From NCBI GenBank assembly GCA_017469925.1, contig JAFUFK010000018.1:1-44035 (forward strand): 44,035 nucleotides of DNA, read 5' to 3'. A program made the position numbers and the translations under genes. The notes beneath the pieces were generated by a model. It had not been told where the DNA came from. It ran no database searches and saw nothing but the letters and a program-made list of their open reading frames with translations. Source of the DNA: Bacteroidaceae bacterium. Lineage in GTDB: Bacteria > Bacteroidota > Bacteroidia > Bacteroidales > Bacteroidaceae. Shown piece after piece: positions 1 to 44,035 of this stretch (position 1 is the stretch's first letter; each line of letters opens with the position of its first letter).

Positions 1-465
1 CAGATTCGCCGGGAGCTGCAGCAAGACGAGGACGAGCACACCCTGCGCATCGTCACCTCGCAGATAGAGCAAGTGCTGGAGTACGTCAGCCGCTACTACG
101 CCCTGCAACTCTCCTCATCGGCCAAGGCCGCGAACTCCGACCTGCTGACGCGCTTCGAGAACCTGCTTCAGCATTACTACGACGACGGCATCCAGTGCAC
201 TTTAGGCCTACCGACCGTAAAATACTGCGCCCAGGAACTCTTCCTGTCCCCCAACTACTTCGGTGACCTCATCCGCGAACTGACTGGCAAGTCCGCTACT
301 TCCCACATCCGCCGCTTCATCATGCTGCGCTCCCAAACGCTCTTGCTCGGTGGTTCCACCATCTCCGAAACGGCCGAAAGCCTCGGCTTCGAATATCCCC
401 AGCACTTCACCCGCCAGTTCAAAAAGTATTTCGGCATCACACCGTCAGAATTCCTGCGTAAGTAG
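1..465 (+). CDS. AraC-family transcriptional regulator, C-terminal part (5' end outside window)
   Basis: The reading frame is open from base 1 to a TAG at 463-465, so the gene starts upstream of the window. The last ~100 residues form an AraC/XylS DNA-binding domain with two helix-turn-helix units: the first around LSPNYFGDLIRELTGKS, the second in the segment TISETAESLGFEYPQHF, followed by the typical ending FKKYFGITPSEFLRK. Such proteins bind promoter DNA as one-component activators, or form the output end of a hybrid sensor; the sensor part is not visible here, so the signal is unknown. An internal GTG at 73 could be read as a start, but the continuous upstream frame (QIRRELQQDEDE) argues against it. 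It converges on the DUF1349 gene. Domain assignment is confident; target genes are unknown. Confidence 0.9.
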   Translation, partial: QIRRELQQDEDEHTLRIVTSQIEQVLEYVSRYYALQLSSSAKAANSDLLTRFENLLQHYYDDGIQCTLGLPTVKYCAQELFLSPNYFGDLIRELTGKSATSHIRRFIMLRSQTLLLGGSTISETAESLGFEYPQHFTRQFKKYFGITPSEFLRK

Positions 466-557
466 ATTTGCCATCATTTCCCGTCCTTTCACATACGTCT
501 TGTAGCCGTCCCTGGGCGATGGTTGGTGGCTCCTTTTACTTTGCAGTAAATTGGAAG

Positions 558-1295
558 TTACTTTTCCTTGTCTGGTTGCTGGCCGTCATGCGCCTTCCAC
601 ATGCATTCCGTAACCTTCATGTCCGAGAACACCGCCGTGAAGGAAGATTCCTCTGGCGAACAGGCATAGACGCCGAAACTGATTTCCTCGGCACCTTTAT
701 CCATGTGGCAGATACGCATCTGGCTGAAACGCTCGCCATCCGAGGAACACTCGATGCAATAATCGTCCGCACGACGGGAGAAGCGATACCACATCGTCCG
801 CACGTCGGCAGACACCGCCGTCGTCGCCCAGTCAGAATAGCCGTTGTTCGTGACCACACTGCCCAGATGCTGGAACTCGTCGTTCTCGTACTCCACCGAG
901 CCCTTCAGCCAGTTCTCGCTATCCAGGTACATCACGATACCGCATTGGTCAAACCGATGGTGGCTCTGGGAGAAGTCGGTCTTGACCACAAAACTGAAGA
1001 ACTTCTCGCGCGTCCGCATCTGTAGCACCGGCGCATTGTCGTTCCGGAAGTGATAGTACGTCCGCTGCCAGAGGTCGGTTTTCGGCGCGGTGGTAACGAA
1101 GAGCGTATCCCCCCTGACCACATAGTCTTTCGGCTCGCGCGTCCACTGGAGGCTGTTCACGTCAATCCGTCCCCCGTCGGCCATCGCGTTCTTAACGTCA
1201 TCCCTGAAATCCATAGTCACCTCGTTGTTTGTCTGTCTGTTACAAGCCGTAAGCACCAAGGCAAAGCCCAGCATGGCAAAAACACTCTTATACAT
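558..1295 (-). CDS. DUF1349-type lipoprotein (concanavalin-like fold)
   Basis: 245 residues. The N-terminus is a lipoprotein signal peptide with lipobox LTAC (Cys18), so the protein should be anchored in a membrane on the outside of the cytoplasm. The body has the pattern of the DUF1349 family, which has a beta-sandwich resembling lectins and glycosidases: a tryptophan-rich start, a central DQCGIVMYLD segment, and an ending with FGVYACSPEESSFTAVFSDM. Members are often found among carbohydrate-use genes; a catalytic activity is not established from sequence. It is transcribed divergently from the structured-RNA/methyltransferase module. A minus-strand -7 box TACCTTTG lies 30 bp upstream of the start. 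The function as a glycan-binding or glycan-modifying protein is inference. Confidence 0.8.
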   Translation of the reverse strand: MYKSVFAMLGFALVLTACNRQTNNEVTMDFRDDVKNAMADGGRIDVNSLQWTREPKDYVVRGDTLFVTTAPKTDLWQRTYYHFRNDNAPVLQMRTREKFFSFVVKTDFSQSHHRFDQCGIVMYLDSENWLKGSVEYENDEFQHLGSVVTNNGYSDWATTAVSADVRTMWYRFSRRADDYCIECSSDGERFSQMRICHMDKGAEEISFGVYACSPEESSFTAVFSDMKVTECMWKAHDGQQPDKEK

Positions 1296-1324
1296 GATTC
1301 TACTAAATTCGGTTTATCCGAGGA

Positions 1325-1332
1325 CAAAGGTA
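1325..1332 (-). promoter_or_regulatory. Bacteroidetes -7 box for the DUF1349 gene
   Basis: The plus strand reads CAAAGGTA, i.e. TACCTTTG on the minus strand, a perfect match to TAnnTTTG, 30 bp upstream of the DUF1349 start codon. No clear TTTG is seen about 20 bp further upstream, so only the -7 part is supported. Confidence 0.55.
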
Positions 1333-1449
1333 TAAAGAATTATGCACATTATAGTAATTACAAGACTGAAAAGAAAACGAAGTGTTGCGGTTTTTGCCTC
1401 TGCAAGAAAGTTTTTCAGCGAATCATGCTTCATTTTGACTCTTTTTTGC

Positions 1450-1457
1450 TACCTTTG
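1450..1457 (+). promoter_or_regulatory. -7 box TACCTTTG driving the structured leader
   Basis: TACCTTTG matches TAnnTTTG exactly and sits in a T-rich stretch. A TTTG occurs at 1434-1437, closer than the usual ~20-bp spacing, so the -33 part is weak. Transcription would start near 1464, just before the folded region, giving a leader of about 270 nt before the methyltransferase ATG at 1734. Confidence 0.6.
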
Positions 1458-1463
1458 TAGCAG

Positions 1464-1733
1464 TTCGGGGAGAAATCCGGACTGACGAAGCATTTGCTTA
1501 TTCAAAGGACGTCCTTGAAGTTTGGCCACAGATAGACGCACTAATAGAATAAAGCAGATGTCCACTTAACGTGGACGTCTGAATTGTCTATTCAGTGCGG
1601 GTTAGGCCAAACACCCAAGGACGTGGACGAGGAAGATTGTCCACGTTTCTGTGTCCTAATGGGGACTGGGTGTTTGGATTAGCGGTACGTTCTTAACGAA
1701 AAGCAGAACGTATAACTAATAACGCCTAACCCT
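1464..1733 (+). ncRNA. Structured leader RNA upstream of the methyltransferase/HNH module
   Basis: No protein gene is apparent, but the stretch is dense in long complementary segments. One rod consists of 1513-1527 with 1605-1620 (CCTTG/CAAGG plus GTTTGGCC/GGCCAAAC), 1537-1547 with 1588-1599, and an 11-bp tip 1555-1565 with 1571-1581 over a 5-nt loop. A competing fold uses the same bases: 1599-1607 (GGGTTAGGC) with 1724-1732 (GCCTAACCC), and CCAAACACCCA at 1607-1617 with TGGGTGTTTGG at 1667-1677, enclosing 1621-1628/1639-1646. A last hairpin pairs 1686-1693 with 1705-1712. The closing helix ends one base before the ATG at 1734, so it could control translation, or the RNA could be a separate functional component. 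I do not recognise a known RNA family. The base pairing is directly visible; the function is unknown. Confidence 0.65.
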
Positions 1734-2750
1734 ATGGTTAAACGAACGACAAGGCTGCAAGGCAGCAAACAGAAACGGGACGACGAGTATTACACATTGT
1801 TCCAAGACATAGCGGACGAGGTCAGTCTGTATCTACCTCAACTGCGTGGCAAACGTATCCTCTGCCCATGCGATTGGGATGAGAGTTATAACGAAGAAAT
1901 TGTATATAAAGAAGAGGGCTATGTGCTGGGGCGTGACCTTTTCGGAGCAGAAGGCACTATCAAGAACATAGATATTGCCAGAACTAAAGAGAAGATAGAG
2001 AAGCGGATGGACTTGGTGAAGTGTCAGTTCGTTTATTATCTGCTAAATCAGGCTGAAGAATGTGGCATCCGTTCTATCAGTGTAAGTGGCTATAACCCCA
2101 AGACGAATGAGGGTGTCCGTTTCCAAGATATTGACTACAGCTATTATGATGTTATCATCACCAACCCACCATTCAGCCAGTTCGATGAATTTATCGACTT
2201 GCTGATAAAGGAGGATAAGGAGTTTTTGGTGATTGGTCCTCAGACAGCCCCCACAGAAAAGAGCATCATTCGTCATTTCCAAGAAGGAAAAATCCGCATT
2301 GGTTACCATTATCATCTGAGTGGTTTCAATCGTCCAGATGGAACGACACTGCCAAAACAACATAATACACCACGTAGCTGTATGTGGTACACAAATTTAC
2401 AGGTTGACCCTCAGACAAAAGAGCTTACACTTACTGCATCATACGATGAAAATCCTGAGAAATATCCCAAAGTCGTAAATTATGATGCGATATATATTCC
2501 TACAGTTGCAGACATACCACATGATTACTTTGGCGAAATGGTTGTCCCCGTAACTTTTATGCAGAAATATAATCCCAAGCAGTTCGATATTGTTGGATCA
2601 AGCTTACAATTAGGTAAACCCATAAAAGATTTTGTAGAACTTGATGCCATCTATGAAAAGGGGGGCAGGCGCTTTTATTTAGCAGAAGGTAATAAGCATT
2701 ATCGTCGTCTTTGGGACAGAATGGTTATTAAACGTAAAAAGGAGAACTAA
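1734..2750 (+). CDS. EcoRI-type adenine-specific DNA methyltransferase
   Basis: 338 residues. The catalytic motif of N6-adenine methyltransferases, NPPF, is at residues 144-147 after the strand YYDVIIT. The segment RILCPCDWDES (residues 41-51) and the later FLVIGPQTAPTEK resemble the EcoRI-methylase family, which lacks a classical glycine-rich motif I. The enzyme would transfer a methyl group from S-adenosylmethionine to adenine in a specific DNA site. The ATG at 1734 directly follows the closing helix of the structured leader. The stop is 3 bases before the start of the DUF262-HNH gene, so the two are almost certainly co-transcribed and probably form a modification/restriction pair. Base composition is A+T-richer than in neighbouring genes, suggesting acquisition. 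The recognition sequence cannot be read from the protein. Confidence 0.85.
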   Translation: MVKRTTRLQGSKQKRDDEYYTLFQDIADEVSLYLPQLRGKRILCPCDWDESYNEEIVYKEEGYVLGRDLFGAEGTIKNIDIARTKEKIEKRMDLVKCQFVYYLLNQAEECGIRSISVSGYNPKTNEGVRFQDIDYSYYDVIITNPPFSQFDEFIDLLIKEDKEFLVIGPQTAPTEKSIIRHFQEGKIRIGYHYHLSGFNRPDGTTLPKQHNTPRSCMWYTNLQVDPQTKELTLTASYDENPEKYPKVVNYDAIYIPTVADIPHDYFGEMVVPVTFMQKYNPKQFDIVGSSLQLGKPIKDFVELDAIYEKGGRRFYLAEGNKHYRRLWDRMVIKRKKEN

Positions 2751-2753
2751 GAT

Positions 2754-3854
2754 ATGACAGTAAAAGACTTATACGAGAAAGTTGTCAACGGTATTATCAA
2801 CAGCGACATCGAATTGCAGCGTGCCATTGTCTATGATGCCGATAAGCAGGCACTGGTCATTGACAGCATTTACAGAGGCATACCTCTACCCGCTTTCTAT
2901 CTGTGGCAACGTGAGGATGGCAAATTAGAGGTACTTGATGGCAAACAGCGCATTGAAGCCATCAAGAAGTTTAAACAGGGTAACCTGAAATATGAGGGCA
3001 AGACATGGAAAGCATACGCATACGATAGCGATTTGCAGCAAGTGGTAGATAATACAGACCTGACAACTATCATTTGCAGTGGTACGGAAGATAAGAAGCG
3101 AGAGATTTTCAACCGTATCAATACTTTGGGTGTGGCTCTTTCTAAGTTTGAAGTGCTCAACGGACTGTATCACGGAAACTACATCGAAGGCCTGAATGAT
3201 TATTTCGTGCAAGACGCAAGTGTCCGTAAGGTTTTGCCAAGCGCTTCTGTTGACAGAGGAGATAACAAATACCATCTTCTGGAGTATATTTACTATGTAC
3301 GCAACAACAGAGTATTCCCCAAAAGAAGCGAGTTGCACGACTATGTACAACAGCACAAGGATGAGTCGTTCAACGAAGATTTCAAGAAGATAAAGCCCTA
3401 TATTAGTTTTATCCGTGATGTCTTTGGCGACGGGTCGAAAATCGGAAGCGTGCTGAAGTTCAGACTATCAGTAGAGTATCTGAAGGACAGAGCAATTTGG
3501 CTGCAACACAAAGATGACATCTGCAAGGACTGCAATACGTTCATGAAGAGCGAAGGCTATAAGTTGTCATCAACTAAAGACAAGGATATAGAGGCGATGA
3601 TATTGGGTATCGTTAGTAACCTGCGTGTAGATCCCAAACGTCTTTTTACGGCAGACGACAAGGCAGAATTGCTTTCAAGACTCACACCGAACGATAAAGG
3701 ACTATTTGAATGCCAGATATGCCATCAACACTTTGCATCTGATGAACTAACGGTAGACCATATTAAGCCTTGGAGTAAAGGCGGTCGCACAGTTCTATCG
3801 AATGCACGGTTGGTATGTAGGGTTTGCAATAGTAGAATGGGGAATCGACAATAA
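2754..3854 (+). CDS. DUF262 (GmrSD/ParB-like) protein with C-terminal HNH nuclease
   Basis: 366 residues. The N-terminal half is a DUF262 domain with the hallmark DGKQR at residues 62-66 and the preceding IPLPAFYLWQ; this fold occurs in modification-dependent nucleases such as GmrSD and in phage-defence proteins such as SspE and BrxU. The last ~47 residues form a zinc-bound HNH nuclease: Cys320 and Cys323, VDHIKPWSKGG with His336, Asn350, then Cys355 and Cys358-Asn. The usual DUF1524 nuclease of GmrSD is replaced by this short HNH. It starts 3 bases after the methyltransferase stop. The inferred role is restriction of DNA whose modification state differs from that made by the partner methylase; whether it cuts unmodified or modified DNA is open. 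Confidence 0.87.
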   Translation: MTVKDLYEKVVNGIINSDIELQRAIVYDADKQALVIDSIYRGIPLPAFYLWQREDGKLEVLDGKQRIEAIKKFKQGNLKYEGKTWKAYAYDSDLQQVVDNTDLTTIICSGTEDKKREIFNRINTLGVALSKFEVLNGLYHGNYIEGLNDYFVQDASVRKVLPSASVDRGDNKYHLLEYIYYVRNNRVFPKRSELHDYVQQHKDESFNEDFKKIKPYISFIRDVFGDGSKIGSVLKFRLSVEYLKDRAIWLQHKDDICKDCNTFMKSEGYKLSSTKDKDIEAMILGIVSNLRVDPKRLFTADDKAELLSRLTPNDKGLFECQICHQHFASDELTVDHIKPWSKGGRTVLSNARLVCRVCNSRMGNRQ

Positions 3855-3875
3855 TAAAATCACTGCCGACGCTAT

Positions 3876-3977
3876 ATGGTGAAAAAAGTCCTAAGGGCAT
3901 GGGCACATAAGATGATGAACTACATTTGGGCAATTCTCGTTCTCCTCGCACTTATGAAATGGGCCAAAGGCAAATGA
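3876..3977 (+). CDS. Possible 33-residue single-span membrane peptide
   Basis: A short frame opens with ATG-GTG 21 bases after the HNH stop and ends with TGA at 3975-3977. It encodes a basic start (MVKKVLRAWAHKMM) followed by the hydrophobic run YIWAILVLLALMKWAKGK, i.e. one likely transmembrane helix with basic ends. Alternative starts are the paired ATGs at codons 13-14. Placement on the same strand right behind the nuclease makes it a candidate third gene of the module, perhaps a membrane-acting toxin or effector, but a chance frame of this length cannot be excluded. It ends 15 bases before the convergent HU-like gene. Confidence 0.4.
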   Translation: MVKKVLRAWAHKMMNYIWAILVLLALMKWAKGK

Positions 3978-3992
3978 TTCGGCCCTAAAGAA

Positions 3993-4631
3993 TTACTTCT
4001 TCTCCACATACACCTTGTGGCTGAGGCGCCCCTGGGCGACGATGGGAACGGACTTGTCGCTGTCCATTTCGCGCAGTTCGCGACTGGCCGTCGTGCGCGA
4101 GAGGCCGGAGAGCAAGACGTAGTCGGAAAGGCGCAGAAAGCCATGCTCGCGGATGTAGGCGAGGGCCAGTTGGATGCGCTCCTCCCGCGTGGTGCCGGGG
4201 CGGTGGATTTCGCGTGTCCCCTGCTTGTCGCGGTGCAGGCGGTGGGCACAGCGCTCGTCGATGTCGCGCACCCACCGGCGCTGGGCCTTGAAGTGTACGT
4301 CGCGCACGCTCACCCTTCGGGCATTGGGCTCGCCCCCACGGTGCTGCTCGGGCGTGCCGGCTTCGTAGTCGTCGAGTCCCAGTGCCAGCGAGAAACTACC
4401 CATGCCGTCCAGCGACACCGTGTAGCCGTCGGCCAGCAACTCGCCCATCGTCCTTATCATGGTGTCCACCATGCCACGCAGTTCGCCCTCGCCCATGACG
4501 CGGTAGGTCTGGCGCATGCGCCGCACGAGTTCGGCTGTGTCCATTGCGCCCTCCGAGCGCATCACGTAGTAATACTGTTGTTCTCCCGTGCCCCTAAGGT
4601 CGGGCATCTCCCGTTTGAAGTATTTCGGCAT
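3993..4631 (-). CDS. HU-like DNA-binding protein with C-terminal winged-helix-like part
   Basis: 212 residues. The first ~125 residues match the divergent Bacteroidales HU family (HU-HIG type): an opening strand (MPKYFKREMPDL), helices with TAELVRRMRQTYRVMGEGELRGMVDTMIRTMGELL, the turn GYTVSLDGMGSF, and a basic arm region. The last ~70 residues (TREERIQLALAYIREHGFLRLSDYVLLSGLSRTTASRELREM) look like a winged helix-turn-helix. Such proteins bind DNA as dimers; targets are unknown. The promoter is TTTG-20 bp-TATCTTTG (4705-4736), followed in gene sense by GCATCGGG, and inverted repeats lie directly upstream at 4741-4802. The second HU-like gene at 38002 has the same promoter layout. A structural or local regulatory role is plausible. 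Confidence 0.8.
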   Translation of the reverse strand: MPKYFKREMPDLRGTGEQQYYYVMRSEGAMDTAELVRRMRQTYRVMGEGELRGMVDTMIRTMGELLADGYTVSLDGMGSFSLALGLDDYEAGTPEQHRGGEPNARRVSVRDVHFKAQRRWVRDIDERCAHRLHRDKQGTREIHRPGTTREERIQLALAYIREHGFLRLSDYVLLSGLSRTTASRELREMDSDKSVPIVAQGRLSHKVYVEKK

Positions 4632-4704
4632 AATGTTGTTTGTTTTGGTTCTCTCTAATGCTTAACTTGGAAGTTCCCGATGCTAAGCATCAGACTTCCC
4701 GATG

Positions 4705-4736
4705 CAAAGATAGTAAGAATACGGTGCCTGACCAAA
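4705..4736 (-). promoter_or_regulatory. Promoter of the first HU-like gene
   Basis: On the minus strand TTTG (plus 4733-4736) is followed after exactly 20 bp by TATCTTTG (plus 4705-4712), a full Bacteroidetes -33/-7 pair. The next bases are GCATCGGG, identical to those after the -7 box of the HU-like gene at 38002-38499. Confidence 0.75.
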
Positions 4737-4740
4737 TTCT

Positions 4741-4802
4741 AAGTTTGGAATGTGCGTTCCAAACTTATGAACGCACGTACCAAACCTTGGAACGTGCGTT
4801 CA
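4741..4802. repeat. Pair of inverted repeats upstream of the HU-like promoter
   Basis: Two perfect inverted repeats sit beside the -33 box. The first has arms AAGTTTGGAA (4741-4750) and TTCCAAACTT (4757-4766) with 6 bp between. The second has arms TGAACGCACGT (4768-4778) and ACGTGCGTTCA (4792-4802) with 13 bp between. The core GTGCGTTC appears three times (4752-4759 and 4794-4801 direct, 4769-4776 inverted). A further small palindrome AACTTGGAAGTT is at 4664-4675, and TTCCCGATGC is repeated directly at 4674-4683 and 4696-4705. They look like operator sites, possibly for the HU-like protein itself. No protein gene is seen in 4632-4854. Confidence 0.7.
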
Positions 4803-4854
4803 GAACTTTGGGAATCTCTATGCCATGTAAGGGTTTACTCCGCCCTTCGTTTTG

Positions 4855-5370
4855 TCATGGTCTTCTTTTATTAGATTTCCGATGTTCCCTTACCATCTCT
4901 ATGGCCTCCTTACCCGTCAGGTGCTCTATGTCGAAACGGATGGCGAGCATACGGGCCAGACCCTTTTCCAGTTCCTTCTGCAGACTCTCTTCGTCATTGG
5001 GGTTGTACCTCTCGCCCAAGAGGCGGGCAGCCTTGAGTTTCTCAGCCTCATCCTCAACGATGTGCACCCGGCCGAAGACTATCACACTGCGGTAGAATGT
5101 GGTGTACGCTTTCGGTTGCACCACATCCTGCTCGATGACACAGAAGGATGCCTGAGGGTAATTCCTGATGGCATCGACCTTGTGACCTTCGAGCGCGCTG
5201 TGGAAGTAAAGCCGCCCGTCGGCATAGACGTAGCTCAATGGCACGGCATAGGGATAGCCTCCGTCGCCCAACACGGCCAGGGTTCCGGAAGTTGCCCTTT
5301 GCAGGATACCCAGACTTTCTTCGTCCGAAAGTTGTTGGCGCTTGCGCCGCATTTCCCTGAACTTTTCCAT
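4855..5370 (-). CDS. NimA-type pyridoxamine 5'-phosphate oxidase-like flavin protein
   Basis: 171 residues with the FMN-binding split-barrel pattern of the pyridoxamine-phosphate-oxidase/NimA group: MRRKRQQLSDEESLGILQRATSGTLAVLGDGGYPYAVPLSY, then LYFHSALEGHKVDAI, then the strand SVIVFGRVHIVEDEAEK. Members bind FMN or heme; some NimA relatives reduce 5-nitroimidazoles and give resistance, many others have unknown substrates. No signal peptide, so cytoplasmic. It lies 5 bases after the stop of the alpha/beta hydrolase gene and is probably in the same transcript. Resistance function cannot be concluded from the fold alone. Confidence 0.82.
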   Translation of the reverse strand: MEKFREMRRKRQQLSDEESLGILQRATSGTLAVLGDGGYPYAVPLSYVYADGRLYFHSALEGHKVDAIRNYPQASFCVIEQDVVQPKAYTTFYRSVIVFGRVHIVEDEAEKLKAARLLGERYNPNDEESLQKELEKGLARMLAIRFDIEHLTGKEAIEMVREHRKSNKRRP

Positions 5371-5375
5371 ACGAC

Positions 5376-6305
5376 TTACTTTATTACCCTGCCCAAGAAC
5401 TCGCGCATCAGGCGGGCTATCTCCGTGTGATGGCTTTCGAGGGCGAAGTGTCCGCTGGGCACGAAGTGGATTTCTGCATTGGGTAGGTCACGCTTGAAGG
5501 CATTGGCACCGGCTGGAATGAACGACGGGTCATTCTCGCCCCATACGGCCAGGAGAGGCGGCTGATAGGTGCGCAAATACTTTTGGAATTCGGGATAGAG
5601 GGCGACGTTGGAGCGGTAGTCGAGGATGAGGTCGTTCTGCATCTCGGCGCGACCAGGCAGACAGACGTAATGGTAATCGAGGGAGTAGCCGTCGGGGCCT
5701 ACGCTGCCCTCGGGCGTGCCGAAGGTATATTGGCCGATGATGGTCTCCAAGGCGAAGGCCGAGGAGAACTGCCGGCGCAGTTCGGGAGTGGGATGCTGCC
5801 AGTAAGCCTTGCGGGCCTCCCACTTCTTGCCCAGCCCTTCCTCGTACATGTTGCCGTTCTGCGACACGATGGCGGTGATGCGCTCGGGGTGCCACATGGC
5901 CAAACGGTAGCCGATGGGAGCACCGTAGTCGAATAAGTACATGGCGAAGCGGGTCAGGCCAATGGCCTCGGTGAACTTATCCACAATGCGGGCCAGATGG
6001 TCGAAGGAATATTCAAATGCCTCGCGGCTCGGGCTCTCCGTCTGTCCGAAGGAAGGGAAGTCGGGGGCAATGAGGTGGTAGTCGTCGGCCAACTCGGGCA
6101 TCAGTTCGCGGAACATGTGGCTGCTGCTGGGGAAGCCGTGCAGGAGCAGAATGGCGGGCTTCTCCGCAGAGCCCGCCTCACGGTAGAAGAAACGGCAGTC
6201 TTCGACCTGGATTTTGTGGTACGTCGTCATAGGCTCATTTGTTGTTTGTGCGCCCACCGCCAGCACGATGGCGAGGAGGGCGAGGATGGTTAGTATTTTT
6301 TTCAT
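5376..6305 (-). CDS. Secreted alpha/beta hydrolase with Asp nucleophile (epoxide hydrolase/dehalogenase-like)
   Basis: 309 residues from the ATG at 6305, which gives a clean signal peptide (MKKILTILALLAIVLAVGAQ); an upstream in-frame GTG at 6326 would put seven extra polar residues before it and is less likely. The fold shows HGFP (residues 56-59, oxyanion region), the nucleophile elbow with Asp126 in LFDYGAPIG where a serine hydrolase would have GxSxG, an acidic residue in WGENDPSF, and the catalytic His in SGHFALE. Asp at the elbow is typical of epoxide hydrolases and haloalkane dehalogenases. The substrate is unknown, and export to the periplasm is unusual for that group. NimA-type gene follows 5 bases downstream. 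Confidence 0.82.
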   Translation of the reverse strand: MKKILTILALLAIVLAVGAQTTNEPMTTYHKIQVEDCRFFYREAGSAEKPAILLLHGFPSSSHMFRELMPELADDYHLIAPDFPSFGQTESPSREAFEYSFDHLARIVDKFTEAIGLTRFAMYLFDYGAPIGYRLAMWHPERITAIVSQNGNMYEEGLGKKWEARKAYWQHPTPELRRQFSSAFALETIIGQYTFGTPEGSVGPDGYSLDYHYVCLPGRAEMQNDLILDYRSNVALYPEFQKYLRTYQPPLLAVWGENDPSFIPAGANAFKRDLPNAEIHFVPSGHFALESHHTEIARLMREFLGRVIK

Positions 6306-6347
6306 ATCTTGTGCCTTATTTTTCACTTATTTCATTTCATCTATCTT

Positions 6348-6688
6348 TTATTTCGCCCCGGGCGCGGCATCGTTGCCTACGGAGGACGGGAGGGCGGCAT
6401 CGCCTTTCTTGGACAAGCCAAGCGACAGAGCCGATTGCACGGCATCGCGGGGCAGGAGGTCGCGACGCAGGCGGTCGATGATGGGTTCGGCGAGGCCGGA
6501 CATTGTGGGCGAGGAAGGCCCGAGGATGTCCATAACGAAGACCTCGTTCTCGCCCTTGCGGAGCCAGCAACCTGGCAGGTAGAGCGTCTGCTGCGGGCCT
6601 ATCTGCCAGAAGCGACCGAGGCAGTGGCCGTCGCACAAAGGCTTATGCAAGACAATATTGCGATGGATAGAAGCGTTCTAATCTTCAT
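6348..6688 (-). pseudogene. Collapsed GH35 beta-galactosidase relic (signal peptide joined to C-terminal fragment)
   Basis: Directly downstream of GH97 an ATG at 6688 opens a typical signal peptide ([21 protein letters not shown]) whose frame runs to a stop after 29 codons. In a different frame, starting near the same point, the sequence reads [20 protein letters not shown] then [20 protein letters not shown] and ends at 6348. That is the characteristic C-terminal segment of GH35 beta-galactosidases (NGHxxGRFWxxGPQ...LYxPGxWLKxGxNE). The ~500-600 residues that should lie between are missing, so the gene seems to have lost its catalytic part by an internal deletion that also shifted the frame. 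GH35 enzymes remove terminal beta-galactose; the intact GH2 in the cluster could cover this loss. Confidence 0.72.
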
Positions 6689-6766
6689 GGCTTATGGATT
6701 AGGAGGTTATTTGTATTCGTAGAGACGAATGCGGAGAAGTTTCCAGTCGCCGCAGGCGTCCTCAAG

Positions 6767-8713
6767 TTAGTGCGATTCGTCGATGCTGGCACACCAACCT
6801 CCGTTGCGCGCCAAATGGATGGGCAGCGTGGTAACGGCACTGACCTTGCTCTCCTGACGGAGATAGTCCATGGCCATAACGTGGGCGTTGATACCATCGG
6901 CAAAACTGGTCATGTGGTACTCGCGGCCTGGGTCTAAGAAGTCGAGCCGGAGTTGGAGATCACGTTCCGTGCTATTGGTAATGGCACCAATAAACCATCG
7001 GTTGCCCTTGCGCTTAGCGGTGACGATATACTGACCGGCTTCGGCCGCGAGGACTCGCGTCTCGTCCCAATTGACGGGAACACTGGTGAGGAAGTCGCGG
7101 CAATCGGGCCATTGGTCGTAGCGACAGGGATTGTCCATGAGCATCTGCAGGTTGCTCTCGAAAAGCACGAAGACAGCCATATTGAATGCCTTTGTGCCCA
7201 CACCGGCACAGATGGGACGATTGCCATGATGGCGCTCGGGCTGGTAACAGAGCATCGAACCAGGCGTGTAGTCCATGGGGCCGGCAGCATTGCGCAGGAA
7301 GGGTAGCCAAACACTGTTGTCGGGCCGGCAACTGCCGTTGTACTCCATGCCGCGCACGCCTTCGTAGGTCAGCACGTTGGGGTACTTATAGTCGAGCCCA
7401 CTGGGATGGAAGGCGCCGTGGAAATCAATGAGGATGTGGTGTTTGGCAGCCTCTCGGGCTACACGTTCATAGAAGTTGACCATCCACTGGTCGTGACGGT
7501 CCATGAAGTCAATCTTCACTCCCCGAATGCCCCACTCCTCAAAACGCTCGAAGAGGTCCATGTGGTGTTCCACCGTCAGCCAGGGCAACCATACAATGAT
7601 GCCCACATCCTTCCCTGCAGCGTAGGCAATGAGTTCGGGCAGATGCACCTCGGGATTGGTATGGAAGGGATCGCGGGTATCGAGCGCCCAGCCTTCGTCC
7701 ATGAGCATATAGCCCACGCCGTTGCGGGCAGCGAAATCTACAAAGTATTTGTAGGTGTCGAGGTTAATGCCAGACTTAAAGGTGACATCGGGACCATAGG
7801 GAATGCCGTTGAGCCAGTCCCAACAGGTCTGTCCCACGCGAATCCAGTCCGTGCTGCCGATGACATTAGCCGGAGCCAGACGCACGGGCATGGCATTCTC
7901 TGCCAACTGGCCGTCGCGCTGGGTAATGAGCATGTAGCGCCAGGGGAAGGAGCGCGTGCCAGAGGTCTTGGCCACATAGTCGGCCTCGCGGAGAATCTTC
8001 TGACTGCGGTCGCCCTGGTCTTCGTACTCCAGCGGCGTCTTGGGCTGGATGAGGGAGAAACTGTTGCCATCGTTGGACTTGAGGAAAGTGCCGGGATAGT
8101 CGAAGAGGTCGAACTCGGAGATGAGCACCTTTTGCCGCTCGCCCATGACGAGGATGGGCAATTCGCTCATCTTGTCCGTGCTTTTCCAGTCGGCCGAGTT
8201 CACAACGGAGTAGTTCTCCTCACAACTGGTTTTGAAGCCATTGGGCTGCTGCAATACCAGTCGGCAAGGAGTGGACAATTGCCATGTGCCGTCTTCACCC
8301 ATGACCTCAATGTCGCCCTTTAGGAATGTCAGGAAGCGATAGGCCAAGCCATCGTTATAGACGCGCCATTCTACCTTGTAGCCTCCGCCCATGGTAAGCG
8401 TGAGCAGTGTATAGTTGTTCTGTACCTGACTGGACTTCAGTGGGTGAATCGGCGTAATAGTCTCGCTGACCGTTTGCACTCGTTTGCCCTTCAGCACGGG
8501 CTTCTCGCCCAGAGTGCGATCGCTAAGAACCATTCCGATGTGGCACTGTTGGAACAACTTTTCGCCGTGGCTCTCTACGTCATAGTAGATGCGGTCCGAA
8601 AGGGTTACCGTTACTTTAACCTGTCCGTCGGGACTGATTGCGCTGACCCGCTTCTGTGCGTAGGCGACCGTCAGGGTAAAGAGCAGCATCGCCAGGGAGA
8701 GTGTCTTTTTCAT
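6767..8713 (-). CDS. GH97 glycosidase, retaining type (alpha-galactosidase-like)
   Basis: 648 residues with signal peptide (MKKTLSLAMLLFTLTVAYAQ). The order is an N-terminal beta-sandwich (to ~residue 280), a catalytic TIM barrel (~290-560) and a C-terminal beta domain, the full length for GH97. KIDFMD with Asp402 matches the nucleophile site of the retaining GH97 alpha-galactosidases, as opposed to the inverting SusB type where a Glu serves as base; Glu451 or Glu457 in YEGVRGME is the likely acid/base. It would remove alpha-linked galactose (or a related sugar) from oligosaccharides in the periplasm. It follows the DUF362 gene by 7 bases and precedes the GH35 relic. Family is certain; alpha-galactosidase specificity is inferred. 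Confidence 0.92.
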   Translation of the reverse strand: MKKTLSLAMLLFTLTVAYAQKRVSAISPDGQVKVTVTLSDRIYYDVESHGEKLFQQCHIGMVLSDRTLGEKPVLKGKRVQTVSETITPIHPLKSSQVQNNYTLLTLTMGGGYKVEWRVYNDGLAYRFLTFLKGDIEVMGEDGTWQLSTPCRLVLQQPNGFKTSCEENYSVVNSADWKSTDKMSELPILVMGERQKVLISEFDLFDYPGTFLKSNDGNSFSLIQPKTPLEYEDQGDRSQKILREADYVAKTSGTRSFPWRYMLITQRDGQLAENAMPVRLAPANVIGSTDWIRVGQTCWDWLNGIPYGPDVTFKSGINLDTYKYFVDFAARNGVGYMLMDEGWALDTRDPFHTNPEVHLPELIAYAAGKDVGIIVWLPWLTVEHHMDLFERFEEWGIRGVKIDFMDRHDQWMVNFYERVAREAAKHHILIDFHGAFHPSGLDYKYPNVLTYEGVRGMEYNGSCRPDNSVWLPFLRNAAGPMDYTPGSMLCYQPERHHGNRPICAGVGTKAFNMAVFVLFESNLQMLMDNPCRYDQWPDCRDFLTSVPVNWDETRVLAAEAGQYIVTAKRKGNRWFIGAITNSTERDLQLRLDFLDPGREYHMTSFADGINAHVMAMDYLRQESKVSAVTTLPIHLARNGGWCASIDESH

Positions 8714-8720
8714 ATCCTTA

Positions 8721-9770
8721 TTATTGCTGGTGAGACTTGTCGATGTTCACAATCTGGTACCGCTTTGAACCGAGGCCAATCGCTGCGGCATGGTCGATGG
8801 TGTGCACACCATGCTGCTGGTCGATGCGGCTGAGCAGGTCGGTGGGATCGTTGGTAGCCGTTACCTTCTGCTGGTTGATGATGTCGATGCAAGCTTGGTC
8901 GAGGGCAACAGGGTCGGTAGAGGCCAAGATGCCGTAGTCCTCAAGTTTTACGGGTTCGGGGTGGTCCACACAGTCGCAGTCGATTGACATGTTGTTCATC
9001 ACCGAGATGTAGATGATGCCCTGGCGCTGCTGGAAATAGTTCACCACAGCCTGTGCGGCGGCAGCCATCGACTCGAGGAAGCCGTCCTGATCACCAACAA
9101 ACTCAGGTGTCCATAGCCGGGCCATGTCCAGTTGTTCCATCTTACCCGCCGAGTGGATATAGGCCTTACCATTCTGACTGGCACAGCCTATAGAGAGGTT
9201 CTTCAGCGCACCGCCATAGCCACCCATGGGGTGACCCTTAAAGTGGTTGAGGGCTATCATGAAGTCGTAGTTCTGCATATGTGTGCCCACGATATCGTAC
9301 TTCAGGTGCGTCGAATCCTGGACGGGGATGTGCATCTCACCCTCCTCGTCCATAATGTCAACATGGAACATTGGCGTAAAACCATGTCGCTCGATAACCT
9401 TCCAGTGATTGGCCGAGTTATTGCGGTCGTCCCCAGCATCTTCGGGAGCATTACCATAGGCAGTATTGCACTCTACGATGGTGCCCTCTACCCTGCCGAT
9501 TAAGTCCTTGATGAGTTCAGGTTTTAGGTAGTTAGGGTTGCTACCCTCACCAGTGCTCATTTTCACGGCCACACGCCCCGTGGCTTCAACGCCCAGGGCT
9601 TCATAGATTTTCACCAAAGCCTCGGGACTTATCTCCCGGGTCAGATAAACTGTCGATGTTGTTTCCATACTATCTGTTTCGTTTATGTTTACGGTCTTTT
9701 TGCCACAGGCTCCGAAGGTCAGTGCTCCAGCTGTCAGCAGGGCAAAGATGGTCACATTCTTCTTATTCAT
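8721..9770 (-). CDS. DUF362-domain lipoprotein
   Basis: 349 residues with a lipoprotein signal (LTFGAC, Cys22). The body fits DUF362: VAVKMSTGEGSNPNYLKPEL, NHFKGHPMGGYGGALKNLSIGCAS, and CDCVDHPEPVKLEDYGILAS followed by TDPVALDQA. DUF362 proteins often occur with iron-sulfur domains, but no ferredoxin-type CxxCxxC cluster is visible here; the CDC pair and the histidines could bind metal. The biochemical role is unknown. It is the first gene after the terminator behind GH30 and is followed 7 bases later by GH97, so the two probably form a separate transcript. Confidence 0.85.
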   Translation of the reverse strand: MNKKNVTIFALLTAGALTFGACGKKTVNINETDSMETTSTVYLTREISPEALVKIYEALGVEATGRVAVKMSTGEGSNPNYLKPELIKDLIGRVEGTIVECNTAYGNAPEDAGDDRNNSANHWKVIERHGFTPMFHVDIMDEEGEMHIPVQDSTHLKYDIVGTHMQNYDFMIALNHFKGHPMGGYGGALKNLSIGCASQNGKAYIHSAGKMEQLDMARLWTPEFVGDQDGFLESMAAAAQAVVNYFQQRQGIIYISVMNNMSIDCDCVDHPEPVKLEDYGILASTDPVALDQACIDIINQQKVTATNDPTDLLSRIDQQHGVHTIDHAAAIGLGSKRYQIVNIDKSHQQ

Positions 9771-9805
9771 ATGTCGTTGCTTTTTATGTTAATGGCGTAA
9801 AGTTA

Positions 9806-9842
9806 TAAAAAATCCCCGAAACGGCATTCTATTTCGGGGGAT
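9806..9842 (-). terminator. Rho-independent terminator after GH30
   Basis: Read on the minus strand, CCCCGAAA (plus 9832-9839) pairs with TTTCGGGG (plus 9814-9821) across a 10-nt loop and is followed by ATTTTTTAT. It lies between the GH30 stop (9863) and the DUF362 start (9770), dividing the cluster into two transcripts. TAACTTTA (plus 9798-9805) right after it is one base off a -7 box and may start the DUF362-GH97 transcript. Confidence 0.8.
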
Positions 9843-9862
9843 AATTCTACGATTTTTTTGTG

Positions 9863-11362
9863 TTACTTTTCCAGAAAGGTATGAAAGGAATGAGGGGGAA
9901 GTATCGGGGTGAGATATTTCTTACCCAAACGGACGTTAACGGTACGGACCTCGTCGGTCAGGTTGGCCATGACGACGACACGACGCTGGTCGGGCCGACG
10001 GAAGACGATGATGGGGGTTCCCTTCGTGTCTTCACGACTGGCATAGGCCAACATCTGGCTGCCAGGCTCGACAAAGTGAGAGAAGTGTTTAACTGCGTAG
10101 AATTCGGGCGTATAGCGATGCGAGCGATTCACCGACTTGACCTGGATAAGAGCATTCTGCTTCCAGCCCCAAGGACTGCGACCTTGGTCGCAAAGGATGA
10201 AGTTCCAGATGTAGTACTCGTCGCATCCGCGACCAATGTAGTCACAGAGTAGGTGGAAGGTGTGCTCGCCAGCGCGCCAGTCCATCTGTCCGTTACCACA
10301 CTCGCTCTCCGAGGAGATAAGGTGCAGGGCTGGATAGCGCTGGCGCATGACATCCAGATTCTCGCGGCCCTCCCACTGAAAACCAAGACCGAGAACATCG
10401 TCCTTCAGTCCGTCCACAATCCGATTGACATAGTCCTGACGATTGGTGTTAAACGTACCGAGATATAGCGCGACCTCGGGATGGAGCTTGCGGAGCGTAG
10501 GTGCCAGGTACTCCTTATTGAACTTAATGGTGCCCTCGGCCGTCCAGGGGCAGCCGGGATAGGGCGTATAGGAGTATGCCTCGTTCTGGTACATAACCAT
10601 GTCAATGGGAATACCTTCGGCGGCGTAGAGGTCGATGAAGCGGCAGAACATGTTAGCATAGGCCTGCAGGTAACGGGGGTCCTGTATCATGTAGTTCTGG
10701 CTGGCCAACTTGCGAGGGAACTTGCCTCGTGTCTCGCCCAGAAACTGCATCTCATTCGGGTCGGGTTGACCGCCGTCGTCGAAGAGCAGATAGTCCTTCT
10801 CCCGGGCCTGCGTGTTCCACTGGCTACTGGCTACGCAGTACTCGTTGTTGATCTTCATCCACGCCGGCGGACTCCAGGGCGACACCCAGAAGGTCATTTG
10901 CGGCTGGAACTTCTGTGCCTTGCGGATAAGGCGAATGACATTCCGCTTATCATGCTCGATGTTAAAGTATTTCAACCCGAAATCGCCATTGACCGTGTCG
11001 CACGAGTACCAAGCTCGCGAGTAGTCGTTTGCGTTCATCGTCAGGCGTCCGCGAGTGAAACGCAGGTCACCGTCGGGAGCAAACAGGCGGTGCATTACCT
11101 CCTCCTGCTCGTCGGGCGTGAGGAGTTCCAGAGCGTCGAGATCAAGTTCGTTAAAGCACGTGCCCCAGGCCTTGAACGTATGGCCCTGCTCCTGCCCTAT
11201 GATGGTTAGTACGGGTTCGGCGACGGTCTTGTTGCTAAGTGATACCTGCTTGGCCTTCTGCCAAGGCTTGGCGTCAGTAGTGACATAGTGGGTGAAACTT
11301 TGCGCCAGCGTGTCACTAAGGATTAAGAATGAAGAAATAAGTATTAAGAAAAGACGTTTCAT
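9863..11362 (-). CDS. GH30-family glycoside hydrolase
   Basis: 499 residues from the ATG at 11362; an upstream in-frame TTG would only add four residues before MKRLFLILIS, the start of the signal peptide. The GH30 pattern is clear: GTCFNELDLDAL, LRFTRGRLTMNANDYS, FWVSPWSPPAWMK, the acid/base Glu261 in MYQNEAYSYTPYPGC, and the nucleophile among Glu352/Glu354 in ISSESECGNG, then a C-terminal beta domain. GH30 enzymes cleave beta-linked glucose, xylose, fucose or galactose (endo-beta-1,6-galactanase in some); the pectin-side-chain context favours a beta-galactan/arabinogalactan substrate, but this is inference. A terminator follows. Confidence 0.9.
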   Translation of the reverse strand: MKRLFLILISSFLILSDTLAQSFTHYVTTDAKPWQKAKQVSLSNKTVAEPVLTIIGQEQGHTFKAWGTCFNELDLDALELLTPDEQEEVMHRLFAPDGDLRFTRGRLTMNANDYSRAWYSCDTVNGDFGLKYFNIEHDKRNVIRLIRKAQKFQPQMTFWVSPWSPPAWMKINNEYCVASSQWNTQAREKDYLLFDDGGQPDPNEMQFLGETRGKFPRKLASQNYMIQDPRYLQAYANMFCRFIDLYAAEGIPIDMVMYQNEAYSYTPYPGCPWTAEGTIKFNKEYLAPTLRKLHPEVALYLGTFNTNRQDYVNRIVDGLKDDVLGLGFQWEGRENLDVMRQRYPALHLISSESECGNGQMDWRAGEHTFHLLCDYIGRGCDEYYIWNFILCDQGRSPWGWKQNALIQVKSVNRSHRYTPEFYAVKHFSHFVEPGSQMLAYASREDTKGTPIIVFRRPDQRRVVVMANLTDEVRTVNVRLGKKYLTPILPPHSFHTFLEK

Positions 11363-11405
11363 TTCGATGCACAATTAACAAACTATGATTAATAACTGAC
11401 AATTA

Positions 11406-13316
11406 TCAATTAACGATCAGCTCCGATACACCCTTTGCCGTCGGGGGGATGGGCTGGATGCGTCCATCGCGGTCATAGCTCATGGGTTCGGCAATGATGC
11501 TACGACTGTAACTGGTGCCGTCGGGCAGACCGCCGTTGTGGGAGAAGAAGAGCCACTGACCCCGAAACTCCACGATGGCGGGGTGCGTTGTGTTCGAGTT
11601 GCCGGCAATCTCGGAGATGACGCCCTGCGGCGTGTAGGGACCTAGGATGTTGTCGGCTGTGGCATAGGCAATCTTCTCGGGCCACTCCGAGGCGTAGCTC
11701 AGGTAGTACTTTCCATCCCGCTTGTGCAACCAGGGGGCTTCGGTGTAGTTGGGCACGTCGATGCGATGGATAGTGCCGTCAATCTCCGTCATCGAGTCCT
11801 TCAGTTTGGCGATGTAGCACTCGCGGTTACCCCAGACGATGTAGGGTGTGCTGTCGTCGTCTATCAGTATGGCGGGGTCTATACAGGCCCAGTTGTGCTT
11901 CGAGGCGAAGCAGTCCTCGTTGGTCAGCAGGGGACGACCCAAGGCGTCCCGGTAGGGGCCGCGGATGTTGTCGCTCACGGCCACGCCGATGCCGCACCAG
12001 TTGGTCGAGACGTACCAATAATACTTTCCGTTGCGCTTCACCACATGTCCGGCGTAGGCCTGCTTGCTCTTGGCCCAAGCAAACTCCTCGATGCGCAGGG
12101 GCGAAGGCCACTCCGTCCAGTGCCGCATGTCGGTGGTCGAGTACAGGAGCCAGTCCTTCATCACGTAACCCTTCTGGTTGCCCTCGGCGTCGTGTCCGGC
12201 AAAGAGCCAGAGCGTGTCGCCCTCCACCCAGACGGCGGGGTCGGCAGCGTGCTTGTCGCGGATGATGGGATTGCCGTGGGACTCGAAGTCGTGCCGGAGC
12301 ACCCAGCCCCAACGTTCCTGCACGCGGTCGAGCTCGTCCTGGGTCACGGAGATGACCGAGCCGTGACGGGGGAAGAAGTCCTTGCGGAACGACTGCGGCT
12401 CACGGGTCCAGCTCACGAGGTCCTTCGAGGTCTGATACTCGTAGCGCCCGCTACCGTAGAGGTCGTACATGAGAATCCAGCCCGACCCGTCATTCAGGGG
12501 GAATACGCTGGAGCCCTCGACGTGTGTCCGCGTTCCGGCGTAGGCATCCAGGTACTCAAAGTCTTCCTTCCACGGCCCCGTCAGGCGCTTCGCCGTGGCC
12601 CGTTGTATGCCGTTCTTCACCTCCTTGCCATCGGCGTCCTTCGTATTGCCTTTGTAGAAAAGGTGGAACGTGCCGTTGGCATCCTCGATGATATCGTTGT
12701 CTATCGAGCCGTACTTAGCCGAGAACAAGGGCTTCGGCTCGCTTTCGAAGGCCGTGAAGTCTTTGTTGGCGTAGGCGTAATAGGTGATGAGCGACTTGCG
12801 CCCGTCACCCGTCCGCTGCAGCGTGAAGTATATCATGTACTTGCGTGCCCGGCGGTCGTAGATGGTCTGCGGGGCCCACACCCAGTAGGCATCGGCGAAG
12901 CGGGGCCAGTCCCGGCCTAGGTTTATCTTGCCATGCGTCCAGTTCACCAGGTCCTTCGACTTCATCAGGACGATGCCCGGATTTTCCTTCCAGCCGTTCT
13001 TGGCCGTCATCATGTCCGTGGCCACGATGTAGTAGCAGCCGTCCTCGCCGCGCAGGATGTGCGGGTCGCGTATGCCGCCACTCTCGCTAATGGAGTCGCT
13101 GGCCACGATGGGGAGGCCCAGGTTCAGGGCATACCAGTTGCGGGCGTCCTCGCTCACGGCGAAGCGCAACTGCTCTTGCAGGTTCTTGTCGCCACCTCCC
13201 TCGAAGTAGGCAAACAGGTAGCCGGCGAAGTTCGGCGGTGGTGTGGTGGTTTGTCTCTTAGCTCCCACGGCCGTCAGACTCAGCGTTAGGAGCAGGATGG
13301 TAAGTAACATCTTCAT
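11406..13316 (-). CDS. Tandem GH43-GH43 protein
   Basis: 636 residues with signal peptide. Domain 1 (~30-345) is a five-bladed GH43 propeller: GIRDPHILRGEDG with the first Asp, SIDNDIIED with the second, and HVEGSSVFP with the Glu. Domain 2 (~350-636) is a second full propeller: HAADPAVWVEGD, ACIDPAILIDDD and NYTEAPWLHKRDGKYY. All three acidic catalytic positions appear present in both. GH43 enzymes remove arabinofuranose, xylose or galactose from side chains. Domain 1 resembles the separate GH43 at 19356 more than domain 2 does; domain 2 resembles the GH43 part of the LamG-GH43-GH31 fusion. It sits between GH2 and GH30 with gaps of about 30-40 bases, consistent with one operon. Confidence 0.88.
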   Translation of the reverse strand: MKMLLTILLLTLSLTAVGAKRQTTTPPPNFAGYLFAYFEGGGDKNLQEQLRFAVSEDARNWYALNLGLPIVASDSISESGGIRDPHILRGEDGCYYIVATDMMTAKNGWKENPGIVLMKSKDLVNWTHGKINLGRDWPRFADAYWVWAPQTIYDRRARKYMIYFTLQRTGDGRKSLITYYAYANKDFTAFESEPKPLFSAKYGSIDNDIIEDANGTFHLFYKGNTKDADGKEVKNGIQRATAKRLTGPWKEDFEYLDAYAGTRTHVEGSSVFPLNDGSGWILMYDLYGSGRYEYQTSKDLVSWTREPQSFRKDFFPRHGSVISVTQDELDRVQERWGWVLRHDFESHGNPIIRDKHAADPAVWVEGDTLWLFAGHDAEGNQKGYVMKDWLLYSTTDMRHWTEWPSPLRIEEFAWAKSKQAYAGHVVKRNGKYYWYVSTNWCGIGVAVSDNIRGPYRDALGRPLLTNEDCFASKHNWACIDPAILIDDDSTPYIVWGNRECYIAKLKDSMTEIDGTIHRIDVPNYTEAPWLHKRDGKYYLSYASEWPEKIAYATADNILGPYTPQGVISEIAGNSNTTHPAIVEFRGQWLFFSHNGGLPDGTSYSRSIIAEPMSYDRDGRIQPIPPTAKGVSELIVN

Positions 13317-13348
13317 AGTTATGTAGTTTTATAATGTCTATACTCCAT

Positions 13349-16237
<2,889 letters not shown>

Positions 16238-16253
16238 CTACTTGTTTTTATAA

Positions 16254-19200
16254 TCAATATTTTACGCTGACAGACATGCCAGAAACTGCGATAGGCTTCT
16301 GTTTCTTTCCCTGTACAATGAAGACCCATTCCGCAGGTTGGTCGGAGCGGAGGGTGATGCGCCGGGCTTGCTCATCGCAGGTGACCTCGCAGTCGAAATA
16401 GTCTGTGCCTTCGCCTTCGGGCAAGTGGAACTGCCGCGAAGACCGGCCATCGGGATAGATCACAAATACGCGCTTGCCCTTCATGGATACATCGCCCAGG
16501 CCCGTGATGTCGCTGTCTATGCTCATCGGGATGATGGCTCCGGAGCGGACATAGAGCGGAAACTCGCTGTTGGCGAAGGAGCGGCACACCGTGCTGCCAC
16601 CCTCATAGCACTGCCCCGTGAAGAAGTCTATCCACTGATTCTCGACAGGCAAGGTGAAAGTCTGCTGATTGTCGTCGGAAGTAATAGCCTTGGTAAAGAG
16701 GTCGCAGCCCAGCAGATGGCTCTCCTCCTTGAGCGATGTCTGTTGCAGCAGGGAACCGCCGCTAATATGGGTGTCCACGATGCCGGAGAAGAGATAGGGC
16801 ACCAGTTCGCGATGGAGCGTCACATAGTAGCGGTAGATGTCGGTGGTTTCCTGGTCATGCCACCAGGGCAGGTGGTTGGTCCAGCCGCCGTTCTCGCCGC
16901 CATTAATCATGCAGGCGGTCATGGCACCGAACTGCGTGTAGCGGATAAACTGCTGCTTATTGGATTTTGCTCTCATAAAGCCTGCAATCTCTGTTCCCAC
17001 GGCTCCGAATCCCATCTGGGCAGAGCGGTAGATGTTGTCAATTTGCAGTTTCAGCCCCTTCCAGTCGCCGCCGAAGTCGCCGCACCAGCCCATGCTCATC
17101 TTCTCCACCCCGGCGTGTTTGCCACCCTGGTGGGAGTAGGGGCGTGCCACGATGGCACCGATGCCGGGCTTGCGACTGGTCGCATAGTCATACATTGCAT
17201 CGTAGTAGTACTGGCGGAACTGTTCGTTGGTCATCTTTCCGATGGAGGTGGTCACCGTGTCACCGAAATACACCTCGCCCTGATCCACCTTGAAGCCATA
17301 GAAACTGTCGGTGAAGGCCCGGTCGAGCCGCTTGTAGAACCACTCCTTGGCCTTGGGATTGGTGAAGTCGGTCTGCAGGCCCGTGCCCTTCCACCATTTC
17401 GAGGGCTGCCCGTTGTTGATGGCATAGCCCAGGCGGAGCATCTCGTCGTAGTCGTTACATTTGTTCTGCGGCGTACCGTCGGATGTCAAGTTCACGTTGC
17501 TCGTCAGCCATAGGATGGGTTTCACACCCCATGTCTTCAACTGTGCCGCCATGGATTCGGCATCGGGGTAGCGCTGTTTGTCCCAGATGAAGTCGTTGTA
17601 ACTCATGCTCCAGGGGCTGTCGATGAAAATGCCATCGACGGGAATATTGTGCTCACGATACTGGCGAATCAATTCCAGCGTAGCCTCTTGGGTGTTCTTG
17701 TTGTCCTCCCACGCAATGTGGCCCAGCGCCCAGGCCGGAGTCAGTGGTGGGAGTTGTGCCGAAAGGCCCTCCTGTGTCAGCGGGACGAACTGGATGGTGC
17801 CGTCGGGGTTGAAGTGCATCGGCTCGGCACATACGCTACGGTGGCAGTCGCCACCCGGGGCACCATCGAGCGCGTAAGAGCCGTCGTGATAGATGTAGTA
17901 CCACTGACCCTTGAACTGAATGACGGAGGGATGGATGGTGAAGCCGTGGTTGGCCGATGTGCTCACGAATCCGCGGTAGGTCCAGGGGCCCTCGATGCTC
18001 GGGGCCGTGGAATAGGCTATCTGCTCGGGCTGCACGCCGGGTGCATCGGAGGCATAGACGTTGTAGTAGAGTTTGCCGCGCTTGAAGAGCCACGGTCCCT
18101 CGCTGTAGTTGCGCAGAGGCACTTTCCGTATCTCACCGTCCAGTTCAATCATGTTCTTCTTCAACTTCACCATATAGCAGTCGCCGTTGCCCCAGGCCAT
18201 CCAGGGTGTGCCGTCGTCGTCGATGAGCACTGTGGGGTCGATGTCGGCATTGCGGCGGTGTGAGTCGGGCGTCATGCCGTCGGTGATGAGGGGCGTGCCG
18301 TTCTTGCGTGCCGGCACGAAGGGCCCCGTGGGCGAGTCGCTCACCGCCACGTCGATGGCATGTTCGCGCTTGTCCTTGCGGTCAAGCGTCACGTAAAAGT
18401 AGTATTTCCCGTTCCGCTCCACCATCTGTGCTGCCCAAGCACTTCCGGCCGTGGCATAGGAAAACGCTTCGGACTTGAGCACGGGCCCATGCGCCGTCCA
18501 GTGGCGCATGTCGGTGGATGAGTAGCAGAGCCAGTGGGGCATGTTGAACCAACCGCCCGGACCGGCCTGGTCCTCGCCCACGTAGGCATAGACGGTGTTG
18601 CCAACGACAGTGAATGCCGGGTCTGCCGTAAACTTATCCGTAAAGAGCGGATTCTGGCCGTCCACGCGAGGCAGCGGACTGCCACTGATTTCCAGGTTCC
18701 GAATGGCACCACCCCGCACCTGCAACGCATTGGGGAAGCCACCGGGGAAGCCGTGACCGATGACCCAGAGCGACGCATTGTGGCGCAGTGCCTTGCCGGG
18801 ATAAGATAAGCGCTCGCTCTTGCCGTCAACGGTCAGTTCCAAGACTGATTCGTCCTTTCTTGCATCATACTGAGCCTTGGCCGTCACCTGATACCAACGG
18901 TCTGTTTCTACCTTTGGTCCTGCCCACAGGCGGTGGGGGTTCTCGTCTCGGTCGAGCACCTCCACGAAGAAGTGACCTTCCGTGTTGTCGTAGCCCACGG
19001 AGATGTCGCCGTTGAGCGAATTGCGGCCGATGAGGTGGCTGGCCTTTCCCTCCTTGCAGACGAACACCTGTTCTGTGCCCAGTGTACCACATCGCAGTTC
19101 GGCCCCGACCGTCCACTCCTTCTGCATGTCGGCATAGGGCAATAGGTGATTATAATCGAGTCTGTACTCACTCAAATTCAACTGTAGCACGGTGTCGGCA

Positions 19201-19301
19201 ACAAGGCCTTTCCAATCGGCAAGTGTGTATGTCTTCTCTTGTGCAGACAAGCCTGTGCATGTTATGCCTAACAGCATGAGGAGGGCAATTTTTCTTTTCA
19301 T
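16254..19301 (-). CDS. LamG-GH43-GH31 multi-domain glycosidase
   Basis: 1015 residues with signal peptide. Residues ~25-215 form a LamG/concanavalin-like sandwich. Residues ~217-520 form a GH43 propeller with Asp227 (ADPAF), Asp355 (ADIDPTVLIDDDG) and Glu401 (YSEGPW). Residues ~523-1015 form a GH31 barrel plus C-terminal beta domains: PAWALGHIAW, DGIFIDSPWSMSYNDF, the nucleophile Asp673 in FKVDQGE and a likely acid/base Asp742 in GWCGDFGGDW. The N-terminal beta-sandwich that normally precedes a GH31 barrel is absent; the GH43 occupies its place. Both active sites look complete, so one polypeptide may remove a beta/alpha-arabinose or galactose type unit and an alpha-linked sugar. Specificities are not readable. 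It continues the operon upstream of GH2. Confidence 0.87.
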   Translation of the reverse strand: MKRKIALLMLLGITCTGLSAQEKTYTLADWKGLVADTVLQLNLSEYRLDYNHLLPYADMQKEWTVGAELRCGTLGTEQVFVCKEGKASHLIGRNSLNGDISVGYDNTEGHFFVEVLDRDENPHRLWAGPKVETDRWYQVTAKAQYDARKDESVLELTVDGKSERLSYPGKALRHNASLWVIGHGFPGGFPNALQVRGGAIRNLEISGSPLPRVDGQNPLFTDKFTADPAFTVVGNTVYAYVGEDQAGPGGWFNMPHWLCYSSTDMRHWTAHGPVLKSEAFSYATAGSAWAAQMVERNGKYYFYVTLDRKDKREHAIDVAVSDSPTGPFVPARKNGTPLITDGMTPDSHRRNADIDPTVLIDDDGTPWMAWGNGDCYMVKLKKNMIELDGEIRKVPLRNYSEGPWLFKRGKLYYNVYASDAPGVQPEQIAYSTAPSIEGPWTYRGFVSTSANHGFTIHPSVIQFKGQWYYIYHDGSYALDGAPGGDCHRSVCAEPMHFNPDGTIQFVPLTQEGLSAQLPPLTPAWALGHIAWEDNKNTQEATLELIRQYREHNIPVDGIFIDSPWSMSYNDFIWDKQRYPDAESMAAQLKTWGVKPILWLTSNVNLTSDGTPQNKCNDYDEMLRLGYAINNGQPSKWWKGTGLQTDFTNPKAKEWFYKRLDRAFTDSFYGFKVDQGEVYFGDTVTTSIGKMTNEQFRQYYYDAMYDYATSRKPGIGAIVARPYSHQGGKHAGVEKMSMGWCGDFGGDWKGLKLQIDNIYRSAQMGFGAVGTEIAGFMRAKSNKQQFIRYTQFGAMTACMINGGENGGWTNHLPWWHDQETTDIYRYYVTLHRELVPYLFSGIVDTHISGGSLLQQTSLKEESHLLGCDLFTKAITSDDNQQTFTLPVENQWIDFFTGQCYEGGSTVCRSFANSEFPLYVRSGAIIPMSIDSDITGLGDVSMKGKRVFVIYPDGRSSRQFHLPEGEGTDYFDCEVTCDEQARRITLRSDQPAEWVFIVQGKKQKPIAVSGMSVSVKY

Positions 19302-19355
19302 TTTCCCGCTTACATAATATGTTTTAAAAATGCAGTTCTTCCTTAGCTTTTGATT

Positions 19356-20453
19356 TTACTTCATTGAATTCCAATACTTTATAAGCCGTCTAAGTTCCTT
19401 CTTTGTCACCTGCACCACGGCCCCGTGCTTCTGTTCCGAGAAGTTGGTGCGGTGCAAGGGGCTATGGCCATCGTCGAAATAGCCCAGGGGATGGAAGGTC
19501 CGAAAGTCCTCGGTCTCGCAGAAATAGAAATTGTGAGGTTGCATCGAGTAGCGGTCCTGCATCAATATCCATCTGTGCTGTCCGATGAGTTTCCATACCA
19601 TAGGTGCTTCATGTACGGCAGACAAGCTGTCGTTGAAAGTCGGGTCGATGACATAGGGGCCTGTGAGATGGGGACTGGTACTATGACGTGGATGCCCATG
19701 CTCAGTGGTGAAGAGGTGGTAGGTGTCGCCAATCTTAATGATATCGGAGTCTATCATGCTTTTAGTGAAGGCCCCACTTTCGTCGCGCGGTGCACTGAAC
19801 AGGAGGGATGGTTCCGAGGTCATGGCAGAGAAGTCGTCGTTCATATAGACGTAACGGATATGATTGCGACCACGGAAGAAACGCGTCGTGAAATGCATCA
19901 TCACCTGCTGCCGTTCCTCGTCGAAAGTCATCTCCGGTGCCCACACGCAACCCACATCCTTCCACGAGACAGGCTTTCTCTCGCCGTCCACTTCAGCCGT
20001 AGGGCAGGTGAGCGACGAGAAGTCGAGGTTCGTGCGGTGCCAGTGGATAAGGTCTTTGCTTCGCAGCAAGACGAGACCACGATTGTTGCCCCAGTCGTAG
20101 AGTTTGCCGTCACGTTCCCATTCCGTCGTGCGCACACCGTCGCGCTGGCCAAAGACATGCAGGTCAGTCATTGCCACCAAGAAAGCACCATCCTTAGGGT
20201 TGCGGAAGATGTAGGGGTCGCGGATGCCCTTCTGTACGGCTATAGTGTCGCCCGCCATAATGGGACGGTCGTCGTTCAGGGCAGTCCAGGTATAACCGTC
20301 CCAGCTATAAGCCATGTGCAGGCCGTGATCGGCATCCTTGTGATACACCATCACATACCCCGCCATGTCACACTCAGTGGGCACTCCCGACTTGGCTGAA
20401 GCCATAGAGAGCTGAAAGGCTGCACAAAGCAGCATAAGAGTAAGGCGTTTCAT
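19356..20453 (-). CDS. GH43-family glycosidase, single domain
   Basis: 365 residues with signal peptide. One propeller domain with GIRDPYIFRNPKDG (Asp), MIDSDIIKIGDTYHLF (Asp) and HEAPMVWKL (Glu), matching the GH43 triad. It resembles the first domain of the GH43-GH43 protein. Likely action is on arabinofuranosyl or galactosyl side chains; no linkage can be assigned. The PL11 gene ends 2 bases before its start codon, so translation of the two is probably coupled. The gap to the next gene (54 bases) is A+T-rich with no clear promoter. Confidence 0.85.
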   Translation of the reverse strand: MKRLTLMLLCAAFQLSMASAKSGVPTECDMAGYVMVYHKDADHGLHMAYSWDGYTWTALNDDRPIMAGDTIAVQKGIRDPYIFRNPKDGAFLVAMTDLHVFGQRDGVRTTEWERDGKLYDWGNNRGLVLLRSKDLIHWHRTNLDFSSLTCPTAEVDGERKPVSWKDVGCVWAPEMTFDEERQQVMMHFTTRFFRGRNHIRYVYMNDDFSAMTSEPSLLFSAPRDESGAFTKSMIDSDIIKIGDTYHLFTTEHGHPRHSTSPHLTGPYVIDPTFNDSLSAVHEAPMVWKLIGQHRWILMQDRYSMQPHNFYFCETEDFRTFHPLGYFDDGHSPLHRTNFSEQKHGAVVQVTKKELRRLIKYWNSMK

Positions 20454-20455
20454 TT

Positions 20456-22846
20456 CTATTTCAATATTTTCTTTCCATCCTGAATATAGACTCCCTTAAC
20501 TGGCTGACGGCTGAGTTTGCGGCCCGAGAGGTCGTAGCAGTCGCCGCCTTCACTTCTCACGTATCCCTTTTCACTTCTCACTTCCTCAATACCCGTAGGG
20601 TCCTTGACGTTGATGATAAAGACGACGGGGGTGTCCAAGCCGTTGGAGGGAGTCGTGGGATTGAGCACAAACTGCCATTCGCCCATCTCGTCGAGTTTGC
20701 CGGAGAAGATAAGGTTGCAGAGGCGCATGTCCTGTGTCAGTTCCAGTCCCTCAGGGAGGGCCGCCAGCGTGGTGCCGCTGGGAGTGATAACCTGGGCGAG
20801 TGTGGCACCCAGGCAGTTGTTGTAGTGGACGGGAAGCGTGAAGGTAAGTCCCTGTCCGACGTCGGCACGCTCCTGGCCCAGACGGGCAGCAGTGGCATCG
20901 GGCAGGTAGTAGCCCAGGTGGGGCGGCTGGTTGTAGCCCACGTTCTGCCAGGCTATGCCCATGCGATACACATGGTCGTAGAGCAGACAGGGCACGCGGA
21001 CTGCCGACTCGAGACTGCTGGAGAAGATGTTCAGCGTCGTCTTGTCGTCGCCGTTGTAGAAGATGAGTTCCTCGCGCCAGTCACCGAAAATGTCGGCCTG
21101 CAGGCAAGGGGTGTTCTTCGTACCGTTGCACGACAGCGTGTAGCCGTGCTCGAAGAGGCGTTTCCCATCGACCACCAATCCGCCCTGGTTGTATTTCTCG
21201 AGGAAGGGCTGGTTGTGGTAGCCACCCTTGTCGTTGATGATTTCGTCATAGACATCACCGTCCCAGTAGATGCGGAAGTTCTGGGCCGAGGCGCCACCTA
21301 CGATGTTGCCCATGGGGGCGTTGTACATGTTATAGTCGCCGAAGTAGCAGAACTCGTAGCCACGGTCGGGGGTGAAGTCGGCAGCAATGCCGCGGGCCGT
21401 GTCGCCGTCGCCCGTCATGTGGATGAGCAACTGGCCCGTAGCAGCGTCGCAGATGTGAATGCCGTAGGGAGGGTCTTCGTGAATCTCAAAGACTTCCAGC
21501 CCAGGTCGGTCGGGCATGAGGTCGCCCACATGGATGGCATCGCCGTGGTTCAGGCCTGTCGACCAGAGCAGGGTGCCGTCGTGGTCGATAGCTGCGGAGC
21601 CGTAGATGACCTCGTCCATGCCGTCGCCATCGACATCGGCAACGGAGAGGTTGTGGTTGCCCTGCGAGTAGGCCGTGCAGTGAGTGGTGCCGGCATAGGT
21701 AGCGCGGGTGTAGGTGCGCACGTCCTTGTCCTTTTTCCCATTGGTCTTCAGCACGGTCTTGTTCGACAGGCTGGCGTGACGCCAGCGCGTGGAGAGGCGC
21801 TTGCCATCGAAATCGACAGCCCAAAGGTAAGCACGGGTGTAGTAGCCACGGCACATGACAGCGCTAGCGTGGGTGGGATTCGAGGCATCCAAGTGGGCCA
21901 CAACGGCCAGATAACGCTCGGAACGGTTGCCGTAGTCGTCGCCCCACAGGTCGGTGCGGCCTTCGGGAGCACCGCCCACGAAACAACCGCGGTTGGGATT
22001 GTAATAGACGGTGTGAATGGCATGGCCGTCCTGTCCGCTGAACACAGTCAGAAACTCGGGGCCGTACATCACCTGTCCGCCGCCGTTGAGATACTCCTTC
22101 TCGTTGTCCGCCTTGCGGATGACCTCCTCGTCGGCTGCGTCGCTGACATAATGGCCTGCACCATCGATGGTGCCAGGGCCGGTTTTTACAACAAACTCTG
22201 CCTTGCCGTCACCGTCGAAGTCGTAGAAGAGGAAAGGCACGTAGTGTGGGCCTGAGCGGATGTTGTGACCCATGTCGATGCGCCAGAGCCGCTGGGCCGT
22301 CATCTTGCCGTCAGCCTCCAGGATGCGGTAGCAATCGAAGAACGTAGGGCCGGTGAAGCCGCCCTGCGAGTTGTCGGCTACGTACGAGGGTTCCCACTTC
22401 ACCACGATTTCCAACGTGCCGTCGCCATCGACATCGGCCACGGAGCAGTCGTTGGGTGTGTAGGTGCTGGTATTGTCGTGAAAAGTTACGTCGGCCGGAC
22501 GGTCCAGTTTCAGCGTGGCATAGACACCCTGCCAGGGAGTGACGGAGGGCGTAGTGCTGACCTCCTTGCCATTCTGCTTGGTCACTATTTGGTACTTGGC
22601 CGTCTTAGAGCCCTGCTTGTCGAGGTAGCAGGTGGCGTTGTTGATGTCCGAGGCGATGACCGCTCCGTTGCGGACGACGTCGAATGTGGTGTAGTCGTCG
22701 TCGGTGTCGAGCATACGCCACGATACGAGATAGTTGCTGCCCGTTGAAGTCTGGGGAACGGCCATCACGTGACGGTTCAACCTCTCCTGTGCGTTGGCCA
22801 GGATGGCGACCATTGCAAATACGAATATATATAATGAACGTCTCAT
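20456..22846 (-). CDS. PL11 rhamnogalacturonan lyase
   Basis: 796 residues with signal peptide. The eight-bladed propeller of PL11 is shown by ERLNRHVMAVPQ at the start, then DVDGDGTLEIVVKW, DFDGDGKAEFVVKTGPGTIDG, repeated calcium-loop motifs (DxDGDGxxE), and a late NVGYNQPPHLGYYL. PL11 cleaves the rhamnose-galacturonic acid backbone of rhamnogalacturonan I by beta-elimination. A C-terminal tail (YDLSGRKLSRQPVKGVYIQDG, ending KKILK) resembles the sorting tails of Bacteroidetes secreted proteins, suggesting surface export, possibly by a type IX-like route. It starts 28 bases after the 1106-residue protein gene and overlaps nothing. Family is certain; endo versus exo action is not decided. Confidence 0.92.
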   Translation of the reverse strand: MRRSLYIFVFAMVAILANAQERLNRHVMAVPQTSTGSNYLVSWRMLDTDDDYTTFDVVRNGAVIASDINNATCYLDKQGSKTAKYQIVTKQNGKEVSTTPSVTPWQGVYATLKLDRPADVTFHDNTSTYTPNDCSVADVDGDGTLEIVVKWEPSYVADNSQGGFTGPTFFDCYRILEADGKMTAQRLWRIDMGHNIRSGPHYVPFLFYDFDGDGKAEFVVKTGPGTIDGAGHYVSDAADEEVIRKADNEKEYLNGGGQVMYGPEFLTVFSGQDGHAIHTVYYNPNRGCFVGGAPEGRTDLWGDDYGNRSERYLAVVAHLDASNPTHASAVMCRGYYTRAYLWAVDFDGKRLSTRWRHASLSNKTVLKTNGKKDKDVRTYTRATYAGTTHCTAYSQGNHNLSVADVDGDGMDEVIYGSAAIDHDGTLLWSTGLNHGDAIHVGDLMPDRPGLEVFEIHEDPPYGIHICDAATGQLLIHMTGDGDTARGIAADFTPDRGYEFCYFGDYNMYNAPMGNIVGGASAQNFRIYWDGDVYDEIINDKGGYHNQPFLEKYNQGGLVVDGKRLFEHGYTLSCNGTKNTPCLQADIFGDWREELIFYNGDDKTTLNIFSSSLESAVRVPCLLYDHVYRMGIAWQNVGYNQPPHLGYYLPDATAARLGQERADVGQGLTFTLPVHYNNCLGATLAQVITPSGTTLAALPEGLELTQDMRLCNLIFSGKLDEMGEWQFVLNPTTPSNGLDTPVVFIINVKDPTGIEEVRSEKGYVRSEGGDCYDLSGRKLSRQPVKGVYIQDGKKILK

Positions 22847-22873
22847 ACCATTAAATTCTTAGTTTATAATCCT

Positions 22874-25800
22874 TCATTCTTCAATATGCAAAACACCCAG
22901 GTATTCCAACTTCCAGTTGTCCAGCATCGTCCAGTCGCGGCGGATGGTAGTGGTCTTGCGCATACCGATGCGCAGTTTGCCGCTGGTCACCTGCACCTCA
23001 ATGCTATTGCCCGTATAGTAGCCAGCAGCGAAGTAGGCAGCGGCCGAAGACATATTATTGGGGATCCACCATTGGCCAAGGTTTATCTCTCCGCTCACGC
23101 CGAGGGCTGTCGTAGCAGCACCCGTGAATACGCTCTGCATCTTCGTTGTCGTAGTCTTTCCACCGGTAGTGGCGTAGAACTGAACGTTCATCACGGCATC
23201 TTCGTTGCCACCGACCTTGGATTCGTATGCGGGGCCTTCGAGCCCGGCACGGTAGAAGCCCTGCACGCTCACACGGTAGGTGCCGTCAGGCAGACCTACG
23301 AGGTCCTGATAGCAGTCGAAGTTCGTATTGAAGAACTCGGCATTCTGCAGGTTATTGGTCGCATCAATACTGGGAGCCGTACCCTGCCAGCCTTCATTGT
23401 CGTTGTTCTCATAGCGTGGATTGATGATGAACTTGTCGGTCAGGTCGAGCGGATTCTCGCGCGACGCATCCTTCAACTCGTCTTCTATCATCTTGTTCGT
23501 AAGGCTCACGATGGCTGCGGTCAGTTCTTCCTGTGTGCTGGCGGTATTCTCGTAAACCGTTTGCTCTGCAGTGACGTCGATTCTTGCTGCCTGGGCTTCG
23601 TCGAGCACTTCCTTCAGTTGGAGGGCTGTCTTGAAAGTAGCCACAGCTGTCTGGTAAGCGTTGTAGTCGGCAGTGCTGACCACGGCCCAGTCCGTGAGAT
23701 AGATGCCCTCGCCCGGCTCCTCATCGGCAAAGAGCAGTGCAGCCAGACGGGTCTGCAGGTCGTACTCGAAGAGGTCGAGACCCATCATGGCTCCGGGATA
23801 GTTCGTCTGGTTGTACGACGGGTTGGGGGCGGTCATCATCAGTTTGAAAGTCTTGTCCTTGCCGGGCACCACCAGCCAGTAGCACTCGGTGGCTGTCTCT
23901 GCATCGACGTACATCGCGCCATTGGTGGTGACGAACATCGTGCGCCATGCCTTCTTGGCTTCAGAATAGTTGGTCAGCTTCACGACATCGCCATTCTGTA
24001 TGAACTTCACTTTCAGTCCGGCCTCGCCGATGCTGGCCTGCGTACCGTAACTGTTGCCCTCGGTGTAGAATCGGGCTGCACCTACGTTATAGAGATAGCA
24101 CTCCTGATTGACGACGAATTCGCAGAGGGCAACTTGAGGCTTCTGCCAGATGCCGTCGTCCTCGTCTTCGAAGTTCAGTATCACGCCTGTGACCTGACCA
24201 ATGCCGAACTTGCTGATAACAGATGAAAGCGAAGTCTCTACGGGGGCAGCCTTCACGTTGCCGCTACCCGTCAGTGTGGTCACAGCCTCGCCACGATAGA
24301 TATAGGCTTTGCCAGCCTCGGGCTTCTTCACCTCCTGAAGGTTCAGCGTATTGCCTTCGCGGCTCTTCACCTCGTAGAACGTGCCGTCGGCACCGCCCGT
24401 AATGGCGAAGGGCAGACAGACAGCCGTAGCCACGCCTGCTTCAATATGACCATAGAAAGTGGCCTTGTTTGCGATGAAATCAATGTTTCCTGCAAATTCG
24501 TAGCCGTCGCAGAGCACAAGGTTGGCCACAGTCCCGCCCACCAAGTCGTTGTTCAGTTTGGCACCACTGATGGTGGTGATGGCACCATTAGAGGTGAAGA
24601 GGCGGTTGGGGTTCGTGGTAGTCAGGTCGCAGACGAGGGCATGGGCGGTGGCATCTATGCCGTCGGTGTATTCCACCGCATAGGTCTCTGTGCCATCGCT
24701 CATATAATAAAGATGTACGTCGGCCACGCTTACTTTTCCGTCGCCCTCGGTCACAAACTCTATTTTCAAGTGTCCGTCCTCGTCGAGTGTGCCGATTGCC
24801 GTGGCCCAGTCCCAACCCTGTGCGTTCTCACCAGTATTGAACCCGCCCAGTGTGCTGTACGGCATCTTTACACCGTTCATATTCAATTGGTCGTTTACAG
24901 AATTGGCGCCGTGGTTTATAACGGTTTCACCGCTGTTGTCAGCCAAGCGGGCTGTAACGGCCGTACCATTCGCGCCACGCACAGCAGCCACCACCTTGTA
25001 AGTGCCGTGGGGCATGTTCTTGACGGTCTGCAGCATCACGCTGCCGTCCTCGCTAGCCTCGAAGGCATAGCCACTGCCTCGATAGAGTTGACACAGACCC
25101 CGCTCGCCGCCCCACCAACCGTCGGCACTGCGCTCGAAGGTGGGGTTCTGCAAGAGCCCAGTGGCATCTCCCTTGGCCTCAAGTATCGCCGTCTTGTTGG
25201 CTGCTGCTGCGGCGGCGTCGACTATACCCTCACCAGAAGATAGATAATCCACATAGTCGCTCTCCGTAATCAGCGCCCAGCGAGCGTAAGCAGGCTTGGT
25301 GCTTGTGGCATTGGTGCCATCAATATACATTGTCTTGCCCTTCACCTCGGCGTTGGTCTCCGTGAAGTCGTTCGTGTAGATGTAATATAGTTTCTCTGCT
25401 TCCTCGCCTGCAGGAGCCTCAATGGTCCACTTCGTACTGGCGGCATCGCCGTCGCTCCACAGGTACTGGCCCTTATATACACCGATTTTCAGGTATTTCC
25501 CCGATTCTCCAGAGATAAGGAACGAAGAGCCCGTAGGGGTAAGGTCTACCGTGGCTTTGGGTTCGTCGCTCAATGTGCGATTGGCCGTATTGAGGAACTT
25601 CTGGTTAAGCATATCATAGAGATAGTACGTACCTTTCTCTTCCGGAATAGCACTGCGATATTTCACCGGGATTGCATTCGTCCTGGCAATATTGATATAT
25701 ATAGCCGGACTGATAAGCGCCCACTGGCAGTCGGCAGTCGGCGTCGTATCGGCATTCGTGCCGTTGGCATAGAAGGTGCCGGTCTTACCGTCCAAGGTCT

Positions 25801-26194
25801 CGCTGGCAGCACGCTTCAGCTGGTAGGTGCGTTCCTTGCCGCTGATGGCCTCGAAGACCCAGACAGCCTCTTCCGCACCGGCAGTGCCGTCGGTCCACAA
25901 GTACTGCTTATTCCAGGAACCCGTCTTCAGGTACTTTCCGTCACTGAAACGCAGAATATAGCCCGTGCCGCTCTTGGCCAGCGTTACCTCGGCTGGGGCA
26001 TTGCTCAACCCTGGGAAGTTGTTGCTCAGGCGCACCAGAAATTGGCCTTGATTGACATTGTAAAGGTAGTAGGTCCCGACACCCACCTCGGCATAGCAGG
26101 TAGCAGGCAGTACGTCGGCCTTCGTCTCTTGCATAGAAAGTAGAGCAATAAGCACGAGAGCTACGCCTCTGATAAACTTTGTCTTCATACGCAT
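22874..26194 (-). CDS. 1106-residue secreted modular protein, probably glycan-binding
   Basis: First gene of the minus-strand cluster. A signal peptide (start at 26194, or two codons later at 26188) is followed by repeats opening with YYLYNVNQGQFL (~42), YYLYDMLNQKFL (~192) and ECYLYNVGAARFY (~720), each continuing with LKxGxxxxQYLWxDG-like text; these look like ricin/fascin-type beta-trefoil units. Between them are a segment NPTFERSADGWWGGERG typical of CBM-like jelly rolls and a self-contained beta-rich part. The C-terminal ~190 residues (FIINPRYENNDNEGWQGTAP) form a second NPxFE-type module. No catalytic motif is recognised. It probably binds a glycan on or near the cell surface and may take the place of a SusD/SusE-like binder; that is inference. 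Confidence 0.7.
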   Translation of the reverse strand: MRMKTKFIRGVALVLIALLSMQETKADVLPATCYAEVGVGTYYLYNVNQGQFLVRLSNNFPGLSNAPAEVTLAKSGTGYILRFSDGKYLKTGSWNKQYLWTDGTAGAEEAVWVFEAISGKERTYQLKRAASETLDGKTGTFYANGTNADTTPTADCQWALISPAIYINIARTNAIPVKYRSAIPEEKGTYYLYDMLNQKFLNTANRTLSDEPKATVDLTPTGSSFLISGESGKYLKIGVYKGQYLWSDGDAASTKWTIEAPAGEEAEKLYYIYTNDFTETNAEVKGKTMYIDGTNATSTKPAYARWALITESDYVDYLSSGEGIVDAAAAAANKTAILEAKGDATGLLQNPTFERSADGWWGGERGLCQLYRGSGYAFEASEDGSVMLQTVKNMPHGTYKVVAAVRGANGTAVTARLADNSGETVINHGANSVNDQLNMNGVKMPYSTLGGFNTGENAQGWDWATAIGTLDEDGHLKIEFVTEGDGKVSVADVHLYYMSDGTETYAVEYTDGIDATAHALVCDLTTTNPNRLFTSNGAITTISGAKLNNDLVGGTVANLVLCDGYEFAGNIDFIANKATFYGHIEAGVATAVCLPFAITGGADGTFYEVKSREGNTLNLQEVKKPEAGKAYIYRGEAVTTLTGSGNVKAAPVETSLSSVISKFGIGQVTGVILNFEDEDDGIWQKPQVALCEFVVNQECYLYNVGAARFYTEGNSYGTQASIGEAGLKVKFIQNGDVVKLTNYSEAKKAWRTMFVTTNGAMYVDAETATECYWLVVPGKDKTFKLMMTAPNPSYNQTNYPGAMMGLDLFEYDLQTRLAALLFADEEPGEGIYLTDWAVVSTADYNAYQTAVATFKTALQLKEVLDEAQAARIDVTAEQTVYENTASTQEELTAAIVSLTNKMIEDELKDASRENPLDLTDKFIINPRYENNDNEGWQGTAPSIDATNNLQNAEFFNTNFDCYQDLVGLPDGTYRVSVQGFYRAGLEGPAYESKVGGNEDAVMNVQFYATTGGKTTTTKMQSVFTGAATTALGVSGEINLGQWWIPNNMSSAAAYFAAGYYTGNSIEVQVTSGKLRIGMRKTTTIRRDWTMLDNWKLEYLGVLHIEE

Positions 26195-26227
26195 TTGTGT
26201 TGATACTGATTAGATTCGTTTCGACTG

Positions 26228-26235
26228 CAAATGTA
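26228..26235 (-). promoter_or_regulatory. -7 box TACATTTG upstream of the carbohydrate cluster
   Basis: Plus-strand CAAATGTA reads TACATTTG on the minus strand, 33 bp before the 26194 start. A -33 TTTG is not evident at the expected place, as might fit an activator-dependent promoter. The gap 26195-26319 also holds the 14-bp palindrome GAAACAATTGTTTC at 26305-26318, right at the end of the regulator gene. Confidence 0.55.
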
Positions 26236-26319
26236 GGTAATAGGGACGAACATAGGAAGCTTTCTGGTTACATAGTGCGAGAAGGCTAGTGCGGACAGGG
26301 GAATGAAACAATTGTTTCC

Positions 26320-29052
26320 CTACTTTGAAACATAGTCACGGGGCAAGACGCCAAACTTCTCCTTGAAGCATTTGGAGAAATACTTGGGTGTAGCAAAGCC
26401 GACCTTACGGGCTACATCAGCGAGGACGGCGTCAGGATTCTGCTGTAACAACTGGGCAGCCTTCTTCAGTCGGATATCACGGATAAAGTCGGTAGGAGAC
26501 TGCCCCGTAAGCTCCTGTATGCGACGGTACAACGTAATACGGCTCATGAAGAGGTCGTCGCTGAGGGACGAGACATTATAGTCTGGCCGACTGAGGTTTT
26601 CCTCCACCTTAGCGATGGCACGGCGCAAGAGGTCGTCGTCACGTCGGGCCGAGGCAATGTCCTCGCGTTTCAGTTCAATCTCGTCCAACCGCACTTCACG
26701 CCGACGACGTATCAAGTGGCGAAGCAGACTGATGCGGTTCTCAAGTCGCCAGATGCCGTAGCCGAGCACGAAGACGATAGCCACATAAAGCAGGCGGGCC
26801 CACCAGGTCTCGTACCAATAGGCGGCACGATGAATCAGCAAGACCTCCACGGGCGAACTCCAGCAGCCATATCGGTCGGTAGCCATAACTCGGAGTTGGT
26901 GACTGCCCTTCCCAAGGTTGGTGAGGATGATAGAGTTAGTGCCCTGGGGCAGATATATCCAGTCGCGGTTGACACCTTCTAACTGATAAGCAAAACTGAT
27001 AGCGGAAACGTGCCGGTGGTCGAGAGTGGTTAGGTGGAGGGTAATGTCCTGTTCCGAAGCCTTTAAGCGCAGTTCCATAACGTCGTCCCCTATGAGGCGC
27101 TTCGCACCATCAATACCTACCGAAGACACTCTCGGACGGACATCGACGGCCCCCTGCTGGCCAAGTTCGGCACTCGAAGGGACCTCCAGCAAAGCCCCTG
27201 CCCCATCGATGCCCATACAATTTGTTGCAACAGGCTCCAGCGCATAGAAATAACTGACATCAACAAAGGGATCAACATTACGAACGACACGGAAGGCACG
27301 GCTCCGCGGCGCATACTCAACCAGTTGCTGATCGGTAAGCGTCCAGACGTGGCCCAGGCCATCCGTGCGTATGTTCCGGATAGGTACAGCATCGCTACTG
27401 CAGAGCAGTGGTTCCTTCCTCAAAGTACCATCAACAGGCGAATAACAATAGACGTTGCCCTCATAGGTCGAGGCCCACAAAGTACCGTCAACCGTCATAG
27501 AAAGGGAAAGGAAGTCTTCCCCACTGTCGTCAATTCTTTCCAACTGACCATCGGTCGAGAGCCGATGAAGTCCCAGTGCACCCAGAGCCAGATAAACGTC
27601 ACCCTGACGACTGACATCCATGTCGGCGAGAGCAGCAGGCAAGGAAGCCAGCACGCGTAACTGGTGGCCAATGAGCGAGAGACGATAGAGACGGCATTGG
27701 GAGGCAATATAGAGATGTTGTTCGTCACATTCTACGATATTGCGTACTTCCTCGTTCTGAGGAAGATCCGTCACCGTTTCTTCACGGACCTGTCCATTCT
27801 CCTGCCACAGGCGAAAGACATGATTACCGCTGGAGGCCCAAATGCCACCCAGACTACTCCGCTGAAGGGTGCGTCCGACCTTTCGGGGCGAAGGCTCTAC
27901 GCTATCTGTCAAACGGTCATATAGCATCAGCCCTTGACGACCTTGCCATATCCAAATATAGCGACCACCATCGAACACCGCACGGTCGGCCAAGAGCGGG
28001 AAACCCGTCGCCCGCCGGATGGCCTCGACGGCGTGGCGCGTAATACCCCCTTCGGGCGAGGAGACGACAAAGGTGTGTGGCGTATAACCTGCCACATAGA
28101 CATCACCATCGCGGCTCTCGAGCATCTGGTCAAGTATCTTGTTTCCCTCTGGCAGAAGCCCCGTCAAGGGGAACTCCCGCAACTGTCCATCAGGGGCAAG
28201 GCTGTAGGCATATAGGTTGTCGAGCGTGGTCACCCAAAACAACCCGTGCCGGCTGTCGCGCAGCATGTTCAGTCCGTGGTCACGCCCGTGAGAACCCATC
28301 GTGGCTGTTTGCGGAGTCAGCCGGCAGACGTTGCCCTCCACAGTCATACGCTGGATGCCCGCTCCGCTGGTCAACACCCAATAGCAGCCCAACTCTCTAT
28401 CCTCCAGCATCTGCAAGGGTGTCTCCCCAATGGGCCAGCGTAGGGGTTCAAAGCCTTTCCCTCCTTGCTGCATTCTCATTAGTCCCCCACCCCACAGCAG
28501 GGCAAAGATAGTACCGCGGCTGTCCTCGTAGAAACTGGACACCGATGTCCTCTCCCCTCGGAGTCGGCAATCGTGGGCCTCGGTGACCTGTCCGTCGGCC
28601 TGGCACTGGTAGATACATCCTTTGGAGGCAGCCCAAAGGTGCCCCTCGCGGTCGGCCATGAGGGCATCAATGCGCTGGGGCAGTGAATCGAGGGCTATAC
28701 GCGAAATCTGGTAGTCGTGCTTATTGATGTGGAAGAGGCCATCGCTGGTACCAAAGAGGATATCGCCCGAGGCCAACTCTGCCAAGCAATGTACCTGACA
28801 GGCCTCACTAGGATTCGCCGTACAAGCAGGACGGAAAACATCTATCTGATAACCATTGTCGCGACACAGTCCACCCCCTTCCGTCCCATACCACAAATAG
28901 CCCTCACGGTCTTGCCAAATGCAGTGGATGCTGGCCATGGGCAGTTGTGACTGGGTGGGCAGATAGTGCGCGACAAACTGCTGTGCACGAAACGGCAGGA
29001 CAGAGAGGGTAGCCAGAGCAAGGAGGGTAAAGAGGCTGGAGACTTGTTTCAT
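26320..29052 (-). CDS. Membrane sensor-regulator: Reg_prop propeller, Y_Y_Y domain, one TM, AraC domain (no kinase)
   Basis: 910 residues. A signal peptide is followed by a large beta-propeller of two-component-regulator repeats (WQDREGYLWYGTEGGGLCR, ADREGHLWAASKG), a Y_Y_Y domain near ~660-735 (ISFAYQLEGVNRDWIYLPQG), one transmembrane helix (~747-765, LLYVAIVFVLGYGIW), a basic coiled linker, and an AraC domain in the last ~95 residues (LSDDLFMSRITLYRRIQEL, then DVARKVGFATPKYFSKCFKEKFG). The HisKA, HATPase and receiver modules of a classical hybrid two-component system are missing, so the periplasmic sensor is joined directly to the DNA-binding part. Its position upstream of the lyase/glycosidase operon suggests it activates that operon on sensing a pectin fragment. 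Confidence 0.9.
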   Translation of the reverse strand: MKQVSSLFTLLALATLSVLPFRAQQFVAHYLPTQSQLPMASIHCIWQDREGYLWYGTEGGGLCRDNGYQIDVFRPACTANPSEACQVHCLAELASGDILFGTSDGLFHINKHDYQISRIALDSLPQRIDALMADREGHLWAASKGCIYQCQADGQVTEAHDCRLRGERTSVSSFYEDSRGTIFALLWGGGLMRMQQGGKGFEPLRWPIGETPLQMLEDRELGCYWVLTSGAGIQRMTVEGNVCRLTPQTATMGSHGRDHGLNMLRDSRHGLFWVTTLDNLYAYSLAPDGQLREFPLTGLLPEGNKILDQMLESRDGDVYVAGYTPHTFVVSSPEGGITRHAVEAIRRATGFPLLADRAVFDGGRYIWIWQGRQGLMLYDRLTDSVEPSPRKVGRTLQRSSLGGIWASSGNHVFRLWQENGQVREETVTDLPQNEEVRNIVECDEQHLYIASQCRLYRLSLIGHQLRVLASLPAALADMDVSRQGDVYLALGALGLHRLSTDGQLERIDDSGEDFLSLSMTVDGTLWASTYEGNVYCYSPVDGTLRKEPLLCSSDAVPIRNIRTDGLGHVWTLTDQQLVEYAPRSRAFRVVRNVDPFVDVSYFYALEPVATNCMGIDGAGALLEVPSSAELGQQGAVDVRPRVSSVGIDGAKRLIGDDVMELRLKASEQDITLHLTTLDHRHVSAISFAYQLEGVNRDWIYLPQGTNSIILTNLGKGSHQLRVMATDRYGCWSSPVEVLLIHRAAYWYETWWARLLYVAIVFVLGYGIWRLENRISLLRHLIRRRREVRLDEIELKREDIASARRDDDLLRRAIAKVEENLSRPDYNVSSLSDDLFMSRITLYRRIQELTGQSPTDFIRDIRLKKAAQLLQQNPDAVLADVARKVGFATPKYFSKCFKEKFGVLPRDYVSK

Positions 29053-29077
29053 GGTTGTTGTAAGGCTTATTCCGTGT

Positions 29078-29109
29078 CAAAGATAACCATTTATTTCGGC
29101 CAATGCAAC
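29078..29109 (-). promoter_or_regulatory. Promoter of the sensor-regulator gene
   Basis: Minus-strand -7 box TATCTTTG (plus 29078-29085, CAAAGATA) with GTTG (plus 29106-29109) 20 bp upstream, one base off TTTG. It overlaps the promoter for the divergent sigma-factor gene. Confidence 0.6.
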
Positions 29110-29125
29110 TTTTTTCCTACCTTTG
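29094..29125 (+). promoter_or_regulatory. Promoter of the ECF sigma operon
   Basis: -7 box TACCTTTG at 29118-29125 with TTTC at 29094-29097, exactly 20 bp upstream and one base off TTTG. This shows that the in-frame TTG at 29123 is promoter sequence and not a start; translation starts at the ATG at 29162. Confidence 0.65.
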
Positions 29126-29161
29126 TGTAATAATTCTTCGCCTCGCCGGTCTTATAATCGT

Positions 29162-29686
29162 ATGGAAGACAGAGAACTCGTAGAATGCATCACGGAGCAA
29201 GGCCACTCAGGCCTGTATTCCGAAGTGCTAAAGCGCTACTCCGGCATGGTCTATTCCAAGGCTCTGGGCATCGTGCGTCGTGAGGAACTGGCTGCAGAGG
29301 TCACCCAAGAAACCTTTGTGAAGGCATACGAGCGCCTACGCGTGTGGCGCGGCCAACAATTGGGTCCTTGGCTTATGACCATTGCCATGCACACGGCCTT
29401 GCACATATTGGAGAAGGAACAGCGTCGGCGTGGTCCATCGGCAGAGTCGGTGAGTGAGCAGGTTGCCGACTTCTTCGATGAGGAGCATGAAGAAATGATT
29501 CTGCGCATGGAACAGGCTATCAACAGCCTGCCCCAGGAGGACCAAGAACTTATACGCCTCCACTACTACGAGCACAGAAAGACGGCTGACATTGCTCACC
29601 TGACAGGGCTGAGCCAGCAGAACGTATTGGTCAGGCTCCATCGTATTAGGGAGAAGCTGAAGGAGAAGTTAAGAGTTAAGAATTAA
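29162..29686 (+). CDS. ECF-type RNA polymerase sigma factor
   Basis: 174 residues from the ATG at 29162. Region 2 is seen in YSKALGIVRREELAAEVTQE and TFVKAYERLRVWRG, and region 4 in LPQEDQELIRLHYYEHRKTA followed by IAHLTGLSQQNVLVRLHRIREKL. It would direct RNA polymerase to a small set of promoters. No FecR-type anti-sigma gene follows; instead two small membrane proteins come next at 11 and 81 bases, the first of which could hold the sigma factor at the membrane. The 5' leader contains GGTCTTATAA (29148-29157), repeated before the third gene of the operon. Confidence 0.92.
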   Translation: MEDRELVECITEQGHSGLYSEVLKRYSGMVYSKALGIVRREELAAEVTQETFVKAYERLRVWRGQQLGPWLMTIAMHTALHILEKEQRRRGPSAESVSEQVADFFDEEHEEMILRMEQAINSLPQEDQELIRLHYYEHRKTADIAHLTGLSQQNVLVRLHRIREKLKEKLRVKN

Positions 29687-29697
29687 GCATTAAGGAT

Positions 29698-30009
29698 ATG
29701 AACGACTACGAACTGGACGAACTCATCATGGCCACTGCCGTGAGACAAGAAACCATAACGAAACTGAACCGCACCATCATGAAGGACGTGCGCAAGCGTG
29801 CCCGTCGCGAATGGCTACGCCAATGGGGGCGCATCGTAGCGTTCTCCTTCGGTCTGCCCCTCTTGCTCATGCTCTATGGCCTTGGGATTTGGGAGTTGCT
29901 CACCATCCCCTCGGTATGGCCCGTCCGCTTCTGCCTGCTCATCCCCTTGGCCACCGTATTATACTTCGCCCGACACGAGTTGAAATATTTTTCCATCGCC
30001 GAGGTGTAA
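29698..30009 (+). CDS. Small membrane protein, possible anti-sigma partner
   Basis: 103 residues. A charged N-terminal half (YELDELIMATAVRQETITKLNRT, basic KKDVRKRARREW region) of about 50 residues is cytoplasmic, followed by two transmembrane helices (IVAFSFGLPLLLMLYGLGIW and FCLLIPLATVLYF). An acidic/helical cytoplasmic part plus membrane anchor directly behind a sigma gene (11 bases) is the layout of simple anti-sigma factors, but no zinc-finger (ZAS) or FecR motif is present. The role is inferred from position. Confidence 0.7.
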   Translation: MNDYELDELIMATAVRQETITKLNRTIMKDVRKRARREWLRQWGRIVAFSFGLPLLLMLYGLGIWELLTIPSVWPVRFCLLIPLATVLYFARHELKYFSIAEV

Positions 30010-30090
30010 TAATCCACACCTTCGAGGGTCTTATAAGTGAACGACGTTCAGGAAACAGTGAAACAATATTAAAATTAAAAGGATAAAACT

Positions 30091-30531
30091 ATGGACATGA
30101 AAGATTTGGCTGGTGTAATAACCATGACACTGAGCTTGACGATTCCCATCGTAGCCATCATTGCCGGCATTATCGCCAGCATAAAGAAGAACAACAACGC
30201 CCGTGAGGTGCGACGCCTCATCATTGAGAACCACACCGACCTCGAGACGGCCCGACACCTCATAAAAGAGTCGGAGGAGCGGAAGGGGAGCAATCCCTAC
30301 CCCGCCCTGCGCTGGGGATGCGTGCTGATGGGCCTGGGCGTCGGAGCCCTCATCGACTATCTGCTCCAACTCGAGCCCAGTGGCAAGATGACGATTTACT
30401 TCTGGATACTGATTGCCTTCGGCTGTGGCCTGGGCCTGCTCGCCTCGTTCGTCATCGAGTATCGCCTGCAAAAACGCAACAGGCAAGGCGAAACCGACGG
30501 AAGGAGCATGAGCGAATCACACGCACTTTAA
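30091..30531 (+). CDS. Small membrane protein, DUF6249-like
   Basis: 146 residues with an N-terminal transmembrane helix (VITMTLSLTIPIVAIIAGII), a charged helical segment (residues ~33-70, LIIENHTDLETARHLIKESEE), and two further helices (GCVLMGLGVGALIDYLL, YFWILIAFGCGLGLLASFVI). The layout resembles the DUF6249-type membrane proteins that accompany ECF sigma genes in Bacteroidales. It is the third gene of the sigma operon, 81 bases after the second, and is followed by a terminator. A role in envelope-stress signalling is a guess from context. Confidence 0.7.
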   Translation: MDMKDLAGVITMTLSLTIPIVAIIAGIIASIKKNNNAREVRRLIIENHTDLETARHLIKESEERKGSNPYPALRWGCVLMGLGVGALIDYLLQLEPSGKMTIYFWILIAFGCGLGLLASFVIEYRLQKRNRQGETDGRSMSESHAL

Positions 30532-30560
30532 AGTTAAACTAATTAATAAGGACCTGCCCA

Positions 30561-30597
30561 CCCCTCGCTGCCTGTGAAGGTTGCGAGGGGTTTCTTT
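30561..30597 (+). terminator. Rho-independent terminator of the sigma operon
   Basis: CCCCTCGC (30561-30568) pairs with GCGAGGGG (30583-30590) over a 14-nt loop and is followed by TTTCTTT. The T-tract contains the start of the next promoter. Confidence 0.85.
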
Positions 30598-30626
30598 GCG
30601 GGTGTCAAAAGTTTTACTTATCTTTG
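30595..30626 (+). promoter_or_regulatory. Promoter of the second PL11 operon
   Basis: TTTG (30595-30598), exactly 20 bp, TATCTTTG (30619-30626): a perfect Bacteroidetes -33/-7 pair. The -33 box lies in the terminator tail of the preceding operon. The PL11 ATG follows at 30649. Confidence 0.85.
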
Positions 30627-30648
30627 TCGCACGAAAACGAACTAAAAC

Positions 30649-33600
30649 ATGAAAAAGTATCTCTTGCTCGTCCTCCTCGCCCTCACGGGTTTGCAGACAT
30701 GGGGACAAAAGGTCAGCGTGCGCTGGGAATTGAGTGATAAGGACAATCTCGCCCAGTACGAGACCACAGGCGACGGGGCCTCCCTGGTGACAGGCAGTTA
30801 CCTGGCCGGTGCTGCCATTGCACGCACGGAGACCATGACCAGCGGGAACGCGGCCACGGGCTACACAGCACCGACGTACACACCCGCCTTCACCCAATTC
30901 TACGTAACGACCAAGACCACCGGTCACACGGGCACCCACAACCTGGCCTTCGGCGTAAAGCCACAGTCGGGCCATACGTTCAAGCCCACGCGCATATCTT
31001 TCGACGCGGCCAAGTGCGGGACCGACGGAGGCAACTTCGATGTCTGTCTGAAGACGTCGTCGGGGAGCGAAGCCCCGCTGGCCCAGGCGCAAGTCCCCCT
31101 GCGCAACCGTGCCCAGGACGGCAATCCCAACGGCTACAGCCACCACGAGTATGCGGTCAGCGACTATCTGGTAGAGGGTGAGAACTTCCTGCTATTTCTC
31201 TACATCTATAATATTAATGGCGTTGATACGGAGACGCCTAAGGCCATCGCCTTCCGCAACGTGACGATAGAGGGTATAATGGACGAGCCACTCTTCACCG
31301 CCGACCATTATATCACCAGCGCCACCTGCCAGACCAAGGCGGGCGAGACCATATCCCTGCTCTCCCTCATCCAGGGCGTGAAGAACGGCGGACAGGCACA
31401 GTACGGCGAACTGCTCTATGGCGACCCGACGGACTTCCAGTTGACCGCCATCGAGGGCTATACAGCCACGGTCACTTACGCCAATAAGACGGCCACCATC
31501 ACGATTCGGACAGAGGGGGGAGAAGAGGTAATGACACTGCGCATACTCTTCCGCGTGACCTATCGCACAGAGAAGGCTGAAGCCAAGCCATTCGGGCGAG
31601 GACTGATGGCCGTCAACCTGAGTTCGAGCGGTTCGAGCGGGAACCTCGTCAGTTGGCGCTATCGCGAGAAGGACCAAAACCAGGTGAAGTTTAAGCTCTA
31701 TCGCGGCACCAATGCCACCACGCAGAGCACAAAGATAAACAACGGCAACTACATCTACAACCGCACGAACTTCCGCGACGTAAGCGGTTCGGCCTCAGCC
31801 TATTACCGACTCGAGGTTTATGACCTCAACGACAACCTGCTCGAGACCGAGGTAAGCCGTAAGACTTGGAGCAACCAAAGCATGGAGATACCCACCCAGA
31901 CCCCAACCGACACCCGCGGTCTTGGGGCTACCTATACGCCAAACGACGCTTCGTTCTGCGACATGGACGGCGATGGCGAGTACGAAATCATCCTGAAGTG
32001 GGACCCCTCGAACTCAAAGGATGCCGCCTCGAACGGCACAACCAGCGACACCTATATCGACTGTTACAAACTCGACGGCACGCAGCTGTGGCGCATCAAC
32101 ATAGGACCTAACATCCGAAGCGGTGCACACACGACGCCCTTCCTCTGCTGGGACTTCGACGGCGACGGTTATGGTGAGCTCATCTGTAAGACAGCCCCCG
32201 GCACGGTTGACGGGGAGGGCAACTACGTGGTCCTGCCTGGCGACGACCCGACAGCCTCATGGCTCAACGGCCGAGGCAAGCCCGATGCCGGGCCGGAATA
32301 CGTAACCGTGTTCGACGGACCTACAGGAGCCGAACTGGCCACCATGTCGTATCACACGAAGTATGGCGACGTCAGTGCCTCCAGTTTCTGGGGCGACTCG
32401 AACCAGAACCGTTCTGAGCGCTACCTGGCCTGCGTGGCCTACACCGATGGCGTGACGCCCTCGGCCATCCTGTGCCGAGGCTACTACCGAGGCGCTTCTT
32501 TGGGTGCCTACGACTGGGACGGGATGCAACTCTCCCTGCGCTGGCTCCATCGCAGTTCGACAAGCGGAAAGGAACTCTGGGGCGAGGGGGCACACTTTGT
32601 CCTCTCAGGCGATGTCGATGACGATGGCAAGGATGAGATTGTCTATGGTGCTGCCTGTCTTGACGACGACGGCAAGCGGATTGTCTATCGCACCGGCCTG
32701 GGACACGGCGACGCACTCCACATGGGCGACTTCGACTGGGATAATCCCGGACAGGAGGTCTTCATGCCGCACGAGGAGAAACCCTACGGATACGAGTTGC
32801 GCGATGCCCGGACGGGCAAACTGCTGGTCTATCAGAAGGCCGACGGCGACACGGGACGCGGACTGGCTGCCGACTTTGACTCCTCGAACGACGGTGCCGA
32901 GCTGATGGCCTCGTGCACAAGTGCCCTGATGGATTGCAAAGGCAACGTGATTGCCGACTCTTGGGCCATCGGAAGCAGCGGAGCAGGCATCAATAATCGC
33001 ATCTACTGGGACGGCGACCCCTACGACGAATTTTTCGACAAGAGTGTCCTGGGACATTGGAACGCCTCGGGCCGATACTTCGACCGCATACAGGTAAACG
33101 GGTCGAACTACACGCCTGGGACCCTGAACAACTATTCCAAGTACAACCCCTGTGTCCTTGGCGACATGCTGGGCGACTGGCGCGAGGAAATCGTGACCTA
33201 CAACTCGGCGAACAACGCCCTTATCATTACAGCCACCAACTTCGAGTCCAATTACCGGCTGCCCCACCTCATGGACAACCGGCAGTATGCCGAACTGATT
33301 GCCAACCAGAATTGTGGCTACAACCAACCTCCCCATCTGCCTTACGACCCGGCTCGCACCCATGCGCTCCACGTGAACATCCCCGCTGAAGGTTGGGCTG
33401 TCGCCTATACGGAGTACGCCCTGCAAGTGCCTAAGGGTGTGAACATCTACTACGTCAGCAACTTCGACACCAATGTCGATACCCTGAAGACCACGCGCAT
33501 TGCTACCACCATCCCACCTGCCACGGGCTTCCTCGTCAAGGGCGAGCCCGGCACGGAAGTCGTGCTCAAGCCCGCCAGCGTCACGGCCACGGCCTATGCA

Positions 33601-33936
33601 GCCAATAAACTGATGGGCGACGGCATCCTGCCCGCCGAGGTCGAGACCACGGCTTCGGCCACCTGCTACCAGTGGGGCTATCGCGAAGGTCTCGGGCTTG
33701 GTTTCTTCCGCGTCGATAGGGCTACCATCCCTACAGGCCAGGCCTACCTCCGTGTCACGGCAGCCTCAGCTCGCGACAAGGAGTACTTCCTCATCGGACA
33801 AACGGCCGTGGGCATCTCGCCCCTTGCTGCCGACGAGGCCCACGCCGAAGAGACGGCCTTCACCCTCAGTGGCCGGCCCGCCACGGGTCACGAGCGCGGC
33901 ATACGCATCGCCCAAGGCAAGAAATACATAAAATAA
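30649..33936 (+). CDS. PL11 rhamnogalacturonan lyase with N-terminal accessory domain
   Basis: 1095 residues with signal peptide. Residues ~20-210 form a beta-rich domain not found in the PL11 at 20456 (KVSVRWELSDKDNLAQYETT, TFKPTRISFDAAKCGTDGG), probably a binding module. The PL11 catalytic propeller begins at ~315 (GRGLMAVNLSSSGSSGNLVSW) with CDMDGDGEYEIILKW, DFDGDGYGELICKTAPGTVDG, GDVDDDGKDEIVYGAA and NQNCGYNQPPHLPYDP. A C-terminal beta segment ends with a sorting-type tail (TLSGRPATGHERGIRIAQGK, then KYIK). It cleaves the rhamnogalacturonan I backbone, probably at the cell surface. It has its own promoter and is followed 18 bases later by a DPP IV gene. Family certain; role of the added domain inferred. 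Confidence 0.92.
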   Translation: MKKYLLLVLLALTGLQTWGQKVSVRWELSDKDNLAQYETTGDGASLVTGSYLAGAAIARTETMTSGNAATGYTAPTYTPAFTQFYVTTKTTGHTGTHNLAFGVKPQSGHTFKPTRISFDAAKCGTDGGNFDVCLKTSSGSEAPLAQAQVPLRNRAQDGNPNGYSHHEYAVSDYLVEGENFLLFLYIYNINGVDTETPKAIAFRNVTIEGIMDEPLFTADHYITSATCQTKAGETISLLSLIQGVKNGGQAQYGELLYGDPTDFQLTAIEGYTATVTYANKTATITIRTEGGEEVMTLRILFRVTYRTEKAEAKPFGRGLMAVNLSSSGSSGNLVSWRYREKDQNQVKFKLYRGTNATTQSTKINNGNYIYNRTNFRDVSGSASAYYRLEVYDLNDNLLETEVSRKTWSNQSMEIPTQTPTDTRGLGATYTPNDASFCDMDGDGEYEIILKWDPSNSKDAASNGTTSDTYIDCYKLDGTQLWRINIGPNIRSGAHTTPFLCWDFDGDGYGELICKTAPGTVDGEGNYVVLPGDDPTASWLNGRGKPDAGPEYVTVFDGPTGAELATMSYHTKYGDVSASSFWGDSNQNRSERYLACVAYTDGVTPSAILCRGYYRGASLGAYDWDGMQLSLRWLHRSSTSGKELWGEGAHFVLSGDVDDDGKDEIVYGAACLDDDGKRIVYRTGLGHGDALHMGDFDWDNPGQEVFMPHEEKPYGYELRDARTGKLLVYQKADGDTGRGLAADFDSSNDGAELMASCTSALMDCKGNVIADSWAIGSSGAGINNRIYWDGDPYDEFFDKSVLGHWNASGRYFDRIQVNGSNYTPGTLNNYSKYNPCVLGDMLGDWREEIVTYNSANNALIITATNFESNYRLPHLMDNRQYAELIANQNCGYNQPPHLPYDPARTHALHVNIPAEGWAVAYTEYALQVPKGVNIYYVSNFDTNVDTLKTTRIATTIPPATGFLVKGEPGTEVVLKPASVTATAYAANKLMGDGILPAEVETTASATCYQWGYREGLGLGFFRVDRATIPTGQAYLRVTAASARDKEYFLIGQTAVGISPLAADEAHAEETAFTLSGRPATGHERGIRIAQGKKYIK

Positions 33937-33954
33937 GCACAAACCCATACCATC

Positions 33955-36174
33955 ATGAAACGTATCGCACTGGCCCTCCTGGGCCTCCTGGCATTATCCT
34001 TTTACCTTTTGCCCATTGCCCATTCGGCAGAACCCCTCGACCTCAAGGAACTCTGTTCGGGTCAGTTATCGGCCCGGCGCATCTACGGCGTCAGGCCGAT
34101 GAACGACGGTGAGCAGTACTCGCAGTTGACTCCCGATGCCAAGCAAATCGTCACCTATTCGTTCCGTACGGGTGAGCAGACTGGTGTCCTCTTCGACGTC
34201 TCGGCAACCAAGGGCAAGACCCGCCTGGAACGCATCGACGGCTACGTAATGAGTCCCGACGAGCGCAACATCCTCATCCAGACCGAGACGAAGAGCATCT
34301 ACCGCCGCTCCAAGACGGCCGTCTATTACATCTATAACGTGAAGAACAAGACCCTGCAGACGCTCTCCGACGGCGGCCCGCAGGAGTGCCCCGTATGGAG
34401 CCCTGACGGCTACATGGTGGCCTTTGTGCGCGACAACGACATCCACCTGGTCAAGTTGCTTTTCGACAACAGCGAGAGCCAGGTCACAAAGGACGGCGAG
34501 TTCAATAAGATAATCAACGGCAAGCCCGACTGGGTGAACGAGGAGGAATTCCTGACGGACCGCAGCCTGGCCTTCAACGCCGACAACACGATGCTCTGCT
34601 GGATTCGGTACGACGAGCAGCAGGTGCCCCAGTTCTCTTTCCCGTGGTACAAGGGTCTCGCGCCCGAGCGTCAGGAGTTCCTCACCTACCCGGGCCAGTA
34701 CTCCTACAAGTACCCCATGGCCGGCGAGGCTAATAGTAAGGTGAGCGTCATGAGCTACGACATCAAGAGCCACCGCACGCAGACCCTCCAGGTGCCCCTC
34801 GACGCCGACGGCTACATCCCCCGCATCTTCCCGACCAGCGACCCCAGCCGCCTGGCCGTGGTCACCCTCAACCGCCACCAAGACCGCATGGACATCTACA
34901 TGGCCAACCCGCGCTCGACGGAGGCCCGCCTGGTTGTGCGCGACGAGGTGGCCCACTACATCGGCGAGAACGCCTATGACCAGATACGCTTCTTCGACGG
35001 AGGTTTCGTCATGACCAGCGAGCGCGACGGCTGGAACCATATTTATCAGTACGACCTCAACGGCACGCTGCGCCGTCAGGTGACCAAGGGAGAGTTCGCC
35101 GTCACCGAGTTGTATGGCTACGACCCCCTAACGGGTTCGTGCTACTATCAGGCTACCGACGGCGGTCCCCTGCGCAGGGCCGTCTTCAAGTCCGACGGTA
35201 AGGGACGGACTACTCGCCTTTCCCAGCAGTCGGGCACCAATGCGGCTACCTTCAGCCATTCGTTCCGTTACTTCATCAACGTCTATAGCAACCTGCAGAC
35301 GCCCCCCGTCACCACCCTCTGCGACGCTACTGGCAAGACCACGCGGACCCTTATCGACAACCACGAACTCCTCGGCCGCCTCGCCACGAAACAGTTGGGC
35401 ACGAAGGAGTTCTTCACCTTCCGCACCCAGCAGGGCACCGAACTCAACGGCTACATGGTCAGGCCTGCCGACTTCGACGCCTCGCGCCGCTACCCCGTAG
35501 TCCTGTTCCAATACAGCGGACCAGGCAGCCAACAGGTGCTCGACAGCTGGCAGACGGGCAACATGGGCGGCTGTCTCTACGAGCAGTACCTTGCCCAGCT
35601 GGGCTTCATCAGCGTTTGTGTCGATGGCCGAGGCACGGGTGGCCGGGGCGCAGCCTTTGAGAAGCAGACCTACCTGCGCCTGGGCCAGATGGAGGCCGAA
35701 GACCAGGTAGAGACCGCCATCTACCTGTCCTCGCTGCCCTACGTCGATAAGGCCCGCATCGGCATCTGGGGCTGGTCGTTCGGCGGATTCTGCACCCTGA
35801 TGTCGATGTCCGAGGGCCGCCCCGTCTTTGCCGCAGGCGTAGCCGTGGCCCCGCCCACGTGCTGGCGCTACTACGACTCCATCTACACCGAGCGCTTCAT
35901 GCGCACACCCAAGGAGAACCCCGACGGCTACGACGTCAGCGCCCTCTCCCGTGCCCCGCAACTCTCGGGCCATCTGCTCATCTGTCACGGACTGGCCGAC
36001 GACAACGTCCACTTCCGCAACACGGCAGAATACGCCGAAGCCCTCGTACAAGCCGACAAGGACTTCAAGATGCAGGCCTACACCAACCGCAACCACAGCA
36101 TCTTCGGCGGCAACACGCGCTACCATCTCTACCGCCAGATTACCAGATGGTTCCAGGATTACCTGACGGATTAA
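33955..36174 (+). CDS. Dipeptidyl peptidase IV (S9B serine peptidase)
   Basis: 739 residues with signal peptide. An eight-bladed propeller (~60-480) carries the substrate-amino-terminus motif WVNEEEF, equivalent to the DPP IV double-Glu site. The C-terminal alpha/beta hydrolase holds Ser608 in GWSFGGF, Asp683 (or 682) in LADDNVH and His714 in NRNHSI. The enzyme releases dipeptides with proline or alanine in second position in the periplasm. Length is normal for bacterial DPP IV. It starts 18 bases after the PL11 stop, so it is probably co-transcribed with it; a link between peptide and pectin use could reflect proline-rich plant cell-wall proteins, but this is speculation. Confidence 0.93.
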   Translation: MKRIALALLGLLALSFYLLPIAHSAEPLDLKELCSGQLSARRIYGVRPMNDGEQYSQLTPDAKQIVTYSFRTGEQTGVLFDVSATKGKTRLERIDGYVMSPDERNILIQTETKSIYRRSKTAVYYIYNVKNKTLQTLSDGGPQECPVWSPDGYMVAFVRDNDIHLVKLLFDNSESQVTKDGEFNKIINGKPDWVNEEEFLTDRSLAFNADNTMLCWIRYDEQQVPQFSFPWYKGLAPERQEFLTYPGQYSYKYPMAGEANSKVSVMSYDIKSHRTQTLQVPLDADGYIPRIFPTSDPSRLAVVTLNRHQDRMDIYMANPRSTEARLVVRDEVAHYIGENAYDQIRFFDGGFVMTSERDGWNHIYQYDLNGTLRRQVTKGEFAVTELYGYDPLTGSCYYQATDGGPLRRAVFKSDGKGRTTRLSQQSGTNAATFSHSFRYFINVYSNLQTPPVTTLCDATGKTTRTLIDNHELLGRLATKQLGTKEFFTFRTQQGTELNGYMVRPADFDASRRYPVVLFQYSGPGSQQVLDSWQTGNMGGCLYEQYLAQLGFISVCVDGRGTGGRGAAFEKQTYLRLGQMEAEDQVETAIYLSSLPYVDKARIGIWGWSFGGFCTLMSMSEGRPVFAAGVAVAPPTCWRYYDSIYTERFMRTPKENPDGYDVSALSRAPQLSGHLLICHGLADDNVHFRNTAEYAEALVQADKDFKMQAYTNRNHSIFGGNTRYHLYRQITRWFQDYLTD

Positions 36175-36234
36175 ACCTTCTCCCCCTTATCCCGTCATAC
36201 CGATATAACGCTGTAACCGACAAGACAAAGCCTT

Positions 36235-36681
36235 ATGAAAAAACTCCTCCTCCTCTCCATGCTCATGCTCACCACGGCAGCGTGGGCCCAGCACCTCGAC
36301 TTCATGGGCTACCCCATCGAGGGCAACATCACCGACTTCACGGCCCAGGTGCGCCAACGCTTCCCCGTACAGAAGCGCGTCGGCGGGGACCGCTACTACA
36401 TCTACCAGGGGACCGTCTTCGGCCACAACACTTATCTGAAGGCCGAATACTCGCGCAAGTCGAGAACCGTCTATAAGATTACCGTTACGCCAAAGCAAAT
36501 CGAAGAGAACGCCTTCCTGGACTCCCTCGTCGCCCACTACGGCGAAGCCCTCGAGGTACAAGGCGGCTACCGCTGGAACCGCCCGGGCGGCACCGTATTC
36601 CTCTACACACCCGAGGGCTACGACCCCGTACTGATGTACTTCGACGAACAGGGCGTGGCCACCTTCCGCAAGGAACAGTAG
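36235..36681 (+). CDS. Small secreted protein of unknown function
   Basis: 148 residues with a signal peptide (MKKLLLLSMLMLTTAAWAQ). The mature part (HLDFMGYPIEGNITDFTAQV..., ending VATFRKEQ) has the alternating pattern of a small alpha/beta fold and resembles short periplasmic proteins common in Prevotella, but I cannot name a family. It follows DPP IV by 60 bases without a visible promoter and may belong to the same transcript. A 15-bp hairpin comes 43 bases after its stop. Confidence 0.7.
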   Translation: MKKLLLLSMLMLTTAAWAQHLDFMGYPIEGNITDFTAQVRQRFPVQKRVGGDRYYIYQGTVFGHNTYLKAEYSRKSRTVYKITVTPKQIEENAFLDSLVAHYGEALEVQGGYRWNRPGGTVFLYTPEGYDPVLMYFDEQGVATFRKEQ

Positions 36682-36724
36682 CCCCCTCCTCCCCCACGGC
36701 AGCCTTTGCGCACCCCTACGAACA

Positions 36725-36760
36725 GCGATGCCTGCAACAGAGACTTGTTGCAGGCATCGC
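36725..36760. terminator. 15-bp perfect hairpin between two converging transcripts
   Basis: GCGATGCCTGCAACA (36725-36739) pairs perfectly with TGTTGCAGGCATCGC (36746-36760) over 6 nt. It lies between the 36235-36681 gene (plus) and the tRNA-Arg gene (minus), so it could end transcription from both sides. The plus-strand tail is only CTTTGTG and the minus-strand tail has no T run, so a processing or RNA-stability role is also possible. Confidence 0.55.
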
Positions 36761-36765
36761 CTTTG

Positions 36766-36839
36766 TGACCCCGGAGGGATTCTAACCCTCGACCTTCAGA
36801 ACCGGAATCTGACGCTCTATACAGCTAAGCTACGGAGCC
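36766..36839 (-). tRNA. tRNA-Arg, anticodon CCG
   Basis: On the minus strand 74 nt fold into a cloverleaf: acceptor GGCTCCG/CGGGGTC (two G-U pairs), D stem GCTT/GAGC, anticodon stem TCAGA/TCTGA with loop TTCCGGT (anticodon CCG), five-base variable loop, T stem GAGGG/CCCTC with loop TTAGAAT, discriminator A. CCA is not encoded. A20, an arginine identity base, is present. Position 19 is U instead of G and position 56 is A instead of C, a matched change of the D-loop/T-loop pair. The gene reads CGG codons. Confidence 0.9.
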
Positions 36840-36850
36840 AATCGCGGGTG

Positions 36851-36858
36851 CAAAGTTA
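36851..36858 (-). promoter_or_regulatory. -7 box TAACTTTG upstream of tRNA-Arg
   Basis: Plus-strand CAAAGTTA reads TAACTTTG on the minus strand, 12 bp before the first tRNA base. No good -33 match is seen. It is divergent to the asnA -7 box at 36903-36910. Confidence 0.6.
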
Positions 36859-36902
36859 CAAATAAAATATGGAATAAGAACGCAGGATTAGGGATTTTTT
36901 TT

Positions 36903-36910
36903 TAACTTTG
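36903..36910 (+). promoter_or_regulatory. -7 box TAACTTTG upstream of asnA
   Basis: TAACTTTG follows a run of T, 36 bp before the asnA ATG. The -33 region is not conserved. The two -7 boxes for tRNA-Arg and asnA have the same sequence and face away from each other. Confidence 0.6.
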
Positions 36911-36945
36911 CAGGCGAATTACGAACAAACCCTGTAAGACCAGCG

Positions 36946-37983
36946 ATGAACAACCTTATGAAACCCGACGGCTACCACGCCCTCCTCGACCTGAAACAGA
37001 CAGAACTTGCCATCAAGAAGATAAAGGACTTCTTCCTCAACAGCCTATCGACCGAACTGCGCCTCCGCCGCGTGACCGCCCCCCTCTTCGTACTGCGAGG
37101 ACTCGGACTCAACGACGACCTCAACGGAGTCGAACGGCCCGTAGCCTTCCCCATCAAGTGCATGGACGAGAGCGTAGCCGAGGTCGTACACTCGCTGGCC
37201 AAGTGGAAGCGCGTCACCCTGGCAGAGTACGAGGTCCAGCCAGGCTTCGGCATCGTGACCGACATGAATGCCATACGCGCCGACGAGGAACTGGACAACA
37301 CCCACTCCCTATACGTCGACCAGTGGGACTGGGAGCGTGTCATGACCCGAGAAGACCGCACACTGCGCTACCTCAGGAAGATTGTCAACAAAATCTATTC
37401 GGCCATCCTGCGCACCGAATTCTACATCTGCGAGACCTATCCCCAGTTGCGCCCCTACCTGCCCGAGGACGTATTCTTCATCCACAGCGAAGAACTGCGC
37501 CGCATGTATCCCGACCTCACGCCAAAAGAACGGGAGGACGCCATCTGCAAGGAGCACGGCGCCGTCTTCATCATTGGCATCGGAGGCAAACTCGGCGACG
37601 GACAGCCCCACGACCTCCGCGCACCCGACTACGACGACTGGAGCACCCCGAACGAGGACGGCCTGGAAGGACTCAACGGCGACCTCCTCATCTGGTACCC
37701 CGTGCTCAACCGCGCCATCGAACTCTCCTCGATGGGCATCCGCGTCGATCGGGAAGCCCTGCTGCGACAACTCAAACTCCAGGGCAAGGAAGACAGGGCC
37801 CAACTCTACTTCCACCGCCGCCTGCTCGACGGACGTCTGCCACTCTCCATCGGAGGCGGCATAGGACAGAGCCGCCTCTGCATGGTACTACTGCACAAAG
37901 CCCACATCGGCGAGACCCAGTCCAGCATCTGGCCCGACCAGATGCGCCAGGAATGTCGCGAGGCAGGCATGACACTCATCTGA
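36946..37983 (+). CDS. asnA: Aspartate-ammonia ligase (AMP-forming)
   Basis: 345 residues. It makes asparagine from aspartate, ammonia and ATP in the cytoplasm. The AsnA family is recognised along its length: YHALLDLKQTELAIKKIKDFF, LRLRRVTAPLFVLRGLGLND, ERPVAFPIK, VEVVHSLAKWKR-type segment, YVDQWDWERV, VFFIHSEELRRMYPDLTPKERE, and the class-II synthetase-like motif 3 region LPLSIGGGIGQSRLCMVLL. Length is normal. The start at 36946 (MNNLMKPDGY) or the ATG four codons later are both possible. It stands alone with its own -7 box; the HU-like gene converges on it 18 bases beyond its stop. Confidence 0.95.
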   Translation: MNNLMKPDGYHALLDLKQTELAIKKIKDFFLNSLSTELRLRRVTAPLFVLRGLGLNDDLNGVERPVAFPIKCMDESVAEVVHSLAKWKRVTLAEYEVQPGFGIVTDMNAIRADEELDNTHSLYVDQWDWERVMTREDRTLRYLRKIVNKIYSAILRTEFYICETYPQLRPYLPEDVFFIHSEELRRMYPDLTPKEREDAICKEHGAVFIIGIGGKLGDGQPHDLRAPDYDDWSTPNEDGLEGLNGDLLIWYPVLNRAIELSSMGIRVDREALLRQLKLQGKEDRAQLYFHRRLLDGRLPLSIGGGIGQSRLCMVLLHKAHIGETQSSIWPDQMRQECREAGMTLI

Positions 37984-38001
37984 GCCACACCCCCGGGGCT
38001 G

Positions 38002-38499
38002 TCACGGCTGCTCCGGGGCATCGCCCCCCGCAGCCTTGGCTTTCGAGGCCTCGACCTCCTTATTCGCCAACTCACTCATCTTCTTCTTCGCCCGCCGCTG
38101 CTCGGCGCGGTTGGGCACACGGTTCAGGGCCACCGTCTGGATGGCCTTGGACATACGCGTCGAAGGCTTCCAGCGCAGGTTGACACGCTTGATGAGCGAC
38201 TCGTCGAACTCCTCGGCCGTCGCAGCCCCACGACTCGACAGGTTGGTGTAGAACGCCCCCAGGTCGTCCAGATTCACCCTGTCGCCCGCCATCAGATGCT
38301 CGAAGATGCATCGCTGCGCATCCTGCAAGAGACCGATAATCGTGCCCTCGGAGAAGGGCGACTGGTGCGAAGCCAGGTGGCGGGCAATATCGCGAGTCGT
38401 CACCGTCTGCCGGCGCTGCGCCGTCGCATACACAAGTTTCCGTTTCGTACGTCCGTAGATGCTGGCCAGACGCACCACAAAGCAATAGTTAATAGCCAT
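38002..38499 (-). CDS. HU-like DNA-binding protein with basic C-terminal tail
   Basis: 165 residues matching the divergent Bacteroidales HU type: an N-terminal strand (MAINYCFVVRLASIYG), helix TTRDIARHLASHQSPFSEGT followed by IIGLLQDAQRCIFEHLMAGD, the turn RVNLDDLGAFYTNLSSRG and a basic arm region. The tail (RAEQRRAKKKMSELANKEVE, then Ala/Lys-rich) should bind DNA non-specifically. Its promoter is TTTG-20 bp-TACTTTTG, and four palindromes at 22-bp spacing lie just upstream. Same promoter layout as the HU-like gene at 3993. Autoregulation through the palindromes is a reasonable hypothesis. Confidence 0.8.
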   Translation of the reverse strand: MAINYCFVVRLASIYGRTKRKLVYATAQRRQTVTTRDIARHLASHQSPFSEGTIIGLLQDAQRCIFEHLMAGDRVNLDDLGAFYTNLSSRGAATAEEFDESLIKRVNLRWKPSTRMSKAIQTVALNRVPNRAEQRRAKKKMSELANKEVEASKAKAAGGDAPEQP

Positions 38500-38582
38500 A
38501 GTCGTTTCGTTTAGTTCGCTTAGTCGTTTCGCATAGTACGCTTAATAGCACTCGGCAGGTCACCTAAGAGCCGACCCCGATG

Positions 38583-38614
38583 CAAAAGTAAGAAAAACTC
38601 GCAACATATACAAA
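38583..38614 (-). promoter_or_regulatory. Promoter of the second HU-like gene
   Basis: On the minus strand TTTG (plus 38611-38614), 20 bp, TACTTTTG (plus 38583-38590), then GCATCGGGG. This is the same arrangement and the same initial transcribed bases as at 4705-4736. Confidence 0.78.
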
Positions 38615-38626
38615 CAAAAGCCATAA

Positions 38627-38703
38627 GATAATTATCCTTACCGTGTCGGATAATTATCCGATGTGTGTAACATAATTATCTGTTATGTGTAGGATAATTA
38701 TCC
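38627..38703. repeat. Four ATAATTAT palindromes at an exact 22-bp period
   Basis: The core ATAATTAT occurs at 38628-38635, 38650-38657, 38672-38679 and 38694-38701, each 22 bp after the last. Flanks extend the symmetry to different degrees: GATAATTATC, TCGGATAATTATCCGA (16 bp perfect), ATAATTAT alone, and GGATAATTATCC. The array begins 13 bp upstream of the -33 box of the HU-like gene. Twenty-two bases are about two helical turns, so bound proteins would lie on one face of the DNA. It is most likely an operator array. No protein gene is seen in 38500-38830. Confidence 0.85.
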
Positions 38704-38748
38704 GTCAGACAAAGAATACTGGCATCGGAGCGGAGCCACCTAAGCAAT

Positions 38749-38779
38749 GTCCCTCGCAACCCAAGGGGGTGCGAGGGAC
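38749..38779 (-). terminator. Hairpin after the lipoprotein gene
   Basis: GTCCCTCGCA (38749-38758) pairs with TGCGAGGGAC (plus 38770-38779) with a small inner CCC/GGG extension. On the minus strand it follows the lipoprotein stop by about 50 bases and is followed by ATTGCTT, a weak T-rich tail. Probably the terminator of the exported-caspase operon. Confidence 0.6.
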
Positions 38780-38830
38780 AGAGTAATAGGAATCGTGAGG
38801 GAAGGCCTACTCCCGACTTAGTTGAGTCCG

Positions 38831-39280
38831 TCAGGAAATGGCGCCACTGCCGAGGACGATTTCCCGCGTGCTCTCTACCGTGATGTCGTCATGGCCCTGG
38901 CGTCCCAGCCTATAGACTGCACGGATGTAGTGCCTGCCTGCGGAGAGTCCCGAGGCTTTGTACTCGAACTCGTAGGGCGACACGGTGGCCGTGTGCTTGA
39001 ACTCTCCGTCAATGTAGTAGTCAACCTGCTTGATTTCCAGTTCCCAATACTCGAGGTCGGGCAGTATTATCGGGCTGAACTTCCACGAGACGGTGTACTG
39101 GCCGTTGATTCCCGACCATGTACCCGAGTAACGAAGCGGGAGTGCGTAGGAGGGGATGGGCAGGTCCTCGAGTTCGGCCGGTTCGGTGAAGTCATCGGAA
39201 CAAGCTGCGCATGCCAGTAACAGCAGGAAGGGTATCAGGCCTCGGAGCAGGCGGGATGGGATGAAGTGTATCTTGTTCAT
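38831..39280 (-). CDS. Small lipoprotein, unknown function
   Basis: 149 residues. A lipoprotein signal with lipobox CAAC (LLLLACAACSDDF) is followed by an acidic start (SDDFTEPAELEDLP) typical of surface-exported Bacteroidetes lipoproteins. The remainder (YTVSWKFSPIILPDLEYWEL, YIDGEFKHTATVSPYEFEY, GRHYIRAVYRLG) looks like a single Ig/FN3-like beta-sandwich. I do not recognise a family. It is the last gene of the minus-strand run that includes the caspase-like gene, 41 bases after the barrel protein gene. Confidence 0.65.
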   Translation of the reverse strand: MNKIHFIPSRLLRGLIPFLLLLACAACSDDFTEPAELEDLPIPSYALPLRYSGTWSGINGQYTVSWKFSPIILPDLEYWELEIKQVDYYIDGEFKHTATVSPYEFEYKASGLSAGRHYIRAVYRLGRQGHDDITVESTREIVLGSGAIS

Positions 39281-39321
39281 ATGCTTAACAATTTAGGGGT
39301 TATTAGAAACAGGCCAGTTTG

Positions 39322-40395
39322 TCACCGACTGGTGTCCCATTGGAAGCCGATGCCGCAGTTGATGCCGTTCAGTTTCTTTAGGCTGGGGACGCAGTCGTAG
39401 CCCAGGCTCAGGGATAGCGAGCACTTGCTGCTGATGGGGATGAAGCCCCTGACAATGGGGCGTAGCATGAATTTCATTTTGTAGTCTCCCGAGGCGCCAG
39501 TCTTCGAAGCAGACATGTTTAGTGTCCCGTTGCCGTCGAGGTAGTTCTGCACATCAGCTTCGGTGAGTTGCTGGCTGCTTGTGGTATGATTGCAGCTCAT
39601 GGAGATGAAGCCTACGCCGCATCCAATGGCAAAGTACTTGTAGAAGAAGTGTGGGGTGCCCGTCACGTAGAACTTTGGGTCATACGACTTGGTCTCACGG
39701 GTGTAGTCCACAATTGTGCGCATGTCCAGTTTATCGGAAATGTATTTGTCATTGTCAAGGTTTGCCCCCACATCCATGCTATACATGAACCACGACAATG
39801 AGCATACTAAGGATGCTCCGACGGGAAATTTCTTGTCGTAGTTGAGCGTGAAGCCCATACTACTCCCGTCCTCCAAGTCGCTAAGGTCGATGTGAATGCG
39901 CTTCCGGCCTTTCTTGTCGGTACGTTCTTCATACTTCGTCACGCGACAAATCTTATTGTCCTTCGTGTTGACGATGAAGATGTCCTTCGAGACGTAGTTG
40001 AACTTACCCGTCGCCTTGACTTCAGCCGAGGCGAAGAGCAGGTCCTTGCGGCTACAGTCCACCTCTCTTGTCCGGTCCTTGATGTTCTGAATCTCAATCC
40101 GTGTGCCCTCGCTGATGGCCCGCTTCAGGCAACTGATGTAGTCGTCGAGCATGTATGAGTCGGAACGTATCCTCCCATATTGCGCAACCAGGGCTTCCAT
40201 GAGGTCGTCGCTGGCACGGAAGGAGATTTTGCCCATGCACAACCGCTCCAGGCGTTCGCTGCTCTGGAAACTCTTTGTCAGGCACCAGTCGTTCAGCCGT
40301 TCGGCAAAGTTGCCGACGACCGCCTCGCTGGGTGACAGCGCCTGGCCTTGGAGAGTGCACGATAGCAGCACCAGTAGTATTATCAGTTTTCTCAT
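39322..40395 (-). CDS. Exported protein with likely C-terminal outer-membrane beta-barrel
   Basis: 357 residues with signal peptide. The N-terminal ~170 residues are mixed (FAERLNDWCLTKSFQSSERLERL, then IDLSDLEDGSS), and the second half alternates hydrophobic/polar with aromatic residues (SLVCSLSWFMYSMDVGA, FFYKYFAIGCGVGFISMSC, KCSLSLSLGYDCVPS) and ends in GIGFQWDTSR, as in small outer-membrane barrels. The start overlaps the stop of the upstream gene by 4 bases (ATGA), implying translational coupling. Part of the caspase operon. Function unknown. Confidence 0.65.
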   Translation of the reverse strand: MRKLIILLVLLSCTLQGQALSPSEAVVGNFAERLNDWCLTKSFQSSERLERLCMGKISFRASDDLMEALVAQYGRIRSDSYMLDDYISCLKRAISEGTRIEIQNIKDRTREVDCSRKDLLFASAEVKATGKFNYVSKDIFIVNTKDNKICRVTKYEERTDKKGRKRIHIDLSDLEDGSSMGFTLNYDKKFPVGASLVCSLSWFMYSMDVGANLDNDKYISDKLDMRTIVDYTRETKSYDPKFYVTGTPHFFYKYFAIGCGVGFISMSCNHTTSSQQLTEADVQNYLDGNGTLNMSASKTGASGDYKMKFMLRPIVRGFIPISSKCSLSLSLGYDCVPSLKKLNGINCGIGFQWDTSR

Positions 40396-41198
40396 AATCC
40401 TTTAGTCATTTTCCTATATAATGTTTCTTTATCGGTCTCTGGCATGGCTGTAATTTCACTTATCAGCCACCCGGTATTCTTGGTGTTACGGTCGGTATTG
40501 GCAATTGTGAAGACATAGCCTGGCACCTGGAAGAAGGTGAATTGGAGCTCGCTTACATAGTCGATCTTGAGCAGGCCATAGCGCACCAGTGTCATGAATG
40601 CCGTAAGGGCATCGACACGGGCCTCCCGATCCGCGAAGTCGGTGATGTAGGGTGCAGTCTCAGAGGCCATACGGCAGAGCGACATGAAGTTGGTCTCGTG
40701 GTCATCGGGCATGAGCATAAAGGGCTCGTGAGCCTTGGGAGATGCCAGAGAGAGACAGTCGCCCCCGGCCGACGTTATTACCCACTTGTACATGTGGCCC
40801 TTGCGGTGCTCTACCCGCAGGCGGAGCGTAATATCCACCGGCTTCCCCTGCAACGTAGCATGGCACAAGGCCGTGGCCAGCCAAGCCGTATCGGCATAGT
40901 GCAGGACGACGGAGTCGGCCAACACCTTATCCACGAACTTCTCAGCCCTGATGAAAGCCGTATCATTCCTCGACTTGTAACGGGCCAAGTCCAAGAGGAA
41001 GAGAAGGTTCTTGCGCCGGGCCCCGACGGAGTCCTTTTGCACAAGAGGATGGTATTCTTCTCCGTTGAACCTGTGTACGAACTCATCGACCAAAGATACC
41101 TGGGCGGCAAAGACCTCCTGGTCTTCAGTGTCGGGAATCTGGGCCTGGACAGGCAGAAGGGCTGAGAGGCAGAAGAATAGCTGAAAGAACTTTTTCAT
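40392..41198 (-). CDS. Exported protein of unknown function
   Basis: 268 residues with signal peptide (MKKFFQLFFCLSALLPVQAQ). The mature part has a helical first half (EVFAAQVSLVDEFVHRFNG, NLLFLLDLARYKSRNDTAFI) and a beta-rich second half (YKWVITSAGGDCLSL, YVSELQFTFFQVPGYVFTIA), resembling proteins of NTF2-like or similar periplasmic folds. No known motif. It overlaps the barrel gene by 4 bases at its stop and lies 11 bases after the next gene upstream in the operon. Confidence 0.65.
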   Translation of the reverse strand: MKKFFQLFFCLSALLPVQAQIPDTEDQEVFAAQVSLVDEFVHRFNGEEYHPLVQKDSVGARRKNLLFLLDLARYKSRNDTAFIRAEKFVDKVLADSVVLHYADTAWLATALCHATLQGKPVDITLRLRVEHRKGHMYKWVITSAGGDCLSLASPKAHEPFMLMPDDHETNFMSLCRMASETAPYITDFADREARVDALTAFMTLVRYGLLKIDYVSELQFTFFQVPGYVFTIANTDRNTKNTGWLISEITAMPETDKETLYRKMTKGL

Positions 41199-41209
41199 AC
41201 CCTTCCGGC

Positions 41210-41851
41210 CTACCCTCTTCGGGTCTCTGATGCTGTAACGTCGCCCAGCAAGACAATAAACTCATGCTCTCTCTCGCCACCATCCTTGACAATTTCTTCA
41301 TGGATGATATAGCACTTGATATTCTTCTTCGTGATATCTTTATATATGGGACGACCGTCGCGATAGCCGACAAAGGTCTGGTAGATACTGCACGTACAGA
41401 CGAAGGTGTCTTCACCTATCTGCTGGAGGTCACTTACCTTGATGTTGGCCACATCCGTTGTCTCAATCTTTACTTCGGAGTATCGTAGGTTGGCAAGCCC
41501 GTTGAGGTAGTTCTTAATCAGTCTGCGCGACTTGGTGGCACGGTTGACCGAGGTGGTCTCCATCATGACGCCTGCACGCTCCACCCCGTTCTCATAGTAG
41601 GAACTGCCCTTGCCGATAAACAGGTTAAGCGCCTTGGTACAATAGTAGAGACGTTCTTGCAAGGGGACAGACTTTCCTGCGTCGTCATGCTTACGCGCGA
41701 TATCTTTAAGATACTCACCAAAGAGTGCTGCCTTCTGGGCGGCACGCAGTTTCATGGTTTCTTCGAGATTTATGCTCTGGGCGCTAAGCTGGGAGCCGGC
41801 AAAGAGCATGAGAATTGCCGCTATGGCAAGTTTTACACTTATCTTTTTCAT
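41210..41851 (-). CDS. Exported protein of unknown function
   Basis: 213 residues with signal peptide (MKKISVKLAIAAILMLFAGS). A charged helical N-terminal half (ETMKLRAAQKAALFGEYLKD, ERLYYCTKALNLFIGKGSSYY) and a beta-rich end (SDLQQIGEDTFVCTCSIYQ, HEFIVLLGDVTASET). Two close cysteines (FVCTCS) are notable. No family is recognised. It lies 9 bases downstream of the caspase-like gene and 11 before the next, so co-transcription is very likely. Confidence 0.65.
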   Translation of the reverse strand: MKKISVKLAIAAILMLFAGSQLSAQSINLEETMKLRAAQKAALFGEYLKDIARKHDDAGKSVPLQERLYYCTKALNLFIGKGSSYYENGVERAGVMMETTSVNRATKSRRLIKNYLNGLANLRYSEVKIETTDVANIKVSDLQQIGEDTFVCTCSIYQTFVGYRDGRPIYKDITKKNIKCYIIHEEIVKDGGEREHEFIVLLGDVTASETRRG

Positions 41852-41860
41852 CTTTTTTAC

Positions 41861-43066
41861 TTATCTTTTATAATATTCACGTATATACAAATCCTTTATT
41901 TTTCCACCCGAGTTGAAAGAGCACTTCACGGCCAGCACCTTCAGCAGCTTCTCGGAGAAAGTAATACGACTGAAAAAGCCATCCAGGTCGTCCTTGTCAA
42001 TTACCAAGTCGAAGTCCTGGGCGTACACGCGGATGACGGCATCACTGGCAAAGTACTGCCGCAAGGTATAGCCCAGTTCGCGACGCTTTGTCCTCGGAAT
42101 GCCGGGATTGATGATGAGGTCGAAGGCCGCGGTCAGTTGCTGGTTGAAATCGTCGCTATCCGGGACGCTGTTGGCCACATCCTTCTTTGCCTCGTCAATG
42201 TCCTTGTCGCTGACGGTGGGCTCTGGTTCGGTAACCTGCGAGACATTAATGTCAAAGATGGGGGTCTGCTGTTCGACGTTCGAACGGCGCGAGTCTGCCA
42301 GAGTCTGGTTGTTGACCAGTGTCTGTACGTCTGTAAGGATGCTTTCCCAGTCTGGCACGTACGACTTACTTACGTAGTTATTAAATACCCTCATCAGATT
42401 ATATGAGAAGTAGTCAGTGTCACCTATTCCCTCGATATATTTCCCCCACGAAGACTGTCCTGCCTGGCTCGAAGACATGATGATATCGCCCGTGTTGTTC
42501 AGGAACAGTTTCTGGATGTTAGTCTTATCATCCGTATTCACATAGGCCACCCCCTTGTTGGCAAAAAATGCGATGTTGTCTTTAGCTGAAAGGACTTCGG
42601 CATAACTGTTACAGCACATACCAAAGGTTATGGTCAGGCGGGCACCCTTTTTCTTCAGTTCGCGATGTACCCACTCCAGGGGGACACACTTGTTTTCATA
42701 CGTCTGGGCAAGCAACATCTGCGGATAGCGACTCTTATCCTGCATAGCCCGTGCACCATGGCCAACATAGTAGAACACAATGATGTCATCCTTGTCGGCA
42801 CTGAGGCTCGTGACTATCGACTTGCAATTCTCGGGCGAGGTCTGACTGCCGTTGTACCGGTGGATGTCTGCCTTATACCCTTTTTCGGCCAAGGCTGAGT
42901 TGATGACTTGTATCCACTTGCTGTAGAGCAGCTTTTCGGTGTTGACATCAATCTGCCCGACATTGGGGTCAGTTGTATCTACAAAGGTTATCCAATGGAT
43001 GGTGTTTCGTGCCTGTGCGAACATGGCGACACAGGCCAGGAGAAGAAGTAAGATATTCCTTTTCAT
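41861..43066 (-). CDS. Exported caspase-like (peptidase C14-type) protein
   Basis: 401 residues with signal peptide (MKRNILLLLLACVAMFAQA). Residues ~22-245 follow the caspase/metacaspase fold: HWITFVDTTDPNVGQID start, strand DDIIVFYYVGHGAR with His103, and strand RLTITFGMCCNSY with Cys151 (Cys152 adjacent), the His-Cys dyad of clan CD peptidases; then GDIIMSSSQAGQSSW matching the late core strand. Residues ~250-400 are an extra alpha/beta part (FNQQLTAAFDLIINPG, LDGFFSRITFSEKLLKVLAV). Most bacterial caspase-like proteins are cytoplasmic; this one is exported. It overlaps the upstream gene by 4 bases and heads a set of exported partners. Substrate unknown. Confidence 0.85.
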   Translation of the reverse strand: MKRNILLLLLACVAMFAQARNTIHWITFVDTTDPNVGQIDVNTEKLLYSKWIQVINSALAEKGYKADIHRYNGSQTSPENCKSIVTSLSADKDDIIVFYYVGHGARAMQDKSRYPQMLLAQTYENKCVPLEWVHRELKKKGARLTITFGMCCNSYAEVLSAKDNIAFFANKGVAYVNTDDKTNIQKLFLNNTGDIIMSSSQAGQSSWGKYIEGIGDTDYFSYNLMRVFNNYVSKSYVPDWESILTDVQTLVNNQTLADSRRSNVEQQTPIFDINVSQVTEPEPTVSDKDIDEAKKDVANSVPDSDDFNQQLTAAFDLIINPGIPRTKRRELGYTLRQYFASDAVIRVYAQDFDLVIDKDDLDGFFSRITFSEKLLKVLAVKCSFNSGGKIKDLYIREYYKR

Positions 43067-43614
43067 GACAGATATTGTTTAAGTAAGAATGTGAGATATT
43101 CGTCGTCAGGGAACAGTGTATTGGCAAACTTCAGGAAGTCCTCTTCCTTAAGGCTGATTTTGGCTATGTCCTTGTCCTCGGCATCACGGACGATGGCCTG
43201 ACGGAGACCAAAGTCCATCAGCAATTGGCACTTTGCCTTTCTCGTTTCGAATGTGAAACGGACATTGGGTGAGAAATGGCCAAAGACTACGGCATTGCCC
43301 ACGTACTTTTCACTTGAGGCCATCAGGAAGCGGAGAACTCCACACTCCTCGGCACTCAGTTTTCTTTTCTTCAACACCGTCAGCGTGTCGTTCTTGATGT
43401 TGATTCTCTCTGCCGTCACATGTTTCGACCGATATATCAAGGCCGAGATACTGTCGCCGATACTGTTTTTCATAAGCGAATCGATTTGTGAATAACGTAC
43501 CACTCTCTTTGAGAACGAGGCCTTCCTACAGCCTGCCATACAGTTTGCACTGGCAAAAAGGCAGGCAAGGCAAACAAGCGTCGCCCCCCACATTACAAGA
43601 TTCTTTCTTTTCAT
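43063..43614 (-). CDS. Exported protein of unknown function, first gene of the caspase operon
   Basis: 183 residues. The N-terminus (MKRKNLVMWGATLVCLACLF) is a signal sequence with several cysteines; LACLF/ANCMAGC could include a lipobox. The mature part has an acidic/helical section and beta strands (NIKNDTLTVLKKRKLS, NVRFTFETRKAKCQLLMDF) and ends with FLKFANTLFPDDEYLTFLL. No family recognised. Its stop overlaps the caspase start by 4 bases. A hairpin lies 12 bases before its start codon and a long structured leader further upstream. Confidence 0.65.
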   Translation of the reverse strand: MKRKNLVMWGATLVCLACLFASANCMAGCRKASFSKRVVRYSQIDSLMKNSIGDSISALIYRSKHVTAERINIKNDTLTVLKKRKLSAEECGVLRFLMASSEKYVGNAVVFGHFSPNVRFTFETRKAKCQLLMDFGLRQAIVRDAEDKDIAKISLKEEDFLKFANTLFPDDEYLTFLLKQYLS

Positions 43615-43625
43615 AAAATTAATAA

Positions 43626-43677
43626 CTTATAGTTAAACGTTAATGTACTTTCCCCTAAGCCAACGCTAAACTATAAG
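43626..43677 (-). other. Hairpin just before the first start codon of the caspase operon
   Basis: CTTATAGTTAAACGTT (43626-43641) and AACGCTAAACTATAAG (43662-43677) are complementary at 14 of 16 positions with a 20-nt loop. In the minus-strand transcript it ends 12 bases before the ATG at 43614 and is followed by TTATTAATTTT, so it could act as a weak terminator or as a translational control hairpin. Confidence 0.55.
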
Positions 43678-43703
43678 GCACAGAGAAGCGCAGACCTACC
43701 ATA

Positions 43704-43829
43704 TCTCCAGTCAGGCTTTGCACGGCCCCTAATTACCTATGGTGAAGCCTGCGCTCATCAAGCGCATGCTCCAGTATGGTAATTAGTCATGCTCATATAT
43801 CTCGTGTGAGGTGCAAATTCGACTGGAGA
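43704..43829 (-). ncRNA. Nested long-range hairpin in the leader of the caspase operon
   Basis: Four helices nest in one another: TCTCCAGTC (43704-43712) with GACTGGAGA (43821-43829), TTTGCAC (43717-43723) with GTGCAAA (43811-43817), CTAATTACC (43729-43737) with GGTAATTAG (43778-43786), and TGCGCT (43750-43755) with AGCGCA (43761-43766). Such nesting over ~125 nt is unlikely by chance. A minus-strand -7 box at 43869-43876 would make it the 5' leader (about 250 nt) of the caspase operon. The strand is inferred; the palindromic pairing holds on either strand. No known RNA family is recognised. Confidence 0.55.
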
Positions 43830-43868
43830 ATCTGAGCTATAGAAGTGTGTATCCCACAGAATACATGA

Positions 43869-43876
43869 CAAAGTTA
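43869..43876 (-). promoter_or_regulatory. -7 box TAACTTTG upstream of the caspase-operon leader
   Basis: Plus-strand CAAAGTTA reads TAACTTTG on the minus strand, matching TAnnTTTG. The -33 region has no TTTG at the usual distance. Transcription would start near 43862. Confidence 0.5.
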
Positions 43877-43961
43877 AGAAATCTTTTTCACGTGCATGAC
43901 ATAAGCACATCATTTTTTGTAAAAAAACTTATTTGTCGGCCTCTTTATAAAGGATTTGTTG

Positions 43962-43969
43962 TACCTTTG
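43962..43969 (+). promoter_or_regulatory. -7 box TACCTTTG at the window end
   Basis: TACCTTTG is a perfect -7 match on the plus strand; TTTG at 43932-43935 is a few bases too far for an ideal -33 box. It probably drives a gene beyond the window. In 43970-44035 I see no start of a convincing gene. Confidence 0.5.
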
Positions 43970-44035
43970 TTGTCGAAGCCTTACAAATACCTTACGCGCG
44001 GTTGCGATACATCATATTAGAGGACGAACGACTGG

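Follow-up and report, generated by a model that had tools for sequence, protein, structure and literature searches.

Structured leaders of the epsC/EAR and riboswitch types serve as cis regulators. To our knowledge, few regulatory RNAs have been described in Bacteroidia, and little is known of how bacteria control the expression of acquired defence genes. The structured RNAs of ToxIN, AbiF, retrons and omegaRNA systems are, as far as we know, each tied to one protein family. The present locus resembles these systems (compare PMC5772629 and PMC12373285) in having a structured RNA beside a defence gene, but its RNA is tied to no single protein family. Leaders listed in PMC2864571 include epsC (RF01735) and JUMPstart (RF01707). 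The parts of PMC12707154 that concern us name C proteins, methylase repressors and antisense RNAs as regulators of restriction-modification and give DUF262 joined to DUF1524 as the architecture of the type IV enzymes GmrSD and BrxU. Like those regulators, the leader described here would set the timing or level of an operon, but it is a structured leader common to non-restriction genes, and no such leader is described in those parts.

The window is the whole stretch of 44,035 nt that was analysed, a contig of a Bacteroidaceae bacterium (JAFUFK010000018.1, assembly GCA_017469925.1). We interpret the block near its start (Table 1) as an acquired type II-like operon with one promoter and a structured cis leader, the leader belonging to an RNA family that stands before unrelated accessory genes and having a core that would gate read-through; we give this interpretation a probability of about 0.6.

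The restriction-modification gene pair

The domain matches in Table 1 bear out the claim of the preliminary description that the methylase and DUF262-HNH genes are real. The methylase matches PADLOC MTase_II (E 2.4e-51) and carries an NPPF motif at residues 144–147 that is invariant among aligned relatives, and the DUF262-HNH protein matches PADLOC REase_II (E 5.2e-28). Its residues H336, N350, C320, C323, C355 and C358 are invariant, and the earlier assignment of His336 and Asn350 as HNH residues agrees with their invariance in 15 aligned sequences. A methylase gene adjoining an endonuclease gene with an intact catalytic motif, together with the type II matches, likens the locus to type II restriction-modification, from which it differs by the structured leader frequent among its Bacteroidales relatives. 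The N-terminal DUF262 domain recalls GmrSD and BrxU, but the protein ends in HNH_5 instead of DUF1524 and has a methylase as its partner, which places it outside type IV.

The methylase and DUF262-HNH protein are predicted to form a type II-like restriction-modification pair, in a layout common in Bacteroidaceae. A near full-length HNH gene is present in 35 of 37 methylase loci, the exceptions being L036, with a 30-residue HNH start only, and L035, which ends inside the methylase; at more distant Bacteroidaceae loci a DUF262-HNH match lies no more than 230 nt behind the methylase in 66 of 81. The pairing had previously been taken as non-standard, a view that these counts overturn. At locus L031 the HNH gene stands 832 nt further on. 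The HNH protein compared with phage records (21 records) and the methylase compared with plasmids (75 records) gave only matches below 60% identity, and PDB profile searches returned one HNH fragment in one case and no match in the other. No reverse transcriptase turned up in the Pfam matches of either gene, and a retron was rejected on this ground.

The block looks acquired. Its GC content is 0.428, whereas stretches of the same size average 0.556; 4 of 416 overlapping stretches are as low, and these four may overlap the block itself. The flanks in the window found no match on either side in 41 related loci (blastn, E<=1e-3). An A+T-rich, acquired-looking block had been proposed before on composition and unrelated neighbours, and that appearance is borne out. 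The DNA after the HNH gene differs from that of the window in all seven relatives compared. The frame of a 33-residue peptide (3876–3977), earlier counted as part of the block, does exist, but its best tblastn match in 41 loci had an E value of 0.30, and it was rejected as a component.

Table 1. Coordinates of the promoter, leader RNA elements and genes, numbered from the first nucleotide of the window
Feature	Position	Strand	Basis or remark
Promoter -7 element TACCTTTG, Bacteroidetes type	1450..1457	+	sequence
Structured 5' leader RNA, entire	1460..1733	+	z -9.44; start approximate, inferred from promoter
Conserved RNA core, matched by class C covariance model R2	1489..1650	+	67.8 bits, E 1.7e-13
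5' motif AGC-AUUU-GCU, mini-hairpin	1489..1498	+	precedes many methylase loci; stem unchanged across the 44 RNAs of class B
Pseudoknot PKa, 5' strand UUAUUC	1498..1503	+	partner GAAUAA 1547-1552
Helix P2, 5' strand	1509..1517	+	partner strand 1616-1624
Helix P3, 5' strand	1520..1527	+	partner strand 1605-1612
Helix P5, 5' strand	1538..1542	+	partner 1594-1598; class A double changes in 4/5 pairs
Hairpin H1 (strands 1555-1565 / 1571-1581)	1555..1581	+	97.5% of cells paired
Pseudoknot S1 GGGU/ACCC flanking P3'	1599..1616	+	invariant in class A
Hairpin T and U-rich tract	1621..1650	+	strands 1621-1628 and 1639-1646; tract 1646-1650 TTTCT
EcoRI-type DNA adenine methyltransferase, 338 aa	1734..2750	+	PF13651 EcoRI_methylase, 183.9 bits, E 6.9e-54
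Probable restriction endonuclease with DUF262 (GmrSD_N) and HNH, 366 aa	2754..3854	+	PF03235 and PF14279 (HNH_5)

Fold and covariation of the leader RNA

The folded RNA of about 270 nt suggested for this locus is real: the folding energy of the segment 1460–1740 is -122 kcal/mol, whereas 200 shuffled versions average -73.75 kcal/mol and none of them was as good. The class A RNA is kept in 20 further loci, with a short match in L021 (blastn). Paired cells make up 95.9% of the class A alignment, where doubly changed cells number 23 against 6.3 in shuffled controls. The corresponding numbers are 181 against 68.8 in class B, from which 8 truncated, chance or near-duplicate rows, 7 divergent rows and the class C rows had been removed, and 112 against 41.6 in class C, where P3 is seemingly misplaced in 7–8 of 22 rows of the MAFFT alignment. 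When 44 model hits were aligned to the model, 492 cells were doubly changed against 142.7 after shuffling, and all 36 pairs showed double changes. A topology score alone separated the RNAs poorly from shuffles, some of which equalled the native score. Before upstream folds were counted, the duplicates or fragments L001, L036, L040–L044, L059, L094 and L108 were removed.

Covariance models of the RNA family were named R1–R3. The class C model, which contains no class A sequence, matches the window RNA (Table 1) and recovers every full class A locus tested (7 of 7); the class A model recovers 14 of 18 class C loci at 35 to 104 bits, and the class B model gives no match on the window RNA. Within the core, the 8 pairs of P2 that were counted in class A are 100% paired and show no double changes; the helix is doubly changed at 4 of 9 pairs in class B and 8 of 9 in class C. 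Double changes occur in P3 at one of 8 pairs in class A and 3 of 7 in class B, in which the helix is 100% paired. PKa has 77.8% of cells paired in class A, with as many as 8 of 18 rows lacking the pair in a column, apparently through misalignment, and its class B equivalent has 98.0%; the class B equivalent of S1 is 99.5% paired and doubly changed at 2 of 5 pairs. The 5' strand of hairpin T overlaps P2', and the GGAC/GUCC portion of this hairpin is 100% paired in class A.

Scanning the window and 27 loci with the 4227 models of Rfam 15 produced no match over the RNA; a few hits elsewhere fell below the gathering score, and the same scans reported one tRNA, outside the block. A search of published papers found no description of the RNA, so that its novelty is provisional. 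The leader is a member of a large and apparently undescribed pseudoknotted RNA family in Bacteroidia. It resembles the epsC/EAR and riboswitch-type leaders in being a structured cis leader with a U-tract like that of an expression platform, but it has no Rfam match and serves defence and surface genes in Bacteroidia.

Promoter motif, U-rich tract and possible alternative pairings

The Bacteroidetes -7 consensus is TAnnTTTG, and an element of this type stands at the start of the block (Table 1), where a promoter had been placed in the preliminary description. Among 46 loci chosen by hand from the model hits (well over 100 listed), a promoter motif lies 5' of the RNA in 40, against 16 in the reverse-complement control, and between RNA and gene in none. 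A U-run of at least four follows the RNA in 37 of the 46 and is missing from 9; the tract of the window itself is interrupted. By position, the RNA lies in cis before the gene, with a promoter motif upstream. From these sequence features we infer that the leader acts in cis, and likewise its transcription, termination and regulation.

Transcription would run from one promoter, through the structured leader, into the methylase and then the DUF262-HNH gene. T3, the strand before the U-rich tract, could pair with its neighbour T5 to form a terminator-like hairpin, or alternatively with the 3' strand of H1, to which it is also complementary, within the pseudoknotted core. The leader is probably an attenuator-like switch with these two exclusive pairings and, given the two alternatives open to T3, the core probably sets polymerase read-through into the genes. 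The complementarity between the H1 3' strand and T3 is specific to each RNA, with 0 of 5000 permutations equalling it in class C and 0 of 3000 among the 44 hits, in tests that model kinship among sequences incompletely; control strand pairs in the same tests gave 2648/5000, 487/5000, 643/3000 and 255/3000. For H1-5':T5, the fourth strand pair of a full exchange, the signal is weak (75/5000 in class C, 425/3000 among the 44 hits), and class B gives no sign of sequence-specific covariation between H1-3' and T3 (permutation 0.25), the strands being too conserved.

Genes behind the RNA and readings of its function

With covariance models, 58 of 83 Bacteroidales loci show the RNA ahead of the methylase gene, the match ending 45–151 nt before that gene in 58 of 58. 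The models detect no RNA in the other 25, nor in 12 of 12 methylase loci from Patescibacteria, Bacilli and viruses; these counts cover 95 sources, and 30-odd other methylase loci, mostly class A, were counted separately. Three of the 25 (L067, L085 and L126) fold strongly, with z from -3.0 to -6.9, and may hold an RNA variant missed by the models. The exact class B motif has 0 matches in viral contigs. In a Bacilli relative, L033, a short HTH-like frame, read by eye, occupies the place of the RNA.

The class C model finds 14 copies in the genome of the window at E<=0.003, the window copy counted, and has matches in 53 of 198 Bacteroidales genomes, that genome included, and in 7 of 147 other Bacteroidota, with that genome left out. 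All 14 other copies examined in the same genome are followed by an ORF on the same strand, 35–100 nt past the core. So are 20 of 20 copies taken from five other genomes, at 3–125 nt; these copies were hand-picked from the model hits (well over 100 listed), contig-end copies being partly avoided. At class B-model loci a same-strand ORF of at least 80 aa lies within 300 nt in 33 of 40 and is absent in 7 of 40. These positions bear on whether the RNA is instead a trans-acting sRNA of about 170–200 nt, ended by the U-rich tract and directed at other targets, with the gene reached by leaky read-through. The frequent U-run past the core and the compact pseudoknotted fold with covarying helices would suit an sRNA, whose multiple copies per genome could be co-regulated; but a free sRNA needs no tight same-strand link to a gene, and no other promoter motif precedes the gene, so that we consider this unlikely.

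The genes behind the RNA are diverse. Among the 14 other copies examined in the genome of the window, only L231 precedes an EcoRI-type methylase. Restriction-modification genes are often among those served: copies of the family stand before genes for a C5-methylase with a REase, a C5-methylase with an NgoFVII-type nuclease, HsdM, DUF2971, MmeI-type IIG enzymes, Zorya ZorA/ZorB, and type III and other type IIG methylases, so that type I, II, IIG and III restriction-modification, Zorya and DUF2971 are all represented. Genes outside defence are served as well (BspA-type surface proteins, acyltransferases and lipoproteins), and many genes behind RNA copies carry no nuclease label. The first proposal of a conserved RNA with links to defence genes stands, and the helices of the RNA covary, both pseudoknots included.

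This diversity makes it very improbable that the RNA is a guide or cofactor of the DUF262-HNH nuclease or the methylase in RNA-dependent restriction. The frequency of the RNA before the methylase and a weak HNH likeness to IscB speak for such a role, but the IscB match scores 26.8 bits where the cut-off is 175 and covers an HNH fragment instead of the full protein, the RNA family precedes unrelated genes, and in Patescibacteria, Bacilli and viral contigs no RNA was detected beside the same protein pair; a guide or omegaRNA was rejected. Nor did the dedicated four-part module of RNA, methylase, HNH protein and peptide survive, RNA and peptide being not always and only with the pair. Methylase relatives without detectable RNA and RNA apart from the pair, the two observations named beforehand as telling against it, were both found; what recurs around the pair is the upstream RNA with its covarying helices and not the small frame. 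Least probable of the readings considered is a hairpin site for recombination or integration at the DNA level that moves gene cassettes: the linked genes look acquired and truncated RNA copies exist, but the element has one orientation, a promoter upstream and a U-tract downstream, its helices are preserved through G-U pairs as fits an RNA, and the flanks of related modules differ from those of the window. An attC-type site was rejected.

Processive antitermination, for which the EAR/epsC RNA and UpxY-type factors are analogues, would have the RNA bind the transcription machinery or a NusG paralogue and render polymerase resistant to terminators in acquired operons. The generic genes served, the leader position and the pseudoknotted fold are compatible with this, and a common host factor would explain the leader on unrelated genes; but several served operons look only one or two genes long and the RNA matches neither epsC nor any other Rfam family, and we rank it next after the sRNA, as unlikely too. 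The attenuator-like cis leader that we favour probably responds to a host factor, to a metabolite or to the conditions of growth and not to the encoded enzymes, since the leader serves unrelated proteins. A tentative extension, more doubtful than probable, is that the pseudoknotted switch, of which a genome may hold as many as about 14 copies, is a common gatekeeper across Bacteroidia through which one host signal, perhaps linked to infection or stress, would jointly open restriction-modification, Zorya, DUF2971 and surface-modifying operons. A single leader family before such defence and surface genes would give a handle on a control layer common to immunity and surface variation. It would also provide a search model for defence operons of Bacteroidia that are not yet described, and a target for structural and ligand studies. 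The RNA, contrary to the earlier view, is not exclusive to the present restriction pair. In Prevotella communis E15-14 a class A copy is found at locus L014.

A methylase–HNH pair behind a folded RNA

PADLOC labels the two proteins of the window block MTase_II and REase_II, and the HNH and NPPF residues are invariant in the alignments. The preliminary description took the pairing of an EcoRI-type methylase with a DUF262-HNH protein for a non-standard layout, but it is a common one: a near full-length HNH gene lies 3′ of the methylase in 35 of 37 related loci from named genomes (832 nt downstream in locus L031), the exceptions being L036, which has a 30-residue start of the HNH gene, and L035, which ends inside the methylase. 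Among 81 Bacteroidaceae loci of greater divergence (about 30% identity where compared), 66 also show a DUF262-HNH match no more than 230 nt past the methylase. The folded RNA before the methylase and the A+T-richness of the block relative to its surroundings were both borne out, whereas the 33-residue frame proposed as a further part of the module is not conserved among 41 related loci; the window flanks are matched by none of the 41. Judged from sequence, the block fits an acquired type II-like restriction operon because the pair is ordinary, the PADLOC labels agree, the motifs are invariant, the flanks are unmatched, and the block is GC-poor. We have filed the proteins as a putative type II-like restriction pair. 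The genome of the window spans 2.87 Mb in 28 contigs and is 85.8% complete; the methylase loci closest to that of the window come from rumen Prevotella-like genomes.

Features of the block and the evidence for each
Feature	Position	Strand	Basis
Promoter motif TACCTTTG	1450-1457	+	sequence
Folded region	about 1460-1733	+	z -9.44
EcoRI-type methylase	1734-2750	+	ORF and profile match
DUF262-HNH protein	2754-3854	+	ORF and profile match

Beyond the block, repeated GAACGCACGT/ACGTGCGTTC palindromes were seen by eye at window 4735-4805, upstream of a HU-HIG gene (3993-4631, minus strand), and are perhaps its operator. On the reversed strand of L110 (G011:C27), tandem EcoRI-type methylase genes (2896-3885 and 4014-5006) are followed by one DUF262-HNH gene, with a single RNA before the first methylase. 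At L174, the RNA precedes an apparent start of an EcoRI-type methylase with no long frame after it, probably a broken gene.

Architecture of the RNA and relations among its classes

The three subclasses of the RNA, A (that of the window), B, and C, share a layout that starts 5′ with a mini-hairpin (AGC-RUUN-GCU) and a strand UUAUUC, which pairs with GAAUAA further on to form the pseudoknot PKa in all three. Nested helices P2 and P3 and inner helices P5 and H1 follow; a stem, S1, straddles P3′ as a second pseudoknot, and a U-rich tract comes after P2′. Class B (44 sequences) has 92.6% of cells paired versus 37 to 46% with partners slid, and 181 doubly changed cells versus 68.8 when shuffled; double changes affect 4 of 9 pairs in P2, 3 of 7 in P3, 4 of 6 in P4, 2 of 5 in S1, and none in PKa. 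For 51 sequences of class B, the best partner for P2 in the stretch 150-260 nt downstream has 7 or 8 of 8 positions paired. P2 is doubly changed at 8 of 9 pairs in class C (22 sequences); in class A (18 distinct sequences), P5 is doubly changed at 4 of 5 pairs, and P2, P3, and S1 are nearly invariant. A sequence-free topology score separated the RNAs poorly from shuffles.

Matches across the class models place the three classes in a single family. The class B model did not find the window RNA, but its weak matches to class C fall where expected. The class C covariance model (R2), built without class A sequences, gave the window RNA a score of 67.8 bits and matched each of the seven full-length class A loci submitted to it (67-77 bits); L021, which is truncated by a contig end, was not significant. 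Conversely, the class A model matched 14 of 18 class C loci (35-104 bits), with L078 as a bridge. Among 44 class C-model matches, double changes occur at 36 of 36 pairs (492 cells versus 142.7 shuffled), in an alignment that was fitted to the model and is biased that way.

No family in Rfam 15 matches the RNA, and nothing describing it was found by title or abstract opening in searches of published papers, preprints and one motif survey lying outside that search. Excerpts of PMC8040213 and PMC2864571 name other motifs with no link to restriction, and the regulators of restriction systems listed in an excerpt of PMC12707154 differ from this RNA, which we filed as a new family within an already known general kind of leader.

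By eye, a second recurring 5′ element, a ACUCAGCGGAGG-like hairpin followed by CUUAUUGGNAAAUAA, separates the promoter from the core in several copies (e.g., L231 and L233). The copies at L184:4339-4395, L169:4552-4716, and L168:4732-4828 retain just the initial portion of the RNA, one of them just before an MmeI-type gene; we read these as decayed or truncated leaders.

Predicted alternative pairings beside the U-rich tract

T3, the strand before the U-rich tract, is complementary both to T5, a strand that overlaps P2′ and is its partner in hairpin T, and to the H1 3′ strand. In class C, the H1-3′:T3 fit is RNA-specific (8.74 versus 7.37 permuted; 0/5000 permutations), and the two ordinary hairpins gave 0/5000 each; H1-5′:T3 (2648/5000) and H1-3′:T5 (487/5000), run as controls, are not RNA-specific, and H1-5′:T5 is weak (75/5000). 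The specificity of H1-3′:T3 was repeated in the 44 mixed matches (0/3000; controls 643 and 255; H1-5′:T5 425/3000); permutation did not show it in class B. A run of four U is absent in 9 of 46 loci, and the tract of the window is itself interrupted. T3 would pair with either T5 or the H1 3′ strand, not with both, and because these two exclusive pairings adjoin the U-rich tract, they suggest that the RNA may be an attenuator-like switch.

Distribution, position, and genes served

Methylase loci from 95 sources were searched with covariance models R1 and R2 (either at E≤0.01). The RNA lies upstream of the methylase in 58 of 83 Bacteroidales loci, the match ending 45-151 nt 5′ of the gene in all 58, and in none of 12 loci from Patescibacteria, Bacilli, and viral contigs; it therefore appears to track the lineage of the host and not the protein pair. 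Three of the 25 Bacteroidales loci without a match (L067, L085, and L126) nonetheless fold strongly. In the closest clade, that of class A and the window, BLASTN found the RNA at 20 further loci and, in part, at L021. In L033, a relative from the Bacilli, a short HTH-like frame was seen by eye in its place. The methylase of L002 is 90% identical to that of the window and yet has a class C RNA upstream (L002:2878-3139 versus window 1489-1733), a class that elsewhere accompanies methylases with ~30% identity; the leader may thus be exchanged independently of the genes.

A 20-base 5′ motif (one mismatch allowed) occurs in 62 of 399 Bacteroidaceae genomes, and its reversed form in 5. R1 matched in 64 of 301 genomes; R2 matched in 53 of 198 Bacteroidales genomes (the window's own included; 45 of 151 genera; a maximum of 14 copies in one genome) and, the window's own left out, in 7 of 147 genomes of other Bacteroidota. 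The window's genome holds 14 R2 matches at E≤0.003, that of the window included, and a fifteenth (E 0.38) that looks right by eye. A same-strand ORF of at least 60 aa begins 35-100 nt after the core in 14 of 14 other copies there (fifteenth included), and a same-strand ORF lies at 3-125 nt in all 20 copies picked from five other genomes; for class B-model loci, one of at least 80 aa falls within 300 nt in 33 of 40. The promoter motif TAnnTTTG stands 5′ of the RNA at 40 of 46 loci, compared with 16 of 46 for the reverse complement; the 80-nt stretch spanning and following the end of the core holds it at none of the 46. The simplest reading is that the RNA would be a leader co-transcribed with the gene.

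Besides a second EcoRI-type pair, the RNA in the window's genome precedes a C5-methylase with an NgoFVII-type nuclease, HsdM, two DUF2971 proteins, a DUF4595 protein, proteins of lipoprotein-like or secreted appearance, and three sets of an HTH gene plus a large protein, one HTH gene being labelled. Clients in other genomes include C5-methylase with REase_II, an MmeI-type IIG behind a truncated RNA copy, DUF4268/PDC-S11, HSDR_N, a PDC-S48-type exonuclease, PDC-S31, N6_N4 methylase, N6_Mtase, putAbiC, sulfatase, BspA LRR, kinase, helicase, MBOAT, and acyltransferase, as well as Zorya ZorA/ZorB, type I, IIG, and III genes, and a C5-methylase. A further set comprises N6_N4 methylases (the first type III by PADLOC), sulfatase, and transglutaminase, and a BspA LRR client appeared in a separate scan of other copies. 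Only part of the first genes was scanned, and many have no label (e.g., L171, L178, L180, L191, L192, and L197). Given this mixed list, defence genes are frequent, not sole, clients of the RNA.

In the three HTH sets (L242, L243, and L244, on C16, C19, and C20), the RNA is followed by an HTH frame of ~100 residues, transposase-like in L244, and then by a protein of 818-1181 residues. Five genomes (G414, G570, G467, G445, and G476) carry 7 to 14 copies each; several of these lie near contig ends, a pattern that would fit a repetitive RNA or repetitive surroundings in those genomes.
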